Program-made: the position numbers and the translations under genes
Source: Acidobacteriota bacterium
Lineage (GTDB): Bacteria; Acidobacteriota; G020349885
Length of the DNA stretch: 64,000 nucleotides
Assembly (NCBI GenBank): GCA_020349885.1
Contig: CP070701.1
Location: forward strand, 1,910,339-1,974,338
Direction: 5' to 3'
Notes under the pieces: generated by a model
What the model was told of the DNA's origin: nothing
The model's input: the letters and a program-made list of their open reading frames with translations, nothing else
The model's database searches: none
Shown: piece by piece, positions 1 to 64,000 of the stretch
Position numbering within the stretch: position 1 is the first letter of the stretch
Layout: every line of letters begins with the position of its first letter

Positions 1-105
1 CCTCAGCGGGAGGCTCCTCGGCGGGAGGCTCCTCGGCGGGAGGCTCCTCAGCGGGAGGCTCCTCAGCGGGGGGCTCCTCGGCGGGAGGCTCCTCAGCGGG
101 AGCGG
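1..105. repeat. 15-bp tandem repeat, seven units
   Basis: Units of 15 bp (consensus cctcRgcgggaggct) follow each other without interruption from base 1 and differ at one or two positions. They lie in frame in the secreted protein gene and encode AEEPP on the minus strand. The array may continue to the left. Confidence 0.9.
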
Positions 106-262
106 GGACGGGAGTCGACACCTCGCGCTCGCTCGAGTCGAAGGGCGTCACCGAGGCCGGCGGCTCGCTCGGGTCTGCCCGGTTCCACGCCAACGGGTCG
201 TCGCTCCATGCAGCAAGTGCGAGGATTCCCAAGAGAATCGTAAAGATGGTCGCTTTTTTCAT
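1..262 (-). CDS. Secreted AEEPP-repeat protein, N-terminal part (runs off the left edge)
   Basis: The reading frame opens at ATG 260-262 behind a clear GGAGGT at 267-272. It begins with a typical signal peptide (MKKATIFTILLGILALAAWS), so the product should be exported. After about 45 ordinary residues it enters a perfect 15-bp tandem repeat that encodes Ala-Glu-Glu-Pro-Pro, with at least seven units inside the window (1-105), and the frame is still open at base 1. Such Pro/Glu-rich stretches usually act as extended, acidic spacers between a membrane or signal segment and a folded domain, as in TonB-like or wall-spanning proteins. The functional domain lies outside the window, so the role cannot be given. 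The tract length is probably variable between strains. Confidence 0.7.
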   Translation of the reverse strand, partial: MKKATIFTILLGILALAAWSDDPLAWNRADPSEPPASVTPFDSSEREVSTPVPAPAEEPPAEEPPAEEPPAEEPPAEEPPAEEPPAE

Positions 263-362
263 TTTGAACCTCCAATTGAAGATTTGCGTCAATGGCTCCT
301 TCTCATAACCCAACCCACAGGTTTCCAAAAGCCAGCTTGGAACGATGGGGCAGTATAGCAAA

Positions 363-377
363 GATTCTTCAAGAATC
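363..377. repeat. Perfect 7-1-7 inverted repeat upstream of the tRNA promoter
   Basis: GATTCTT-C-AAGAATC is a perfect palindrome about 20 bp before the -35 box of the tRNA promoter. It could be an operator or a short hairpin at the 5' side of the secreted-protein gene. No function can be assigned. Confidence 0.35.
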
Positions 378-398
378 CTACCCCAAGACTCGTTTTCG

Positions 399-427
399 TT
401 GACATGAGGAAGGTATCCTTTTATCCT
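399..427 (+). promoter_or_regulatory. Promoter for the tRNA-Ser genes
   Basis: TTGACA (399-404), 17 bp, TATCCT (422-427). The predicted transcription start is near 434, about 28 bp before tRNA-Ser(GCT). It should drive both serine tRNAs and the intervening repeats. Confidence 0.75.
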
Positions 428-461
428 GATATTCGGTAGGCGGTGCGAGCATTCTTTCTGC

Positions 462-553
462 GGAGAGGTGCGAGAGCGGCTGAATCGGGCTGCCTGCTAA
501 GCAGTTAATCCGGGTGACCGGGTTCGAGGGTTCGAATCCCTCCCTCTCCGCCA
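462..553 (+). tRNA. tRNA-Ser (anticodon GCT)
   Basis: The 7-bp acceptor stem GGAGAGG pairs with CCTCTCC at 543-549. There is a discriminator G, an encoded CCA (551-553), an anticodon loop with GCT, a long class II variable arm, and a T arm GAGGG-TTCGAAT-CCCTC. It reads AGC/AGU codons. Confidence 0.95.
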
Positions 554-581
554 GCATTCCATATCAAAGCATGTGCTCTGC

Positions 582-727
582 GGAGAGATGCCCGAGCGGT
601 TGAAGGGGTCCCGACGGGGAAGCCGTCGGGATAGGCTGCCGCAGATGGTGAGTCGGAGAGATGCCCGAGTGGCTGAAGGGGTCCCGACGGGGAAGCCGTC
701 GGGATAGGCTGCCGCAGATGGTGAGTC
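582..727 (+). pseudogene. Two tandem tRNA-Ser-like 73-bp units lacking the 3' half
   Basis: Units 582-654 and 655-727 are nearly identical and each starts with the tRNA-Ser acceptor strand GGAGAGA and a normal D-arm sequence, matching the intact tRNA that follows at 728. The anticodon arm is replaced by a perfect 9-bp hairpin (TCCCGACGG, loop GGAAG, CCGTCGGGA), followed by part of a variable arm. The T arm, the 3' acceptor strand and CCA are absent. Read as a 7-base anticodon loop, the position of the invariant U33 would be G, so decoding is unlikely. They lie within the same predicted transcript as both intact tRNAs. Whether they are decay products, RNA processing signals or something functional is open. 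Confidence 0.7.
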
Positions 728-819
728 GGAGAGATGCCCGAGTGGCTGAAGGGGCGCGCCTGGAGAGCGCGTAGGCTGCGAAAGTGGCCTCGTGGGTTCG
801 AATCCCACTCTCTCCGCCA
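728..819 (+). tRNA. tRNA-Ser (anticodon GGA)
   Basis: The acceptor GGAGAGA pairs with TCTCTCC at 809-815, followed by discriminator G and CCA at 817-819. The anticodon stem-loop CGCGC-CTGGAGA-GCGCG carries GGA, and a class II variable arm and standard T arm follow. It reads UCC/UCU codons and directly follows the two defective units. Confidence 0.95.
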
Positions 820-835
820 TATTTTTAATTTCCTG

Positions 836-3373
836 CTACAAATTCCAAATTCGGCGGAGGCGGGAGACGTGAACCCCGAGGGAGAAAACGCCTGCGAGCA
901 CCACGACGGGCCAGAAAATTTTCGCGCCGCTCCAGGCCCCGAAAATGTCCCAGCGATAAACGCCCTGCCAGTCTTGGCCTTCGGCTATGGCATGGGGATA
1001 AGGAAAGGCGTCGAGGAGGTTGGGAATTCCGAACATTGTGAACATTCCAGTGCTTGCGGGATTGGCCTGCCAAGCAAATAATGTGAGGGTAATTGACCAA
1101 AGGCAGAATAGAAAACAAGTTACGAGGAACCAGCCTAGGATGGGAGAGCGACGTTCCATGTCGTAGGCGCCGGGAATGAGCAGCAACGATCCTTTCCAAT
1201 AGAAGCGCTGGGCACGGGTCTTCGGTCGCCATTCGGTTTGGGGCGCTTCCGAAGGGATCAGCAGAAACGCTGCAGCCAAGGCGAGCAAGACGATGAAGAC
1301 TACCGCAGCTTCAATCCGGAAGGGTATGATGACTCCTTTCGGGGGCTTCCACAAATCATGGAGTTGCAGGTTTCTCAGCGTGGAGCCGTAGGCTTGAAAC
1401 AGCGCTTCTGCCGTAAGCGGTTTTGAAAGAACGGTATCACCTGCCCGAAGCGCAGCGAGGTTTGCTTGGGCGTGAGGATTGTCGGGGAGCGCTTCGTAAA
1501 GTTCGATCGATCGCTCGACATTTCCGGCCATGTGGTTGACGACGGCTGCCGCGTAGCGAACGGAGCCTGTGTTGTTACTCTCTAAGTGTTTTTCAAGGCT
1601 CTGAACGAACGCGGTGTGTCCAAGAGAATCCATCACTCCGATGGACGTTCCCCAACTAGTCACAATGCGGTGTTCCAGTGCAATAAACGCAATCACTGAA
1701 ACGAGGAAAGAAAGCGCACTTAAGAGGACGGCAACGCGTTCCTTGGAAGTCAGCGCACTGATGAGGGAATGCAGGGAAACGCTCCGATGATAGAGGAAGC
1801 CGAGAAACAAAAGGAGAATGGCCGCGACGAGGAGCATCAAAAGAAGGGTTGTGATGCGAAGGTATTTAAGGATGATCAAGTAGGCAACTCCCCACACAAG
1901 GAGCACCAGGGCCAGGTTGAGAAGCGAAACTATTGCCCATCGGGGTAGCTGGTTCAGCCCTTTCCGTAGGATAGATTGAATTCCTAACCAAGCTTCCCAC
2001 AGGACGTGCCACGGCGATTTCTCAGTTTGGGTTTGTAGATCTTGTTCTAGCAACCTGCGTTGGACGGCGTATCCGAGTAAGCCTAGCCAACACCAGAGCA
2101 CTCCAAACTTCGTGCCGAGAAGAACGCTTAAGGTATAGTCGAGATGGGCGAGACTCTGGACAGTGTTTGATGGATGCTTGCGAGCAATTTCAAAGAACGC
2201 CGCTTCCCGTTCGGCTTTTACCGTTTCTCCCCGCTCCCGAAAATGCTTCTCCCACGCCGCCGCCGCGAACTCGTCCGCCTCGCAGACGCCAGAGATTTCC
2301 CGCGCCCGCTCTATCCACAGGTGCTGGCGCTCGGGGTCCACGCCTTTTTGGCTCGCCCACGCCGCGGCGCGGACGAAGGGAATATTAATGAGCCGCTCTA
2401 CAAGCGTGCACCATTCGATGGGCTGCGGAATTCGCCTGCGGCGCCTGAGCGCCTCCTCGAAGGAGCGGTCGGCCCACGTCCGCTGGCCGAGGCGCTCATA
2501 GTAATTCGCCATCCACGCGTATTCATAGTAAGGAATGGCGGGATAATCCTCGGTGAACATGGCTTCCCATATCTTTTCCGCTTCCTCACCTTGCTCCTGC
2601 GACCAGAGAGTCTGTCCGAGATAGAACAGATGCCAGGGTTGCGTCGGGTCCCTTTCGATGGCCTCGCGGAGGGCGGCTTCGAGTTCGTCGAGCGTTTTGG
2701 GAGCGTCGTCGTAGAATTCCTCGGGCCGCGAGTCAAACTTCGCGCCGGAAACATACTCTCTCGTTTTAAGATCGCCGCCAAAGTTCGAGGCAAGAATTTG
2801 CCCGCCGCGCATCGAGTTCAGTCGTGCAAGAAGATTGCCTCCGTACCAAATGGGTCGGTCGAACGCGCCGCGGGAGAATATGATCACGGCCTCTGAACCC
2901 TTCGTTCCCGAGACGTGGTACGTGATATGGACGGCGTCGTTTTTTATGACAAAAGATTCTGCAATGCCTGGAAGGCGGTGGCGTTCAAGCACCTTTCCCT
3001 CTTTAGGATCAAGCGCGAGCAGGTAGGCCGTCTCGATCGGACGGTCTCTCATGAAGCCACCGCTATAGACTTCCTTGAGGTAGAGCTTCCCGTCGTAGAA
3101 AATGCCCCGCCTAGCCGTATAATCCCCGCCGAGCTCCGATGCCTGACGGTAGGCGGCAGCGGCTTCCTCGAAGCGATTCGTCTCCAAGAGGTGGTCGCCG
3201 AGATCGGCATGACGTTGGGGGGCGCTCGGCTCTTGGGCGACGGCTTCTTGAAGCTCTTCGAGAGTTTTTCTCTGTTCTGTCGGCGCGGCCGACCACGCTG
3301 CCGCCGCGACAGCAATCCAGAGCATAGCCATGGCGGGCTTTTTTCTATGGAGAAAAGAGGCGTGCTTTTTCAT
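836..3373 (-). CDS. TPR-containing multi-pass membrane protein of unknown function
   Basis: 845 residues. A signal peptide or N-terminal anchor (about 15-30) is followed by a TPR-like pair of helices (35-85), a stretch of beta-rich sequence (90-190), more TPR-like helices (210-430), then a block of hydrophobic segments (about 480-590 and 685-840) with a further soluble helical part near 600-680. The start is supported by GAGGTG two bases before ATG 3373. It lies 15 bp after tsaE and is the last gene of the minus-strand run that begins with the kinase. The coding sequence is visibly less GC-rich than its neighbours. TPR proteins usually hold complexes together, but nothing here identifies a partner or substrate. 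Confidence 0.75.
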   Translation of the reverse strand: MKKHASFLHRKKPAMAMLWIAVAAAAWSAAPTEQRKTLEELQEAVAQEPSAPQRHADLGDHLLETNRFEEAAAAYRQASELGGDYTARRGIFYDGKLYLKEVYSGGFMRDRPIETAYLLALDPKEGKVLERHRLPGIAESFVIKNDAVHITYHVSGTKGSEAVIIFSRGAFDRPIWYGGNLLARLNSMRGGQILASNFGGDLKTREYVSGAKFDSRPEEFYDDAPKTLDELEAALREAIERDPTQPWHLFYLGQTLWSQEQGEEAEKIWEAMFTEDYPAIPYYEYAWMANYYERLGQRTWADRSFEEALRRRRRIPQPIEWCTLVERLINIPFVRAAAWASQKGVDPERQHLWIERAREISGVCEADEFAAAAWEKHFRERGETVKAEREAAFFEIARKHPSNTVQSLAHLDYTLSVLLGTKFGVLWCWLGLLGYAVQRRLLEQDLQTQTEKSPWHVLWEAWLGIQSILRKGLNQLPRWAIVSLLNLALVLLVWGVAYLIILKYLRITTLLLMLLVAAILLLFLGFLYHRSVSLHSLISALTSKERVAVLLSALSFLVSVIAFIALEHRIVTSWGTSIGVMDSLGHTAFVQSLEKHLESNNTGSVRYAAAVVNHMAGNVERSIELYEALPDNPHAQANLAALRAGDTVLSKPLTAEALFQAYGSTLRNLQLHDLWKPPKGVIIPFRIEAAVVFIVLLALAAAFLLIPSEAPQTEWRPKTRAQRFYWKGSLLLIPGAYDMERRSPILGWFLVTCFLFCLWSITLTLFAWQANPASTGMFTMFGIPNLLDAFPYPHAIAEGQDWQGVYRWDIFGAWSGAKIFWPVVVLAGVFSLGVHVSRLRRIWNL

Positions 3374-3388
3374 GGCACCTCGATTATT

Positions 3389-3871
3389 TTACATCGCCCC
3401 GCGCTCTATCTCTATCTCCCGCTCCGTCTCTTTCTTCCCGAGGCGGATCGTCACGCGAAAAGCGCCGGGCAGGGCGTAAGGAATTTTTTCGCCCCATTCG
3501 AAGGCGGCGACGCTAGATTCGTCCGCGGCAATCTCGTCGAGGCCCGCGCCGTGCCAGTCGGAAAGAGTCTCGATGCGGTAGAGGTCCACATGGTGGAGAG
3601 CCAGGCCGCCGCGTCCCGCAAAGCGCTGGGCGAGGATGAAGGTGGGGCTCACCACCTCGTCCGCGTCCCGGACGCCCAGACCCTCGGCCAGCCCGCGGAT
3701 GAAGAGCGTCTTTCCGGCCCCGAGCGGTCCGACCAGAAGCACGCGGTCGCCGGCCCGGAGCGCTTCGCCGAGCCTTGCGCCCAGGCGTCGCGTCTCCCCG
3801 GGCGAGCGCGACAGAAAGCGCGCCTCTTTCGGGAACGGAGCGGAGGGGGATTTTTCTCGGCGGCTGGGCAT
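3389..3871 (-). CDS. tsaE: tRNA threonylcarbamoyladenosine biosynthesis ATPase TsaE
   Basis: 160 residues, the usual size for TsaE. It has the P-loop GPLGAGKT (about 48-55), the family motif SPTFIL (94-99), an HVDLYR segment (113-118) and the conserved EWGEKI near 145. TsaE is the ATPase of the TsaB-TsaD-TsaE complex that makes t6A at position 37 of ANN-decoding tRNAs; it acts in the cytoplasm. TsaB and TsaD are not in the window. The gene lies between nadK and the TPR gene in the same direction. No good ribosome binding site is seen before ATG 3871, so the exact start is a little uncertain. Confidence 0.92.
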   Translation of the reverse strand: MPSRREKSPSAPFPKEARFLSRSPGETRRLGARLGEALRAGDRVLLVGPLGAGKTLFIRGLAEGLGVRDADEVVSPTFILAQRFAGRGGLALHHVDLYRIETLSDWHGAGLDEIAADESSVAAFEWGEKIPYALPGAFRVTIRLGKKETEREIEIERGAM

Positions 3872-3944
3872 TGTGAATCACGGGCCCGTTTCAGGCATCC
3901 GGGAACCGGCCATGGAAAAAAGGACGGCTCCGGCCGCCGAGGGC

Positions 3945-4820
3945 TTAGCGTTTCCCCCAGTGCAGCTTCTCTCTGAGGACGCTGAAGTAATCCTGTTCCT
4001 CGAGGCGGACGAGGTACGTCTTGTGGCGGCTGCGCTGGACGCGCATAGAGTCGCCGCGCTCCATGGGAACGGCAATCTGGCCGTCGAGCGTCAGGAAAAC
4101 ATCCGGCGCTTCGGGGGACGGGGTGATGTTGATGGGCAATAGATCCGAGATGATGATAGAGCGGAAGGTAAGACAGTGCGGGGCAATGGGGGTGATGACG
4201 AAGGCGCTCATATGGGGGTAGACGATGGGCCCCCCCGCCGCGAGCGAGTAGGCCGTCGAGCCCGTGGGCGTCGAGATGACGATGCCGTCGGCGCTGCACG
4301 TTGCGAGAAAGCGGCTGCCCACGTGTAAATCCACGGAAAGCAGGCGCGCGATGTCCCTTTTGTGCACGACGACGTCGTTGAGCGCGTGGTGCGTCCCGAC
4401 GACCTTGCGCTTGCGCAGGAGGCGGACCGTGAGCATTCCGCGGGGTCTTATCAGGTATCTCCCTCTCCGCAGGGCGTCGAGGGCCGGGAGCATTTCCTGT
4501 CGCCGGACGCTCGTCAGAAAGCCCATGCCTCCGGCGTTGACGCCCATGATGGGGCAGCGATGGCCCACGGCCGCGCGCGCCGCGCTGAGAAGCGTTCCGT
4601 CGCCCCCAAGGACGAGGAGCATGTCGAGGCCTTTCGGGAATGCGGAGCGCGCAAACGTCGACACGCCTTTCAGTTTCGCCCACTTGGCCGTCTCCTCCTC
4701 AAAAACCAGCGCGGGGCCGCGCTTTCGGGTGTTCGAAATGAGCTTTCTCAAAAGCGAGCCGGCCGGCTGCTTTTGCTTGGCCATGACGCCGAGCGTTCGA
4801 ACGGGTTTCGGTTTTATCAT
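3945..4820 (-). CDS. nadK: NAD kinase
   Basis: 291 residues. It carries the diacylglycerol-kinase-like fold signatures of NAD kinases: GGDGTLL (73-79, substrate binding and catalysis), VNAGGMGFL (about 94-102), NDVVV (148-152) and TPTGSTAYSLAAGG (about 184-197). It phosphorylates NAD to NADP using ATP (or polyphosphate in some families). The start ATG 4820 has an ideal GGAGG seven bases upstream. It sits 43 bp after tlyA and 73 bp before tsaE; tlyA-nadK neighbours are common in bacteria (often with recN). Confidence 0.95.
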   Translation of the reverse strand: MIKPKPVRTLGVMAKQKQPAGSLLRKLISNTRKRGPALVFEEETAKWAKLKGVSTFARSAFPKGLDMLLVLGGDGTLLSAARAAVGHRCPIMGVNAGGMGFLTSVRRQEMLPALDALRRGRYLIRPRGMLTVRLLRKRKVVGTHHALNDVVVHKRDIARLLSVDLHVGSRFLATCSADGIVISTPTGSTAYSLAAGGPIVYPHMSAFVITPIAPHCLTFRSIIISDLLPINITPSPEAPDVFLTLDGQIAVPMERGDSMRVQRSRHKTYLVRLEEQDYFSVLREKLHWGKR

Positions 4821-4863
4821 GTCGAAACCTCCGAAGGGGCACGGTTGTTCATGAGTTTCATAT

Positions 4864-5607
4864 TCATTTTTCGCCGCCGAAATGCACGAAAAACTCTTTG
4901 TTCCCGTCGGCCCCTTCTATAGGAGATTGTAGCATGCCGCGAACGTTAAAGCCCTTTTCGCCGAGGAACTCGGAGATTTCACGAAGCACCCGCTCGTGCA
5001 GCGCCCCGTCCCGGACGACGCCGCCTCTGCCGACCTCGCCTTTCTTAAGCTCGAACTGGGGCTTGATGAGGACGACGGCGCTTCCGCCCTCCTTGAGGAC
5101 AAGGTGGATGTGAGGAACGATTTTGCGCACGGAAATGAAGGAAACGTCCATGACGACGAGATCAAACGGCTCCTCGAACTCCACCTCGTCGAGGTAGCGC
5201 GCGTTGACGCCCTCGATCGCCGCGACGCGGGGGTCGCGGCGCAGCGAAGCGTCCAGCTGCCCTTTGCCGACGTCGAGCGCCGTGACGTGCGCCGCACCGC
5301 GAAGAAGCAGGCAGTGCGTGAAGCCGCCCGTCGAGGCGCCGATGTCGAGGCAGCGCGCCCCCTCGACGGTGACGCCGAACGAGTCGAGAGCGGCCTCCAG
5401 CTTCACGCCGCCGCGACCGACGTAAGGATGCGGCTTGTCCCTGACCTCGATGACCGCGTCCGGGGCGACGCTCGCACCGCTTTTCTCCACGCGCACGCCG
5501 TCCACCCACACGGCGCCCGCCATGACCAGGGCCTGCGCCTTCGCGCGCGTCGGCGCGAGTCCCCTGCGTGCAAGCGCCGCGTCGAGTCGTTCCTTGCGCT
5601 GCGCCAC
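4864..5607 (-). CDS. tlyA: TlyA-type rRNA 2'-O-methyltransferase
   Basis: 247 residues. An N-terminal S4 RNA-binding domain (1-62) precedes a Rossmann methyltransferase of the FtsJ/RrmJ kind: SAM-binding LDIGASTGGFTHCLL (about 87-101), the acidic ALDVGKGQLD strand, VMDVSFIS (about 150-157) and LIKPQFE (about 177-183), which supply the K-D-K-type catalytic set. Family members methylate 16S and 23S rRNA at the subunit interface; the old name haemolysin is misleading. It follows pcrA by 9 bp, so the two are very probably co-transcribed. Confidence 0.93.
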   Translation of the reverse strand: MAQRKERLDAALARRGLAPTRAKAQALVMAGAVWVDGVRVEKSGASVAPDAVIEVRDKPHPYVGRGGVKLEAALDSFGVTVEGARCLDIGASTGGFTHCLLLRGAAHVTALDVGKGQLDASLRRDPRVAAIEGVNARYLDEVEFEEPFDLVVMDVSFISVRKIVPHIHLVLKEGGSAVVLIKPQFELKKGEVGRGGVVRDGALHERVLREISEFLGEKGFNVRGMLQSPIEGADGNKEFFVHFGGEK

Positions 5608-5616
5608 GAATCGCCC

Positions 5617-7806
5617 CTACGACGGTTCCAGTTCCACGAACCGGGCGAGAATTTTCTTCAGCTTGCGGTCGCGCTGGAATTCGATGGTAAGCTTTTCCCC
5701 ATGTGCGGACGATTCCACCATTAAAATTTTACCCCGCCCGTACTGCTTGTGGTAGATGCTCATCCCCGCGTGGGCGCGCGGGGCGGGCGCGTCGTGCGAG
5801 AAAACCTCCTCCTCGAACAGGGCGCCGCCCGCAGTCTGGTCTTCCGGCTCGATTGAGGCGGCGGGCGCGGGGCGCTCGAGGCACTCGTCTGGAATTTCTT
5901 CCAAAAAGGGCGAGGGGTCGAAGGTCGTGTCCTGGCCGAACACGCGCCGCTGCTCGGCGCTCGTCAGGATGAGAACGTCCTTGGCGCGGGTCATGCCGAC
6001 GTAGAAAAGGCGGCGCTCCTCCTCGCGCTCTTCGGGCGTTTCGCTGGAGCGCGCGTGGGGAAAGAGGCCGTCGTTCAGGCCCGCCACGAACACCACGGAA
6101 AACTCGAGCCCCTTGGCGCAGTGGAGCGTCATCAACTGGACGCCGCGCTCCGGGTTCACCTGGTCGGCGTCCGAGACGAGCGCCACGCGGTCGAGAAAGG
6201 AAACGAGGCTCGCTTCCCGCGGCTCCCGCCCCTCTTCCGGGCTCTGGGCGAGCTCGACGAAGTCGGCGGCGCTCGAAACCAGCCCCTGCAAATTCTCGCG
6301 CCGCTCCTCGGCGCGCCGGGAATCTTCCTTTTCGAGGTAATTGTAATACTCCGTGGCTTCGAGGACCGAGAGAATTAATTCGGGAAGTGGAAGGGGAAGG
6401 GCCTCGTCGCGCAGGCGCCCGACGAGCTCCGAGAAAGCGGTCAGGGCGTTTCGCTCCCTGGGGCTGGGCTCGTCACCCTCCAGCATGCGCCGGACGGCTT
6501 CCCACAGGGAAAGGCGCTCGCGCGCCGCGATGTCCTGCAGCCGGCCGAACGTTCTCGCGCCGATGCCCCTCGGCGGAACGTTCAGGATGCGGCGCAGGCT
6601 GACATCGTCGCTCGGGTTGAGCAGGAAGCGCAGGTAGGCGAGGATGTCCTTGACTTCCTTGCGCTCGTAGAACCGAAGGCCGCCCACCACGAGGTAGGGA
6701 ATCCGGCGTCGCATCAGGGAGTCCTCGATGAGGCGCGACTGGGCGTTCGTGCGGTAGAGCACAGCCATCTCGGCGTAGGGGTATCGCGCGCGCAGGCCGG
6801 AGATTTCGTCCGCGACGATGGCCGCCTCGGCCAAATCGGTCAGGGCGGCGTGGGTGACAATCTTGTGCTCGCCCGGGCGGTCGCTCCACAACGTCTTTCC
6901 GATGCGCTCGCGGTTTTGGGAAATAACCGCGGAGGCGGCTTGAAGGATAACGTCCGTCGAGCGGTAGTTGCGCTCCAGCTTTACGAGCGTCGCGTCGGGG
7001 TACTCGTCGCGGAATTTTAGAATATTTCCGATCTCGGCGCCGCGCCAGCGGTAGATGCTCTGGTCCTCGTCGCCCACGGCGCAAAGGTTGCGTCGGCCCT
7101 CGGCGAGAAGGCGCATGAGCTCGTACTGGCTGTAATTCGTATCCTGAAATTCGTCCACGAGGACGTAGTGGAAGCGCTCGGCGTAATGGGCGAGAACGTC
7201 CTTGTGCTCGCGCAGCAGGCGGACCGTCAGGAACAGGAGGTCGTCGAAATCGAGGGCGTTCGCGGCGCGGAGGCGCTCCTGGTAGCCCTCGTAGAGGTCG
7301 GATAGAAGCTTCTCGCGGGGCTCCGAGGCCCGCTCCCGGACGTCCCCGGGCGCAAGGAGCTTGTCCTTGGCGCGCCCGACGGCCTCGAGCGCCCCGCGCG
7401 GCTCGAAGTACGCCTCGCCGATGTCGAGCGCCTCAAGCGTCTCCTTCATGAGGCTCCGCTGGTCAGCCTCGTCGTAGATGACGAAGTCACGCGGGCGTCC
7501 CAGGCGCTCGATGTGGGCGCGCAGGACGCGCACGCCGAGCGAATGGAACGTGCTCACCCACGGCCTGCGGGGAATTTTTTCCAGGAGGCGCACCACGCGC
7601 TCGGACATCTCGTCCGCGGCCTTGTTCGTGAACGTGACGGCGAGGATGCGCTCCGGCGCGACGCCGCGCTCGTGGATGAGGTAGGCGACGCGGTAGGTGA
7701 TGACGCGCGTCTTCCCCGTTCCGGCGCCGGCGAGCACCAGGCACGGCCCCTCAGTCGCCTCGACGGCGGCCAGTTGCTGCTCGTTGAGATGCTCTTTCCA
7801 ACGCAC
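5617..7806 (-). CDS. pcrA: UvrD/PcrA superfamily 1A DNA helicase
   Basis: About 729 residues from GTG 7806. The open frame extends further upstream, but that part overlaps the kinase gene in another frame, and the conserved N-terminus (KEHLNEQQLAAV) begins just after this GTG. All helicase motifs are present: Q motif, Walker A AGAGTGKT, TFTNKAADEM (Ia), DEFQDTN (II), GDEDQSIYRWRGA (III), RNYRST (IV), TLHCAKGLEF (V), YVGMTRAK (VI). The C-terminal 55 residues look like the Tudor-like PcrA tail, which in PcrA contacts RNA polymerase. The enzyme unwinds 3'-5' in excision repair and in clearing recombination or transcription blocks. It starts 8 bp after the kinase stop. Confidence 0.93.
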   Translation of the reverse strand: MRWKEHLNEQQLAAVEATEGPCLVLAGAGTGKTRVITYRVAYLIHERGVAPERILAVTFTNKAADEMSERVVRLLEKIPRRPWVSTFHSLGVRVLRAHIERLGRPRDFVIYDEADQRSLMKETLEALDIGEAYFEPRGALEAVGRAKDKLLAPGDVRERASEPREKLLSDLYEGYQERLRAANALDFDDLLFLTVRLLREHKDVLAHYAERFHYVLVDEFQDTNYSQYELMRLLAEGRRNLCAVGDEDQSIYRWRGAEIGNILKFRDEYPDATLVKLERNYRSTDVILQAASAVISQNRERIGKTLWSDRPGEHKIVTHAALTDLAEAAIVADEISGLRARYPYAEMAVLYRTNAQSRLIEDSLMRRRIPYLVVGGLRFYERKEVKDILAYLRFLLNPSDDVSLRRILNVPPRGIGARTFGRLQDIAARERLSLWEAVRRMLEGDEPSPRERNALTAFSELVGRLRDEALPLPLPELILSVLEATEYYNYLEKEDSRRAEERRENLQGLVSSAADFVELAQSPEEGREPREASLVSFLDRVALVSDADQVNPERGVQLMTLHCAKGLEFSVVFVAGLNDGLFPHARSSETPEEREEERRLFYVGMTRAKDVLILTSAEQRRVFGQDTTFDPSPFLEEIPDECLERPAPAASIEPEDQTAGGALFEEEVFSHDAPAPRAHAGMSIYHKQYGRGKILMVESSAHGEKLTIEFQRDRKLKKILARFVELEPS

Positions 7807-7813
7807 GGCAAGG

Positions 7814-8755
7814 CTACTGTTCCGACTGGCAGTGGGGACAGGCCCTGGCGCGTGCGGGAATGGGCTTCTTGCAGTTCCAGCAGGTTCCGCTCCGCGGCTT
7901 TTCGCGCTCCAGGATGCGGGTGCGAATCTCCTCGATTTCCGGGGTGCGGTAAGACTTTTCCACGGCGTCGTGAAGGTCCGCCACAAGCGCAGCCGCGCTC
8001 GGCGTGCGCTGTTTGACGTCCTTCTCCATGGCGCGCATGACGATGTCGCTCACGCGCTTCGGCACCGAGCGCTCCTGTAGATGCAGCGGCACGGGCGCCT
8101 CCCGCTTAATCATCTGCTCGAGCTCGCGCACTTCACCGCTGAAGAAAGGGAGCTTTCCGCTCATGATGCGGTACGCCATCACGCCGAGGGCGTAGACGTC
8201 GGAAGCATAGGTTGCGCGCCCGTCGAACTGCTCAGGCGGCATGTACGGCGGCGAGCCGATGCGCGTCTTCGCAAACGGCACGGCGTCGAGGAGGCGCGAG
8301 GTGCCGAAATCAGCCACCTTCGGCACCCCGCTCGCGGCCTCCACGAGGATGTTCGAGGGGCGGATGTCGCGGTGCAGGATATTCTTTCGGTGGGCGTATT
8401 CGGCAGCCTCGCCAATGGGGATAAGCAGGTCTACCGCGTCTTCCACGGGAAGTTTTTTCCCGTTCTTGAGGCGGTCCATGAGCGTTTCCCCCTCGACGTA
8501 TTCCATGACAATGAAAAAGGTCTCGTTCACGATGTCGGCAGTGTACACGCGAACGATGTGAGGATGGTCCAGGCGGGCGAGGAGACGGGCCTCGGCGAGG
8601 AGTTTTTCGAGTTCGCGGGTCTGCTCGTGCGGCACCTTCAAGGCCATCCTCTTTTGGATCATGCTGTCCTCCGCAAGGTAGACCGTGCCGAAGCCGCCGC
8701 TTCCCAGTACGTCAAGGATTTGGTACTTGCCGAAGGATTCTCCTTTGGCGAACAT
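7814..8755 (-). CDS. Hanks-type Ser/Thr protein kinase with C-terminal zinc ribbon
   Basis: 313 residues. Kinase domain 9-265: glycine loop GSGGFG (19-24), ATP-anchoring Lys40, helix C Glu55, catalytic HRD (128-130), Asn135, DFG (149-151), and PPE in place of APE. The catalytic-loop lysine, normally HRDxK, is arginine here (HRDIRPSN). There is no transmembrane or PASTA segment, so it should be cytosolic. The last 25 residues hold two CxxC pairs (CWNC, CPHC), a zinc ribbon that may bind protein or nucleic acid. It heads a run with pcrA, tlyA, nadK and tsaE, but targets are unknown. A TATAAT box ends 5 bp before ATG 8755, which suggests a leaderless mRNA. Confidence 0.9.
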   Translation of the reverse strand: MFAKGESFGKYQILDVLGSGGFGTVYLAEDSMIQKRMALKVPHEQTRELEKLLAEARLLARLDHPHIVRVYTADIVNETFFIVMEYVEGETLMDRLKNGKKLPVEDAVDLLIPIGEAAEYAHRKNILHRDIRPSNILVEAASGVPKVADFGTSRLLDAVPFAKTRIGSPPYMPPEQFDGRATYASDVYALGVMAYRIMSGKLPFFSGEVRELEQMIKREAPVPLHLQERSVPKRVSDIVMRAMEKDVKQRTPSAAALVADLHDAVEKSYRTPEIEEIRTRILEREKPRSGTCWNCKKPIPARARACPHCQSEQ

Positions 8756-8760
8756 CCCTC

Positions 8761-8766
8761 ATTATA
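8761..8766 (-). promoter_or_regulatory. -10 box (TATAAT) directly before the kinase start
   Basis: Perfect TATAAT on the minus strand, five bases from ATG 8755, so transcription would begin at or next to the A of the start codon. No convincing -35 box is found 16-18 bp upstream (the best is TCGCTT), so activity may be weak or activator-dependent. Confidence 0.5.
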
Positions 8767-8954
8767 GCGCGAACGCCGTCCCCAAGCGACCGCGGAAAGC
8801 CCCCCTCGCTTTGTTTGCAGGGTATCTAACGTGCCCCCTTGGGTAAAGGGGGAAATGGGGTTTTTTCAACAGAGCAGGCGCAAAGTCGTTTTGAGGTTAC
8901 CGCATTCGACGAACGTGCTGAAAGTGCGGGAGCTTGTCCTGGCGGACAGGCCAG

Positions 8955-9010
8955 GGGTGCGGAATGTGCGGTCTGTACCTGCGGCACCTTCGGCACATGC
9001 AGCACTTCCA
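8955..9010. repeat. Imperfect palindrome of GTGCGGAA-like units, copy 1
   Basis: The left arm holds GGTGCGGAATGTGCGG, the right arm GCGGCACCTTCGGCACATGC and GCACTTCC. The right arm read backwards repeats GTGC(C/G)GAAGGTGC. The same unit and arrangement recur at 47301-47375. Confidence 0.55.
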
Positions 9011-9107
9011 TGCCTCCGAGGAAGTCAAACGGTTTGATGCCCCCCGTGGTAAGGTGCATTACACTAGGCGACCGTGGCCCCCCCTTTCGCGCGGGCGGCG
9101 GCGCCCG

Positions 9108-9776
9108 CTACTTTTGTTTTCTCAACACGAAGCCGATGGCGACGCTGCCTTCCCAGCCCCTGCGGTACTCGCCGTCCGCGACCATGCGCGCCCGTATGTC
9201 CGGGCGGACGTAATAGCGTTTGCCGAAGAACCACTTCGCCGCAATGCCGGCGTGGAAGGAAACGGAATTGTCCGTCTGGACTTCCCCTGCGGTGCATGTC
9301 CGGCTTCCGACAAGGAAGACGCAATCGTCCTCAGTTATGACGCCTTGGCTTAAAAATTCTGAAAGGTCTATCGCACGCTCTACCCTGGTCGAAGCGAAGC
9401 CGACACCGCCCAAGGCGGCGAACCACGTTTTGGTTTCGGGCTTTTTCCGGTATCGCACAACGGAAGCGTCGATGGCCCAGCGGTGGACTTTTTCCTTTAT
9501 ACGGCGACACTCCGGATCCGCGTCATCAAACATAGAGCAGTTTTCTGAAACGTCTGTTTTTAAGAAACTCGCAGAAACGTCGGCCCCCAACGGATCGCGT
9601 ATCACGCCTCCGAGGCGGACACCGAACACCGTTGCCCCGTCCAGTTCCTTGCTTGCATTGTAGCCCCCAAGAATCTCCAAGTGCGAGGGCCACACTTCTA
9701 TCTGCGCGAGCGCAGGGCCGGCCGCCAGGAGCGCAAACCCTGTGATAAGGCTTAAGCGAAGAAATCGAATCGCCAC
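9108..9776 (-). CDS. Outer-membrane beta-barrel protein, array member 7
   Basis: About 222 residues from GTG 9776. The longer frame to ATG 9806 would overlap the previous gene, and the paralogs align from this codon (VAIRFLRLSL against MIRFLCLSL). A signal peptide ends in AGPALA. The mature part alternates hydrophobic residues as in small eight-stranded barrels (OmpW/OmpA-type folds) and shares family landmarks such as YYVRPDIR with the neighbours, but is more divergent: it has two Cys pairs (CSMFDDADPEC, CVFLVGSRTC) and ends in FVLRKQK. Last gene of the seven-gene array. Ligand or function unknown. Confidence 0.8.
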   Translation of the reverse strand: MAIRFLRLSLITGFALLAAGPALAQIEVWPSHLEILGGYNASKELDGATVFGVRLGGVIRDPLGADVSASFLKTDVSENCSMFDDADPECRRIKEKVHRWAIDASVVRYRKKPETKTWFAALGGVGFASTRVERAIDLSEFLSQGVITEDDCVFLVGSRTCTAGEVQTDNSVSFHAGIAAKWFFGKRYYVRPDIRARMVADGEYRRGWEGSVAIGFVLRKQK

Positions 9777-9780
9777 AACT

Positions 9781-10413
9781 TCAAATCCTGCGGGACTCCA
9801 CGCCAATTGTCAGGAACAGTGCAAACGAGTTAAGTTGATTTTTTTTGCCGCCGTCGAAGCCGAAATCGACGCCGTCCACGTAGAGGTAACGGACGTCGGG
9901 GCGGATGTAAAAACTCTCCGTGCGGAAAAGCTTGGCGGCGGCGCCGAGATGCAACGTCGGTGAGCTCTGACTGTTGAAACCTTCGATACGAGCTTGCATA
10001 TAGCCGATGCCGCCCAGCAGGAGAACGTTCTTCTCTCCGGACGGATTGAGACAGTATACGGCACTCGCATCAAGAAACAAAATGGCCATGTCGTCGATCC
10101 CGGAGCCCAGGGCGGAGGCCGACCGGGTCACTTCTGCGGGAGAATAAGCGAGCCAGCCTTCGAGACCCCAGTTATTCGTAAAGAACATGCCCCCGCGGCC
10201 GCCGACCATGAGGCTGTTTTCAATTTCCGCTCTCGCCGGCTGTCCGAGGAACGTACCGCTCGCGCCGTCTCCGAGGAAGTACCCGGCGCCGCCCTCAACA
10301 TACCCGGTCTTTGCTTCGACTTCGGCAAGCACCGGAGCCGCCATGAACACCAGCGCGACCATGGCAACAAGGAAACTTCCCTGGGCGAGGCTTAGGCAAA
10401 GGACCCGACTCAT
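9781..10413 (-). CDS. Outer-membrane beta-barrel protein, array member 6
   Basis: 210 residues. The signal peptide ends APVLA and mature EVEAKTGYVEGGAGYFLGD opens the barrel as in the neighbours. Family landmarks follow: NWGLEGWLAYS (about 80), VYCLNPSGEKN (about 117) and FYIRPDVRYLYVDG (about 172). The mature size, about 180 residues, fits eight strands. No plug, OmpA-like peptidoglycan or TonB box is present. The gene lies 23 bp after member 5 and 4 bp before member 7's start. It is closest in wording to member 5 (EVGAKTGYVEGG). Confidence 0.82.
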   Translation of the reverse strand: MSRVLCLSLAQGSFLVAMVALVFMAAPVLAEVEAKTGYVEGGAGYFLGDGASGTFLGQPARAEIENSLMVGGRGGMFFTNNWGLEGWLAYSPAEVTRSASALGSGIDDMAILFLDASAVYCLNPSGEKNVLLLGGIGYMQARIEGFNSQSSPTLHLGAAAKLFRTESFYIRPDVRYLYVDGVDFGFDGGKKNQLNSFALFLTIGVESRRI

Positions 10414-10436
10414 AGGCTGCTTTCTGTATTCCAGAG

Positions 10437-11066
10437 CTATTTACCAAAAATAAATCCGACGTTCACGGAAATCGTGAAAAAGTTGAGCCGGCTCTCCTTA
10501 CCGGAGCCAAAAAGGTCGAAGCCCTCAACGTAAAGGTAGCGGGCGTCGGGGCGGATATAAACGTTGTCCGTGACGTTGATTCGCCCCGCGGCGCCAACGT
10601 GCAGTGTGGTGGAGTCCTCGCTCTCGCTGCTGTCTTCTCCAGGTATGTTTAAGTCTATGTCGCCGTTCAGGTAGCCGATGCCGCCCAGGACGAGAAAATT
10701 GTACTCTCCGGACGGATTGGGGCAGAGGACGATGCTGGCGTCGAACCCCCAAATGTCGACGTCAAGGTTGCCCAACTCCGCCCCCTGAAATTCAAACTCG
10801 AGATCGCTCGGTGAATACCAGACCTGGCCTTCCATTCCGAAGTGTTCCGTGAAAAATCCGCCGAAACGGAAATCGATGAGGGGAGAGCTTTCGAGCCTCG
10901 CCTCTCCGTACCCTAGGATTGGATCGGTGCCGTCGTCGCTGTCACCGACGAGGAAACCCACCCCGCCTTCGACGTACCCGGTCTTTGCTCCGACTTCGGC
11001 AAGCGCCGGAGCCGCCATGAACACCAGCGCGGCGGGGAGGCTAAAGCGAAGAAATCGAAACATCAC
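10437..11066 (-). CDS. Outer-membrane beta-barrel protein, array member 5
   Basis: 209 residues. The signal peptide MMFRFLRFSLPAALVFMAAPALA is cleaved after ALA; the start could also be the second ATG (11063). Landmarks are GYVEGGVGFLVGD, HFGMEGQVWYS, VLCPNPSGEYN and VYIRPDARYLYVEG; the protein ends ISVNVGFIFGK. Its 5' DNA (GTTGTGATGTTTCGATTTCTTCGC region) is nearly identical to that of members 4 and 7, which points to copying of the signal-peptide cassette. Acidic loops (about 45-55, 140-155) are the variable parts and would face the outside. Confidence 0.82.
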   Translation of the reverse strand: MMFRFLRFSLPAALVFMAAPALAEVGAKTGYVEGGVGFLVGDSDDGTDPILGYGEARLESSPLIDFRFGGFFTEHFGMEGQVWYSPSDLEFEFQGAELGNLDVDIWGFDASIVLCPNPSGEYNFLVLGGIGYLNGDIDLNIPGEDSSESEDSTTLHVGAAGRINVTDNVYIRPDARYLYVEGFDLFGSGKESRLNFFTISVNVGFIFGK

Positions 11067-11085
11067 AACTTCTCTACTCTTTTCT

Positions 11086-11925
11086 CTACTTACCGAACAC
11101 CCATCCGATACTCACAGTGGCGGTGGTGAAATTAAGACTATGTGTTTCGTCGAAGTCAAAACCGGGGCCGCTAATGTCGAAGTCTGACTCGTCCTCAAGA
11201 TATTCTTTCGCCCGCTCTATCGAATCGAGGCCGTAAACGTCGAAGTCTAAATCGATGCTGTTAATGTATCGAAAAGGGCAACATCGTATTGATTCCCCCA
11301 CACTCAAGTAACGGACGTCGGGGCGGATATAAAGTCTGTCTGTCAAAAAAATCTTGGCCGCAGCGCCAACGTGCAGAGTAAAAGCGCCGGTGCCTCTGGA
11401 TCCCTCAAACAATTCAGTGCTCATGAGGCCTAAGCCGCCTAGCAGAAGAAAATTGATTTTTCTGGACGGATTGGGACAGTAAACGACGCTCCCGTCGAAA
11501 CCCGCCATGTCCACCTCAACGCTGTCGGTGAACCCCTTGCCGTAGGGGCGCGCCTCACCGGTACCCGCGGTCACAGCAACGCCGTCCACCCCAACGCTGC
11601 CGGTGAGCTCCGTGGGAAAGAACCACAACAGGCTTTCCACCCCCCAATGCTTCGAGAAAAACCTGCCCACGCGGAAGTTGATGGGGTAGCCGTTCTCAAT
11701 TTTCGCCTCGGCCTCGATCTTATATTTTGTTTCTACTTCTACAGGAGGGGGTCCCGGGTCGGTAACTATGATTTCGGTGTCGGCTTTGACTTCGCTGTCA
11801 CTGTCGCCGAAAAAGTAACCGGTGCCGCCCTCAAGGTACCAAGTGCCCATCGTGACTTCGGCAAGCACCGGGGCCGCCATGAACACCAGCGCTACGGGTA
11901 GGCTCAAGCAAAGAAATCGAATCAT
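11086..11925 (-). CDS. Outer-membrane beta-barrel protein, array member 4 (largest)
   Basis: 279 residues from ATG 11925, the codon aligned with the paralogs; it lies 10 bp after the previous stop. The signal peptide ends APVLA. It shares WYLEGGTGYFFGD, HWGVESLLWFFPTEL, VYCPNPSRKIN and LYIRPDVRYLSVGE with its neighbours, but has long insertions: a Pro-rich acidic loop (about 45-65), a loop with GVAVTAGTGEARPYGK and an acidic tail loop before the last strand (ATVSIGWVFGK). The insertions fall where extracellular loops are expected, which fits diversification of surface loops on a constant barrel. Confidence 0.8.
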   Translation of the reverse strand: MIRFLCLSLPVALVFMAAPVLAEVTMGTWYLEGGTGYFFGDSDSEVKADTEIIVTDPGPPPVEVETKYKIEAEAKIENGYPINFRVGRFFSKHWGVESLLWFFPTELTGSVGVDGVAVTAGTGEARPYGKGFTDSVEVDMAGFDGSVVYCPNPSRKINFLLLGGLGLMSTELFEGSRGTGAFTLHVGAAAKIFLTDRLYIRPDVRYLSVGESIRCCPFRYINSIDLDFDVYGLDSIERAKEYLEDESDFDISGPGFDFDETHSLNFTTATVSIGWVFGK

Positions 11926-11935
11926 CACAACTTTT

Positions 11936-12574
11936 CTACTCTTCTTTCTGCTTACCAAACGCCCATCCGGTGCTCACGGTAATCAAGATATTGTTGAGCT
12001 TGCTGTCACCTTCGCGGAATTTGAAATCGATGCCGCTCAGGTAAAGGTAACGAACATCGGGGCGGAAGTAAAAGTGTCTCGTCATAGAAATCCTGGCCGC
12101 AAGGCCAACGTTCACCGTGATAGTGTCCTCGTCCTCGACTCCAGACATGTCGAGATTTGCGTAGCCGACGCCGCCCACGACAAAGAGGTTATGTTTCCTG
12201 GGCGGGTTGAGACAGAAAATGACACCCACGTCTAAGCCGTAAACGTTCGTGTCGAAGTTCAACGCGATATGTCTGATACCACCGGTAAAAGTGGCGCTAA
12301 ACGTCCTAGTGCCGGTCGTCTCCGAATACCAGAGCTGGCCTTCCACGCCCCTGTCTTCCGCCAAAAACCAACCCGCGCGGAAGTTGATGAGGTAATCGTT
12401 CTCGATTTCAAGTTCATCAGGGAATCCCTCGTCGGTTTTGGTGTCGTCGCCCTCGCCGATGTAGTAGCCGAGGCCGCCCTCGAGATACCAGTCGCCCTCC
12501 GTGACTTCGGCAAGCGCCGGGGCCGCCGCAAGCGCCAGGACGACGAGGCTTAATGGCAGGAATCGCTTCAGCAC
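11936..12574 (-). CDS. Outer-membrane beta-barrel protein, array member 3
   Basis: 212 residues from GTG 12574, which has GGAG five bases upstream. The frame continues upstream but would run into member 2. The signal peptide ends AAPALA; mature EVTEGDWYLEGGLGYYIGE follows. Landmarks are DRGVEGQLWYS, GVIFCLNPPRKHN, FYFRPDVRYLYLSG and the terminal strand ITVSTGWAFGKQKEE. Predicted eight-stranded outer-membrane barrel. It overlaps nothing and is spaced 10-15 bp from both neighbours, so it is part of one operon. Confidence 0.82.
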   Translation of the reverse strand: MLKRFLPLSLVVLALAAAPALAEVTEGDWYLEGGLGYYIGEGDDTKTDEGFPDELEIENDYLINFRAGWFLAEDRGVEGQLWYSETTGTRTFSATFTGGIRHIALNFDTNVYGLDVGVIFCLNPPRKHNLFVVGGVGYANLDMSGVEDEDTITVNVGLAARISMTRHFYFRPDVRYLYLSGIDFKFREGDSKLNNILITVSTGWAFGKQKEE

Positions 12575-12588
12575 ACTTTCTCCACTTA

Positions 12589-13194
12589 TTATCCTCCAAA
12601 CACCCATCCTACGTTTACCGTGATTAAGAAATTGTTGAAGCTCTCGTCCATGATGTCGTTGACGTAGAGATAGCGGGCATCGGGGCGGACGTAGAAGTTG
12701 TCCGTGACGTTGATTCTTCCCGCGACGCCGAGGTTCAGCGTGAGGGACCCTTCGTCGTCGCCTGCCTCGTCTTCAGCGGAGGAATAGCCGACGCCGCCCA
12801 CAACAAGGAAGTTATGTTTTCCCGCCGGGTTGGTGCAGTACACGGCGCTCGCGTCGAGACCCCAAACGGTCACATCGCCAGAGATGTCACCTCCGAAAAG
12901 AAATGTGGTTAAAGGACCGCTCAAGGTCGCCTCCGTGTCGGCTCGCCAGAGTTGGCCTTCCAATCCCCAGCGTTCCGTGAAAAACCAGCCTCCGCGGACG
13001 TTGATGAGGAGATCGCTCTCGATTTCAAATTCCTCAGTGTATATGTCGACGCTGTCGCCGACGTAGTAGCCGAGGCCGCCTTCGAGGTGCGCGGTGTCCT
13101 CCGTGACTTCGGCAACCGCCGGGGCTGCCATAAACACCAAGACGGCCATGGCCGCAAGCGCAACGGAATGCACGGGGTGTTTTGTGTGTTTCAT
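12589..13194 (-). CDS. Outer-membrane beta-barrel protein, array member 2
   Basis: 201 residues. The signal peptide ends AAPAVA and mature EVTEDTAHLEGGLGYYVGD is very close to member 3. Landmarks are RWGLEGQLWRAD, VYCTNPAGKHN, FYVRPDARYLYVND and ITVNVGWVFGG at the C-terminus. ATG 13194 follows AAGGAGCAACGAACC. The 16-bp stretch carrying this ribosome site is duplicated upstream (see 13195-13241). Confidence 0.82.
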   Translation of the reverse strand: MKHTKHPVHSVALAAMAVLVFMAAPAVAEVTEDTAHLEGGLGYYVGDSVDIYTEEFEIESDLLINVRGGWFFTERWGLEGQLWRADTEATLSGPLTTFLFGGDISGDVTVWGLDASAVYCTNPAGKHNFLVVGGVGYSSAEDEAGDDEGSLTLNLGVAGRINVTDNFYVRPDARYLYVNDIMDESFNNFLITVNVGWVFGG

Positions 13195-13241
13195 GGTTCG
13201 TTGCTCCTTGCCTTTCTTGGGGGTTCGTTGCTCCTTGTTTC
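13195..13241 (-). repeat. Duplicated ribosome-binding segment between barrel genes 1 and 2
   Basis: Read on the minus strand, CAAGGAGCAACGAACC occurs twice, 28 bp apart. The second copy is placed correctly for ATG 13194; the first is followed by no start codon in frame. The duplication includes the Shine-Dalgarno and may mark an insertion or loss event between the two genes. Confidence 0.6.
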
Positions 13242-13880
13242 TTACCAGAACTTCCAGCCCAGAGCCAGGGTTCCTTCGAACGTGTCCAAATTCTTATCTT
13301 CCACGGCCCCGAACTTCACGTCCCGGACGAAGCGGTAGCGGACGTCGGGACGAAAATAAAAGTGCTGCCCGGGCCTGATGCGGAGGGAAACGCTCGCATG
13401 GAGCACGAGTGCGCCTTCGTTCGGTTCCTCTCCCGACGGGAGTTTGAGTTCGGGAGCAATTTCGGAATCAATATTAATATATCCGACCCCGCCGCCGAGA
13501 GTGAGCATGCCCTTCGAGAAGGGATTAATGGCGTAAAACAGCGTGCCTTCAAAAAGCCACGCGTTGGTGTCGGTCTCGACGGGAGGCTGAAACTCCCTCT
13601 CGATTTTGCTCTCCACGAAACCGAGCGTGACCTCGGCGCCCCAGTGGTCGAGGAAGAACCCCCCTCCGCGGACGCCGTAGGTGACATCCCCTTCCAGATT
13701 CGTCTCTATCTTGTCCAGCTCCTCGCGGTCACCCGTGAAGTAGCCGCCGTAGGCCTCGAGGTAGACGTTTCCTTTCGCCGTATCACCGAACACGTCCGCA
13801 TAAGCGGGAAACGCCGCGAGGATGAGAGAAAATCCCGCAAGCGCGGTCCGGTTCGCCCAACGTCGTACATGATTCGCCAT
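13242..13880 (-). CDS. Outer-membrane beta-barrel protein, array member 1 (founder-like)
   Basis: 212 residues from ATG 13880, with AAGGAGGA 7 bp upstream and a strong promoter 28 bp before it. The signal peptide ends FPAYA. The barrel shares VYLEAYGGYFTGD, HWGAEVTLGFV and FYFRPDVRYRFV with the other six, but is the most divergent. It ends in GWKFW, an aromatic C-terminal residue of the kind recognised by the BAM complex, whereas members 2-6 end in Gly, Lys, Glu or Ile. First gene of the array. Probably an eight-stranded outer-membrane barrel; function unknown. Confidence 0.82.
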   Translation of the reverse strand: MANHVRRWANRTALAGFSLILAAFPAYADVFGDTAKGNVYLEAYGGYFTGDREELDKIETNLEGDVTYGVRGGGFFLDHWGAEVTLGFVESKIEREFQPPVETDTNAWLFEGTLFYAINPFSKGMLTLGGGVGYINIDSEIAPELKLPSGEEPNEGALVLHASVSLRIRPGQHFYFRPDVRYRFVRDVKFGAVEDKNLDTFEGTLALGWKFW

Positions 13881-13907
13881 GTCTGCATCCTCCTTGTCAG
13901 AGTGAGC

Positions 13908-13936
13908 AGTGTAGCATGCCGAAGGAGGGCTGTCAA
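13908..13936 (-). promoter_or_regulatory. Promoter of the beta-barrel array
   Basis: Minus strand TTGACA (13931-13936), 17 bp, TACACT (13908-13913). The predicted start is about 20 bp before ATG 13880. No other good promoter was seen inside the array, so one transcript may cover all seven genes. Confidence 0.75.
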
Positions 13937-14010
13937 CGCGCATGGCTCTTCGAAAAAATTGCGCCGCGGCGCGCGTGGGCGTTTGACTCCCTCCGCCTGC
14001 CTCGCTACCC

Positions 14011-14039
14011 TTGCCTGCAGGCAAAGCGCATGCTAAAAT
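14011..14039 (+). promoter_or_regulatory. Promoter of the HDAC-purC unit, with a perfect palindrome over the -35
   Basis: TTGCCT (14011-14016), 17 bp, TAAAAT (14034-14039). The 14-bp perfect palindrome TTGCCTGCAGGCAA (14011-14024) covers the -35 box and is a plausible operator. The predicted start near 14046 rules out an ATG at 14030 and supports ATG 14066. Confidence 0.65.
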
Positions 14040-14065
14040 CGAGCTTCTGCGTGCACCGAAAGAAC

Positions 14066-15043
14066 ATGGCAACTTCCCTGCGAACCATGCCCCGCGCCGT
14101 TCCGACGCAAGCGTCGGGCCTCCTTTATTCCTCGGAATACTTGAGGCACTATTGCAGGCAGCGGCATCCCGAGAACCCCGAGCGGCTCAAGGCCATCGTT
14201 CAGGCGCTTAAGGGCTCGGGGCTCGCCAAGGAATTTCAGACGATTTATCCGCGGCGCGCCACCCTCGACGACCTGCAGCTCGTGCACACGAGCGAGCACT
14301 GCGCTTTCGTGCGGGAAATGTCTAAAAACGGGGGCGGCATGGCCGACCCGGACACGTACATCGGCGAGGGGTCGTTCGAGGTGGCGTGCCATGCGGCGGG
14401 GGGGCTCCTTGCGGCCGTGGACGCGGTGGAGCGCGGCGAGGTGGGGCGGGTCCTTGCGCTCGCGCGGCCTCCCGGGCATCACGCCACGCCGACTCGCGCC
14501 ATGGGCTTCTGCCTTTTTAACAACGTGGCCCTGGCCGCCCGCTACGCGCAGCGGAAAGGGTTTAAAAAAATTCTTATCGTGGACTGGGACGTTCACCACG
14601 GGAACGGGACCCAGGAATTTTTCTACGAAGACCCGGCGGTCGGCTATTTCTCCGTGCACCAGTATCCTTTTTACCCCGGAAGCGGTGCGCGCGATGAAAC
14701 TGGCCGAGGCGAGGGCAAGGGTTACACGGCGAACGTCCCGCTCCTTGCCGGCTGCGGCGACTCGGAATACCTGGCCGCCCTGGCCGACGACCTTCCGCCG
14801 CTCTGGGAGCGCGTCAACCCTGCCATGGTATTCGTCTCGGCCGGCTTCGACGCCCATGTCCGCGACCCCCTTGCGGGCATGCGTGTGACGACGGAAGGCT
14901 TCGGCAGGATGGCCTCCATGGTGCTCGGGCGTGCCGGAGAGATTCCCGTACTCTTTACCCTCGAAGGCGGCTACGATCTGAAGGCGCTCGGCGAGTCGGT
15001 CGTGGCCGTCGCGAACGCTATGCTTGGAGAACCCCACCCATGA
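14066..15043 (+). CDS. Histone deacetylase-family (AcuC/class II-like) metal-dependent deacetylase
   Basis: 325 residues from ATG 14066; upstream in-frame starts lie before the predicted transcription start. The arginase-deacetylase fold motifs are complete: RPPGHHA (about 134-140, catalytic His pair), GFCLFNN, DWDVHHGNGTQ (Asp and His zinc ligands), SVHQYPFYPG, FVSAGFDAH (third ligand) and LEGGYD. Bacterial relatives remove acetyl groups from lysines (AcuC acts on acetyl-CoA synthetase) or from polyamines and other amines; the substrate cannot be told here. The stop overlaps the purC start in an ATGA arrangement, so translation is coupled to purine synthesis. Confidence 0.9.
   Translation: MATSLRTMPRAVPTQASGLLYSSEYLRHYCRQRHPENPERLKAIVQALKGSGLAKEFQTIYPRRATLDDLQLVHTSEHCAFVREMSKNGGGMADPDTYIGEGSFEVACHAAGGLLAAVDAVERGEVGRVLALARPPGHHATPTRAMGFCLFNNVALAARYAQRKGFKKILIVDWDVHHGNGTQEFFYEDPAVGYFSVHQYPFYPGSGARDETGRGEGKGYTANVPLLAGCGDSEYLAALADDLPPLWERVNPAMVFVSAGFDAHVRDPLAGMRVTTEGFGRMASMVLGRAGEIPVLFTLEGGYDLKALGESVVAVANAMLGEPHP
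14102..14117. repeat. Dispersed palindrome CCGACGC-AA-GCGTCGG
   Basis: A 7-bp perfect stem inside the N-terminal codons of the deacetylase gene. It belongs to the same sequence class as 25609-25628, 28941-28958, 57727-57746 and the hairpins in the tRNA-like repeats. Confidence 0.5.
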
Positions 15044-15936
15044 AAGACGCCCTTCTCGAAACCCGTATCGACGACGTGCCGCTTTTTCGGCGCGGCAAGG
15101 TGCGCGACATCTACGACCTCGGCGAGCAGCTCCTCATGGTCGCCACCGACCGCATCTCGGCCTACGACGTCATAATGCCGAACGGCATTCCCGGAAAAGG
15201 AATCGTGCTTACGCAGATGTCGCTCCTCTGGTTCGAGCAGCTGAAGGACGTCGTTAAAAATCATCTCGTAAGCGCCCAGGTTTCCGATTATCCGAAAATG
15301 CTTACACCCCACTACGACACCCTCCATCGGCGCAGCATGCTGGTTTGGAAGATGGAGCCTGTCGAGGTCGAATGCGTCGTGCGGGGCTACCTGGCGGGCT
15401 CGGGATGGAAGGATTACCAGAAAACGGGCGCGGTGTGCGGTATCGCGCTTTCCGGAGGGCTGCGCGAGGGTGAGCGCTTGGAGGAGCCGCTCTTCACGCC
15501 CGCGACCAAGGCGCACACTGGGCATGACGAGAACATTTCTTTTTCCGAGGTGGAGCGCCTCCTGGGGGCCGAGCTGGCCGAGCGCCTTCGCAGCTTGAGC
15601 ATCGAGATCTATCGCCATGCGGCAGATTATGCCTCCTCGCGCGGCTTCATTCTGGTGGATACCAAGTTTGAGTTCGGGATGCGCGACGGTGAGCTCTTTC
15701 TCATCGACGAGGCGCTCACGCCCGACTCGTCGCGCTTCTGGCGCGCCGAGGAATACCGCCCCGGGGCGGCGCTGCCGCAGAGCTTCGACAAGCAGTACGT
15801 GCGCAATTACCTGGATTCGATCGCGTTTAACCGCAAGCCGCCCGCGCCGATGCTCTCCGACGAGGTGGTGAAAAACACGCAGCGGCTCTACCTCGATGCT
15901 TACGAACAGCTCGCGGGAGAGCCCCTCTCGCTTTGA
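15040..15936 (+). CDS. purC: Phosphoribosylaminoimidazole-succinocarboxamide synthase (SAICAR synthetase)
   Basis: 298 residues, the length of the longer PurC class. It begins with the ATP-binding segment RRGKVRDIYDLGE and carries ATDRISAYDVIM, VRGYLAGSGWKDY, DTKFEFG (about 209-215) and the metal-binding LIDEALTPDSSRFW. It joins CAIR and aspartate with ATP hydrolysis in purine synthesis. The ATG overlaps the deacetylase stop by four bases. purA follows 69 bp later, so two purine genes lie together. Confidence 0.97.
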   Translation: MKDALLETRIDDVPLFRRGKVRDIYDLGEQLLMVATDRISAYDVIMPNGIPGKGIVLTQMSLLWFEQLKDVVKNHLVSAQVSDYPKMLTPHYDTLHRRSMLVWKMEPVEVECVVRGYLAGSGWKDYQKTGAVCGIALSGGLREGERLEEPLFTPATKAHTGHDENISFSEVERLLGAELAERLRSLSIEIYRHAADYASSRGFILVDTKFEFGMRDGELFLIDEALTPDSSRFWRAEEYRPGAALPQSFDKQYVRNYLDSIAFNRKPPAPMLSDEVVKNTQRLYLDAYEQLAGEPLSL

Positions 15937-16005
15937 GGGATTCTCGGAACGGATGTCTTTAAACATGATTCGCATGGCGGAAACGGCTCGGCTCGGGAGT
16001 GCCGC

Positions 16006-17298
16006 ATGAGCTATCGCTTGGCCGTTCTGGGCGGACAGTGGGGCGACGAGGGGAAGGGGAAGGTCGTGGACTGGCTGGGCGAGCATTTTAAAATTATCGT
16101 CCGCTTCAACGGGGGCGCGAACGCCGGCCACACCGTGAGCTTCGGCGGCAAGACGCACTTCTTTCACCTTATGCCCTCCGGCATGGTCCGGCCCGACCGC
16201 ACGTGCGTCATCGCGAACGGCGTCGTCATCCACCCGCCGACGCTTTTCGAGGAAATCGACCGCATCGAGGCGGCCGGGCTTTCCGTGAAGGGGCGGCTTC
16301 TGATAAGCGACCGCGCCCATCTCGTGTTTCCCTATCATCGCGCGATGGACCGACTCCGCGAGGAGTCCGCCGTGGTGCAGAAAATCGGCACGACGCAGCG
16401 CGGCATCGGCCCGGCCTACGAGGACAAGGCCGGAAGGCGCGGCGTCCGCGCCGGCGTGCTGCGCGACCTCGACGCCTTGCGGGAGCAGGTTTTTGAGAAC
16501 GTCGAGCAGGCGAACCGCCTTTTCAAACTCGCGGGCTTCGAGCCGTTTGAGGCGCAGGCGGTCTACGACGAGTACGCCGGGCACGCCGAGCGGATGCGCC
16601 CCTTCATCGCAGATACGCAGAAATTCCTGAACGACGCGAAGGAAAATACGCTCTTCGAGGGCGCCCAGGGGACGCTTCTCGACCTCGACCACGGCACGTA
16701 CCCCTACGTGACGTCTTCGAGCGCTTCCATCGGCGGAGTCGGCACGGGAACGGGCGTGAGCCCGCGCAAGATCGACGCCGTGGTCGGCGTTTTCAAGGCT
16801 TACTCCACGCGCGTGGGCGAAGGGCCTTTCCCCTCGGAGCTCAAGGACGAGACGGGAGACACCATCCGCCGCCTCGGAAAAGAGTACGGCACCACGACGG
16901 GCCGGCCGCGGCGCTGCGGCTGGCTCGACGCCGTGGCCGGGGCCTACACCGTGCGGGTCAACGGCTTCACCCAGGCGGCGCTCATGCTCCTCGATGTTCT
17001 CGACGAATTCGAGGAAATCGGCATCTGCACGGCCTACAAGTACAAAGGCTCCACCCTGAAAGACCTTCCGTCCGAAGTCCGGGTCCTCGCCGTGTGTGAG
17101 CCGGTCTTCAAGAAAGTCAAGGGATGGAAGACGAAGACGCAGGGCGCCAACAGGTTCGACGCCCTGCCGCAGGCCGCACGCGATTACGTCCGGCACATCG
17201 AGGACGCTTTCGGCTGTCCCGTGGGCCTCATCTCGACGGGGCCGGAGCGCGAATCCACTGTGGCACGCGAGACATTGAACCTTCCGGGTAGCATATAG
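16006..17298 (+). CDS. purA: Adenylosuccinate synthetase
   Basis: 430 residues. GTP-binding loop GGQWGDEGKGK (8-18), FNGGANAGHT (IMP site), KIGTTQRGIGPAYEDK, EGAQGTLLDLDHGTYPYVTSS and the C-terminal GTTTGRPRRCGWLD are all intact. It condenses IMP with aspartate using GTP, the first step to AMP. GGGAG lies about six bases before the ATG. gap begins 3 bp after the stop. Confidence 0.97.
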   Translation: MSYRLAVLGGQWGDEGKGKVVDWLGEHFKIIVRFNGGANAGHTVSFGGKTHFFHLMPSGMVRPDRTCVIANGVVIHPPTLFEEIDRIEAAGLSVKGRLLISDRAHLVFPYHRAMDRLREESAVVQKIGTTQRGIGPAYEDKAGRRGVRAGVLRDLDALREQVFENVEQANRLFKLAGFEPFEAQAVYDEYAGHAERMRPFIADTQKFLNDAKENTLFEGAQGTLLDLDHGTYPYVTSSSASIGGVGTGTGVSPRKIDAVVGVFKAYSTRVGEGPFPSELKDETGDTIRRLGKEYGTTTGRPRRCGWLDAVAGAYTVRVNGFTQAALMLLDVLDEFEEIGICTAYKYKGSTLKDLPSEVRVLAVCEPVFKKVKGWKTKTQGANRFDALPQAARDYVRHIEDAFGCPVGLISTGPERESTVARETLNLPGSI

Positions 17299-17301
17299 CA
17301 T

Positions 17302-18312
17302 ATGAAGAAAAAACGAATCGGTGTCAACGGTCTCGGGCGCATCGGGCGCTGCTTCGTCCGCATGGCGCTCGCCGAAAGCAACGTGGAAGTCGTAGTCGTC
17401 AACGATATCGCCTCGCTGGAGGAGACGGCCTACCTGCTCAAATACGATTCCGTCTACGGCGTCCTGGCCGAGGACGTCACGCAGAAAGGAGAGGCCCTCT
17501 CGATCGGCGGGCACGCCATCGCCGCGCACCGTGAAAAAACGCCCGGGGACGTGCCCTGGGGAGACTACGGCGTGGACGCGGTGCTCGACGCGACGGGCGT
17601 GTTCCACAACTCGCGCGAGGCGCTCGAAGGCTGCCTCGAAGCGGGCGCGCAGCGCGTGCTCGTCTCGGCCCCCGCGAAGGCGGCGGACCTGACCGTCGTC
17701 TACGGCGTGAATCACAAGGAGATTAGCAAAAAGCACCGCATCGTCTCGAACGCCTCGTGCACGACCAATTGCCTGGCCCCCGTGCTCAAGGTTCTCGACG
17801 AGACGTGGGGCGTCGAAAGCGCGCTCATGACCACGGTGCACTGCTACACGAGCGGCCAGGCCCTCGTGGACGCGCCCCGGGGCAAGATGCGCCGCAACCG
17901 CGCGGCGGCGCTTTCCCTGGTTCCCACCACGACGGGCGCCGGCAAGGCGATCGGCCTCGTGATGCCCTCGATGAAGGGAAAAATAGACGCCATCGCCGTG
18001 CGCGTGCCCACGGCCACGGTGTCGCTCATCGACCTGGTCGCGCTTGTGGCGAAGCCTCCCAAGGACGCCGAGACGCTCGTTTCGGCCTTGGAGAAAGCGA
18101 CGCGGGAAAAGCTGCGCGGCATTCTGGCCGTCGAGCGGGCGGAGCTCGTGTCGGTCGATTTCAAGGGCTCGACGTACTCGTCCATAGTGGACGCCCCGAT
18201 GTGCGGCACCTGCGGCCCGCAGGTCAAGGTCCTGGCGTGGTACGACAACGAGTGGGGCTACGTCGCGCGCCTCATGGACGTCATGCGCTACTGGACGGGA
18301 GCCGGGGATTAG
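17302..18312 (+). CDS. gap: Glyceraldehyde-3-phosphate dehydrogenase
   Basis: 336 residues. Rossmann NGLGRIGR (9-16), catalytic SNASCTTN with Cys near residue 153, VHCYTSGQ with the catalytic His, substrate-binding TTTGAGKAIG, and the end WYDNEWGYVARLMD are typical of phosphorylating NAD-type GAPDH. It acts in glycolysis or gluconeogenesis. It begins three bases after purA without a visible ribosome site of its own, so translational coupling to purA is likely. No other glycolytic gene is nearby. Confidence 0.96.
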   Translation: MKKKRIGVNGLGRIGRCFVRMALAESNVEVVVVNDIASLEETAYLLKYDSVYGVLAEDVTQKGEALSIGGHAIAAHREKTPGDVPWGDYGVDAVLDATGVFHNSREALEGCLEAGAQRVLVSAPAKAADLTVVYGVNHKEISKKHRIVSNASCTTNCLAPVLKVLDETWGVESALMTTVHCYTSGQALVDAPRGKMRRNRAAALSLVPTTTGAGKAIGLVMPSMKGKIDAIAVRVPTATVSLIDLVALVAKPPKDAETLVSALEKATREKLRGILAVERAELVSVDFKGSTYSSIVDAPMCGTCGPQVKVLAWYDNEWGYVARLMDVMRYWTGAGD

Positions 18313-18414
18313 ACGAAGTCCCGGAGCCCGGAATTTCGTCTCGACTCTCTGCACAATAAATGGGAGGGCCCGCGCCTGCGCGGCTTCAAAAAAATCGTCC
18401 CGTACCGCCGAAAC

Positions 18415-18443
18415 TTGACAACGTCCCTCAGGGAGGGTATGCT
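18415..18443 (+). promoter_or_regulatory. Promoter of rpsO-pnp with an inverted repeat in the spacer
   Basis: TTGACA (18415-18420), 17 bp, TATGCT (18438-18443). The spacer contains CCCTC-AGG-GAGGG, a perfect short inverted repeat that could be an operator. The predicted leader is about 35 nt. Confidence 0.8.
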
Positions 18444-18484
18444 TGCTTTCTTAAAAAGAAGAAAGAGAAAAACAAAGAAACCGA

Positions 18485-18739
18485 ATGGAAAAGAGGGAAA
18501 TTGTTGAAAAATTCGGGCGCTCGCCCGGAGACACCGGCTCCCCCGAGGTTCAGGTAGCGCTTCTTACGAAGCGCATCGAGCACATGTCCAAGCATCTGGA
18601 GGCGCACAAGAAAGACCACAGTACGCGACGGGGTCTTATGAAGCTCGTGGGGCAGCGACGGTATCTTCTGCGCTACCTCAGTTCCCGCGACCGCGGGCGG
18701 TACCAGAGCCTCATCGCGGCCCTCGGGCTGCGCAAGTAA
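18485..18739 (+). CDS. rpsO: Ribosomal protein uS15
   Basis: 84 residues with the S15 signature HSTRRGLMKLVGQRRYLLRYL. It binds the central domain of 16S rRNA early in small-subunit assembly. It is slightly shorter than the common 88-89 residues at the N-terminus (MEKREIVEKFGRSPGDTGSPEVQ). Only a weak purine-rich ribosome site precedes ATG 18485, which fits autogenous control by S15 as known in other bacteria. The rpsO-pnp order is highly conserved. Confidence 0.96.
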   Translation: MEKREIVEKFGRSPGDTGSPEVQVALLTKRIEHMSKHLEAHKKDHSTRRGLMKLVGQRRYLLRYLSSRDRGRYQSLIAALGLRK

Positions 18740-18744
18740 GCCGC

Positions 18745-18763
18745 GGGCGCCGGCGCCCTTTTT
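18745..18763 (+). terminator. Terminator-like hairpin between rpsO and pnp
   Basis: GGGCG-CCGG-CGCCC directly followed by TTTTT. The short stem and position match the attenuating terminator known between rpsO and pnp in enterobacteria, so part of the transcripts probably end here. Confidence 0.6.
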
Positions 18764-18815
18764 CACCCACCACCCCTCATCTTCCCCGACAGGACAAAAG
18801 GAGAACTGAAAAAAC

Positions 18816-21104
<2,289 letters not shown>

Positions 21105-21198
21105 GGACGCCCGCCGGGAGAGCGCGCGTTTTCAGCTTTACTAAGAATGCCGCAAACCTGATACCCGCCTTTCCTTCCCCTGCATAGCTTATCAGACG

Positions 21199-23001
21199 AT
21201 GGAACACATCCTGATTGTTTACGCCATCACGCTCTGCGCCATCGTGCTCTTTGCGCGCGGGGACCTCGTCCCTACCGACCTTACGGCGCTTCTCATCCTC
21301 CTCATGCTGGTCATGACGGGCGTGCTTTCCATCGAGGAAGGCCTTTCCGGATTCAGCCATCCGGGCACCATTTCCGTGGCGGCCATGCTGGTGCTGAGCG
21401 AGGCCGTAAACCGCACCGGGGCGCTCGACGCCCTGACGCGCCAATTGAAAGCCCTGCCCTTCGAGGGCGAGGCGGCGGCCGCCGTGGTGGTGCTTCTCGC
21501 CGCGGGCATCGTCTCGATGTTCGTCAGCAACACGGCCACGGCGCTCATCTTCATCCCCCTCGCCCTGACCCTGGCGCGCACGAAGCTCCTCGCCACCTCG
21601 CGCCTCATGCTCCCGATGTCCTACGCCATCATCCTGGCGGGCACCTGCACGCTCATCGGCAGCTCCACGAACATCGTCGTGAGCGAAATGGGGCAGCGCG
21701 ACTACGGGCTCGCGCCGCTCGGCATGTTCGAAATCACGCGCCTGGGGCTGCTCGCGTTCGGTGCGGGGTTCCTGTACTGCGTCTTGGTGGGGCGGCGGCT
21801 CCTTCCGTCGCACACGCCCGTGAAGGACATCACGGAGCGCTACGCCTTTCGCGAATACGTGGCCGAGCTCCTCGTGCCAGAGGACTCGGCCTCGGCGGGA
21901 AAAACGTTCGCCGAGGCGGGGCTGGCGGAGCGCTACAAGGTGAGTCTTCTGGGCGTCATACGCGGCATGCCGGACGGCAGCGAGCAGCGCATCTGGGGCG
22001 GCGCGCCCTACACGGCACTGGCCGCGGGCGACGTCCTCCTCGTCCACGGGGGAATTGACGAACTCCTGCTCTTCCAGCGGAACACCGGTCTGGCGAGCAA
22101 GGAGAAGGATATTTTCGAAGACCTCACCAAGGGCGAGGGCGTGCTGGCCGAGGGCGTGATCTCTCCCACGTCGGCCCTTGTGGGGCAGACGCTCAAGGAA
22201 ATCAACTTCCGCGCCCGCTACGGCGTCTTCGTGCTGGCGGTGCGCACCTTCGGCACGACCCTCCTCGACAAAATCGGCCGCGTCCGCCTCAAGGTGGGCG
22301 ACACGCTTCTCATCTACGCCCGGCGCGGCGAGCTGGAAACCCTCCGCAAGCACCCCGACTTTCTTTTCTTCGAGACCGTGACCCTTCCTCCCGTCCCCGA
22401 GCCGCGCCGGGCGCTCACGTCGGTGCTCGTGCTTGCCGGGGTTATTCTGGCGGCGGCCCTCCACGTCCTCCCGCTCGTCGTGGCGCAGCTGGTGGGCATC
22501 GCGCTCCTGGTGTTCCTGCGCGCGATGGACCTGAAGGAAATTTACAGCGCCATTCCCTGGCGCATCATCCTGATGATCGCGGGCATCATTCCCCTCGGGA
22601 TCGCGTACCAGAAGACGGGCGCGGCGGAGCTCCTGGCCAGGAGCCTGCTTCCCTTTGCCGAGGTGCTCGGCCCCCTTGCCGTCCTTTCCGTCGTCTACTG
22701 GATAGGCTCCTTTCTGGTGGAGGTCATCCAGAAGACGCCCACGGCCGTGCTCATCGTGCCGCTTGCCATGTCGGCGGCGCAGGCTGCCGGCATCAATCCC
22801 AAGGCGATGCTCGTGACGGTGCTCTTCGCCGCCTCGTCGTGCTTCGCCTCGCCCATGAGCTACCAGGTCAACGCCCTCGTGTACGGGGCGGGGCACTACC
22901 GCTTCGCCGACTACCTGCGCGCGGGCCTTCTGCTGAAGCTCCTGCTGTGGCTCGTGGTGCTCGCGGGCGTCTGGATGTTCTGGCCCCTGGAGGCGGCCTA
23001 G
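21199..23001 (+). CDS. SLC13-family permease with two RCK_C (TrkA-C) domains
   Basis: 600 residues. N-terminal membrane block (about 1-205) with the family motif SNTATALIFIPLA and GSSTNIVVSEMG, then two cytosolic TrkA-C domains (about 210-290 and 305-390), then a second membrane block (about 410-600). This is the CitT/SLC13-like layout of bacterial permeases sometimes annotated as citrate/sulfate/anion carriers; RCK_C domains bind nucleotides or small ligands and probably gate transport. The substrate is unknown. It stands alone on the plus strand, and its last four bases overlap the end of cca on the other strand. Confidence 0.88.
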   Translation: MEHILIVYAITLCAIVLFARGDLVPTDLTALLILLMLVMTGVLSIEEGLSGFSHPGTISVAAMLVLSEAVNRTGALDALTRQLKALPFEGEAAAAVVVLLAAGIVSMFVSNTATALIFIPLALTLARTKLLATSRLMLPMSYAIILAGTCTLIGSSTNIVVSEMGQRDYGLAPLGMFEITRLGLLAFGAGFLYCVLVGRRLLPSHTPVKDITERYAFREYVAELLVPEDSASAGKTFAEAGLAERYKVSLLGVIRGMPDGSEQRIWGGAPYTALAAGDVLLVHGGIDELLLFQRNTGLASKEKDIFEDLTKGEGVLAEGVISPTSALVGQTLKEINFRARYGVFVLAVRTFGTTLLDKIGRVRLKVGDTLLIYARRGELETLRKHPDFLFFETVTLPPVPEPRRALTSVLVLAGVILAAALHVLPLVVAQLVGIALLVFLRAMDLKEIYSAIPWRIILMIAGIIPLGIAYQKTGAAELLARSLLPFAEVLGPLAVLSVVYWIGSFLVEVIQKTPTAVLIVPLAMSAAQAAGINPKAMLVTVLFAASSCFASPMSYQVNALVYGAGHYRFADYLRAGLLLKLLLWLVVLAGVWMFWPLEAA

Positions 23002-24383
23002 CGGGTCTTCCGCTTGAACGTTCTTTTCACGAAGGCGCGCGCCTCGTCGGGCGTGCGGACGCGCCCCTCAAGCTGCTCCGTCTCCACGGCGGCGAGGATC
23101 TCCTTGAAGCGCGGCCCGGGCGCGTAGCCCAGGGCGATGAGGTCGCCGCCCGCAAGAAGACGCGGCGGCTTAAGGGAATCCTCCTTCGCGAACTCGCGGC
23201 GCTTTCGGAGGCAGAAGCGGTAGGCGTCGAGCTTCCCGTGCGAGGCGAGGCAGTCGATGCGGTGCAGCTCGAGGAGCAGCGTGAAGTGGGGCGCGCGCAG
23301 GAGGCGCTTGAGCGTCGAGGGGCGCATCCGGAAGACGTCGATGAACTTCAAATGGTCGCGCACGCAGGCCGCGACCGCCTCTATGTCGCGCGTCGGGAGC
23401 TTGAGCCGCCGCATGACGGCCGCGGCCATCTCGGCCCCCTGCGGGGCGTGGCCGTCGAAGCGGATGCGGCCCCGGCGCTCGCGCGGATCGGCCGGCTCGA
23501 ACGTCGGCGGCTTTCCCACGTCGTGGAGGAGCGCCGCCATCACGAGAATCCTCCGCTTCGACTCGGAGCGGAATTTCTTCGCCGTCCCGAAAATCTCTAG
23601 CATCAGGCGCGTGTGCGTGTAGACGTCGCCCTCGGGATGGAACGCCGGCGGCTGCTCGACGCCCTTCATGGAAGAAATTTCGGGAAGCACCGCTTCGAGG
23701 AGTCCGGTCTCGTCCAGGAGGTCGAGCGCCCGGTGAGGGCGCGGCCCGAGGAAGATTTTAAGAAGCTCGTCGCGGATGCGCTCGGCGCTCACCTGCACGA
23801 CCCGGGGCGCCAGGCGCTTGATGGCGGCCAGCGTCTTCGACTCCACCCGGAAGCCGAAGCGCACGGCGAAGCGCACGGCGCGCAGGAGGCGCAGTTTGTC
23901 CTCCTCGAAGCGCTCCTCGGCGCGCCCGATGGCGCGCAGGAGGCCGCGCTTCAGGTCGTCCCGCCCGCCGACGAAGTCGAGCACCCTTTTTCTCGCGGGG
24001 TCGTAAAAGAGCCCGTTCAGAGAAAAATCGCGGCGGCGGGCGTCCTCCTCGGCGGAGGTGAACCGGACGCCCTCCGGGTGGCGGCCGTCCCGGTAGGGGA
24101 GGTCGCGGCGGAACGTCGCCACCTCGAACTCCGCCCCTCCCCGGCGCACGCGCACCACGCCGAAGGCCTTCCCCACGGCGACGGTTTTCTTAAAGAGTTT
24201 CTCGACCTCGTCCGGCGTCGCGGAGGTCGCGATGTCGTACTCCTCGGGGGCGAGGCCCAGGAGCCGGTCGCGCACGCAACCGCCCGCGAAGTAGGTCTTA
24301 TAGCCCGCCCGGCGGAGGCGTGCGACGACCGCGAGGGCCTCGCGCTCGAGCGCTTTCGAAGATAATTTCCGGGAGCGCGGCAT
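22998..24383 (-). CDS. cca: CCA tRNA nucleotidyltransferase / poly(A) polymerase family protein with HD domain
   Basis: 461 residues. Class II nucleotidyltransferase head: GGCVRDRLLG (about 34-43), EYDIATSATPDEV with the metal-binding acidic pair, RRDFSLNGLFYD, then the ERAEE-type basic region EERFEEDKLRLLRAVRFAVRFGF and helical neck. An HD domain follows (LLHDVGKPPTF about 288-298). CCA-adding enzymes repair tRNA 3' ends; in lineages with split or poly(A) variants the activity can differ. Both tRNAs seen in the window encode CCA, so repair rather than synthesis is likely. A TGCTATACT box ends 7 bp before ATG 24383, although the gene also lies 22 bp behind the CaCA gene. Confidence 0.88.
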   Translation of the reverse strand: MPRSRKLSSKALEREALAVVARLRRAGYKTYFAGGCVRDRLLGLAPEEYDIATSATPDEVEKLFKKTVAVGKAFGVVRVRRGGAEFEVATFRRDLPYRDGRHPEGVRFTSAEEDARRRDFSLNGLFYDPARKRVLDFVGGRDDLKRGLLRAIGRAEERFEEDKLRLLRAVRFAVRFGFRVESKTLAAIKRLAPRVVQVSAERIRDELLKIFLGPRPHRALDLLDETGLLEAVLPEISSMKGVEQPPAFHPEGDVYTHTRLMLEIFGTAKKFRSESKRRILVMAALLHDVGKPPTFEPADPRERRGRIRFDGHAPQGAEMAAAVMRRLKLPTRDIEAVAACVRDHLKFIDVFRMRPSTLKRLLRAPHFTLLLELHRIDCLASHGKLDAYRFCLRKRREFAKEDSLKPPRLLAGGDLIALGYAPGPRFKEILAAVETEQLEGRVRTPDEARAFVKRTFKRKTR

Positions 24384-24405
24384 GCGCTCAAGTATAGCAG
24401 GCGCG

Positions 24406-25722
24406 CTACGGTTTTTCGCCCGCCGCGGGGGAGAGGGGGTGTGCGAGCGCCTTCAGGGCCTTCCACTCTCCACGGCGGAACAAAAGCGCGACGCACATAA
24501 AGCCGTAGAGCACGGAGAACGCGATGCGCACTTCCGTCGTGGGAAAAAAGAGCTGGGCCATGAAAAGCATCGCCAGTAAAAGCGCCTCTTGCAGGCCGAA
24601 GCGCAGGTTTACGAGCACCATGAGTCCAAGGAGGCTCTGCGCCGCCGTGAGGAGGATTTCCTCCCGCTGGCGGAAGTCGAGAAGCATCGGCGCCGCCGCG
24701 CCCGCGGAGATGCCGTAGACCACGGGGATCGCCCCCACGAGGAGCGTCCACTGGTTGACCTTGGCCGAAAGGAGCGCCCCGAGGCCCACGGCGGCCCTTC
24801 CGCGAAGGGCGAAGAGGATGGCGACGATGAACTCCGGCGCCTCGGAAGCAAGCGGCGCAAGCCATTGGACCAGGATGAACTCCTCGATTCCGTGCTCGCG
24901 CCCCACGCCCAGGAGCCCCTCGGCGAAGGGCTCGGCGGCGAAGAGGATGGCGGCGCCCGCGAACACGAACTGCACGACGACCATCGCGCGCCGCGGGGCC
25001 GCGGGCCACGAGGCGACGCGCCCGGCGGGGCCCTCGAGGTCGATCTCCACCATCGGCGAGCGCGCCGCCCAGTAGGCGTAGAGCACGAAGATGCCGATGA
25101 GCACGACGGCGTCGAGGAGCGAGAGCGTTCCCTTGAGGGGAATCAGAAAGGCGTAGAGCGTCGCGAGGCCGAGGGCGCCGAGCTCGATGCGGCGCGTCGG
25201 CTCGAGCGCGATCTCCCGCACGCGCCCCTTGCACCAGATCGCAAGGAGCACCGCCGGCCATCCGAGGCCGATGAGGAGGCGGTTCGCGCCCGTCATGTTC
25301 GCCGTGGCGTAGGCCGCGTAGGAAGGGTCCTTGCCGGCCACCCATGCGAAGTAGAGGTCCACGGCGTACTCGGGCAGGACGGCTATCCAGGCGAGGGCGA
25401 TCAGCGCGAGCGCCTGCGGAATGTCCTTCTGCGCAGCCTCCGCCGCCCACGAGAGGATGAACGCCGCCCCGAGGATGGCGAGGCCCGCAAGCATGGCCTG
25501 CGCCTCGTGGCCGAGGGGAACCGCCGCGGCGCGAAGGACGATCCACTGCGCCGACAAGAGCGCGGCGACGGCCAGCCACGCCCAGTCCCTCAAGCCCGCT
25601 CCGGGTCCGCCCCGACGCGGGTCGGGGCAAGTCGAAGCGGACGAGGGTCCGGGAGCCGCTGCGCCCGGGGATTTTTTCGCCTTCTTTCGCCGCTTCTTTC
25701 CCCTGCCCCGTTTTGTTGTCAT
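24406..25722 (-). CDS. CaCA-type sodium/calcium exchanger-like membrane protein
   Basis: 438 residues, about 11 hydrophobic segments. A very basic, low-complexity N-terminus (1-40) precedes them. The two inverted alpha-repeats of the CaCA family can be seen: AVLPEYAVDLYFA...ATANMTGANRLLIGLG (about 113-150) and LASEAPEFIVAILFA...LLSAKVNQWTLLVG (about 288-330), with acidic and Asn residues that coordinate cations. Likely a cation/proton or cation/sodium antiporter of the inner membrane. It lies 9 bp after the small unknown and follows two Na+/H+ antiporters, making a cation-homeostasis cluster. Confidence 0.82.
   Translation of the reverse strand: MTTKRGRGKKRRKKAKKSPGAAAPGPSSASTCPDPRRGGPGAGLRDWAWLAVAALLSAQWIVLRAAAVPLGHEAQAMLAGLAILGAAFILSWAAEAAQKDIPQALALIALAWIAVLPEYAVDLYFAWVAGKDPSYAAYATANMTGANRLLIGLGWPAVLLAIWCKGRVREIALEPTRRIELGALGLATLYAFLIPLKGTLSLLDAVVLIGIFVLYAYWAARSPMVEIDLEGPAGRVASWPAAPRRAMVVVQFVFAGAAILFAAEPFAEGLLGVGREHGIEEFILVQWLAPLASEAPEFIVAILFALRGRAAVGLGALLSAKVNQWTLLVGAIPVVYGISAGAAAPMLLDFRQREEILLTAAQSLLGLMVLVNLRFGLQEALLLAMLFMAQLFFPTTEVRIAFSVLYGFMCVALLFRRGEWKALKALAHPLSPAAGEKP
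25609..25628. repeat. Dispersed palindrome GCCCCGAC-GCGG-GTCGGGGC
   Basis: Perfect 8-bp stem inside the N-terminal low-complexity codons of the CaCA gene (encoding CPDPRRGG). Same class as 57727-57746. Confidence 0.55.
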
Positions 25723-25731
25723 GGGTGCAGC

Positions 25732-26130
25732 TTACTTCGAGCGCTTCTTCTTCGAGGCCCGCTTGGCCCGGAGTTCCGCGACGGACTTCCTCAGCTCGTT
25801 GAGGAATTTATTCTTGCCCGCCCCGGAGGGGACGGCGCCGAGCAAGGACTTGTGGACTTCTCGGGCAAAAAGGGAAAAACCTCCGAGGAGCAATTCTTCC
25901 AAGTCCACGTCCTCCGAGTCGCAGGAAAAGACCAGCGTGCGGGTCTCCTCGGTGGTCCTCTCCTCCACGAGCGAGACGAGGCGCTTCTCTTTGCCGAACT
26001 CGAAAATGGAATTTCCCTCGATCTGCCGGACCTTCAGCCTTTCCTCGAACCTCGATTTTTTCAGGTAGCGGCGGAGGCTCGCAATGAGAAGTGCGGATCG
26101 CTCTTCGCTGAGTTCGAATCGAATTTCCAT
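25732..26130 (-). CDS. Small conserved-type protein of unknown function
   Basis: 132 residues from ATG 26130, with AGAGGA about ten bases upstream. The frame extends upstream but overlaps the antiporter gene. The sequence is charged, has no signal or membrane segment, and looks like an alpha/beta domain (MEIRFELSEERSALLIASLRRYL...) with a lysine-rich end (RAKRASKKKRSK). It sits 23 bp after an antiporter and 9 bp before the CaCA gene, so it is in the ion-transport operon. I do not recognise the family. Confidence 0.65.
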   Translation of the reverse strand: MEIRFELSEERSALLIASLRRYLKKSRFEERLKVRQIEGNSIFEFGKEKRLVSLVEERTTEETRTLVFSCDSEDVDLEELLLGGFSLFAREVHKSLLGAVPSGAGKNKFLNELRKSVAELRAKRASKKKRSK

Positions 26131-26153
26131 GGGGTATCTTTCCTCTTGCTGGT

Positions 26154-27503
26154 TTAGGAACTCTTCAAACCGTCCCCGCCCCGGAAGGCCGGCACCAGAA
26201 GCACGGGCGCCAGAAACGTCGTCACGACGGTCATCATGATGACTACGCCGAAGAGGCCCGTATCTATCGCGCCCCGCGCGAGGCCCATGCCGGCGATGAT
26301 GAGCGCCACCTCGCCGCGCGGGAGCATCCCCAGCCCGATGCGCGTCGCGCCGCGGACGTTGAAGCCGAGCCCCAGGGCCGGAAGGCCGCAGCCGAACACC
26401 TTGCTCGCGATGGCGAGGAGGCTCAGCACGATGCCGAACACGACCTCCTCGCGCATGGCTGGAAAGCTCACGAGCATCCCCATGACGACGAAAAAGACGG
26501 GCACCAAGGCGTGGTAGAGGCCTTCCATTTCCTTGATTATCTCCTTGGACATCGCGGTCTGCGAGAGCCCGAGGCCGATCGAGTAGGCGCCTATGATCAT
26601 GGCAAGGCCGAACAGCTCGACGAAAGCCGATATCAGAAAACATAGCGCGAGCGAGAGCGTGATCTTCGCGCCGCTCGACTTGAACGCCGAGAATAGGCGT
26701 TCGATGTATTTCGCGCTGAAGATGCCCGCGGCCGTGACGCCGATCCAGATGCCGAACGCCTTGAGCGCGACCCATCCCAGCTTGCCCCAATCGAGGCCGG
26801 GCTGCTCCCCGTCCGCGGCGGCATGCCCCGTCTCGTCAGCTGCGGCAAGCCCGCCAAGGTCGTTAGGGCGGGCAAGGCCCGCCTCGTCCACCGCGGCCCC
26901 CGCCGCCATGGCAATCACTATGGCCAGGACCAGCAGGCCCAGCACGTCGTCGATGACCGCCGCCGCGAGGATGGAGACCCCCTCGGGCGTTCCGAGCTTA
27001 TGGATATCGCTCAGCACGCGCGCCGTGATGCCGACTGAGGTGGCCGTCATCGCGGAGCCCATAAAGAGCGCCATGGGGGACATTATCCCGTACTCCGTGA
27101 AGACCGACGTGGCCCACGCGCCGAGGAAGAACGGGGCAATCACGCCGCCCAGCCCGATCACGAAGGCCTTGGCGCCGTAGCGCAGGAAATTTCCCAGGTC
27201 GGTCTCGAGGCCCGCGATGAAGAGCAAGATGATGACCGCAACCTGCGCGAAGGCCCAGAGCTCGCCCGAGACCGCGATGGGCGTGTGCCCCACGGGCGGG
27301 GGGAAAAGCGCGCCGACGTGCGGCAAATGGATGTATTGCCCCAGGAAGAACGGGCCGATGAGCATGCCCATCACGAGCTCCCCGAGGACGGCGGGCTGCT
27401 TCAGGAATCTTTCCGCAATCTCCCCCCCCACCTTAGCGGCGCACAGTATGACCGCCAGTTGAAAGACGAGGTGCAGAACGACCTCTGTAAGGTTCTGCTC
27501 CAT
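26154..27503 (-). CDS. CPA2-type Na+/H+ antiporter, copy 1
   Basis: 449 residues, about 13 transmembrane helices of the Na_H_Exchanger family (KefB/NapA-like). The helix with AAVIDDVLGLLVL carries the twin-Asp motif of electrogenic Na+/H+ antiporters. No RCK/TrkA-N domain follows. It exports Na+ (or K+) for protons across the inner membrane. The protein is nearly identical to the upstream copy (27548-28873) but retains an 8-residue stretch ETGHAAAD that the other lacks. It has its own copy of the promoter, and its ATG is 8 bp behind the -10 box. Confidence 0.9.
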   Translation of the reverse strand: MEQNLTEVVLHLVFQLAVILCAAKVGGEIAERFLKQPAVLGELVMGMLIGPFFLGQYIHLPHVGALFPPPVGHTPIAVSGELWAFAQVAVIILLFIAGLETDLGNFLRYGAKAFVIGLGGVIAPFFLGAWATSVFTEYGIMSPMALFMGSAMTATSVGITARVLSDIHKLGTPEGVSILAAAVIDDVLGLLVLAIVIAMAAGAAVDEAGLARPNDLGGLAAADETGHAAADGEQPGLDWGKLGWVALKAFGIWIGVTAAGIFSAKYIERLFSAFKSSGAKITLSLALCFLISAFVELFGLAMIIGAYSIGLGLSQTAMSKEIIKEMEGLYHALVPVFFVVMGMLVSFPAMREEVVFGIVLSLLAIASKVFGCGLPALGLGFNVRGATRIGLGMLPRGEVALIIAGMGLARGAIDTGLFGVVIMMTVVTTFLAPVLLVPAFRGGDGLKSS

Positions 27504-27511
27504 AGGCCTCT

Positions 27512-27540
27512 ATCTTATCGGCGCGGGGGAAAAAAAGCAA
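27512..27540 (-). promoter_or_regulatory. Promoter of antiporter copy 1
   Basis: TTGCTT (27535-27540), 17 bp, TAAGAT (27512-27517). It is the duplicated equivalent of 28882-28910. Transcription would start one or two bases before ATG 27503. Confidence 0.6.
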
Positions 27541-27547
27541 AGTCGAT

Positions 27548-28873
27548 TTAGGGATTCCTCAGGCCGCCCCCGCCCCGGAAGGCCGGCACCAGAAGCACGG
27601 GCGCCAGGAACGCCGTCACGACGGTCATCATGACGACGACGCCGAAAAGGCCCGTGTCTATCGCGCCCCGCGCCAGGGCCATGCCCGCGATGATGAGCGC
27701 AAACTCGCCGCGCGGGAGCATCCCCAGCCCGATGCGCGTCGCTCCTCGGACGTTGAAGCCGAGCCCAAGGGCCGGAAGGCCGCAGCCGAACACCTTGCTC
27801 GCGATGGCGAGAAGGCTCAGCACGACGCCGAACACGAGCTCCTCGCGCATGGCGGAAAAACTCACGAGCATCCCCATGACGACGAAAAAGACGGGCACCA
27901 GGGCGTGGTAGAGGCCTTCCATTTCCTTGATGAGCTCCTTTGACATCTCGGTCTGCGAGAGCCCGAGGCCGATGGAGTAGGCGCCGATGATCATCGCCAG
28001 GCCGAACAGCTCGACCAGGCCGGCGATGAGGAAACAAAGCGCGAGCGAGAGCGTGATCTTCGCGCCGCTTGCCTTGAACGCCGAGAAGAGGCGTTCGATG
28101 TATTTCGCGCTGAAGATGCCCGCGGCCGTGATGCCGACCCAGATGCCGAACGCCTTGAGCGCGACCCATCCCAGCTCGCCCCAATCGAGGCCGGGCTGCG
28201 CCCCGTCCGCCGCGGCAAGCCCGCCAAGGTCGTTAGGGCGGGCAAGCCCCGCATCGTCCACCGCGGCCCCCGCCGCCATGGCAATCACTATGACCAGGAC
28301 AAGCAGGCCCAGCACGTCGTCGATGACCGCCGCCGCGAGGATGGAGACCCCCTCGGGCGTTCCGAGCTTGCGTATGTCGCTCAGCACGCGCGCCGTGATG
28401 CCGATCGAGGTGGCCGTCATCGCGGAGCCCGTAAACAGCGCCATGGGGGACATCATCCCATGCTCCGTAAAGACCGACGTGGCCCACGCGCCGAGGAAGA
28501 ACGGGAAAATCGCGCCGCCCAGCCCGATTACGAAGGCCTTGGCGCCGTAGCGCAGGATGTTTTTCAGGTCGGTCTCGAGGCCCGCTATGAAGAGAAGGAC
28601 GACGACCGCAACCTGCGCGAAGGCCCAGAGCTCGCCCGAGACCGCGATGGGCGTGTGCCCAGCGGGCGGAGGGAAAAGCGCGCCGATATGCGGCAAATGG
28701 ACGTATTGCCCCAGGGCGAACGGGCCGATGAGCATGCCCATTGCGAGCTCGCCCAGAACGGCGGGCTGCTTCAGGAATCTTTCCGCAATCTCACCACCCA
28801 CCTTAGCGGCGCACAGGATGACCGCCAGCTGAAAGACGAGGTGCAGAACGACCTCTGTAAGGTTCTGCTCCAT
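27548..28873 (-). CDS. CPA2-type Na+/H+ antiporter, copy 2
   Basis: 441 residues, the tandem duplicate of 26154-27503. Nearly every residue is shared, including the twin-Asp AAVIDDVLGLLVLVIV and the N-terminus MEQNLTEVVLHLVFQLAV. It lacks eight residues in the loop near 220, where copy 1 has AAAD-ETGH-AAAD, so the loss (or gain) is a slip between AAAD-encoding repeats. It is first in the operon that continues to cca. Both copies are intact, so selection for dosage or for slightly different properties is likely. Confidence 0.9.
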   Translation of the reverse strand: MEQNLTEVVLHLVFQLAVILCAAKVGGEIAERFLKQPAVLGELAMGMLIGPFALGQYVHLPHIGALFPPPAGHTPIAVSGELWAFAQVAVVVLLFIAGLETDLKNILRYGAKAFVIGLGGAIFPFFLGAWATSVFTEHGMMSPMALFTGSAMTATSIGITARVLSDIRKLGTPEGVSILAAAVIDDVLGLLVLVIVIAMAAGAAVDDAGLARPNDLGGLAAADGAQPGLDWGELGWVALKAFGIWVGITAAGIFSAKYIERLFSAFKASGAKITLSLALCFLIAGLVELFGLAMIIGAYSIGLGLSQTEMSKELIKEMEGLYHALVPVFFVVMGMLVSFSAMREELVFGVVLSLLAIASKVFGCGLPALGLGFNVRGATRIGLGMLPRGEFALIIAGMALARGAIDTGLFGVVVMMTVVTAFLAPVLLVPAFRGGGGLRNP

Positions 28874-28881
28874 AGGCCTCT

Positions 28882-28910
28882 ATCTTATCGGCGCGCGGGG
28901 TAAAGAGCAA
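28882..28910 (-). promoter_or_regulatory. Promoter of antiporter copy 2
   Basis: TTGCTC (28905-28910), 17 bp, TAAGAT (28882-28887). The -10 box ends 8 bp before ATG 28873, giving a leader of one or two bases. Confidence 0.6.
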
Positions 28911-28940
28911 AACTAAGAAGCCTTCGGGTCCGCAGGTTGC

Positions 28941-28958
28941 CCCGACGCATGCGCCGGG
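28941..28958. repeat. Dispersed palindrome CCCGACGC-AT-GCGCCGGG
   Basis: Intergenic 8-bp stem with one mismatch, between antiporter copy 2 and the PATAN gene. Same class as 25609 and 57727. Confidence 0.4.
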
Positions 28959-29008
28959 ACACCCCTCTGGCGGAGAAACCCCATGCCCTCCCCGTAAAGA
29001 AGCGGCCC

Positions 29009-30115
29009 TCAGGCGGGCAGCTTGGCCTTCATTTCCTGAAGCCGTTTGGCCACTTTACGCTCGGCGTCGGTGCCGAGCTCGCGCTTGACGACGAAGACGA
29101 GGTTGTAGAGAAGCTCGTTCAGGGCCGCCATGGCCGTCGTGAAGCGCCGGCCCGTCGCCGAGATGAGCAGGTTCTGGTAGAACTGGTTCGTGTCCACGCA
29201 CCCCGAGGCGTCCACGTAGACGTCGCGGTACAAATCGGGATACTGGGGCGTGACATCCTTGATGGCCCGCATCATGAGATCCTCGGCCGTCTCGCCCACG
29301 CCCTGAAACAGCGTGTCGTGGAGGTACGCGAACATCTGATTGTAGACGTCCACCATGGTTTCGACCTGCGCCTCGCTCTCCACCTTCCGGGTGTCGAGCT
29401 GCGCGGTGCGCTCAATGCAGCCCGCGGCCAGAAAGCCCCAGAGGAGGCGGTAGGTCTCAAAGTCCGAAAGATAGCTCATGGTGCAGATGTCGGCCACCGA
29501 GGCGCGGCCGGTGACCGAGGAAAGCACATGAATCTCCTCCTCCTTGAGCGCCATGCCGTAGTAGATGGAGTCGCACTCCGGGGTCTTGGCGTAGACGACG
29601 TCCGGGCCTCCCACGGCGCCGAAGATGCGGCTCCAGGAGTTGATGTGCTTGATGCCGCGCACGATGATGTCCTCGGTCGAAAAGTTGAGCGTGATGAGGT
29701 CGGTCGTGTCGAGGTCATGCAAGCTGAGCGAATAGTCGCCCTGCGTCCATTCAAAGAGGCTATAGACGATGGCCTGCACCTGCTTCTTGACCAGATCGAT
29801 GAGATTTTCGGGCGAGAGGTATCCCAGCTCGCAGAGGACGGCGCCCTGCTTCTTGCCCGGGCGAATGTGCTTTGCGGACTCGAGGTATTGCTGGACCGTG
29901 ATGATCTTGCGCCGAAGTAGAAATTCCCCCAGCCGGTCGTCCGGGTTGTTCGAGGTGGCGAAAACGATACGCCCTTCTTTAATGAAAAGGGATTTGCGCG
30001 TTTCGAGAAAGCTCAGCGTCAGCTTTCCCGTTTCCCGGTCATGGTAGAGCCGCTGCAGGATGTTGGGAAGCGAGTTGCTCTCAAGCGCCCCTTGAAGAAC
30101 CAGGTCTTCGGCCAC
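29009..30115 (-). CDS. PATAN/DUF4388-domain protein
   Basis: 368 residues, soluble. The N-terminal 1-110 has the PATAN (DUF4388) pattern: LQGALESNSLPNILQRLYHD, a GKLTLSF strand, LFIKEGRIVFATSN and DDRLGEFLLRRKIIT. A second part (about 115-210) has PATAN-like FEWTQGDYSL, followed by a mostly helical C-terminus. PATAN proteins occur with response regulators, GTPases and second-messenger enzymes and are thought to relay signals by protein contacts. It starts 13 bp after the GGDEF gene, which supports a role in its pathway. The biochemical role is not known. Confidence 0.8.
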   Translation of the reverse strand: MAEDLVLQGALESNSLPNILQRLYHDRETGKLTLSFLETRKSLFIKEGRIVFATSNNPDDRLGEFLLRRKIITVQQYLESAKHIRPGKKQGAVLCELGYLSPENLIDLVKKQVQAIVYSLFEWTQGDYSLSLHDLDTTDLITLNFSTEDIIVRGIKHINSWSRIFGAVGGPDVVYAKTPECDSIYYGMALKEEEIHVLSSVTGRASVADICTMSYLSDFETYRLLWGFLAAGCIERTAQLDTRKVESEAQVETMVDVYNQMFAYLHDTLFQGVGETAEDLMMRAIKDVTPQYPDLYRDVYVDASGCVDTNQFYQNLLISATGRRFTTAMAALNELLYNLVFVVKRELGTDAERKVAKRLQEMKAKLPA

Positions 30116-30128
30116 GGGCGGGCGGCTC

Positions 30129-31613
30129 CTAGGCCATGCGCCTGGATGCGGCGGTTCCGGAACGCCGGGCGCGGGTGCGGCCTTTTGGGCCGGGCCCGGC
30201 GGCGCGTTTTGGGAGCGGTTTGGCGACGGCGATGCCGCCCTTGTCCTTCTGCTTCACGTTGTACATGGCCTCGTCGGCGCGCTGGATGAGCTCTTCCTTC
30301 GTGAGCGCATGCTCCGGATAGGTCGTGATCCCCATGCTGGCCGTCAGGTACACGCCGCCTTCGATTTCGTCGCCGAGGAACGGCTCCGTTCGGATTCGAT
30401 CGCGGACGCGGTTGGCGACCCTGAACGCCCCCTCGACGCCCGTTTCGGGAAGCACGATGCAGAACTCGTCCCCCCCGAACCGCATCACCTTGTCAATGCT
30501 GCGGACGCTCGCGAGCATGCGGTGCGCCGCCTCCATCAGGGCGCGGCTTCCCATGAAATGGCCGTAGCGGTCGTTCACGCTCCGCAGGTTGTCGAGGTCG
30601 AGGAAAATGAGCGCCACTTTCGCCTGGAAGCGCCGGGCGCGCCTGATTTCGTCCTCGACGTACGTTTCGAAGTAGCGGCGGTTGTAGGCGCTCGTAAGGT
30701 CGTCCCGCATCGTGAGCTCCTGCGTGCGCTTGTGCGCGAGTGCGTTCTCGACGATGTCGGACGATTCCAGAAGGAGCTTCCGGAGAATGTCGGCGTCCTC
30801 GCTCCGAAGCGGCGGGCGGCCCCGCTCGCGGGCGACGATGGCGAGGCCCAGGCGCTCGCTGCGCGCGACGATGGGCGCCACGACGACGGAGCCGACGCGC
30901 ACGCCCGAGCCGATCTTGCGCGGCGAAAACGCCCGGCCGCCCTCGGAAACAAGGGAAGGCTTGTTCTTGGCCAGCATCCTTTGAAGCGTGACGTACGTGA
31001 AGCCGAAGATGCCGTCGCTCGTGTAGTCCTGGGAAAGGCCGCGCAGCTCGGCGATTTCAAAAATACCGCCGGGGCGCGCAAGCACGAAGGCGCCGAACTG
31101 CGCCTGCATGAGCTCCATCGTGGTGTCCGTGAGCGCGGTGACGAGGCGGTCGAGCTCGAGGATCTTGGCGATCGATTTCAGGGTTCGCAGAAGCTCCAGC
31201 TCGCGCGCGAGCCGGAGGTTCTCGCGCGAGACGCGCCGGGCCTCGAGTCCCTGGTGCACGCGGTGCGCGAGCGTTTTCTCCTCGTCGGGAAAGGCCACGG
31301 TGTCGAAGGCGCCGCTGCGGAGCGCCTCGGCGCGCGCCGCGGCATCGGGCGAGGGAAGCACCACGATGGCCCTAGCCGCATGGTCGACGCTGGCCAGCTC
31401 CGGAAGCAGGTCGAGCGTCCGGCGGAGCGTCGCGGGTGTCGCCTCCACCAGGACGAGGTCCGGCTGATATTTCCCAATCGAGCGGAGGACCACCTTCGAG
31501 ACGCTGCCGTTCAGCGTTTTGAGACGGCAGGGCTCGGAGCGGAGGCGCTTGCGCGCCTGCTCCGCGAAGCGCTTCGTCCTGCTTACAATGAGTACGCGCG
31601 GCTCCGGAGCCAT
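30129..31613 (-). CDS. Diguanylate cyclase with degenerate receiver and GAF domains
   Basis: 494 residues. 1-120 resembles a receiver domain but lacks a clear phospho-acceptor Asp in the expected strand (LVLVEATP), 155-290 is a GAF domain, and 300-465 is a GGDEF domain. The active site GGDEF (380-384) is intact and the inhibitory I-site RSID (371-374) is five residues before it, so the protein should make c-di-GMP and be feedback inhibited. The basic Ala/Arg tail is disordered. There is no membrane segment. The gene is 15 bp after the slipin gene and 13 bp before the PATAN gene, in one operon with nfeD. Hence c-di-GMP output may be tied to membrane state. Confidence 0.9.
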   Translation of the reverse strand: MAPEPRVLIVSRTKRFAEQARKRLRSEPCRLKTLNGSVSKVVLRSIGKYQPDLVLVEATPATLRRTLDLLPELASVDHAARAIVVLPSPDAAARAEALRSGAFDTVAFPDEEKTLAHRVHQGLEARRVSRENLRLARELELLRTLKSIAKILELDRLVTALTDTTMELMQAQFGAFVLARPGGIFEIAELRGLSQDYTSDGIFGFTYVTLQRMLAKNKPSLVSEGGRAFSPRKIGSGVRVGSVVVAPIVARSERLGLAIVARERGRPPLRSEDADILRKLLLESSDIVENALAHKRTQELTMRDDLTSAYNRRYFETYVEDEIRRARRFQAKVALIFLDLDNLRSVNDRYGHFMGSRALMEAAHRMLASVRSIDKVMRFGGDEFCIVLPETGVEGAFRVANRVRDRIRTEPFLGDEIEGGVYLTASMGITTYPEHALTKEELIQRADEAMYNVKQKDKGGIAVAKPLPKRAAGPGPKGRTRARRSGTAASRRMA

Positions 31614-31628
31614 GGAACGTAGGTGCGG

Positions 31629-32390
31629 TTAGGGCGTTTCCCGTGTTCTGCCGCCCATGAGCTGCCTGAAAACGTCGATGGGGAGCGGGAAGATGATGGT
31701 CGAGTTTTTCTCGGTGGCGATCTCCGTCAGGGTCTGCAGGTAGCGCAGCTGGATGGTGACCGGATTCCGGTCGACGATTTCGGCGGCGTCGTGGAGGCGC
31801 TGCGAGGCCTGGAACTCGCCGTCGGCGTGGATGACTTTCGCGCGCTTCTCGCGCTCGGCCTCGGCCTGCTTCGCCATGGCGCGCTGCATGTCCTGCGGTA
31901 AATCGAGATGCTTGACTTCCACCGTGGAAACCTTGATGCCCCACGGGTCGGTGTGCTTGTCGATGACTTCCTGAAGCGACGTGTTCAACCTCTCCCGCTC
32001 GCTCAGGAGCGCATCGAGCTCCTCCTGACCGAGCACCGAGCGAAGCGTCGTCTGGGCGAGCTGGCTCGTCGCGTAGACGTAGTCCTCCACCTCGACGATG
32101 GCCTTGAGAGGGTTCATCACGCGGAAGTAGACCACGGCGTTCACTTTCACCGATACGTTGTCCCGCGTGATGACGTCCTGCGGCGGGATGTCGAGCACGA
32201 TGGTGCGCAGGCTGACACGGAGGAGTTTGTCGATGCCCGGGATGATGATAGTCAACCCCGGCCCCATGGGATGGGGACGCATGCGCCCCAGCCGGAAGAC
32301 GACGCCCCGCTCGTACTCGCGGAGGATGTAGATCGCATTGGACAGAATGACCAAGACGATGACAACGATGGAAATGATGCCTATGGGCAT
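31629..32390 (-). CDS. Slipin (bacterial stomatin-like SPFH protein)
   Basis: 253 residues. One N-terminal membrane segment (about 3-20) is followed by the SPFH/band 7 core with [44 protein letters not shown] and [21 protein letters not shown], then an E/A/K-rich coiled coil. Slipins form large membrane rings and pair with NfeD proteases, whose gene lies directly upstream here. The pair is thought to control membrane protein turnover or membrane domains; the best-studied archaeal NfeD cleaves stomatin itself. Confidence 0.92.
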
Positions 32391-32420
32391 TTTGGTTTCT
32401 CCTTTTGTGACTTGTTTGGG

Positions 32421-33755
32421 TTAGCTTTCCGTGACCCGCTGGACCTTAAGGGTCATTTCGCTGACGCCCACGATTTCGACCGGCTCGTCCTTTTCGATGG
32501 GAGCGGCGGAAATCGCGCGCCAGTATTCCCCCTGCACGAAAACCCTGCCCTCGCGGTGCACGGGGGTGGCGGCGACGCCGCGCTTTCCGACCATGCCTTC
32601 TTGGCCGGTCCAAACGTCCTCGCCGTGGGCCCGCACCACCAGATAGACGACTAGGGCGACCAGGGCTCCGATAAAGACCGCCACGGAAATGAGCGTCGTC
32701 CAATTAATGGCAAGCCCCGGCACCGGCTCTTTAATCAAGAGCATGCCGCCCAGCAGGAGAGACAGGATGCCTCCCAATGTCAACAGGCCATAGCTCGCCA
32801 CCTTTAATTCTACCAGAAAGAGGACGAAAGACAAAAGCATCAACAAAACCCCGGCGTAGTTGATGGGAAGCGCCTGCATGGAAAAAAGCGCCAGGATGAT
32901 GCAGATGCCTCCGACGACGCCCGGCAAGATGAGGCCGGGGTTGCTGATCTCGACGTAGAGTCCCAGGACGCCCAGTCCCAGGAGCAGAAACAACACGTTG
33001 GGGTTGGCGATGGCGCCCAGGACGCGCTCCCGGAGCGTTTGTTCCAGCTCGACGATTTCCCTCTCGTCAAGCGTGAGCACTTCCTCCTCGCCCGTAAAGC
33101 GCGTCACCGCGCGGTCGTTCGCCTTGCGGATGAGGTCGTGGACGTCTTCGGCGATGAAGTCGATGAGTCCCTCGGCCAAGGCCTCTTCGGCCGTGAAGGA
33201 TTTGACCTCGCCCTGCACGGCCTCGATGGCGAGCTCGGGGTTGCGTCCCCGCACCTCGGCGACGCTCTGGAGCTCCTTGACGGCGCTGTGGAGAATCTTC
33301 TTGCCCATGACCTCGCTTATCTCCTCCCCTCCCGAGATGTCCACGGGATGGGCCGCACCCGTCGAGGTGCCGGGCGCCATCACGGCCAGGTCCGCCGACA
33401 TGACGATGAAGAAGCCCGCGGAGGCGGCCTGCGCCCCTTTGGGCGAGACGAACACGGCCACGGGAACCGGCGAGTTGAGGATGGCCTTTTTGATGTCCTG
33501 CATCGAGCTCATGAGTCCGCCCGGGGTGTCGAGCTCAATGACGAGGAGGGCGGCGTCATCTTCCCGGGCCTTCCCGACGGCGCGCGCGATGACTTCGGCG
33601 GCCACGGGGTGAATCGGGCCGCTGACGGATACGACCAACGTCGGCCCCGCCGAGGGAGGTAATGTCTCGTCCGCGTTAACCAGAGTGGCGCCCGCTACGG
33701 AGAATGATATGAGGACACACCATCCCTTCCACGGGACTAAAGGTTTCATGCTCAT
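32421..33755 (-). CDS. NfeD-type membrane-bound serine protease (ClpP-class), long form
   Basis: 444 residues from ATG 33755. The frame opens at 33773, but that ATG overlaps the -10 and the Shine-Dalgarno (GGAGGTG), so the later ATG is preferred. Signal peptide, then a ClpP/crotonase-like protease domain (about 40-230) with ELDTPGGLM, AASAGFFIVMSADLAVMAPGT (catalytic Ser in SAG) and a Lys in VMGKKIL that would complete the Ser-Lys dyad. Four or five membrane helices (about 240-380) and a C-terminal OB-fold NfeD domain follow. It should cut membrane or periplasmic substrates together with the slipin encoded 30 bp downstream. Confidence 0.9.
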   Translation of the reverse strand: MSMKPLVPWKGWCVLISFSVAGATLVNADETLPPSAGPTLVVSVSGPIHPVAAEVIARAVGKAREDDAALLVIELDTPGGLMSSMQDIKKAILNSPVPVAVFVSPKGAQAASAGFFIVMSADLAVMAPGTSTGAAHPVDISGGEEISEVMGKKILHSAVKELQSVAEVRGRNPELAIEAVQGEVKSFTAEEALAEGLIDFIAEDVHDLIRKANDRAVTRFTGEEEVLTLDEREIVELEQTLRERVLGAIANPNVLFLLLGLGVLGLYVEISNPGLILPGVVGGICIILALFSMQALPINYAGVLLMLLSFVLFLVELKVASYGLLTLGGILSLLLGGMLLIKEPVPGLAINWTTLISVAVFIGALVALVVYLVVRAHGEDVWTGQEGMVGKRGVAATPVHREGRVFVQGEYWRAISAAPIEKDEPVEIVGVSEMTLKVQRVTES

Positions 33756-33771
33756 GGGTTTCAGCACCTCC

Positions 33772-33801
33772 ATAATAGCGGCGCTGTCCCGCGGAAGTCA
33801 A
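33772..33801 (-). promoter_or_regulatory. Promoter of the nfeD-slipin-GGDEF-PATAN operon
   Basis: TTGACT (33796-33801), 18 bp, TATTAT (33772-33777). The expected start is near 33765, about ten bases before ATG 33755, so the nfeD leader is very short. It decides the start codon. Confidence 0.7.
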
Positions 33802-33819
33802 GGAGGAGCGCAGGATGCG

Positions 33820-36800
33820 TCAGGAAGCGGTGAATCCCTTCCGGCGGATTCTTTGGAGGATTCCGGGCGCGGCCTCGTACGCCTCGAGCACAAGGCTGAA
33901 AAGCGCCGGGATCAGAAACAGCGTGAACACGGTGGACACCAGAAGCCCGCCGACCACCACGCTTCCGAGGCCGCGGTAAATCTCGGAGCCCGCCCCCGGA
34001 GACAGCACGAGCGGCAGCATGCCGAAAACGCTCGTGGCCATGCTCATGAAAATCGGGCGCACGCGAACCCGCACGGCGTCTAGCAGGGCGCCGCGGGTGT
34101 CGAGGCCGCGCTCCCTCATCCCGATGAGCGCCTGGTGGACCACCAGAATGGCGTTGTTGACCACGGTGCCGATGAGGATCACGAAGCCCAGCATCGTCAA
34201 AAGGTCCAGGCCCTGCGTCGGGACGAACACGTGGACGAGGCGCAGTCCCGCGAAGCCGCCGAGCGCGGCGAGCGGGACGCTGAACATAATCACGAGGGGG
34301 TAGAGGAAGTTCTCGAACAGGGCGGACATGAGAAGGTAGGTGATGACGAGCGCGAGAAGGAAGTTCCACCGGAAAGAGCGGAGGGCCTGCGAGAGGGCGT
34401 CGGCGGCGCCGGACAGGTGAATGCGCTCGTGTGGAGAAAGGCGCCCAGCATCCTGAATCGGAGCGACGATCTGCGACTCGATAATCTCGATGGCTTCTCC
34501 GAGCGGCACGGATTCGGGAGGCTGGAGCTGAACCGTGATAGCGCGCTCGCGCTCGATGTGGTTTATCTGCTCGGGTCCGCTTTCCATCTCCACCGACGCC
34601 ACCGTGCCGAGCGTAACCGTCTTGCCGGCGGGGGTGTACAGCCGGAGATCGCTCAGCTCGTGGCCGTGCTTTACGCCGCCCTCTTCCCGCGCGCGGCCCG
34701 TGAGGGTCAGGTCGATGGCGTCCCCGTGCAGCCGGTACTCGGACACCTTCACGCCGTCCACCATGGCGTCCACCGCGAAACCTATCTCGTGGGTCGATAG
34801 TCCCAGCTCCGAGGCCCGGGCCCGGTCGGGCGTGATGCGCACCTCGGGGTTTCCGAGATCGAGGCTCGGTATGGGCCGGGCCTGGGCGCCCGGAATCAGT
34901 TGCTGCACGCGCCCGAACACCTCCATGCCCAATTGAAGAAGATTCTCGATGTCGGGGCCCGTTATCTCGATGTCGATGTTGTTGCCCTGGGAGCCGTGCC
35001 TCGAGAAGAGACTCGACTGGGACACCACGGGAATGAGGCCCGGAACCTTCATCAGGGGGCGGCGGATGACGGGGATCAGTTCGCGGGCGTTCCGGGGCTC
35101 CGCGCTGATGGCCCCCAGGAAAGCGAAGCGGCCCCATGAGACGAAGAATAAATTCTCGATAGGGGGGGCGTCCAGGCCGGCCTTGCGGCGGCTTTCGGCT
35201 TCGAGGTAGGGGCGGAGAGACTCGGCAAGATCCTGACCCATGCGCTCCACCTCGGAGAGGTTGTACCCCGGCGGCGGGAGCAGCATCCCGAAAACGAGGT
35301 TGCGGTTCCCGGTGGGGAGGTATTCGACCTTCGGGGCCAGAAGCCAGCTCAAGCCGAGAGAAAGTACCGTCATGGCGACGAGCGTCGCGATTCGCATGCG
35401 CCGCGTCGACAGAACGCGCTCCACCCCCTTCACGACCATGCCCCGCACGGCCACGCCGACGGGGAGGAGCCTTTCGCGGAGCTCCAGCCACCGGTCGCCC
35501 TTTCCGGAAAAATACCTTCCCTTGGGCCTTATCAGCCGGACGGCCAGGGTGGGTATGACGGTGAGCGAGACCACGAGGCTCAAAAGGACGGCGGCGCTGA
35601 TGGCGAGGGCGATGTCGCGGAAAAGCTGGCCGGCCTCCTCCTCGATGAAAAGGACAGGCAGGAACACGGCGGCCGTGGTGAGCGTGCTGGCGAGCACGGC
35701 CCCCCAGACCTCGGACGTCCCTTCGCTCGCGGCTTGGGGAACGGGCTTGCCCATCTCCGTGTGGCGGTGGATGTTTTCGAGGACGACGATGGCGTTGTCC
35801 ACGACCATGCCGACGGCGAAAGCCAGGCCCGCGAGGCTGATAACGTTCAGGCTCCGTCCGAGGGCGTTCATGGCGATGAAGGTTCCTATCACGCTCAGGG
35901 GAATCGCCAGCGCCACCACGATGGTGGCGCGAACGCTGTGAAGAAACACGAGGAGCACCATCACGGCGAGCGTGCCCCCGACGGCCAGGTTCTGCTTGAC
36001 CAGCCCGATGGAGCTGTCGATGTAGAGCGTCTCGTCGTAGGCCTGCTGCAGGTAGAGGCCCTCGTCGCGAAGCAGGCCGCTGTTTAGCTCCTCCATCGCC
36101 TGCTTTAGGCCCGCCATGGTTTCGAGCACGTTCGCCCCCGTCTCCCTCAGGGCGTTGATGGCCAGCGAGCGCTCGCCCTTGTGCCAGACGGAGGCCCCGG
36201 GCTTCTTGTAATCGAGGCGGACCTCGGCGAGGTCCTTGACGTACACGTGCGCGCCGTCGCGAACGGCCACGACGGTGTTCTCGACGTCCTCGATGCTCCT
36301 GAACTCTCCCACGGTCCGGAGCACGTAGCGCCGCTTGCCCTCGTCCAGCGAGCCCGCGCTCCGGTTCATGTTCTCCGCGTCGATGGTCCCGGCCATTTCC
36401 CGGAAGCTGACCCCATGGGCGGCCAGCCTTTCCGGGTCGACGATCACCCGGAGCTCACGCTCCCGGCCGCCGTAGACGTTGCTTCGCGCCACCCCGGGGA
36501 CCCGCTCGAATCGGGACTTGATCTCGTCCTCCGCGAAATCGAACAGCGTCGAGACATCCACGTCGTTCCCCTCGACGGGCTGGAGAATGAACCAGGCGAT
36601 GGCGCTCGAATCGTCGCCCCCCGTCCCACTCAGGAAAGGCTTTTCCACGTTCTCCGGGTAGCTCGGAACCCGGTCCAGGGTGTTGGCCGTGTGAAGTAGC
36701 GCCGTGTCGAGGTTCACGCCGACCTTGAATTCCAGCTGCACCTCGGCCCGGCTGTCGTGGCTCTCGCTCGTCAGCCGCACCAGCCCCTCGACGCTCTTGA

Positions 36801-37011
36801 GACGCTCCTCCTGGGGGTCCGTGATTTCCCGCTCGACCTCCTGCGGACTCGCGCCAGGCCAGACCGTGGTCACGGTGACCACGGGGCGGTCCACGTCGGG
36901 CGTGAGCTGCACGGGCAGGCGCGTAAGCGAGATCACCCCGAACAGGATGAGCAAAAGCGCGGCCACGGCCACGCTTACGGCATTTCGGACGGCGAGGTCA
37001 ACGAGCTTCAT
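33820..37011 (-). CDS. RND efflux pump permease (AcrB/HAE1-type or related)
   Basis: 1063 residues, full length. It has the standard pattern of two halves with one plus five helices each, large periplasmic porter loops, and the central-helix motif GMVVDNAIVVLENIHRH (about 400-416) that carries the proton-relay acid. It should use the proton gradient to export drugs, solvents or metabolites together with the adaptor encoded 9 bp upstream. No outer-membrane TolC gene lies in this operon, so the channel must be encoded elsewhere. HAE1-type is more likely than heavy-metal CusA, since Met clusters are missing. Confidence 0.93.
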   Translation of the reverse strand: MKLVDLAVRNAVSVAVAALLLILFGVISLTRLPVQLTPDVDRPVVTVTTVWPGASPQEVEREITDPQEERLKSVEGLVRLTSESHDSRAEVQLEFKVGVNLDTALLHTANTLDRVPSYPENVEKPFLSGTGGDDSSAIAWFILQPVEGNDVDVSTLFDFAEDEIKSRFERVPGVARSNVYGGRERELRVIVDPERLAAHGVSFREMAGTIDAENMNRSAGSLDEGKRRYVLRTVGEFRSIEDVENTVVAVRDGAHVYVKDLAEVRLDYKKPGASVWHKGERSLAINALRETGANVLETMAGLKQAMEELNSGLLRDEGLYLQQAYDETLYIDSSIGLVKQNLAVGGTLAVMVLLVFLHSVRATIVVALAIPLSVIGTFIAMNALGRSLNVISLAGLAFAVGMVVDNAIVVLENIHRHTEMGKPVPQAASEGTSEVWGAVLASTLTTAAVFLPVLFIEEEAGQLFRDIALAISAAVLLSLVVSLTVIPTLAVRLIRPKGRYFSGKGDRWLELRERLLPVGVAVRGMVVKGVERVLSTRRMRIATLVAMTVLSLGLSWLLAPKVEYLPTGNRNLVFGMLLPPPGYNLSEVERMGQDLAESLRPYLEAESRRKAGLDAPPIENLFFVSWGRFAFLGAISAEPRNARELIPVIRRPLMKVPGLIPVVSQSSLFSRHGSQGNNIDIEITGPDIENLLQLGMEVFGRVQQLIPGAQARPIPSLDLGNPEVRITPDRARASELGLSTHEIGFAVDAMVDGVKVSEYRLHGDAIDLTLTGRAREEGGVKHGHELSDLRLYTPAGKTVTLGTVASVEMESGPEQINHIERERAITVQLQPPESVPLGEAIEIIESQIVAPIQDAGRLSPHERIHLSGAADALSQALRSFRWNFLLALVITYLLMSALFENFLYPLVIMFSVPLAALGGFAGLRLVHVFVPTQGLDLLTMLGFVILIGTVVNNAILVVHQALIGMRERGLDTRGALLDAVRVRVRPIFMSMATSVFGMLPLVLSPGAGSEIYRGLGSVVVGGLLVSTVFTLFLIPALFSLVLEAYEAAPGILQRIRRKGFTAS

Positions 37012-37020
37012 GGGACGGCG

Positions 37021-38094
37021 TTACGGCTCGGGCGGAAGTACCTCGACGGGTTGGCTCGGAAATAATCTCTCGTTCCCGCGCACGATCACGGGAGCGCCGG
37101 CCGGAATTTCCGCTTCCACGGAAACCATTTCCTCGAAAGCGTCGCCGAGCTTCACGGGAACGGGCAGGGCGGTCCCGTCCTGGACGATGTAGACCATGTA
37201 ATTCCCCCCCTGGCTCACGAGGGCGTCCTTGGGCACGAGAAGCGCACTGTAGGCGTCGCCTATGGCAAAGTCGGCCCGCGCGAACATGCCGCTCCGAAGA
37301 ACGTGCTCGGGGTTCTGCACGGCGATTTTTACCGGAAAGCTCCGCGCCTGGGACTGCGCCTGGGGCACGATGGCGAACACGCTGCCCTGAAAGCTTTTTT
37401 CCGGATAGGCGTCGACGCGCACCCGGGCCTCCTGCCCCGCCCTGACCAGGCCGATGTAGCGCTCAGCAACGTCCGCCGTGACGTGCACGGTGTCCAGGTC
37501 GATGAGCTCGGCCACCACGCCCCCCTCCCTGACCCACTCTCCCACCTGTATCCTCAGGTCGCTCACCATGCCACCGAACGGGGCCTTGATGCGCGTTTTC
37601 TCGAGATCGCCCTTGTAACCGGTAATTTGAATCTGCCACTGCTGCATGCGCTGCTCCGCGACCGTCACGTCCGTCTTCTTGTCCTGGCGCTCCTCGTCCG
37701 AAAGGAAGCCCTTTTCGTGGAGCCGGAGGGCGCGGTCCAGGTCCCTTCGGGTTTTTTCGTAGACCGCCTTCGCTTCCGTGAAGGCGGCCTCGGCGTTGGC
37801 GAGGGCGAGGCGGGTCGTTGCGTCCTTGAGCCGGATCATTACCGTGCCCTTGGCGACGAAGTCGCCCTCCTCGATGAAAACCTCCTTGACGAGGCCCTCG
37901 ATCTCGCTCGCGACCGCGCTTCTCGCCCGAGGCTCCACGGTCCCCGTGAACGTGAGCGTCCGGCGGACCTCGCGCTCCACGGCGGGCGCCGCCGCGACCG
38001 TCGCCTTGGGAAGTTCTTCCTGGGCAGGCACGGCTTCGACGGCCGCCAGGAGCAGACACGCCGCAAGAAACGGCAGGGAGGACCTGCTTCTCAT
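37021..38094 (-). CDS. RND efflux periplasmic adaptor (MFP) subunit
   Basis: 357 residues. The signal peptide ends near AVPAQ. It has the adaptor order: beta-barrel/lipoyl half (GTVEPRARSAVASEIEG, VKEVFIEEGDFVAKGT), a coiled-coil hairpin (about 95-160), second lipoyl half (KTRIKAPFGGMVSD), beta-barrel (AQSQARSFPVKI) and membrane-proximal domain. It bridges the RND permease and an outer-membrane channel. The start overlaps the tetR stop by four bases (ATGA), so translation is coupled to the regulator. Confidence 0.93.
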   Translation of the reverse strand: MRSRSSLPFLAACLLLAAVEAVPAQEELPKATVAAAPAVEREVRRTLTFTGTVEPRARSAVASEIEGLVKEVFIEEGDFVAKGTVMIRLKDATTRLALANAEAAFTEAKAVYEKTRRDLDRALRLHEKGFLSDEERQDKKTDVTVAEQRMQQWQIQITGYKGDLEKTRIKAPFGGMVSDLRIQVGEWVREGGVVAELIDLDTVHVTADVAERYIGLVRAGQEARVRVDAYPEKSFQGSVFAIVPQAQSQARSFPVKIAVQNPEHVLRSGMFARADFAIGDAYSALLVPKDALVSQGGNYMVYIVQDGTALPVPVKLGDAFEEMVSVEAEIPAGAPVIVRGNERLFPSQPVEVLPPEP

Positions 38095-38810
38095 CTCATG
38101 CGGCTCCCTTCGGGGACGGACGGGCGCTCTCGCCTTCGCGTAGCCGCTACGGCGGAACGAGGTCCGCGGCGCCGGCGCTCCCCCTCGCCCAGGATCCCGT
38201 GAAAAACGACGTCAATGACGTCGCGGGCCTGGACGTTGAAGGACTTCCTTCGCCCCGCGAAGTAGTTCGTGAAGATCGTGCCGTAGAGAAGGTCGCTTAT
38301 GACGTCTATGATCCGGTCGACCGGCACCTTTCGCACGCGCCCCTCGGCCATGAGGCCGCGAAAGAGCTTCTTCCACGGACCCAAGTTCGCGTCGTAATGC
38401 TGAAAGTACGTGGGTTTTTTCCGGTCCTTGAACTCCGCGCGCTCCTGCATCAGCAGCTCGACGAACTGGGGGTGGGAGTCGAAAAAGGACAGGTACGTCT
38501 GGATCGCCTTCGCGACCCTCTCCAGGGGGTCGGCCACGCCTTCCGAGGAAGCGTCCGCCTCTTGCCGGAGCATGAGCATCCCCCGGTCAACGGCAGCCAG
38601 GAAGAGCTTGCGCTTGCTCGAAAAGTAGCGGTAGACGGTCCCCTTTCCGACGCCCAGCCGGTCGGCGATGACCTGCACGTCTGTGGCGCGGTACCCGAGC
38701 TCGGCGAAGACGCTCGTCGCCGTCTCCAGGATTTCCTCCTGGCGTCGCTCGGCGAGGGCCTCGTCCCTCGGGCGGCCGGGTTTTCTCTTGCGTGCGGTTT
38801 TCGTTTTCAT
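38091..38810 (-). CDS. TetR-family transcriptional repressor of the efflux operon
   Basis: 239 residues. The N-terminal HTH has the TetR pattern ILETATSVFAELGYRATDVQVIADRLGVGKGTVYRYFSSK in pieces at about 27-66, after an Arg/Lys-rich lead. The ligand-binding helical domain follows (about 75-205), then an unusually Arg-rich tail (205-239). It is the first gene of the tetR-MFP-RND operon, and a perfect palindrome lies between its own promoter boxes, so it most likely represses the whole operon, including itself, until an efflux substrate binds. The leader is only about seven bases long and has no ribosome site. Confidence 0.92.
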   Translation of the reverse strand: MKTKTARKRKPGRPRDEALAERRQEEILETATSVFAELGYRATDVQVIADRLGVGKGTVYRYFSSKRKLFLAAVDRGMLMLRQEADASSEGVADPLERVAKAIQTYLSFFDSHPQFVELLMQERAEFKDRKKPTYFQHYDANLGPWKKLFRGLMAEGRVRKVPVDRIIDVISDLLYGTIFTNYFAGRRKSFNVQARDVIDVVFHGILGEGERRRRGPRSAVAATRRRERPSVPEGSRMR

Positions 38811-38824
38811 GGTAGCAGCGGTAC

Positions 38825-38853
38825 ATTATATAACGGACCCGTCCGTCAGTCAA
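38825..38853 (-). promoter_or_regulatory. tetR-efflux operon promoter with operator in the spacer
   Basis: TTGACT (38848-38853), 17 bp, TATAAT (38825-38830). Inside the spacer lies the perfect palindrome ACGGAC-CC-GTCCGT (38833-38846). A repressor bound there would block polymerase completely, the classic TetR autoregulation design. Confidence 0.85.
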
Positions 38854-38869
38854 TATGCCGGATTTTTGA

Positions 38870-38958
38870 AAAAGGGTTAGGGATCAGTCGTTAGGGGCTT
38901 GCCCGGCTCAGTCGGGGTTAGCAAAAGGAATTCTTGCTAATCCCTAAACCCTATCCCC
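38870..38958. repeat. Inverted GGGTTAGGGATNAG-type intergenic element with an inner hairpin
   Basis: The left side reads AGGGTTAGGGATCAG, the right side CTAATCCCTAAACCCTATCC, its approximate reverse complement. Between them is a GGGGTTAGCAA / TTGCTAATCCC stem. It separates the tetR promoter from the end of the 1140-residue protein gene. Confidence 0.5.
38914..38944. terminator. Possible terminator hairpin after the repeat-protein gene
   Basis: 11-bp stem (one G-T pair) 38914-38924 / 38934-38944 with a 9-base loop AAGGAATTC. It lies 28 bp downstream of the stop of the minus-strand gene at 38972. No U-run follows, so it may act as a stabiliser or rho-assisted stop rather than an intrinsic terminator. 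Confidence 0.4.
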
Positions 38959-38971
38959 TGGCCGCTGCTTT

Positions 38972-41900
38972 TTACGGATGCGGGCCGCAGGTGTTGAGCG
39001 CGGGGTTGCGCTCGACGGCGGCGCTGTCGTAGCCCGAGGTGCCCTCCGTCGCCGTGTCGCATTCGGTGACGAGATAGTAGGCGTTCGCAAAGCCCGGCGT
39101 AATTATCCCGCTCAGATAGCCTTCTCCTTCGTCCGTCCCCGCCGTCCAGCACACGAGCGACAGATGGTTGTAGAAGGGAGCGTCTAGGTCGCCCTCGTAG
39201 ATGTTGTATTGGAGAAGCTCGCCATGGTTTTCCCACCAGATTTCCACCTGGCCGCCCCCGGCGTCCTCGACAAGGAGCGGCACGATTCCCGCGGGCGCGC
39301 TCACCTCCGCCACGCACGCCTTGAGCCCGTCGTAGAAGAGGCGCGCCATGACGCGCTGGGATTGAAAGTCCGGGTCGTCGTGGAAACGGATGTAGGCCAC
39401 GAGATATTTTCCGCAGGACGAGTAGGCTACAGCCAGGGGTTGATCTTTAGAAAGGCTCTGTTGAATGAGCAGACCCGCAGCATCGAGCACCGTCCCGTCC
39501 GAGGCCACGCGCGTCCCGTAGATGTTGTTACCGTTATCATCCCACGCGACGAAATAGTCCGTCCCGTTTGAGGCTGCCGAGTAGTACGTCTGGCTGCCAG
39601 ACGCCGTGGAGACGGCGATGCCCGCGGGGTCGAGCACCGTCCCCACCGAGGTGACGCGCGCCCCGTAGATGTCCCAGCCTGTCGTGGCCCAGTTTCGCTC
39701 GTCCACCCACGCGACGAAATAGTCCGTCCCGTTTGAGGCTACCGAGGGAGGCATGTAGCCGTCCGCCACCGTCGAGACGGCAATGCCCGCAGGATCGAGC
39801 ACCGTCCCCGCCGAGGTGACACGCGCCCCGTAGATATCCCAATCGCAGAAGCATCCACCGTCGTTCCGCCAGTCATCCCACGCGACGAAATAGTCCGTCC
39901 CGTTCGAAGCTGCCGAGGGCACGGACTGGTCGTCCGCCGCCGTGGAGACGGCGATGCCTCCCGTGTCAGGCGGACCATCATGGAGATAACCATCGAACGC
40001 CCGCACCCGCGCCCCATAGATGTCCGTGTCCGTGCCGTTTCGTTTATCATACCACGCGACGAAATAGTCCGTCCCGTTTGAAGCCACGGAAGGCCAATAT
40101 TGCATATCCGCCGCCGTGGAGACGGCGATGCCCGCAGGGTCGAGCACCGCCCCCGCCGACGTTACTCGGGCCCCGTAGATGTCCAAGTTCGTACCGCTTC
40201 GGTAGTCCGCCCACGCGACGAAATAGTCCGTTCCGTTCGAAGCCACTGAGGGACGCTCCTGGTCGTCCGCCGCCGTGGATAAGGCGATGCCCGAAGAATC
40301 GAGCACCGTCCCGTCCGAGGCCACGCGCGCCCCGTAGATGTCGAAGTCCGTGCCGTTTCGGTTCTCTTGCCACGCCACGAAATAGTCCGTCCCGTTCGAG
40401 GCTGCTGAGGGGGCAATCTGGCCGCTTGCCGTCGTGGAGACGGTGATACCCGTGGGGTCGAGTACCGTCCCGTTCGAGGCCACGCGCGCCCCGTAGACGT
40501 CGTAGCCCACGAGATATTGATTCCACGCGATGAAATAGTCCGTTCCGTTTGAGGCTACCGAGGGGTTGTATTGGTTGCTTGCCGCCGTGGAGACGGCGAT
40601 GCCCGCAGGATCGAGCACCGTCCCATTCGAGGCCACGCGCGCGCCGTAGATGTCCCAGCTCCCGCTTCGGCTATCCTCCCACGCTACGAAATAGTTCGTC
40701 CCGTTCGAAGCCACGGAAGGTGTGCTCTCGTGGTTTGTCGCCGTGGAGACGGCGATGCCCGTGGAGTCGAGCACCGTCCCATCCGAGGTCACTCGCGTTC
40801 CGTAGATGTCGTATTTCGATGCTCCGTAATTCCTGCTATCCTGCCACGCGACGAAATAGTCCGTCCCGTTCGAGGCCACGGAAGGATCCTCCTGGTCGTC
40901 CGCCGCCGTGGAGACGGCGATGCCTCCCGTGTCAGGCGGGCCGTCAAGGAGCAAGCCATCGGACGCCCGCACACGCGCCCCGTAGATGTCGTAGTCTGTC
41001 GTGGCCCAGTTCCGGTAGTCTTGCCACGCGACGAAATAGTCCGTCCCGTTTGAAGCTACCGAGGGATACTCCTGCCAGATTGCCGCCGTGGAGACAGCAA
41101 TGCCTCCCGTGTCAGACGGGCCATCAAGGAGCAAGCCATCAGACGCCCGCACCCGCGCCCCGTAGATGTCGAAGTCCGCGCCGTTTCGCTCGTCCTCCCA
41201 CACCACGAAATAGTCCGTCCCGTTCGAGGCCGTCGAGGGATTCCGCTGGGTGCCCGCCGCCGTGGAGACGGCGATGTCAAAGGGAAAGGGGTCGAGCACC
41301 GTCCCATCCGAGGCCACGCGTGCCCCGTAGATGTTCCCACTCACCCACCACGCCACGAAATAGTCCGTCCCGTTCGAAGCCACGGAGGGATCCCACTGGC
41401 CGTTTGTCGTCGTGGTGATGCGGATACCCATGGGGTCGAGCACCGTCCCATCCGAGGTCACGCGCGCCCCGTAGATGTCGTCGTCCGTGCCGTTTCGCCG
41501 ATCTTCCCACGCGACGAAATAGTCCGTCCCGTTTGAAGCCACGGAGGGAACCTCCTGGTTGCCTGACGCTGGCCCAATCACCGGACTCGGATCCACCAAA
41601 ATCTCCGGCCCCACCGTCGGGTCGATCAGGATGGGATATTGTGCGTTTTCAAGAAACTCGCGTGGTACCTTGAACAGGACTTTGTGTCTGGTTGCAAGCG
41701 AAGGCCGAACCCGCTCCCGCCGCCCCGCGCTGTCCGCCACGGTTACGTTGGAGAACGCCACCTGGCCGCTTCCATTCCAGGTTGGAAAAACAAGCCCTTC
41801 ATCATGCTCCTGCGGCTCGCCAGCGGCTCGGATCGCAAGTCGCACGCGCAGCGCCGAAGCCTCAGGGCTTAGCGGCCCGCCGATCGTCCAGTAGAGTTCT

Positions 41901-42394
41901 ATCCCTTCCTCCCCGCGGTTTCTCGCATAAGGCGTAACGCTGCCGCGCGCTTCTCCTTGAAGCAGGCCGGGCGCGTGTTCCTCCAGGCGGCCTTTTCCAA
42001 ACACCGTCTGCGTGTTGCCTCCCCACTCGAAGCTCACCGAGAGAATTTCGAAATCAGGTCGCCCCCTGCTTCCCTGCGCGAAATATCTTAACCCGCTCTC
42101 GCCAATCTCCGCCTGGAATCGCGGCGTCTCATGCGAGAAGACATTTCCCTTCTGCGCAAACGGACGCTCGCCGCGTGCTTCGGCATGGAAGCCCTGCTTT
42201 GGAGGTTCTTCGGGAAGGCCGCGGTTCTTCCTTACCTTGCGTATGACTTCGTTTATGTCGAAGGGAACGTTGGCTATCTCGACTTCCCCTCCAACGCGCG
42301 GTGGGCCTTTCCCTGGGGATGTAGGCGCTTCACCTCCCCATACGGCCGAGGCGGCCGCCAGCGTGAAGCAAATCCACGTTGCCGCTCCTTTCAT
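38972..42394 (-). CDS. Large secreted repeat protein, probable double beta-propeller
   Basis: 1140 residues. The signal peptide (MKGAATWICFTLAAASAVWG) is followed by a domain of about 260 residues without clear kinship, then 13 copies of a 48-58 residue repeat with the consensus PSVASNGTDYFVAW-D-RN, DIYGARV-SDGTVLDP, GIAVSTA (about 283-985), plus a degenerate 14th (AVAYSSCGKYLVAYIRF). Each copy could form one four-stranded blade; 14 blades would make two seven-bladed propellers. The C-terminal 150 residues look like a beta-sandwich module common at the ends of exported proteins (NAYYLVTECDTATEGTSG). Promoter and AAGGAGA ribosome site are strong. Probably on the cell surface or released; ligand unknown. 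Confidence 0.8.
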   Translation of the reverse strand: MKGAATWICFTLAAASAVWGGEAPTSPGKGPPRVGGEVEIANVPFDINEVIRKVRKNRGLPEEPPKQGFHAEARGERPFAQKGNVFSHETPRFQAEIGESGLRYFAQGSRGRPDFEILSVSFEWGGNTQTVFGKGRLEEHAPGLLQGEARGSVTPYARNRGEEGIELYWTIGGPLSPEASALRVRLAIRAAGEPQEHDEGLVFPTWNGSGQVAFSNVTVADSAGRRERVRPSLATRHKVLFKVPREFLENAQYPILIDPTVGPEILVDPSPVIGPASGNQEVPSVASNGTDYFVAWEDRRNGTDDDIYGARVTSDGTVLDPMGIRITTTTNGQWDPSVASNGTDYFVAWWVSGNIYGARVASDGTVLDPFPFDIAVSTAAGTQRNPSTASNGTDYFVVWEDERNGADFDIYGARVRASDGLLLDGPSDTGGIAVSTAAIWQEYPSVASNGTDYFVAWQDYRNWATTDYDIYGARVRASDGLLLDGPPDTGGIAVSTAADDQEDPSVASNGTDYFVAWQDSRNYGASKYDIYGTRVTSDGTVLDSTGIAVSTATNHESTPSVASNGTNYFVAWEDSRSGSWDIYGARVASNGTVLDPAGIAVSTAASNQYNPSVASNGTDYFIAWNQYLVGYDVYGARVASNGTVLDPTGITVSTTASGQIAPSAASNGTDYFVAWQENRNGTDFDIYGARVASDGTVLDSSGIALSTAADDQERPSVASNGTDYFVAWADYRSGTNLDIYGARVTSAGAVLDPAGIAVSTAADMQYWPSVASNGTDYFVAWYDKRNGTDTDIYGARVRAFDGYLHDGPPDTGGIAVSTAADDQSVPSAASNGTDYFVAWDDWRNDGGCFCDWDIYGARVTSAGTVLDPAGIAVSTVADGYMPPSVASNGTDYFVAWVDERNWATTGWDIYGARVTSVGTVLDPAGIAVSTASGSQTYYSAASNGTDYFVAWDDNGNNIYGTRVASDGTVLDAAGLLIQQSLSKDQPLAVAYSSCGKYLVAYIRFHDDPDFQSQRVMARLFYDGLKACVAEVSAPAGIVPLLVEDAGGGQVEIWWENHGELLQYNIYEGDLDAPFYNHLSLVCWTAGTDEGEGYLSGIITPGFANAYYLVTECDTATEGTSGYDSAAVERNPALNTCGPHP
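39437..41548 (-). repeat. Thirteen in-frame repeats of 145-175 bp
   Basis: Each unit contains the nearly invariant stretch read on the plus strand as acgaaatagtccgtcccgtt and, about 60 bp further, cgcgccccgtagatgtc. Units 3, 4 and 10 have a longer form with SDGLLLDGP-DTGG or similar, alternating with the short form. Confidence 0.9.
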
Positions 42395-42417
42395 TCCCGG
42401 TCTCCTTTTTACACACC

Positions 42418-42447
42418 ATTATAGAATTCGCCGTCTCGGCAAGTCAA
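42418..42447 (-). promoter_or_regulatory. Promoter of the repeat-protein gene
   Basis: TTGACT (42442-42447), 18 bp, TATAAT (42418-42423). AAGGAGA then lies before ATG 42394. Confidence 0.8.
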
Positions 42448-42510
42448 CCGCGGCGTCTAGAGCGTGGTTACGGCAGGAATGCGGTTTGAGAACTTTCCCC
42501 GCCGCGCGCG

Positions 42511-44733
42511 TTAAGGGGCGGCCCTTTGGGGAAGGTTATCGACGGAGCTGACCAGCAATTTGCGCGGCTTTGCGCCGCGCGCAGGCCCCACGACGCCGTC
42601 GGCTTCCATCATGTCGATGAGGCGCGCGGCGCGGTTGTAGCCGATTCCGAAGCGGCGCTGCAGGTTCGAGACCGAGGCCGTGCGCGTGGACACGACCAGC
42701 TTCACTGCGTCGTCGTAGAGCTCGTCCTCCATCTCCGTGAAGGCGGCGCCCTCGCCCTCGTCCGTGAGCTGCGAGGGGTGCGCGAGCACCTCGTTGTACT
42801 CCGGCACGCCCTGGAGCTTGAGATGGTGCGTGACGCGCTGGATCTCCTTCTCGGTCACGAGCCCCCCGTGGAGGCGCCGCAGGCGCGACGTGCCGGGCGG
42901 AAGGAACAGCATGTCGCCTTTTCCGAGAAGGCGCTCGGCGCCGTTTCCGTCCAGGATGGTGCGCGAGTCCACCTTCGACGAGACGCGGAACGAGAGGCGC
43001 GACGGGAAGTTCGCCTTGATGACGCCCGTGATGATGTCCACCGAGGGACGCTGCGTGGCGATGACGAGGTGAATACCCACGGCGCGCGCCATCTGCGCGA
43101 TGCGTCCCACGGCGTCCTCCACCTCGCGCGGCGCGACCATCATGAGGTCGGCGAACTCGTCGATGACGACGACGATGTAGGGAAGCGGCTTCAGGGGCTC
43201 GCCGCCCTCGTCGCGGAGGTGGCCGCCGTAGTTTGTGAGGTAGCGGTTGAACTGCTCGATATTCCGCGTCTTGACGCCGTAGGAAGCGAGCATCCTGTAG
43301 CGGTTCTCCATCTCCTTGACGAGCCACTTCAGAACCTGCGCGGCCTGCTTGGCGTCCGCGACGACGGGGGCGTAGAGGTGCGGCACGCCGTCGTAGAGGC
43401 CGAGCTCGACGCGCTTCGGGTCGATGAGAATCAGCTTCAGCTCGTCGGGCGTCCGGCAGGCGAGAAGGCTGAGAAGCATCGCGTGGATGGCGACGCTCTT
43501 TCCGGCGCCCGTCGTTCCGGCCACGAGAAGGTGCGGCATCTCGGCCAGGTCCGACACGCAGACCTCGCCCTGAATCTGCTTCCCGAGCGCGAGCGGCATG
43601 CTCGCCGAAGATTTCTGAAACGTCGCGTCCTCCAGAAGCTCCCTCAGGAAGATGGTCTCGCGGTGCTCGTTCGGGACCTCGATGCCGACGGTGGGTTTTC
43701 CGGGAATGCGGTCGACGAGAATGGACTCGGCCCGGAGGGCGAGGCAGAGGTCGTCCGCAAGCGAGATGAGGCGGCTGTACTTGATGCCGCCGGCCGGCCG
43801 GAACTCGAACATCGTCACCACGGGCCCCGGGTGAATCTCCGTGACTTCGCCTTCTATGCCGAACTCCAGGAACTTGGCCGTGAGCGCACGGCCGCGCTCA
43901 ACGAGATCCTCGTGGCGGAGCGTCTCCCCGTGCTCGGGAAGGTCCAGGAGCCGCACCGGGGGAAACAGGTACGTCCCCTTGCGCAGCCCCGCCTCGGGCG
44001 TGCTCTCGAAAAGCGTCCCCTCGGCCTCTCCGCGCAGGGCCTCGGCGGGGTCACGCTTTTCGTGTTTGGTCTCGGCGGCGCGCTGCGCATGGCGCTTCAG
44101 CACTTCGGTGCGTTTTTTCGTTTTGCGGCGAACCTCCTGCCGGTAAAAGAACAACACGCGCGCCTTCTGTGCGAGCGATTTTGCAAGGGCCGCCGCCCAG
44201 GACGCCGCGTGCTGGTAGGAAAGGCTGGTGGCCATGGAGAACGCCGCAAGCGCCACCGCCACCAGGACCACCATCGCGCCGAACACGTTCAAATACGGAA
44301 CCAGCAGGCTCGCGATTCCCGCGCCGACGAGCCCGCCCGCGGCGATGGGCCTTCCGAAAAGAACGACTTTTTCGAGCACCAGATCGCTCAGGCCCGCGAG
44401 CACGCCCATAAGAACCGCGAAGTTCAGCGCCCGCAACCAGAGGGGGTTCACGTTCTTCCCCCAGAAGAAAAACCAGCCCAGAATCCCCGAGAGCACCGGC
44501 AGCGCGAAAGCCGCGAGGCCGAAGCTTTCGTACAAAACGATGGAAAGGAACGCCCCGAAGCGGCCGATGGCGTTTTGCGCCGCAAAGCGCTCGCCGCCCT
44601 CGCTGAAAAACCATGCGGGGTCGGCCGGGTGGTAGGTGACGAGACTCACGAGAACAAGCGTGGTCGCGGCAAAAATCAGAATGCCGACCAGCTCGTTTCC
44701 TCGCCGCTCCGAGAAAAGCTCTGCCAGTGCCAT
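42511..44733 (-). CDS. ftsK: DNA translocase FtsK/SpoIIIE
   Basis: 740 residues from ATG 44733; an upstream ATG (44769) lies before the predicted transcription start. Four membrane helices (about 15-170) anchor it at the septum, a short linker follows, then the alpha and beta motor domains with Walker A AGTTGAGKS, Walker B YIVVVIDEFADLMM and ATQRPSVDIITG, and the C-terminal winged-helix gamma domain (DELYDDAVKLVVSTRTASVSN start) that reads polar KOPS-type sequences. It moves chromosome ends through the closing septum and assists dimer resolution. The linker is short, as in SpoIIIE, unlike the very long one in E. coli FtsK. Confidence 0.95.
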   Translation of the reverse strand: MALAELFSERRGNELVGILIFAATTLVLVSLVTYHPADPAWFFSEGGERFAAQNAIGRFGAFLSIVLYESFGLAAFALPVLSGILGWFFFWGKNVNPLWLRALNFAVLMGVLAGLSDLVLEKVVLFGRPIAAGGLVGAGIASLLVPYLNVFGAMVVLVAVALAAFSMATSLSYQHAASWAAALAKSLAQKARVLFFYRQEVRRKTKKRTEVLKRHAQRAAETKHEKRDPAEALRGEAEGTLFESTPEAGLRKGTYLFPPVRLLDLPEHGETLRHEDLVERGRALTAKFLEFGIEGEVTEIHPGPVVTMFEFRPAGGIKYSRLISLADDLCLALRAESILVDRIPGKPTVGIEVPNEHRETIFLRELLEDATFQKSSASMPLALGKQIQGEVCVSDLAEMPHLLVAGTTGAGKSVAIHAMLLSLLACRTPDELKLILIDPKRVELGLYDGVPHLYAPVVADAKQAAQVLKWLVKEMENRYRMLASYGVKTRNIEQFNRYLTNYGGHLRDEGGEPLKPLPYIVVVIDEFADLMMVAPREVEDAVGRIAQMARAVGIHLVIATQRPSVDIITGVIKANFPSRLSFRVSSKVDSRTILDGNGAERLLGKGDMLFLPPGTSRLRRLHGGLVTEKEIQRVTHHLKLQGVPEYNEVLAHPSQLTDEGEGAAFTEMEDELYDDAVKLVVSTRTASVSNLQRRFGIGYNRAARLIDMMEADGVVGPARGAKPRKLLVSSVDNLPQRAAP

Positions 44734-44773
44734 GTTTGCCCCCGCCCGCTGCCCGAAGGCCGCGGGCAACCTA

Positions 44774-44803
44774 ATGATAGAGCGTTCGGGCGGCTCATGT
44801 CAA
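44774..44803 (-). promoter_or_regulatory. ftsK promoter
   Basis: TTGACA (44798-44803), 18 bp, TATCAT (44774-44779). The predicted start near 44767 is about 34 bp before ATG 44733 and lies inside the upstream ATG 44769 frame, so it fixes the start of FtsK. Confidence 0.75.
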
Positions 44804-44841
44804 GTGAAACTTTCTCGCATGCGCCGGCGCGCATTTTCCGC

Positions 44842-44847
44842 TATAAT
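44842..44847 (+). promoter_or_regulatory. -10 box for hpf-hprK-rapZ
   Basis: Perfect TATAAT about 50 bp before hpf, but no -35-like hexamer at 16-18 bp; the region holds a GC palindrome (GCGCCGGCGC). Expression may need an activator. Confidence 0.5.
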
Positions 44848-44898
44848 GAAAGGTTGGAACATCCGGGCAATCCTCGATAAACAGGAGGCTGCTTGGCC

Positions 44899-45318
44899 AT
44901 GCGCATTGATTTCACGAGCCGGGGGATTCGCGTTCCTTCCTCCGTCCGCACCATGGCGCGGGAGCGTCTTGAGCGCGTCGCGCGGCGCCTGCCTTCGGCG
45001 AAGGAGGCGCACGTGGTGCTCGGCCGGGAGAAGGACCGCCGATACGCCGAGATTGTCCTGCGCGGTAAGGGCAAGACGTTCAAGGTGAAGGAGGAGACCG
45101 GCGACGTGCGCCTTGCGCTCGCCGCGGCGGCGGACAACCTCGATCGCGCCGTCCGCAAGTACGTGGACCGCAAGATCGGCCGCCGGCGCCGCGACATACG
45201 CGTGAAGCGCCGTCCCGCGGCCCCCCGGACGCGGCCGGCGGACGAAGAAGGGGCAGCCCCGAAGACGGCCAAAGGGAAACTTTCAAACGCAAGAACCGAT
45301 GCTGCGCCACTTGCCTGA
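44899..45318 (+). CDS. hpf: Ribosome hibernation promoting factor (HPF/RaiA family)
   Basis: 139 residues from ATG 44899; a TTG six bases earlier (44893) is also possible, since AGGAGG at 44883-44888 lies between ideal distances for the two. The first 100 residues show the S30AE/HPF pattern (MRIDFTSRGIRVPSSVRTMARERLERV, in two beta-alpha units, with VDRKIGRRRRDIRV as the basic helix). The remaining 35 are a charged tail without the long-HPF dimer domain. It inactivates idle ribosomes. It overlaps hprK by 20 bp. The linkage of hpf with PTS-regulator genes is widespread in proteobacteria. Confidence 0.88.
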   Translation: MRIDFTSRGIRVPSSVRTMARERLERVARRLPSAKEAHVVLGREKDRRYAEIVLRGKGKTFKVKEETGDVRLALAAAADNLDRAVRKYVDRKIGRRRRDIRVKRRPAAPRTRPADEEGAAPKTAKGKLSNARTDAAPLA

Positions 45319-46306
45319 GCCCGTATACCCCGCGCTTCGCGTGCAGAATCTTCTTTCCGAAGAAGCGGGACACATCGCCCTGCGGCTCTTGGAAGGCGAG
45401 GCGGGCCTCGAACGCGAGGTGCGCACGCATAAGATTCAGAAGCCCGGCCTCGTGCTCGCGGGCTACCGTTCGTACCTTCGCGCCAACCGCATCCAGGTCT
45501 TCGGCGGAAGCGAAATGCAGTATCTTCGCGACATCACGCCCGAGAAGCGGCGCGAGGTGCTCGAGCCGGTCTTTGTGCCCGATGTGCCCGCCATAGTGGT
45601 CACCAAGGACGTGGACCCGACGGAAGAAGTGCGCTATCACGCCCGCGAGCACGCCCTGCCGCTTTTCGCGACGCCCCATTCGAGCTCGGTCCTCGTCTTC
45701 CGTCTCACGACCTACCTGGAGGAAAAGCTCGCTCCCTGCATCACGCTCCACGGCGTGATGATCGAGGTGTTCGGCGTCGGCATCCTCATCCTGGGCGAAA
45801 GCGGCATCGGCAAAAGCGAGTGCGCCCTGAATCTCGTGTCCCGCGGCCACCGCCTCGTGGGCGACGACGCGGTGAACATCAAGCGGCGCGAGAGCGGCGT
45901 CCTCATAGCCGAGGGCAAGGACCTCGTGCGCCAGAACATCGAGCTTCGGGGGCTGGGCATTGTGAACGTGCGCGACCTGTTCGGCTTCACGGCCGTGAAG
46001 CGCCGCAAGGAGGTGGATCTGATCGTTAATCTCGAAAGCTGGAAGGACGAGACGGATTACGAGCGCCTGGGCGTCGAGCATGAGCACACCGAGCTGATGG
46101 GCCTTTCGGTGCCGCTCATCCGTGTTCCCGTGATGCCGGGGCGCAACCTCGCGGCTCTCATCGAGGTGGCGGCGCGCAACCACATCCTCATTCGCCAGGG
46201 GCGTCACCCCGCGCGCGAGGTGGAGCGCAAGGTGCTCCACGCCATCAAGGGCAAGGCGGCCGACGCGGCGGAAAATGCGCCGGGGCTCAAAAGGGAAAAG
46301 CGATGA
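45299..46306 (+). CDS. hprK: HPr kinase/phosphorylase
   Basis: 335 residues. The N-terminal domain (1-130) includes the PHSSSVLVFRLTTYLEE border. The catalytic domain has Walker A GESGIGKSECALNL, VGDDAVNIKRR (second HPrK motif), LRGLGIVNVRDLFGF and the family loop LIRVPVMPGRNLAALIEVAA. HprK phosphorylates and dephosphorylates Ser46-type HPr, linking carbon status to regulation. No HPr, EI or EII gene is present in the window. It overlaps hpf by 20 bp and rapZ by 4 bp. Confidence 0.95.
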   Translation: MLRHLPEPVYPALRVQNLLSEEAGHIALRLLEGEAGLEREVRTHKIQKPGLVLAGYRSYLRANRIQVFGGSEMQYLRDITPEKRREVLEPVFVPDVPAIVVTKDVDPTEEVRYHAREHALPLFATPHSSSVLVFRLTTYLEEKLAPCITLHGVMIEVFGVGILILGESGIGKSECALNLVSRGHRLVGDDAVNIKRRESGVLIAEGKDLVRQNIELRGLGIVNVRDLFGFTAVKRRKEVDLIVNLESWKDETDYERLGVEHEHTELMGLSVPLIRVPVMPGRNLAALIEVAARNHILIRQGRHPAREVERKVLHAIKGKAADAAENAPGLKREKR

Positions 46307-47199
46307 GCGCGACGGCGTCCGAGACCGCGGAATGGATAGTCATCACCGGCATGTCGGGCTCGGGCAAAACGCTCGCGAGCCGGTGCTTCGAGGACATGGG
46401 CTACTTCTGCGTGGACAACCTCCCCGTGGGCCTCTTCTCCAGGTTCAAGACGCTCGTGATGGCCTCGCGCACCGACATCCCCAAGACCGTGCTCGTCGTG
46501 GACGTCCGGGAGCGCGGCTTCCTGAAAGATTTCCCGGCCGTCTACAAAGAGATGCTGAGCGACGGGGACATGAGAAGCACGCTCATTTTTTTCGAGACGA
46601 ACACGCCGGCGCTTCTAAAGCGTTTCAGCGAAACGCGCCGCCGGCATCCCCTGAGCGCCCAGGCCAACGCGTCCCTCGAGCTCGAGGCGGCCATCGAGGA
46701 GGAACGCCGCCTCCTGCTTCCCATACGCGAGCTCGCGGACGTGGTCGTGGACACGACGACGCTTCAGGCGCCCAAGCTCAAGGAGTTTCTGCGAGGCAAG
46801 TTCGGCGGCGACACGACGCAGGAGACGCTGCGCCTCTCGCTCACGAGCTTCGGGTACAAGTACGGGATCCCGAGCGACGCGAACCTCGTCTTCGACGTGC
46901 GCTTCCTGCCGAACCCGCACTACGACGAAAAACTGCGCCCCTTCGACGGCTCGCATCCCCTCGTGCGCCGTTTCGTCGAAACCTCGCCCGAGTGCGGCGA
47001 GTTTTTGAAAAAAGCGATGGACCTTGCCGCCTACCTCATTCCGAAATACCAAAGCGAGGGGCACTCCTACCTGGGCATCGCCGTGGGCTGCACGGGAGGG
47101 CGCCACCGCTCGGTGGCCGTGGCGAACGCCCTGGCCGAGGCGCTCTCGAACCTGGGCTACGCGCCCCACATCGAGCACCGCGACAAGGACCGGGAGTAA
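46303..47199 (+). CDS. rapZ: RapZ/YvcJ family nucleotide-binding protein (RNase adapter)
   Basis: 298 residues. The N-terminal P-loop ITGMSGSGKTLASRCFED is followed by MGYFCVDNLPVGL, and the C-terminal half has the family block DVRFLPNPHYDEKLRPFDG and the sulfate/metabolite-binding IAVGCTGGRHRSV. RapZ guides RNase E to the sRNA GlmZ and senses glucosamine-6-phosphate in enterobacteria; in other phyla it binds nucleotides and is linked to cell-envelope metabolism. Start ATGA is coupled to hprK. Confidence 0.95.
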   Translation: MSATASETAEWIVITGMSGSGKTLASRCFEDMGYFCVDNLPVGLFSRFKTLVMASRTDIPKTVLVVDVRERGFLKDFPAVYKEMLSDGDMRSTLIFFETNTPALLKRFSETRRRHPLSAQANASLELEAAIEEERRLLLPIRELADVVVDTTTLQAPKLKEFLRGKFGGDTTQETLRLSLTSFGYKYGIPSDANLVFDVRFLPNPHYDEKLRPFDGSHPLVRRFVETSPECGEFLKKAMDLAAYLIPKYQSEGHSYLGIAVGCTGGRHRSVAVANALAEALSNLGYAPHIEHRDKDRE

Positions 47200-47300
47200 A
47201 TCCGCAGCGCCCGGGAAAGCGGGGCCTCCAATCTTTTTACGCGGCATACAATTACGAGACTTCTGATAAAACCGATGAACCGTTCCTGAAGGGTTCGGCA

Positions 47301-47375
47301 GGTGCGGAAGGTGCAGCAGGTGCGGAAAGCGCGTCTGCCGTTTCGCACTTTCCGTACTTTCCGCACTTTCTGCAC
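47301..47375. repeat. Imperfect palindrome of GTGCGGAA-like units, copy 2
   Basis: The left arm reads GGTGCGGAAGGTGCAGCAGG then TGCGGAAAGCGCG, the right arm CGCACTTTCCGTACTTTCCG then CACTTTCTGCAC. Folding gives a long imperfect hairpin of 7-8 nt unit repeats. Same unit as 8955-9010. It lies in the 283-bp gap between rapZ and the chemoreceptor gene. Confidence 0.6.
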
Positions 47376-47455
47376 GGGAGGAGCGGGGCGAGACCGGAGC
47401 CGCCTCGTCGTCCCCGCCGTTCGGGCGGGCGTTTCGCATGGCTCGAAAGACATGG

Positions 47456-47461
47456 CATAAT
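47456..47461 (+). promoter_or_regulatory. Extended -10 box of the chemoreceptor-SBP gene
   Basis: TGG-CATAAT with TG at 47453-47454. The -35 is poor (TTTCGC, 18 bp). The predicted start near 47468 lies after ATG 47438 and before ATG 47483, so it supports the latter. Confidence 0.45.
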
Positions 47462-47482
47462 AACCTCCTCCGTGGTTTCCTT

Positions 47483-50400
47483 ATGGATATACGACTTCTC
47501 GAAAGCGTGACGCGCGTGGCCAGACGACACGCCCGCTCGGCGGCCGCAGGGTTTCTGCTGGCCCTGATCGTCACGTGCGCTTCACTTTTTCTCGAGGGAA
47601 GCGCCTGGGCGCGAATCGTCGTGTTCGCGGTCTCGTGGGCCGCGGGCGCCGGCCTGCACGCGCTGACCGCGAGCAGCATCCTGAGCGCGAAGGCGCCGCG
47701 CTCCGGCGTCGGGGAAGCGCTTGAGCGAATCACCGGGGGCGACCTCACTGACGACGTTTTCCGCGGCTCCCAGCGCGCGCACCTCTCAGGGGCGCTTTAT
47801 TTCGCCGTGCGCAAGATGGTGCTCGAGCTGCGGCGCGCCGTGGGGAAATTCAGCCGCCTCTCCCAGGAGCTCGAGTCGGTGTCGCGGGGTCTGCTCGACA
47901 TGACCGACAGCCTTTCCTTCAGCGCCCGCGAGCAGGGAGACTCGGTCGAGGATGTCCGCCAGAGCCTGGCGGACACGAACGCCTCGGTCGCCGAGATTCG
48001 GAAAAACGTCCACAACCTCATGGACGTGGTGGGCAACACGTCGAGCGCCGTGCTGGAGATGGCGGCGAACATCGAGGAGGTGACGGAGTCGGCCCGAAGC
48101 GGCGCGGCCTACGTGGAGGAAACCACGGTGGCCGTCGACGAGATGGCGCAAAGCGTGGCGCAGGTGGCCGAAGCGGCGCGCGAGATCTTCAGCCGCGCCT
48201 CGGACAACGCAGCCTCCATGGCCGAGATGGACACGGCCATCGAGGAGGTGGGCGAGAGCGCCAAGGTGACCGCCGAGCTTTCCGAGGCCGCCCAGCGGAG
48301 CGCCCTCGAAGGCCGCGGCACGGTTCAACAGACGTCCGAGGGCCTGAAGAACATCCAAGAGTCGGTCGGCAAGGCGATGGCCGTGGTTCACGGCCTGGGC
48401 AAGCAGTCGGTCGAGATTGGAAAAATCGTCAAGGTCATCAAAGAGATCGCAGACCAGACGAACCTGCTCGCGCTCAACGCGTCCATCCTTGCCGCGCAGG
48501 CGGGGGAGGAGGGGCGCGGCTTCGCGGTTGTGGCCGAGGAGATTCGCGAGCTGGCGGAGCGCACGGCCACCTCGGTTTCGGAAATCACCTCCATGGTGAA
48601 GTCCACCCAGCGCGAGGTCACCAAGGCGGTGCAGCTCATGGAGACCACCTCGGGACGCGTGGCCGAAGGGGTGACCCTCGGGGTGAAGGCCGAGGAGTCG
48701 CTGCGCGTCATCATGGAGCGCACCCGGCGCGCCGTCGAGAACGTAGCGCAAATCGCCAAGGCGACCAGCGAGCAGACGCTCGGCAGCCGGCGCATCACCC
48801 AGTCCATCGACGAAATGACATCGATGATCGAAAAAATCAGCTCCTCGACCGAGGAGCAAAGCGAGACGGGCCAGCGGATCAAGAAGCGCACCAGCCACAT
48901 GTCCCAAGTCACCGCCCACATCTCGCGGGCCATGGAGGAGCAGAAGGCCGGAAGCCACGCCATCTCCGAAGGCATGGAGCGCGTCAACGCCATCGTCAAC
49001 GGCATCGAGGATGCCATCACGAGCCTTTCGCAGGCGAGCGAGACCGTCCTCCGCGCCGTCGACGTCATCAAGGAGGCCACCCAGCAAAACACCGCGGGCG
49101 CGCGCAGTCTCTACACGACGCTGACGGCCTTCCGCCAGGAAACGCTTCTCTTCCAGGATGCGGCGGCGAAGTTCCGGCTTCCCGAGCCGAAGCGCGGAGG
49201 CACGCTTCGCTATACCATGGCGGACTCCGGCGAGCTTAACCTCGACCCGGGCTTCGCCGAGACGATCAAGCAGACGGAGATGGTCTATAGCCTTTACGAC
49301 GGCCTTGTGCGCTTCGGCGAGGGAACGGACCTGCACCCGGCGCTCGCGCGGCGATGGAGCGTCTCGCACGACGGCATCAAGTACACCTTCTACCTGCGGG
49401 AAGGCGTCAAGTTCCACAACGGCCAGCCCCTCACGGCCCATGACGTCAAGGCCTCGTTCGAGCGAATGTTGCGGCCCGGAGGAAACTACCCTGCGGTATG
49501 GGCCCTCATGCCCATCCAGGGGGCTCCGGCCTTTCACGCAGGGGAAGCAAAAGAGGTCGAGGGGATCAAGATCCTCAGCGACTACGCCCTCGATATCGAG
49601 CTTCAGGAGCCCGTGGGCTTCTTTCTTTCCTATTTGACGCTCCCCGCCACGTCGGTGCTCCCTCGCGAGCTCTGCTCCCGAAAGGGCCCGGAGTTCAACA
49701 AGCAGCCTGTCGGAACGGGCCCCTACCAGCTTGCCGAAATCACGCCCGGCGAGCGCATCGTCTTAAAGCGGAACCCCGACTACTTCCTTCAGGGATGTCC
49801 TTACGCGGACGAGTTGGTCATTCGCCTCGACGTGCGCGACGCACTGCCCCTGCTTCGGCGCGGCGAGGTGGATTTCACGGCGCACCTCCAGCCCGAGTTT
49901 CTCCACGAGCTCCGCCAGGACCCCGCATGGGAGGCGAACATCCACTCGAGCGTTCAGCTCCACACTTCCTACATAGCCCTGCGCAACGACGCGCCCCCCT
50001 TCGACGACAAGCGCGTCCGGCAGGCCCTCAACCATGCGGTGAACTGCGGGGAGCTCAACCAAAGCGTTCACCACGGCGCCCACGAAGCGGCCGAGGGCAT
50101 TCTTCCGCCCGGGATCCTGGGGCACAATCCCGAGCTTGAAGGCTATCCCTACAACCCTGAAAAGGCCAAGGCCTTGCTGAGCGAGGCGGGCTATCCGAAC
50201 GGCTTCAAAACCGTGTACTACAAATCGCGCTCGGACCTCGGCCTTTCCAGGGAGGTCCAATTCGTTCTCGCCTCCTTTGCGCGGGTGGGCGTCGAGGTCG
50301 AAGTCCGCGACGTGAGCGAGGCCGAGCTCCGCGAGATGCAGCGCGGCGAAGACCAGCCGCCCATGTCCTACGCGGGCTGGTATGCGGATTACCCGGACCC

Positions 50401-50689
50401 CGACAACTTCTTCTCGAACCTTTTTCACTCGAAGAACCAGGACGTCGCGGGTATCCGCTACGGCAGTCCCCGCGTGGACATATTAATCGACGAGGCGCGC
50501 CGCGAGTCGGACGTGAACGTGCGCGAGCGGCTCTACCGCAAGGCCGAGGACCTCGTGGTCGGGGACGCGCCCGTCGTCTTCCTCCTGCACGAGCGCGCCT
50601 ACGTCGTCACGCAGCCCTACGTGGGCGGCGTGCGCCTAAATCTCACGCCGCCGCTCCTGCGCCCCGAAGACCTCTGGCTGGAGCGGTAG
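47483..50689 (+). CDS. Methyl-accepting chemotaxis protein fused to a family 5 solute-binding domain
   Basis: 1068 residues from ATG 47483 (an earlier ATG at 47438 is upstream of the predicted transcription start). Two adjoining membrane helices (about 20-39 and 43-63) with only a few residues between them mean there is no periplasmic sensor. A HAMP-like stretch ([14 protein letters not shown]) leads into a long receptor coiled coil with the hairpin tip [19 protein letters not shown] and [20 protein letters not shown] (about 325-360). At about 566 the coiled coil ends and a complete SBP_bac_5 (DppA/OppA-type) domain begins: [61 protein letters not shown], to the end. No signal precedes it, so the binding domain should be in the cytoplasm. 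It is likely a receptor for an internal peptide or sugar-phosphate ligand, as with SgrR. Confidence 0.9.
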
Positions 50690-50724
50690 AGGGCGGTCCG
50701 AAGCGTCCGCCGTGTTCCGCATGC

Positions 50725-50753
50725 TTGACAAGCTGAAGCCTGCGTGGTAATCT
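50725..50753 (+). promoter_or_regulatory. Promoter of the HbpS-like gene
   Basis: TTGACA (50725-50730), 17 bp, TAATCT (50748-50753); leader about 78 nt before ATG 50838. It starts about 36 bp after the chemoreceptor stop. Confidence 0.75.
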
Positions 50754-50837
50754 CGCCCTACGCTTTTAAATAGACCCAACAACGTTCACGGACAAACGCG
50801 AGTCGAAAAACAACGCTTCGACTCAGGAGAAAATCCC

Positions 50838-51344
50838 ATGAAGAAACATCTCGCAAGGTACGCTTTCGCCTCAGCGGTCGTGCTCTGTCTGGGCGCGCTC
50901 GTATTCACCGTCGCAAGCGCTCAGGACGCCCCCAAGCCGAAAAGCGACATCACTTGGGAACAGGCCCATGTCGCGCTCAAAGCGGCCGCCAAGAAGGCCG
51001 AGGAGATTGAGACTAAGATGGACATCGCGATTGTCGACGCCGGCGCTAACCTGAAGGCGTTCGGCCGGATGGACGGCGCATGGCTCGGCTCCATCGACAT
51101 CGCCATCAAAAAGGCCAAAACCGCCCGCTTTTTTGACATGAACACGGGAGCAATCGGAGAACTCTCGCAGCCCGGCGGGGCGCTCTACAACATCGAGCAC
51201 TCGAACGGCGGCTTGATCACTTTCCCCGGCGGGATTCCCATCAAGAACTCGGCCGGAGAGATCATCGGCGCCATCGGGGTGTCGGGCAGCACGGTCGAAA
51301 ACGACCACACGGTCGCGCTGGCTGGAGTCGCGGCGATTTCCTGA
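50838..51344 (+). CDS. Exported HbpS/GlcG-family (DUF336) haem/cofactor-binding-type protein
   Basis: 168 residues. The signal peptide ends near TVASAQ; AGGAGA precedes ATG 50838. The mature part has the GlcG/HbpS fold pattern: [69 protein letters not shown], with the end ALAGVAAIS. Characterised members bind haem or corrinoids or scavenge metabolites; here no ligand residue can be proved. It is monocistronic, with its own promoter and a strong terminator, so it is probably expressed at high level and separately controlled. Confidence 0.85.
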
Positions 51345-51363
51345 ACCGGTAATAATTTCTTGC

Positions 51364-51398
51364 AAAGGGGTGCTGCCTGCGAGCACCCCTTTTTATTT
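51364..51398 (+). terminator. Rho-independent terminator after the HbpS-like gene
   Basis: AAGGGGTGCT-GCCTGCG-AGCACCCCTT (10-bp stem) followed by TTTTTATTT. Read on the minus strand it has only a short T run, so it serves mainly the plus strand. Confidence 0.92.
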
Positions 51399-51439
51399 AA
51401 AGCGAAAGCGAGGGGCGGCTCCGCGAGGGCGAGAGGCCA

Positions 51440-53194
51440 TCACATGCCGCCGGGCGTGCTTTTTTTCTTCCTCGCCCCGAGCGCTTTGCAAAAATCCCGC
51501 CACGCGAGCGTGTTCACGATGTCGTGCTTCGTGAGCCAGCCGCGGCGGGCGGTGTCGACGCCATAGCGGGCGTTTTCCAGATCGCTCGTGTCGTGCGAGT
51601 CGGTCGAAAGGACCACCCCGGCGCCGGCCGCCTTGGCCTCGCGCAGGGCGGCGTCGCCGAGGTCGAGCCGCATCGGATAAGCGTTCAGCTCGAGGAACGT
51701 TTCCGTCTCCACCGCCGCTTCGATGAGGGCGCGCAGGTTGACGGCGTAGCCCCCGCGCCCCTTGATGAGGCGTCCCGTCGGGTGGCCCAAGGCGTCCACG
51801 TGCGGGCTCCGCATAGCCTTGACGATGCGCTTCGTCATCTCCGATTCCCCCATCGAGAGGGCGAAATGGACGGACGCCACGACGAAGTCGCAGCGGGCGA
51901 GCGCATCGTCCCTGAGATCGAGCGAGCCGTCCTTGAGAATGTCCACCTCGACGCCGGCGAGAAGCCGAATTTTTTCGAACTTCTCCTGAGCGCGCCGGAC
52001 GGCCTCGATTTGCCGCAGTAGCCTTCGCTCGTCCATGCCGCGCGCGACGGTGACGGCCTTCGAGTGGTCGGTGATGGCGAGGTACTCGAGGCCGCGCTTT
52101 TGCGCCGCTTCGGCCATCTCCTCAATGGTGGCCGAGCCGTCGGTCTCGACCGTGTGGGTGTGGAGGTCGCCGCGCAAATCCGCGAGCTCCACCAGGGCGG
52201 GAATCTTTCCCTTCTCCGCCTCCAGTATCTCGCCCCGGTTCTCCCGGAACTCGGGCGGAATCCACACGAGGTCGAGCGCTTCGTATACCTCCTCCTCCGT
52301 CGCACCCGCGACGCGTTTCTCGTCGCGGTCCCGGAAGATGCCGTACTCGCTGAGCTTGAGGCCGCGCTGCTTCGCGCGCTGGCGCAGCGCGACGTTGTGC
52401 TCCTTCGAGCCGGTGAAGTACTGCCACGCGGCGCCGAACTCCGAGGGTTTGAGAAAACGCAAGTCCACCTGCATGCCTCCCCGGAGACGCACGCTCGATT
52501 TCGTGTCGCCGCGGGCGAGCACCTCCTCGACGCGGGGATAGCGCACGAGCGCGTCCATCACCCGGGGCGCAAGCGCGGCCCCGCCGGCAGCGAGCACGTC
52601 AATGTCGCCGACGGTCTCTTTCCGGCGGCGCAGGCTACCCGCCGTCTCGATGCGCTCCGCGCCCTTCACCTTTCGCAGGTGCGAGACCAGGGCCCGGGCG
52701 ACGTCATCGGCCTCGCTCAGAAGAAATCGCCCGGCCGTGGTCTTCGCGTGGAGGAGGCCTTTTAGAATTTTCTCCTCGGTCACGGCGCCGAAGCCCGCGA
52801 GGGCGCGCACCTTGTGCGAGCGGCACGCCTCCTCCAGAGGATCGAGCGACTCGACGCCGAGCTCGTCGAACAACTTGCGCACCTTCTTAGGGCCGAGGCC
52901 GGGCACGAGCAGGAGCGAAAGCAGGCTCGCGGGATATTTTTTCAAGAGCTCGCGGTGCGCGCCGCAGTCGCCGGTTTCGAGAATTTCCCGGATGTCGCGC
53001 GCGAGCCCCTTGCCGATTCCCTGCAGTTCCTCGAGCACATGGCCCTCCTTGAGGTATTGCCCCAGGTCGACGGGAAAATTTTCCAGAAGCTCGATGGCGT
53101 TGCGGAAGGCGCGGATGCGAAACGGGTTGCCGCCCTCGATGTCCAGCAGGTCGGCCATCTCGGCCAGGACGCGGATCACGTCGGCGTTGTGCAT
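51440..53194 (-). CDS. polX: Family X DNA polymerase with PHP 3'-5' exonuclease domain
   Basis: 584 residues, the typical PolX length. The 8-kDa HhH domain (1-95, GIGKGLARDIREI, LLLVPGLGPKKVRKLF) precedes the pol-beta palm with AGSLRRRKETVGDIDVL (catalytic Asp pair) and VDLRFL. The C-terminal PHP domain (about 340-575) has DLHTHTVETDG, ITDHSKA, GVEVDILKDG and STDSHDTSDL, supplying the metal ligands. It fills gaps and processes ends in base-excision repair. It is read toward the HbpS terminator from the opposite side. A short inverted repeat (53221-53237) lies before it. Confidence 0.95.
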   Translation of the reverse strand: MHNADVIRVLAEMADLLDIEGGNPFRIRAFRNAIELLENFPVDLGQYLKEGHVLEELQGIGKGLARDIREILETGDCGAHRELLKKYPASLLSLLLVPGLGPKKVRKLFDELGVESLDPLEEACRSHKVRALAGFGAVTEEKILKGLLHAKTTAGRFLLSEADDVARALVSHLRKVKGAERIETAGSLRRRKETVGDIDVLAAGGAALAPRVMDALVRYPRVEEVLARGDTKSSVRLRGGMQVDLRFLKPSEFGAAWQYFTGSKEHNVALRQRAKQRGLKLSEYGIFRDRDEKRVAGATEEEVYEALDLVWIPPEFRENRGEILEAEKGKIPALVELADLRGDLHTHTVETDGSATIEEMAEAAQKRGLEYLAITDHSKAVTVARGMDERRLLRQIEAVRRAQEKFEKIRLLAGVEVDILKDGSLDLRDDALARCDFVVASVHFALSMGESEMTKRIVKAMRSPHVDALGHPTGRLIKGRGGYAVNLRALIEAAVETETFLELNAYPMRLDLGDAALREAKAAGAGVVLSTDSHDTSDLENARYGVDTARRGWLTKHDIVNTLAWRDFCKALGARKKKSTPGGM

Positions 53195-53220
53195 TGTACG
53201 CTATTCGGCAGCCAAGTTTT

Positions 53221-53237
53221 CCCTCTTCTAAAGAGGG
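53221..53237. repeat. Short hairpin CCCTCTT-CTA-AAGAGGG
   Basis: A 7-bp perfect stem between polX and the small gene upstream; no T-run on either side. Similar in form to 8834-8852. Confidence 0.4.
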
Positions 53238-53277
53238 TATAAAGAAAAGCTTCCGGCTCGTTGCGTTGGAGCGGCAC

Positions 53278-53589
53278 TTAGGAGCGCTCTACGAGCGACT
53301 CGAAGAGGTCGCGCAGGTCGGGGCGGACGTAGGCGGCTTCGACTCCCTCCTCTCCCCGCGCCGCGCGGAGCGACTGCGCGAGCACGTGCACCTGCTCGCT
53401 CGCGGGCAGCGTGGAGTTGACGAACACGAACGGCACGCTGCGGATGCGGCAGAAGCCCCCCTCGCCCGGCACGCGGGCGTCGTAGCGGACCTTGACGTCG
53501 AGGCGCTGCGCGAGCGCTTCGAGCTCCTCGCGCATGGCCTCCCACTTGGAGGGTTTCTTGGCCTTGGAAGTCCGGCGCGCCTTCGCCAT
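53278..53589 (-). CDS. Small conserved-type cytosolic protein of unknown function
   Basis: 103 residues from ATG 53589, which is 5 bp after a -10 box. Layout: basic N-terminus (MAKARRTSKAKKPSK), a helix (WEAMREELEALAQRLDVKV), VRYDARVPGEGGFCRIRSVP with a single Cys, FVFVNSTLPASEQVHVLAQS and a C-terminal DLRDLFESL. I have the impression of a small widespread family with the GGxCR pattern, but I cannot name it. It precedes polX by about 80 bp in the same direction. Confidence 0.7.
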   Translation of the reverse strand: MAKARRTSKAKKPSKWEAMREELEALAQRLDVKVRYDARVPGEGGFCRIRSVPFVFVNSTLPASEQVHVLAQSLRAARGEEGVEAAYVRPDLRDLFESLVERS

Positions 53590-53594
53590 TTTCC

Positions 53595-53624
53595 AGAATA
53601 GCGCACACACGCTCCGCGCGTCAA
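53595..53624 (-). promoter_or_regulatory. Promoter placing transcription start on the ATG of the 103-residue gene
   Basis: TTGACG (53619-53624), 18 bp, TATTCT (53595-53600), then five bases and ATG 53589. The best-supported leaderless start in the window, because both boxes are good. Confidence 0.7.
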
Positions 53625-53643
53625 CGCGGCCCTCCGGCCCCGC

Positions 53644-53672
53644 TTGGCACGCCCGCGCTCCTCTGCTACCAT
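53644..53672 (+). promoter_or_regulatory. Promoter of the cNMP-binding gene
   Basis: TTGGCA (53644-53649), 17 bp, extended TGC-TACCAT (53664-53672). The leader is about 19 nt before ATG 53698. Confidence 0.7.
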
Positions 53673-53697
53673 GGCGTGAAGAAAGCCGCGCACCCCA

Positions 53698-54213
53698 ATG
53701 ACGACCTACGGCCATACCATCGACCTGCGCCGCCTGCGCATGTTCCGGGAAATGACGGAAGAGGAACTCAACCGCATCTTCGACCACCTGGAGCGCGCCG
53801 AGGCGTCCGCGGGAACCGTCATCCTCGAAGGCGGACAGCCGGGCTCCACGCTCTACTTCATCGAGCGGGGCGCGGTGCGCGTCAAGAACCTGGTGGGGGG
53901 CCAGACGGTGGTGCTCGCCACGCTCGGCCCCCACGAGCATTTCGGCGACATGGCGGTCATCGACGGCAAGGGCTCCTCCGCCACGGTCGAGACCATCGAG
54001 CCGTGCGTATTCTGGTGCCTCTCGCGTCCGCATTTCCTGCACCTCATCGAGGACGAGCGCGAGATCGGAAGAAAATTCTGGCGGGCGCTCGCCGAGATTT
54101 TGAGCGAGCGCCTGCGCTTCACCAACAAGACCCTGAACGACTACATGAGAATCAACCAGACGCTCGCCGAGAACAAGACGTTCCGTGAATTCTACAAGAT
54201 GTGCCATTCGTAA
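53698..54213 (+). CDS. Stand-alone cyclic nucleotide-binding (Crp-like) domain protein
   Basis: 171 residues. One cNMP-binding domain (about 12-130): FREMTEEELNRIF, GTVILEGGQPGSTLYFIERG, HFGDMAVIDGKGSSATVET (phosphate-binding cassette, where the usual Arg before the Ser/Ala is Gly-Ser-Ser), then a short helical C-terminus (RLRFTNKTLNDYMRINQTLAENKTFREFYKM). The HTH DNA-binding domain of Crp/Fnr regulators is absent, so it is probably a signal-binding adaptor, not a transcription factor. It has its own promoter. The sequence following the stop is a gene remnant. Confidence 0.85.
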   Translation: MTTYGHTIDLRRLRMFREMTEEELNRIFDHLERAEASAGTVILEGGQPGSTLYFIERGAVRVKNLVGGQTVVLATLGPHEHFGDMAVIDGKGSSATVETIEPCVFWCLSRPHFLHLIEDEREIGRKFWRALAEILSERLRFTNKTLNDYMRINQTLAENKTFREFYKMCHS

Positions 54214-54411
54214 TCCGCGGCCCGCTACGTCGCGCGGGCCGGTCACCGGATTCGCGTCGAGGTCTCGAGCAGCAACTTCGACCGCTACGACCGGAACCCG
54301 AACACCGGAGAGCCCTTCGGGACCGCCGTCAAGACAATCCCCGCAACCCAGACGGTTTTCCACACGGCCGAGCATCCGTCGCGGATTACCCTGCCACTGG
54401 GAAGCCGATAG
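54214..54411 (+). pseudogene. Remnant of a CocE/NonD-family hydrolase (PepX_C C-terminal end)
   Basis: Directly after the TAA of the cNMP gene, in the same frame, about 65 codons translate to GHRIRVEVSSSNFDRYDRNP, NTGEPFGTAVKTIPATQTVF and HTAEHPSRITLPLGSR, then stop at 54409-54411. The GHRIRVEVSSSNF-RYDRNPNTG pattern is the end of X-Pro dipeptidyl-peptidase/CocE-like esterases. There is no start and no catalytic domain, so only the 3' tail of a roughly 600-codon gene survives. Its presence marks a deletion whose left border coincides with the cNMP gene end. Confidence 0.8.
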
Positions 54412-54508
54412 CCCCGCCCGGGGGCGGACTTGCTTTTTGAAAAAGAGTTGCTATAGCATCAAGTATGAATGAGGCGTTCCTTTGCGGCCGACTCCGGCGC
54501 ATCGGAAG

Positions 54509-54543
54509 CTTGTCCGCCTCAAGCGGGCTTGTCCGCCTCAGCG
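54509..54543 (+). repeat. Direct repeat GCTTGTCCGCCTCA
   Basis: Two 14-bp copies about 21 bp apart in the leader of the Asp-rich gene. Origin or role unknown. Confidence 0.4.
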
Positions 54544-54595
54544 AAAGGAACGAGTGAGAATTTTTATAAGCGCCATTAAAAGGAGAATAACGTAT

Positions 54596-54823
54596 ATGAG
54601 TCACTGGACGGTGGTTGAAGAAGAAGCGCTGCGCAGGCCGTGGATTTCTGCGGGCGTCGACGGAGCGCCGGGAGTTGGCTTTGCACGCGGCGATGACGAC
54701 GATTTCGATGACGACGATTACGACGATGACGATGACGACGATTACGACGACTTTGACGACGACGACTACGACGACGACGAAGAGGACGAGGAGGAGGATG
54801 ACGACTTTGACGAGGAGTACTAA
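54596..54823 (+). CDS. 75-residue extremely Asp/Glu-rich protein
   Basis: ATG 54596 follows AAGGAGAA with good spacing, which supports real translation. The N-terminal 30 residues (MSHWTVVEEEALRRPW, ISAGVDGAPGVGFARG) are ordinary; the rest consists almost only of Asp and Glu broken by single Phe or Tyr (DDDDF, DDDDY, DDDYDDF type). About two thirds of the protein is acidic and the net charge is near -40. No signal peptide. Candidates are a Ca2+/Mg2+ buffer, a DNA mimic, or an intrinsically disordered chaperone-type protein. The tandem GAC/GAT codons may have expanded by slippage. I know no family to place it in. Confidence 0.75.
   Translation: MSHWTVVEEEALRRPWISAGVDGAPGVGFARGDDDDFDDDDYDDDDDDDYDDFDDDDYDDDEEDEEEDDDFDEEY
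54690..54805. repeat. Low-complexity GAC/GAT/GAG codon tract
   Basis: Trinucleotide-like gacgacgat tract encoding the acidic domain. Alternating GAC and GAT codons argue for coding selection rather than a pure microsatellite. Confidence 0.8.
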
Positions 54824-54890
54824 GCGCCGTTCGCGGCGAAGCTGAGGCTCCCGGAAAAATTTTCTACGTACGCCGGAATCTCCGAACCCC

Positions 54891-55001
54891 GCCTGCGAAG
54901 CCTGACCCCATACTTGGGGGCCCGTCCGCCCGCCATACGGCCTGGTAGGAAGGCAGGCTTACCCGGCTTTCTCTGAGGGTCAACGACCCGTCAACGCAGG
55001 C
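54891..55001. ncRNA. Candidate structured RNA between convergent genes
   Basis: GCCTGCG (54891-54897) pairs with CGCAGGC (54995-55001) and encloses three perfect hairpins: CCCCA-TACT-TGGGG (54906-54919), GCCTG/CAGGC (54940-54944/54954-54958) and GGGTC-AAC-GACCC (54977-54989). A rival pairing AAGCCTG (54898-54904) with CAGGCTT (54954-54960) would break the middle hairpin. CTCCCCTTTT follows on the plus strand. It lies after the Asp-rich gene and 30 bp after the hemerythrin stop, so it is not upstream of any gene. It does not match SRP RNA, RNase P, tmRNA or a riboswitch I know. Confidence 0.45.
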
Positions 55002-55031
55002 TCCCCTTTTGTCTCTCCCCAAAACGGACAG

Positions 55032-55592
55032 CTAACGACGGATTTGACTCCGGCGCACCTCGATGCGGCGGATGGCTTCGGCCGCCTGGGCGCGCTCGGC
55101 GGGAGTGGTCGCTCTGTCGAGGAGGGCGTAAAGAAACGTGTTCTCGCGCTCCGCATGGTGCTCCATGAGTCTCAAAAAGAGCGCCTCGCGGTCAAGAAGC
55201 GCCAAAATATCGCGGCGCTTGGGCGGGCCACGGCGGGAGGCGATGCGCTTTATCGTGCGGCGGAACTCCTGGACGAAACGCTCCATTTTCCGGTGCTCGG
55301 CCAGGAACAACTCCGCCGTCCCCCCCTCGACGCGCCCCACGCGCTGGGTGTAGGCGGGGAGAAGAAGCACCTCTTCGACGCGGATATGGGCGCGCAGAAT
55401 CTTCCAGAACGGCTCCAGCAGCTCCAGGGCCGCCTTGAGCCCGCCCCCGAGGAGCGCCTCCCGGTGCTCGGCAAACAAGGCGCCCAGTTCGGCATGCACG
55501 TCAGCCAAATCGGAAAAGCGGAACGCGCGTTTTTTTTTCGGAGGGCGCTTGGCCGGCTTTGCCTTACGTGCGCGGGAGGAGCGGGAGGGCAT
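55032..55592 (-). CDS. Hemerythrin HHE-domain protein
   Basis: 186 residues from ATG 55592 (GTG 55598 is an alternative). After a basic, Lys/Arg-rich lead (1-25) comes a four-helix domain with the spaced ligands of the hemerythrin family: HAELGALFAEHREALL, HIRVEEVLLLPAY, FLAEHRKME, LMEHHAERENTFLYALLD. It probably binds a di-iron site for O2, NO or redox sensing. The highly basic lead could bind nucleic acid or the membrane. A TAAAAT box lies nine bases before the ATG. Confidence 0.85.
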   Translation of the reverse strand: MPSRSSRARKAKPAKRPPKKKRAFRFSDLADVHAELGALFAEHREALLGGGLKAALELLEPFWKILRAHIRVEEVLLLPAYTQRVGRVEGGTAELFLAEHRKMERFVQEFRRTIKRIASRRGPPKRRDILALLDREALFLRLMEHHAERENTFLYALLDRATTPAERAQAAEAIRRIEVRRSQIRR

Positions 55593-55685
55593 AACCACTA
55601 CATTTTACCCCATGGCGGCGCACTTTGCATGCCTTCCGAGACCTCGTCGTGCCACCCCTGACGGCAAACGACCGACTGCTGCGGT

Positions 55686-55714
55686 TTGCGGGGGCGGTGC
55701 GAGCGTGCTACGAT
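55686..55714 (+). promoter_or_regulatory. Promoter of the 559-residue helical protein gene
   Basis: TTGCGG (55686-55691), 17 bp, extended TGC-TACGAT (55709-55714), then seven bases and ATG 55722. This supports 55722 as the start and a leaderless mRNA. Confidence 0.6.
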
Positions 55715-55721
55715 GGCGGGC

Positions 55722-57401
55722 ATGACCGCAAACGTGCTCTTGAACGTCCTGGGCGCACGGGAGAAGCTGGACCTCTTCACGCACGACATGGAGGGGCGGG
55801 AATATCTTTTCGTTTCGCTGCACCGACTGCTGCGTCGCCATGGACTCGGCGTCGAAGCCGACGCCTTGCGGCGCGACATCATGCGCCGCCTCAACGAGCA
55901 GGTCAAAAAGCTCGCAATCCGAAACGAGCAATTCCGCATTCTCTTCGCGCGCGAGCTTCTGACCTTCGTGCTCCAGGCGCTCCAGCACGAGCTGCTCCAT
56001 CCCCTCGAAGCGCAGCCCCATCTCAACAAGGTCGAGGAAACGGCGCTTGCGCTTTCAGCGGACGCCCGCTCGGAGCTCCGCGAGGCGGTCATCTCGGAGT
56101 ACATCGGCTACGCCGTAGCCACGAACGACACGCACTACCTCGAATGCGCGAGGGCTTTCCTCGAAAAAACTCCGCATCGCACGGAACACGTAGAGTCCCT
56201 CGACGGAGACCTTCTCTACGCGCTCGCGGAAGGCTACGCCCAGGTGGGGCGCTCGACGAGCGTCAACTATCTTCCCGTCCTGGAGGGCATTGCGGCACTG
56301 CTTCAGGATCCTTACAACGTGATGCGCGGAAAATTCTTGCTCTACCGCGCGGGCCAGGAGTTCGGCCCGCTGCTCGGCCACACGCTTTCGCACGGGGAAG
56401 TTTTGGAAATTCTCTCGGCGATGGGCGAGCGGCCGCAGCGCGTGCTCGCCTCGGCCGAGGCGGCGCACCTAAGCGCGCAGGCCGGCCGCCGGGCCGACGT
56501 AGACGTGTTCCTCGACGAGAGCTTCGCGCGCGCCGACCGCGCCTTCCTGCTGGCGCGGCGGGGCCGATTCGCGACGCGCCTGATGGAAATCCTGGGCGAG
56601 ATCGTGTTCCTGACGCGCGAGCCGCGCCACCTGGAGCGCATGGAGGCGTTCCTCCACCGCACGAAGCCGCGCACCGAAACCTTCGAGCCGCTCATCCACG
56701 GCGCTTTTTTTCACTTCGTCCGCACGCTTGCGCGCCTTTACGAGGCGACGGGCGAGGAGAAGCACCTCGACGCGGCGCGGCGCTACCTCGGCACCACGGC
56801 GCCCGACGAGGCCGTTTTGGAGCTCGCGTGGGCCCTCTATCGCCGCGAGCGCTACGCCGACGCGAACCGCCTGCTCTACCGCTTCGAGGACGAGGCGCGC
56901 TCGCTCCAGAGCTTCGCGCTCGAAGCCCTTTCCCACCTCCGGCAGAACGACACGCCGTCGTTCGTACAGACCCTGGAGCGCGGCCTGAACCAGGCCGAGG
57001 TCACCCCGCTCGGGGACGGAAGCGGCGTCGAGGACGCCGAAACTTTTCTGGACCTGCTGCGACCTGACGCCGTCGAGGTCGGACGCGCGCGACTCTTTCG
57101 GGTGATGGCGGCCCTGGTGCGGCGGCGCTACGGCGGCTCGGACGCCCGCTACCGCATCGAGATCAAGTGCGCCCTCGGCTTGTGGGAGACCGGCCAGCGC
57201 CAAGGCACTAAGAGCGGGGCAAGCTCGGAACATCAAGCCGAGGCGGAAGAAATTCTCGGCGCGTTCCCTCTTGTAAAACGCATGCAGGGCCTCCTCGCGT
57301 GGGCCCGCCTTCAAGCGGAGCATTCCGCCAGCGGGGAGCCGTCAGCCAAGGACGAGGGACCAGGGGCCAGTACCCGGAAACCAGTAGCCGAAAACCAGTA
57401 G
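55722..57401 (+). CDS. All-helical cytosolic protein of unknown function
   Basis: 559 residues from ATG 55722 (earlier in-frame ATGs at 55686 and 55713 lie within the promoter). No signal or membrane segment. It is almost entirely amphipathic helix, with TPR/ARM-like pairs such as EYIGYAVATNDTHYLECARAF, LARLYEATGEEKHLDAARRY and LAWALYRRERYADANRLLYR, implying a protein-binding solenoid. The last about 25 residues (EPSAKDEGPGASTRKPVAEN) translate a repeated gacgagggaccaggggccagt / aaccagtagccg tract and are probably a later extension into a non-coding repeat. Neighbours do not reveal its role. Confidence 0.7.
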   Translation: MTANVLLNVLGAREKLDLFTHDMEGREYLFVSLHRLLRRHGLGVEADALRRDIMRRLNEQVKKLAIRNEQFRILFARELLTFVLQALQHELLHPLEAQPHLNKVEETALALSADARSELREAVISEYIGYAVATNDTHYLECARAFLEKTPHRTEHVESLDGDLLYALAEGYAQVGRSTSVNYLPVLEGIAALLQDPYNVMRGKFLLYRAGQEFGPLLGHTLSHGEVLEILSAMGERPQRVLASAEAAHLSAQAGRRADVDVFLDESFARADRAFLLARRGRFATRLMEILGEIVFLTREPRHLERMEAFLHRTKPRTETFEPLIHGAFFHFVRTLARLYEATGEEKHLDAARRYLGTTAPDEAVLELAWALYRRERYADANRLLYRFEDEARSLQSFALEALSHLRQNDTPSFVQTLERGLNQAEVTPLGDGSGVEDAETFLDLLRPDAVEVGRARLFRVMAALVRRRYGGSDARYRIEIKCALGLWETGQRQGTKSGASSEHQAEAEEILGAFPLVKRMQGLLAWARLQAEHSASGEPSAKDEGPGASTRKPVAENQ

Positions 57402-57429
57402 CCGCCCACGCCAGGGGCGAGCCGCTCCC

Positions 57430-58209
57430 CTACCGGCCGCTTCGGCGCAGGTATTCCTCGGCCACCTTCTCGGGGTCGAGGCCGAGTAAGCGCGCGTATT
57501 CCTTGACGAACCCCTTTAGGTACACGCGCGCCGGAAGATGCGAGTAGCGGTTCGATTCAAGGGCCTGTAGCTTCGAGAGCGGAATCTTGGTGACGCGGGC
57601 GATGCTTTCAAGGTCGCGGCCCTGCGCCTTGCGGATGGCCTTCAAGCCCGGGCCGTCGAACCGCCGAGGCTTTTCCTGCTCGGGCTTGTTTCCTACAAGG
57701 TCGGGAGCGTCCGCGGGCGCTTCTTGCCCCGACGCGAGCGTCGGGGTCGGGGCGCTACGCGCCGCGTGCGCCTCCATGGGAATGACCTGCCCGCCGAAGG
57801 CCCGATGGGCGGCGCCGGGTGCCCGCCTGCCGCGCTCTTGCACCGGAACGGCGGGTGCGGCGGGCGCACCTTCGGACGGGGCGGGAGGCGACTCATCCGG
57901 TGCGGCCGGCCGGACGTCCTCGGGTGCTAGGCGGCCGCTGGAAACAAGCTGGCGGTCATAGTCGGCGCGGGCGCGCTTGTCGGTCAGCGTTCGGTAGGCG
58001 GCGTCTATAGTGCGCCGCATCTCCTCGCACGACTGGTCTTCAAGGAGCGTATAGAGCGGAAGCGAGTCGGCGCGGTAGAGCTCGTTGGCGCGGGCGTAAG
58101 CCGCGTCCACCTCGCGGCGCGAAGCGCGCGGCGAAACCTCGAGCATCTCGTAGTAGGTGCGCTCCTCAAAGCGCCGCCTCGCGCCGAGCTTCGCTTCAGG
58201 CCGCTCCAA
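57430..58209 (-). CDS. Degenerate J-domain protein with RodZ-type helix-turn-helix
   Basis: 259 residues from TTG 58209, with GGAG nine bases upstream; it overlaps the MinD-like gene by 14 bp. Residues 18-87 have the DnaJ fold (YYEMLEVSPRASRREVDAAY ... RRTIDAAYRTLTDKRARADY), but the HPD that stimulates DnaK is missing (YRADSLPLY instead), so it cannot be a normal co-chaperone. A Pro/Ala linker (95-185) leads to an HTH_25/RodZ-like domain (about 188-259: LKAIRKAQGRDLESIARVTK, LPARVYLKGFVKEYARLLGL). The combination with an adjacent MinD-like ATPase occurs in other Gram-negative groups and suggests a localisation or regulation module. Confidence 0.82.
   Translation of the reverse strand: MERPEAKLGARRRFEERTYYEMLEVSPRASRREVDAAYARANELYRADSLPLYTLLEDQSCEEMRRTIDAAYRTLTDKRARADYDRQLVSSGRLAPEDVRPAAPDESPPAPSEGAPAAPAVPVQERGRRAPGAAHRAFGGQVIPMEAHAARSAPTPTLASGQEAPADAPDLVGNKPEQEKPRRFDGPGLKAIRKAQGRDLESIARVTKIPLSKLQALESNRYSHLPARVYLKGFVKEYARLLGLDPEKVAEEYLRRSGR
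57727..57746. repeat. Dispersed palindrome CCCCGACGC-GA-GCGTCGGGG
   Basis: Perfect 9-bp stem inside the linker codons of the J-like/HTH gene. The best preserved member of the class. Confidence 0.6.
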
Positions 58210-59257
58210 GGAGTTTTTCTCCCAGCCGCACGATGCCCTGCGCGACGGCCGATTTGGGGAAATCTTCGAGAAGGATTTTTCGACTCGCCACGCTCCGCCA
58301 TGCAGCCAAGTCGTAGTCGAGCGCGCCCAGGCTCTCCATGCGCAGCCCGAAGTGCGAGCGCACGATCCGCGCGATATTCTCCGCAAGGCGCGTGTCCTCG
58401 GGGCGGCGCGCCTGGTTGACCACAAGACGCAAATCGAGCCTCCCGAGCACCGCCTCACACTGCGGCACGACCTCCGGCCTCAGGCGCTCGATGCGCTCCA
58501 GCACGTCCGCCGGAGCGCGCATTCCGAGAGGAGAACTCCAGTCCTCCGCCTCGTTGAGGACGTTGACGACTTCCTCGTCCTTCGAGACGTTAGAGATGCA
58601 GCGATGCGCGACGGCCCGGAGGAAGCGGTACAAATTCTCGACCGACGTGGGCTCGGGCAGCACGAGCAGGACGCCCACCGAGGACGCGAGAAAGAGGTCG
58701 ATCGTGTTGAACGACGTGCCGGCGCTCAAATCCAGAAACACGGTGTCGGACGGAAGGTCGGGGATTGCCGCGATCAGCTTCTTCTTTTCATAGTAGGTCA
58801 AATTGGGAATGGTGAGATGGTCGCGCATCCCGCCCACGAGCTTCAGACTCTCAACGCCCGTTTCCACGGCGGCCTCGTTGAGGGTCGCGACGCGGTTTTT
58901 GAGAAAGTCGCTCAGGCCGAGCCGCGTTCCCTTCAGCCCGAGACACGAGTGCAGGTTGGGGCACCCGAGGTCGGCGTCAATCAGGGAAGTGTGTTTCCCC
59001 GAGCGGGCGAAGAAAACGCCCAGGTTCGCGGCGAGCAGGGACTTGCCCACCCCGCCCTTGCCGCCCGCCACGGCGAAAACGCGGCTTTGCGGCGCGGCGT
59101 CCGTCCGGGGCTTCCTTTCGGGAAAAAGCCTCGCCGGTTCCGGCGGTGCGAGAGACTGCGCCGCGGTTTTCCCGCTCTTTTGGCCGTTCGCGCCCACGTG
59201 CGGGGAGGAGGATTCCTTTACGCTTTGCTGCACCGACGGCTTGTCCAAAAATACCAC
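58196..59257 (-). CDS. MinD/FlhG-like P-loop ATPase
   Basis: 353 residues from GTG 59257, with GGAAGG six bases upstream; the open frame continues to 59383 but that part has no family resemblance. After a 60-residue disordered lead comes the deviant Walker A AVAGGKGGVGKSLLAANLG (about 63-81), LIDADLGCPNLHSCLGL (switch), VFLDLSAGTSFNTIDLFLAS and VVLPEPTSVENLYRFLRA. Such ATPases position division sites, flagella or other complexes (MinD, FlhG, BY-kinase relatives). No minC/minE or flagellar genes are present. It is translationally overlapping with the J-like/HTH protein. Confidence 0.85.
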   Translation of the reverse strand: MVFLDKPSVQQSVKESSSPHVGANGQKSGKTAAQSLAPPEPARLFPERKPRTDAAPQSRVFAVAGGKGGVGKSLLAANLGVFFARSGKHTSLIDADLGCPNLHSCLGLKGTRLGLSDFLKNRVATLNEAAVETGVESLKLVGGMRDHLTIPNLTYYEKKKLIAAIPDLPSDTVFLDLSAGTSFNTIDLFLASSVGVLLVLPEPTSVENLYRFLRAVAHRCISNVSKDEEVVNVLNEAEDWSSPLGMRAPADVLERIERLRPEVVPQCEAVLGRLDLRLVVNQARRPEDTRLAENIARIVRSHFGLRMESLGALDYDLAAWRSVASRKILLEDFPKSAVAQGIVRLGEKLLGAA

Positions 59258-59448
59258 CCGTGCCCTTCCGCGCTTAAACGAATAAGGGCGCTTTGTTAAA
59301 AAACACCGTTTATTTCTTGCCAGCTGCCCCTCCCCCTCCCCAAGCGTAACATAAGCCCGGAAATCGCGCAAGAGAAAAATCACCTTCCCCCACGAAGCAA
59401 TTTTCTCTCAACTTGCGTTCGTGTTATCCTAAATCCACAAACTGTCCG

Positions 59449-62400
59449 ATGGCAAAAACGAAGAGAATAATTGTTGCGGCGTGCCTCGTTCTGGCCGCCC
59501 TTCTGTTAGTTTTGTTCCTGCGCGTCAAGGCGGGCCGCTGGCACGAAAGCGACGGCTTTCGATGGACGAAGCTTCCGGCCCCCGGCGACGCGAGCCCCGG
59601 ATTCACAAGGCTGCCGTCCGCCCAAACGGGAATCGCCTTCGTCAACCACGTCACTGACGAACAAGTGATGGACAATGAACTTTACATGTACGGCTCGGGC
59701 GTGGCGGCGGGCGACGTCGACGGCGACGGACTCTGCGACCTATACTTCTGCCGCATAGACGGCGACAACGTCCTCTACCGCAACCTCGGCGGCTGGCGCT
59801 TCGAGGACGTCACCGCCTCCGCCGGAGTCGCCTGCCCCGATCGGTTCTCCACGGGGGCCGTGTTCGCGGACGTGGACGGCGACGGCGACCTCGACCTGCT
59901 GACCACGGCGCTGGGGGGCCCGAACGCGTGCTTTCGGAACGACGGCGGGGGAAAGTTCCGGGAGGTGACGGAGGAGGCGGGGCTCCAGTCGAACCTGGGT
60001 AGCACGACGATGGCGCTCGCCGACGTGGACGGAGACGACGACCTCGACCTCTACGTCACGCGCTACTCCCGCCAGCGCGCCGTTATGCAACTCCAGCTTC
60101 TTGCATTCAAAGCCGGCAAGTGGACGATGCCCCCCGAATTCAGGAGCCGATTCAGAAACATACGGCCCGGAAAGCTCATCGAGGAGGAGTACGGGGAGCC
60201 CGACGCGCTGTATCTCAATCGCGGCAACGGACAGTTTTATAATCCCGACACCGTCGAGCCCGGAACCTTCCTCGACGAAGACGGGCGCCCCATCTCCCCC
60301 CCCCTCATGGACTGGGGGCTGACGGCCCAGTTCCGCGACATCGACGACGACGGCGACCCCGACCTCTACGTCTGCAGCGACTTCTGGACGCCCGACCGCG
60401 TCTGGATGAACGACGGCGCGGGGCGCTTCCGGCCCATCGAGAAACTGGCGCTGCGCAAGACGAGCTTCGCCTCGATGTCCGTGGACTTCGCCGACGTTGA
60501 CCGGAATGGGACATGTGACTTCTTTGTGACCGACATGCTCAGCCGCGACCACCAGCGCCGCAAGATGCAGATGGGCGCCATGAGTCCGACGCCGCTGAGC
60601 ATCGGAAAGATCGACAACCGCCCTCAGGTGATGCGCAACACGCTGTTCGTGAACCGGGGGGACGGCACGTACGCGGAAATGGCGAGGCTGAGCGGCGTGG
60701 AGGCCTCGGAGTGGACGTGGGCGACGGTGTTTTTGGACGTGGACCTGGACGGCTTCGAGGACGTCCTGCTGTCCACGGGGCATCTCTACGATATTCAAGA
60801 TGCAGACACCCAAAACTATCTCCTCGGTCATGTAAACTCCGTCGAGCGGTTTCGCACGGCCATACTGGCGTACCCGACCTTGAAGACGGCGAATTTCATC
60901 TTCCGCAACCGCGGAGACCTGACGTTCGAGGAGGTGGGACAGCAGTGGGGGTTCGACTCGCACGACATCTCGCACGGGATGGCGCTGGCCGACCTGGACG
61001 GCGACGGCGACCTGGACGTGGTCATCAACCACCTGCGCGCCACGGCGGGCGTGTACCGGAACGAGGCGCCCGCACTGCGCGTGGCCGTTCGGTTGAAAGG
61101 AGAAGGGAAAAACACGCGGGGGATCGGGGCGAAGATCCGCCTCCTGGGGGGCGCGGTGGAGGAACAGAGCCAGGAGATGATCTGCGGGGGGAGCTACCTG
61201 TCGGGGTCGGAGCCGCTGCGGGTGTTTGCGGCGGGAGATTCTCCTGAGATGACGCTGGAGGTGCAGTGGCGGAGCGGGCGGCGGAGCGTGGTGGAGGGAG
61301 TGAGGGCGAACCGCCTCTACGAGATCGAGGAGTCGGGGGCTGAAGAGTGGGAGCGGCCGCAGCCCGAGGAGATAGAGCCCTGGTTCGAGGACGCGAGCGC
61401 GCGGCTGGGACACGTGCACGCGGAGGAGGGGTTTGACGATTTCGCGAGGCAATCGCTTTTACCGAACCGCTTGAGCCAGCTGGGGCCGGGGGTGAGTTGG
61501 CACGACATCGACGCGGACGGAGACGAGGACCTTCTGATTGCAAGCGGCCGGGGGGGGCGGCTGACGGTGTACCGAAGCGACGGTGCGGGAGGGTTTGAAA
61601 AATTCGACGGCGCGGCGTGGGAGCGGACGACGCGGCGGGACCAGACGACGGTGCTGGGGTGGACGCGGCCGGAGGGGAGAGTAACGCTGCTGGCGGGGCT
61701 AGCGAGCTTCGAGGACGGGCGAAGCGACGGGGAGAGCGTGGCCCGGTATGACTTTGGAAGCACCCAGGCAAGTGCGGGAGCAGGACTGTCCGGGCATGGG
61801 TCGTCGGTGGGGCCGATGGCGATGGCGGACTACGACGGCGACGGCGACCTGGACCTGTTCGTGGGAGGCAGGACGATTCCGGGAAGATATCCGGAAAGTG
61901 CGTCGTCGAGGCTCTTTCGCAGCGAGGGGGGACGGTTCGTGCCGGACGAGGAGAACACTAAGGTGCTGCGCAACGTCGGGATGGTATCGGGCTCGGTGTT
62001 TAGTGACATCGACGGGGACGGCGACGCGGACCTGGTGCTGGCGGTGGAGTGGGGCCCCGTCAAGGTTTTCCTTAACGAGGGGGGAAGCTACCAAGACGCG
62101 ACGGAGGAGTTGGGCCTTTCTTCTTACACTGGCTGGTGGAACGGGGTGACTACGGGGGATTTCGACAACGACGGGAGGATGGACATCGTGGCGACGAACT
62201 GGGGGCGGAACACGAAGTACGAGCACCACTATGACGAGGAGCACCCGCTGAGGATCTACTACGAGGACTTCGACCGAAACGGCTCCCTGGACGTGGTGGA
62301 GGCGCATTACGACGAGGCGATGGCTGAGGAGGTGCCGGAGCGCGGGTACTCGTGCACGAAGCGGTGCATGAGCTTCGTGGAGGAGGAGCTGGGGTCGTAC

Positions 62401-63141
62401 CAGGCGTTCGGGGGGGCGAGCATTGAAGAAATCTACAAGGAGCGGCTGGAGGGTGCGGAGGTGGTGGAAGCGACGGTGCTGGACACGATGGTGTTTATGA
62501 ACCGGGGAGGCGGGTTTGAAGCGAAGGCGCTGCCGCTGGAGGCGCAGTTCGCGCCGGGGTTCGGGGTGAGCGTGGCGGACATGGACGGCGACGGGGCGGA
62601 GGACGTGTTCATGAGCCAGAATTTCTTCGCGTCGCAGATAGAGACGCCGAGGATGGACGGTGGGCGGGGGCTGTGGCTGAGGGGTAACGGGAAAGGGGAG
62701 CTGACGGCGGTGACCGGGCAGGAGAGCGGAGTGAAGGTGTACGGCGAGCAGAGGGGGTGCGCGGTGGGTGATTTCGACCGGGACGGGAGGGTGGATCTGG
62801 TGGTGACGCAGAACGGGGCGGAGACGAAACTCTACAGGAACGTCAAGGCGAAGCCCGGGCTGAGAGTCCGATTGAAAGGCGTGAAAGAGAACCCTACTGG
62901 GGTGGGAGCGGTCATACGTCTGGAGTACGAGGGAGGAGAGAAGGGGCCGGCGCGCGAGATCCATGCAGGCAGCGGGTACTGGTCGCAGGACGGGGCGGTG
63001 CAGGTGCTGGGCAAAACGAAGGAGCCGAGTGGGATATGGGTGCGATGGCCGGGCGGAAAAGAAGTGACGGCAAAGATTCCGGCCGGCGCCGAGGAGATTT
63101 CCGTGGACGCGGAGGAAGGCCGCCTCGAGGTGCTGCGCTGA
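59449..63141 (+). CDS. CRTAC1-like FG-GAP/VCBS repeat protein with two ASPIC/UnbV domains
   Basis: 1230 residues from ATG 59449. An N-terminal membrane anchor or signal (about 8-25) is followed by FG-GAP repeats, recognisable by Ca2+-binding loops such as DVDGDGLCDLYF, DVDGDGDLDLLT, DVDGDDDLDLYV, DIDDDGDPDLYV and DLDGDGDLDVVI, that fold into a seven-bladed integrin-like propeller. An ASPIC/UnbV domain comes next (about 545-625, GEGKNTRGIGAKIRL), then a second set of FG-GAP loops (DYDGDGDLDLFV, DIDGDGDADLVL) and a second ASPIC/UnbV domain at the end (GVKENPTGVGAVIRL). Tandem duplication of the whole unit is likely. Exported, Ca2+-bound, probably for adhesion or extracellular binding. Confidence 0.88.
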   Translation: MAKTKRIIVAACLVLAALLLVLFLRVKAGRWHESDGFRWTKLPAPGDASPGFTRLPSAQTGIAFVNHVTDEQVMDNELYMYGSGVAAGDVDGDGLCDLYFCRIDGDNVLYRNLGGWRFEDVTASAGVACPDRFSTGAVFADVDGDGDLDLLTTALGGPNACFRNDGGGKFREVTEEAGLQSNLGSTTMALADVDGDDDLDLYVTRYSRQRAVMQLQLLAFKAGKWTMPPEFRSRFRNIRPGKLIEEEYGEPDALYLNRGNGQFYNPDTVEPGTFLDEDGRPISPPLMDWGLTAQFRDIDDDGDPDLYVCSDFWTPDRVWMNDGAGRFRPIEKLALRKTSFASMSVDFADVDRNGTCDFFVTDMLSRDHQRRKMQMGAMSPTPLSIGKIDNRPQVMRNTLFVNRGDGTYAEMARLSGVEASEWTWATVFLDVDLDGFEDVLLSTGHLYDIQDADTQNYLLGHVNSVERFRTAILAYPTLKTANFIFRNRGDLTFEEVGQQWGFDSHDISHGMALADLDGDGDLDVVINHLRATAGVYRNEAPALRVAVRLKGEGKNTRGIGAKIRLLGGAVEEQSQEMICGGSYLSGSEPLRVFAAGDSPEMTLEVQWRSGRRSVVEGVRANRLYEIEESGAEEWERPQPEEIEPWFEDASARLGHVHAEEGFDDFARQSLLPNRLSQLGPGVSWHDIDADGDEDLLIASGRGGRLTVYRSDGAGGFEKFDGAAWERTTRRDQTTVLGWTRPEGRVTLLAGLASFEDGRSDGESVARYDFGSTQASAGAGLSGHGSSVGPMAMADYDGDGDLDLFVGGRTIPGRYPESASSRLFRSEGGRFVPDEENTKVLRNVGMVSGSVFSDIDGDGDADLVLAVEWGPVKVFLNEGGSYQDATEELGLSSYTGWWNGVTTGDFDNDGRMDIVATNWGRNTKYEHHYDEEHPLRIYYEDFDRNGSLDVVEAHYDEAMAEEVPERGYSCTKRCMSFVEEELGSYQAFGGASIEEIYKERLEGAEVVEATVLDTMVFMNRGGGFEAKALPLEAQFAPGFGVSVADMDGDGAEDVFMSQNFFASQIETPRMDGGRGLWLRGNGKGELTAVTGQESGVKVYGEQRGCAVGDFDRDGRVDLVVTQNGAETKLYRNVKAKPGLRVRLKGVKENPTGVGAVIRLEYEGGEKGPAREIHAGSGYWSQDGAVQVLGKTKEPSGIWVRWPGGKEVTAKIPAGAEEISVDAEEGRLEVLR

Positions 63142-63222
63142 CGCTGCGCCGCCGCGCCCTTTTCGCTCTCTCGTCGAAAACTTCTTGCTCGAACCGGCCG
63201 TGAATTTCTTCTACCATACGCT

Positions 63223-64000
63223 ATGAGGAACGGCAGCAGCTCCCGCACGGCGGTGGCGTCGTGGGCGCTCTACGACTTCGCCGAAACCGTCTTCTCGATG
63301 AACGTCGTGAGCCGTTACTTTCCGCTCTGGCTTGCCGCGGACATGGGGGCGCCCGACTGGCTCTTTCCCGTGGTCATGTCGTTCTCGATGGTCTGCGTGG
63401 CAACGACCTCACCGGGGCTCGGAAAAATCTCCGACGCGGCGGGCCGTCGCAAGCCTTTCCTCGTTTCGGTGAGCCTGGCGTGCACCATGCTGACGGCCTC
63501 GCTCGCGTGGTCGCGCTCCCTGCCGTGGGCGGTCGCGATCTTCGTCGGCGCCTACTTTTTCTACAACACGGCGCTCGTCTTTTACAACGCACTGCTCGAC
63601 ACGGTATCCCGTGGCTTTTCACGCGCCCACGTCTCGGGCCTCGGCACCGCCCTCGGCTACGCCGGCGCCATGGCGGGCCTCGTGCTCACGTGGCCCTACG
63701 TGAGCGCCTCGGTGTACGCGGGCATGCCCGCCCCGGTGCGCGCCCTCGTCGACGCCACGAGCGTCGAGGCATTTACTCCGGGCGCCGACGTGCTGCGCGC
63801 GAACGTCTTTCTCCCCACGGCCGCGCTGTACCTGCTATTCGCCCTGCCCTGCCTCGTTCTCGTCCGCGACCGCTTTCCTTCACCCTCGCAGAGTCCATCG
63901 GACATGCCGGGCGCGCGGACGGGGAGTATCGCATGGAAGCAGGTCGTCCGGGCGCCGCTCGAGCTGCGCGCCGTGCTGCGCGAGCTGCGGGCGCGCCCGG
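63223..64000 (+). CDS. UMF1-family MFS transporter, N-terminal part (runs off the right edge)
   Basis: At least 259 residues from ATG 63223; open at the window end. The first helix has ALYDFAETVFSMNVVSRYFP, like the WALYDFANS hallmark of the UMF1/Atg22-type permeases, and six hydrophobic segments follow, with the loop LGKISDAAGRRKPFL between helices 2 and 3. Substrates of bacterial UMF1 proteins are mostly unknown (amino acids or nucleosides in related eukaryotic proteins). No ribosome binding site is visible; TACCAT ends five bases before the ATG. Confidence 0.82.
   Translation, partial: MRNGSSSRTAVASWALYDFAETVFSMNVVSRYFPLWLAADMGAPDWLFPVVMSFSMVCVATTSPGLGKISDAAGRRKPFLVSVSLACTMLTASLAWSRSLPWAVAIFVGAYFFYNTALVFYNALLDTVSRGFSRAHVSGLGTALGYAGAMAGLVLTWPYVSASVYAGMPAPVRALVDATSVEAFTPGADVLRANVFLPTAALYLLFALPCLVLVRDRFPSPSQSPSDMPGARTGSIAWKQVVRAPLELRAVLRELRARP

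Follow-up and report, generated by a model that had tools for sequence, protein, structure and literature searches.

Domain organization of the fusion protein

At positions 47483–50689 on the plus strand of the window (the whole 64,000-nucleotide stretch analysed here, 1910–1974 kb of the host genome) is a gene that joins a chemoreceptor (MCP) to a solute-binding protein (SBP) domain of the SBP_bac_5 type. The open reading frame is uninterrupted from 47438 to 50689 and encodes 1083 residues from its first ATG, or 1068 residues plus the stop from the ATG at 47483; the second ATG is favoured as the start by the homologues, which begin at this point. As claimed in a preliminary description of the locus, both Pfam domains lie in this one chain: MCPsignal at residues 265–448 of 1068 (E = 6.5e-44; 150.2 bits against a curated cut-off of 34.6) and SBP_bac_5 (E = 1.9e-90; 304 bits). 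Pfam detected no HTH in the protein, and no NCBIfam equivalog matched it, all scores lying far under the cut-offs. A first search of 60 genomes, including the window's own, yielded full-length homologues with the same domain order in 10 relatives.

Preceded by an Arg-rich N-terminal end are two membrane helices, TM helix 1 (residues 19–37, positions 47537–47593; Kyte–Doolittle mean of 2.2 over 19 residues; helix 2–34 in the model) and TM helix 2 (residues 45–63, positions 47615–47671; mean of 1.7; helix 41–70 in the model). The adjacent pair described earlier is thus recovered by hydropathy, and because only 7 residues separate the helices there is no periplasmic sensor domain. Following them is a partly conserved segment with a GDL motif (residues about 75–122, positions 47705–47848), which aligns with homologues and includes an invariant G86. 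The earlier designation of this region as HAMP-like stands in so far as the segment aligns; Pfam detected no HAMP domain after TM helix 2, and the segment is therefore HAMP-like at most. HAMP domains are common in MCPs but not obligatory.

The bulk of the receptor half is a long coiled-coil hairpin (residues about 125–562, positions 47855–49168; tip at about 323–347), delineated by Pfam MCPsignal and by homologue alignment. In the alignment, its tip conserves the class of residues that contact CheA and CheW, as does that of the host's own stand-alone receptor at 1181 kb, and the hairpin can be regarded as intact, as proposed earlier. One candidate methylation motif has the full consensus (residue 454), and relaxed candidate motifs are found at residues 194, 208 and 481. 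A point against the proposed receptor mechanism is that the positions of E385 and R388 in Escherichia coli Tsr, which mediate trimer contacts, are occupied by Leu and Gln in the fusion, but the sibling receptor departs in a similar way, with Ile and Gln. An 11-residue linker with the pattern F-x-[LR]-P-x4-GG (residues 563–573, positions 49169–49201), defined by a 17-member alignment and the model, leads into the binding domain (positions 49202–50686), which Pfam, AlphaFold2 and Foldseek identify as a complete SBP_bac_5 domain of the OppA/DppA type.

Fold and pocket of the binding domain

The AlphaFold2 model of the SBP domain (pLDDT 93.2, pTM 0.90) was matched by Foldseek over its whole length to solved SBPs, including YliB/GsiB (1uqw; TM 0.88/0.90), DppA, OppA and MppA, with the best E-value obtained for 8upi. 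The predicted fold is complete, in agreement with the preliminary description. The full-length model has a mean pLDDT of 78.9, with moderate values in the coiled coil and values below 50 at residues 192–224 and 455–488. At the junction, where structure prediction near residue 566 had been suggested as a check, the modelled helix ends at residue 562 and the first SBP strand starts at residue 574. The SBP domain follows the hairpin directly, with no signal peptide or lipobox before it.

Asp969 (positions 50387–50389) is the equivalent of DppA Asp408, the ligand-amine site of that protein, and both it and the equivalent of DppA W405 are invariant in 23 of 23 MCP-type SBP domains. The equivalent of DppA Arg355, the site for the dipeptide carboxylate, is not conserved in these domains. 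Retention of the Asp makes a ligand with an amine group likelier than a sugar-phosphate, and the lack of conservation at the Arg position makes ordinary dipeptide binding unlikely; the pocket residues together favour a ligand that would bear an amine and would not be simply a dipeptide.

The variable Arg position could also be read as a sign that the domain is a protein–protein docking or regulatory module instead of a small-molecule sensor, binding, for example, some protein of the cytosol, or a peptide tail through which the activity of a transporter or of pili is reported; SBPs dock naturally on permeases. We consider such a role unlikely, given that the D408 and W405 equivalents are kept in all 23 domains and that the cleft fold is intact in the prediction.

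Genome context and signalling partners

The host genome encodes three MCPs. One che cluster (CheR-MCP-CheW-CheA-CheC-CheD) lies at 993–999 kb, a second (CheA-AAA-CheW-receiver, with CheR) at 1242–1249 kb, and an MCP–CheW pair at 1180–1183 kb. Matches to CheW domains, CheR and other MCPs fall at 993–999, 1180–1183, 1242–1249 and 2320 kb, all of them outside the window, and the earlier statement that no che genes lie near the fusion holds. With a canonical tip, and with CheA, CheW and CheR encoded elsewhere, it is plausible that the fusion signals to CheA. No flagellin was found in the host genome by a search in which the controls worked, but type IV pilus/secretion ATPases are present. The receptor therefore probably controls either pilus-based motility or some response to nutritional state that does not involve motility.

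In the window, hprK and rapZ lie upstream of the fusion, and directly 3' of it is a gene for an HbpS-like protein (PF03928; positions 50838–51344) with an apparent signal peptide. The neighbours vary between lineages, comprising hprK–rapZ in the window, a divergent relA/spoT with ACT, DUF711 and RidA genes in the f3 lineage, and a polyprenyl synthetase in f24; the operon therefore permits no firm functional inference. Neither a transporter nor a che gene was found in the conserved neighbourhoods of the compared relatives, and the window has no adjacent ABC permease. Six loci of one lineage (L033, L034, L035, L036, L053 and L054) have a divergent relA/spoT beside the fusion, and several of them also have ACT-protein, DUF711 and RidA genes close by, a neighbourhood with a possible link to amino-acid starvation.

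Evolutionary origin and relation to SgrR

All trees were built by quick search. In the MCP tree, the MCP halves of 35 fusions fall on one side of a branch that separates them from 65 other receptors (SH-aLRT 96.9; the program warned of long branches, that of the window included); a single fusion event would be expected to leave such a single MCP clade. In the SBP tree, the halves from the fusions group in one clade with the SBPs of cytosolic Ser/Thr kinase and winged-helix proteins from the same phylum (SH-aLRT 95.6 after removal of the secreted L147, with a branch length of 1.88, as a long branch). When included, the secreted L147 sequence grouped with the cytosolic SBPs, and our confidence in a single origin of the cytosolic SBP clade, as judged from the trees, is therefore moderate. 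A recent capture of a local transporter SBP is unsupported, the two sampled secreted SBPs of the genome (641 and 1044 kb) lying elsewhere in the tree.

The stand-alone MCP of the same genome (1180.2–1182.4 kb, 719 residues) has FRL as its last residues, at the very point from which the fusion runs on into the SBP domain. It thus appears that a normal receptor gained the binding domain at its natural end.

Giant proteins of 1880–2140 residues, each with two C-terminal SBP_bac_5 domains, are encoded at five loci (L042:5468-11203, L043:1960-7638, L044:170-5806, L045:2548-8973 and L046:5703-11348). The three that were scanned (L042, L043 and L045) have the layout Ser/Thr kinase-AAA_16-TPR-SBP-SBP, and L044 and L046 align with these; they may be kinases of an undescribed kind that sense through two cytosolic SBP domains in tandem. 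At L140:3812-7465 is a Trans_reg_C-AAA_16-SBP_bac_5 regulator, a third output module of the SBP clade that includes the MCP fusions. Outside this clade are the Chloroflexota BTAD-AAA_16-TPR-SBP proteins and E. coli SgrR. The Chloroflexota AAA_16-TPR-SBP_bac_5 proteins at L098:2323-6255 and L119:2-2638, with BTAD in L098, are on the sequence evidence a separate capture of an SBP by cytosolic regulators.

SgrR of E. coli is the established cytosolic SBP_bac_5 protein, for which glutamate binding has been reported (PMC13060122). Its standing as the best-known protein of this kind, and the presence of the carbon/nitrogen regulators hprK and rapZ upstream of the window gene, could suggest that the receptor shares ancestry with SgrR and senses sugar-phosphate stress as SgrR does. 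This is quite improbable: the SgrR SBP has at most 24% identity to that of the fusion and forms a long branch outside the clade, the NCBIfam SgrR model gives the fusion 51.5 bits where its cut-off is 476, retention of the Asp at the amine site points to an amine ligand, and hprK–rapZ are not neighbours in the compared relatives. The position outside the clade and the sub-cut-off score led us to reject the fusion as kin of SgrR, which looks like a separate SBP capture.

The balance tips slightly towards the view that Acidobacteriota and their relatives evolved, independently of SgrR, a cytosolic OppA-type lineage that is wired to at least three outputs, namely chemosensory arrays, Ser/Thr kinases and winged-helix factors. 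If so, a periplasmic transport protein would have given rise to a general intracellular nutrient-sensing module, with a direct 'cytosolic taste' input to the chemosensory array.

Topology

Hydropathy analysis revealed no membrane-spanning segment between the hairpin and the SBP domain in any member, although a further helix at this place, which would put the domain outside the cell, had been raised as a possible objection. Six members (L020, L056, L188 (=L062), L191, L197 and L202) are devoid of any membrane helix and form one clade in the MCP tree; the N-terminal helices are dispensable, as this sister clade lacks them. In the helix-bearing members both helices are N-terminal and the hairpin must be cytosolic to reach CheA, which, with the Arg-rich N-terminal end of the window protein, places the C terminus in the cytosol as well. 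Because six relatives have no helices and none has a helix between hairpin and SBP domain, the latter is assigned to the cytosol, as the preliminary description had it, and kinship with the SBPs of cytosolic signalling proteins points the same way. Conservation of the fusion, the helix-less members and this kinship together lend strong support to the view that an otherwise normal MCP has its C-terminal SBP domain in the cytosol and uses it as the sensor.

Well-studied SBP_bac_5 relatives are extracytoplasmic, SgrR-type regulators excepted, and export of the domain by a cryptic third helix or a non-standard topology would allow it to sense a periplasmic peptide. Such an arrangement is highly improbable, since every member lacks a hydrophobic segment between hairpin and SBP domain, the SBP clade is common to kinase- and winged-helix-fused proteins that are necessarily cytosolic, and the helix-less members, together with the hydropathy, led us to reject export.

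Conservation of the fusion

A model restricted to the junction, with matches on one side only left out, detected the fusion in 31 of 396 sampled Acidobacteriota genomes (32 copies, 11 families), which bears out the co-occurrence of MCPsignal and SBP_bac_5 in one chain, for which an architecture search had been suggested as a check. An alignment-based scan of named genomes placed it in Aminicenantes, Thermoanaerobaculia and Blastocatellia of the Acidobacteriota and at two Myxococcota loci; a scan of genome contigs with a single fusion protein as the query gave no match, whereas the alignment query did. Plasmid DNA searched with the fusion gene returned only short matches to SBP genes, covering at most 13% of the query.

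Among the members measured, 731–747 residues separate the hairpin tip from the C terminus, and F84, P87, G92 and G93 of the junction motif are invariant in 17 aligned members. In four pairs, dN/dS was 0.03–0.16 in both halves of the fusion, which by this measure are under purifying selection. One relative, G123, has the fusion in two frames (L205:1286-4524; 728 + 361 residues), owing to a pseudogene or a sequencing error.

The same junction recurs in about 30 independent genomes and contigs, so the fusion is not an artefact, and the frameshift or assembly join near 49180 that had been considered is excluded. The lone gene without che neighbours and the split copy in G123 could be cited for a product of chance read-through or of assembly, or for a fusion in decay, with no joint function; this has a negligible probability against these identical junctions, purifying selection on both halves and single-clade phylogenies. 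By its sequence record, the MCP–SBP_bac_5 arrangement is an old, conserved gene family.

Proposed mechanism

In our judgement the protein probably senses an amine-bearing metabolite, or a peptide, inside the cell; it is built as a membrane-anchored chemoreceptor with a cytosolic C-terminal OppA/DppA-type domain and would signal through CheW and CheA. The two N-terminal helices would merely anchor the receptor, while the long hairpin would pack into a chemoreceptor array with its tip contacting CheW/CheA. The SBP domain follows the C-terminal helix without a gap other than the linker and so sits on the membrane-proximal side of the hairpin. Its lobes would close around a ligand from the cytosol, in the likeliest case a molecule with an amine group, for example an amino acid, an amino-acid derivative or a short peptide, and this closure would shift or repack that helix and so change CheA activity. 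The class of ligand, the way in which binding is coupled to signalling, the CheA that responds and the eventual output are inferred; the full-length model does not fix the coupling geometry because the coiled coil is too weakly predicted. The preliminary interpretation stands as regards a cytosolic C-terminal SBP domain as the sensor, whereas its sugar-phosphate option is disfavoured by the amine-site Asp. Overall, the family suggests that these bacteria keep watch on nutrients inside their own cells by means of a protein borrowed from transport.

On the usual view chemoreceptors sample the cell exterior; classic SBPs act on them solely from the periplasm, as partner proteins. In this family the SBP would itself be the cytosolic sensor, covalently fixed by a short conserved junction across 11 families. 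Such receptors are a good system for asking how a C-terminal sensor drives the MCP hairpin from its membrane-proximal end, and which metabolite is followed by SBP_bac_5 domains that lie inside the cell. The second of these questions also concerns DsvR and SgrR. The soluble family members should be easier to purify.

Comparison with known systems

No description of an MCP–SBP_bac_5 protein was found in a search of the main texts of openly accessible papers. The order noted earlier as reversed, with the signalling domain first and the sensor last, is seen here but is not unprecedented: chemoreceptors with a C-terminal ligand-binding domain (LBD) are recognised, if poorly characterised, and according to PMC7390727 Pfam contains 17 or more types of LBD placed C-terminal to the MCP domain, among which SBP_bac_5 may be included. 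What appears new is therefore the MCP–SBP_bac_5 variant, not C-terminal-LBD chemoreceptors as such. With those of the CZB type (PMC7390727) the fusion shares a hairpin that comes first and a cytosolic C-terminal LBD, but its LBD of about 490 residues is far larger and of periplasmic transport origin.

SgrR and DsvR (HTH + SBP_bac_5) likewise have a cytosolic C-terminal SBP_bac_5 sensor domain; their output is DNA binding, unlike that of the fusion, and their SBP is distant (at most 24% identity). The fold (TM 0.78–0.88) and the amine-site Asp are common to the fusion and to DppA, OppA and GsiB/YliB, which are secreted and have ABC importer partners, whereas the SBP domain of the fusion is fused and cytosolic, has no signal peptide or permease and does not conserve the carboxylate Arg. 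The stand-alone MCP at 1180.2–1182.4 kb is alike in hairpin length and tip, but its N-terminal region is about 200 residues long, Pfam detects a HAMP domain in it, and the protein stops where the SBP domain begins. Within the cytosolic SBP clade itself, the Ser/Thr kinase-AAA_16-TPR-SBP-SBP and Trans_reg_C-AAA_16-SBP proteins (L042–L046, L139 and L140) differ in their kinase or winged-helix output, their ATPase/TPR middle and their mostly tandem SBP domains.
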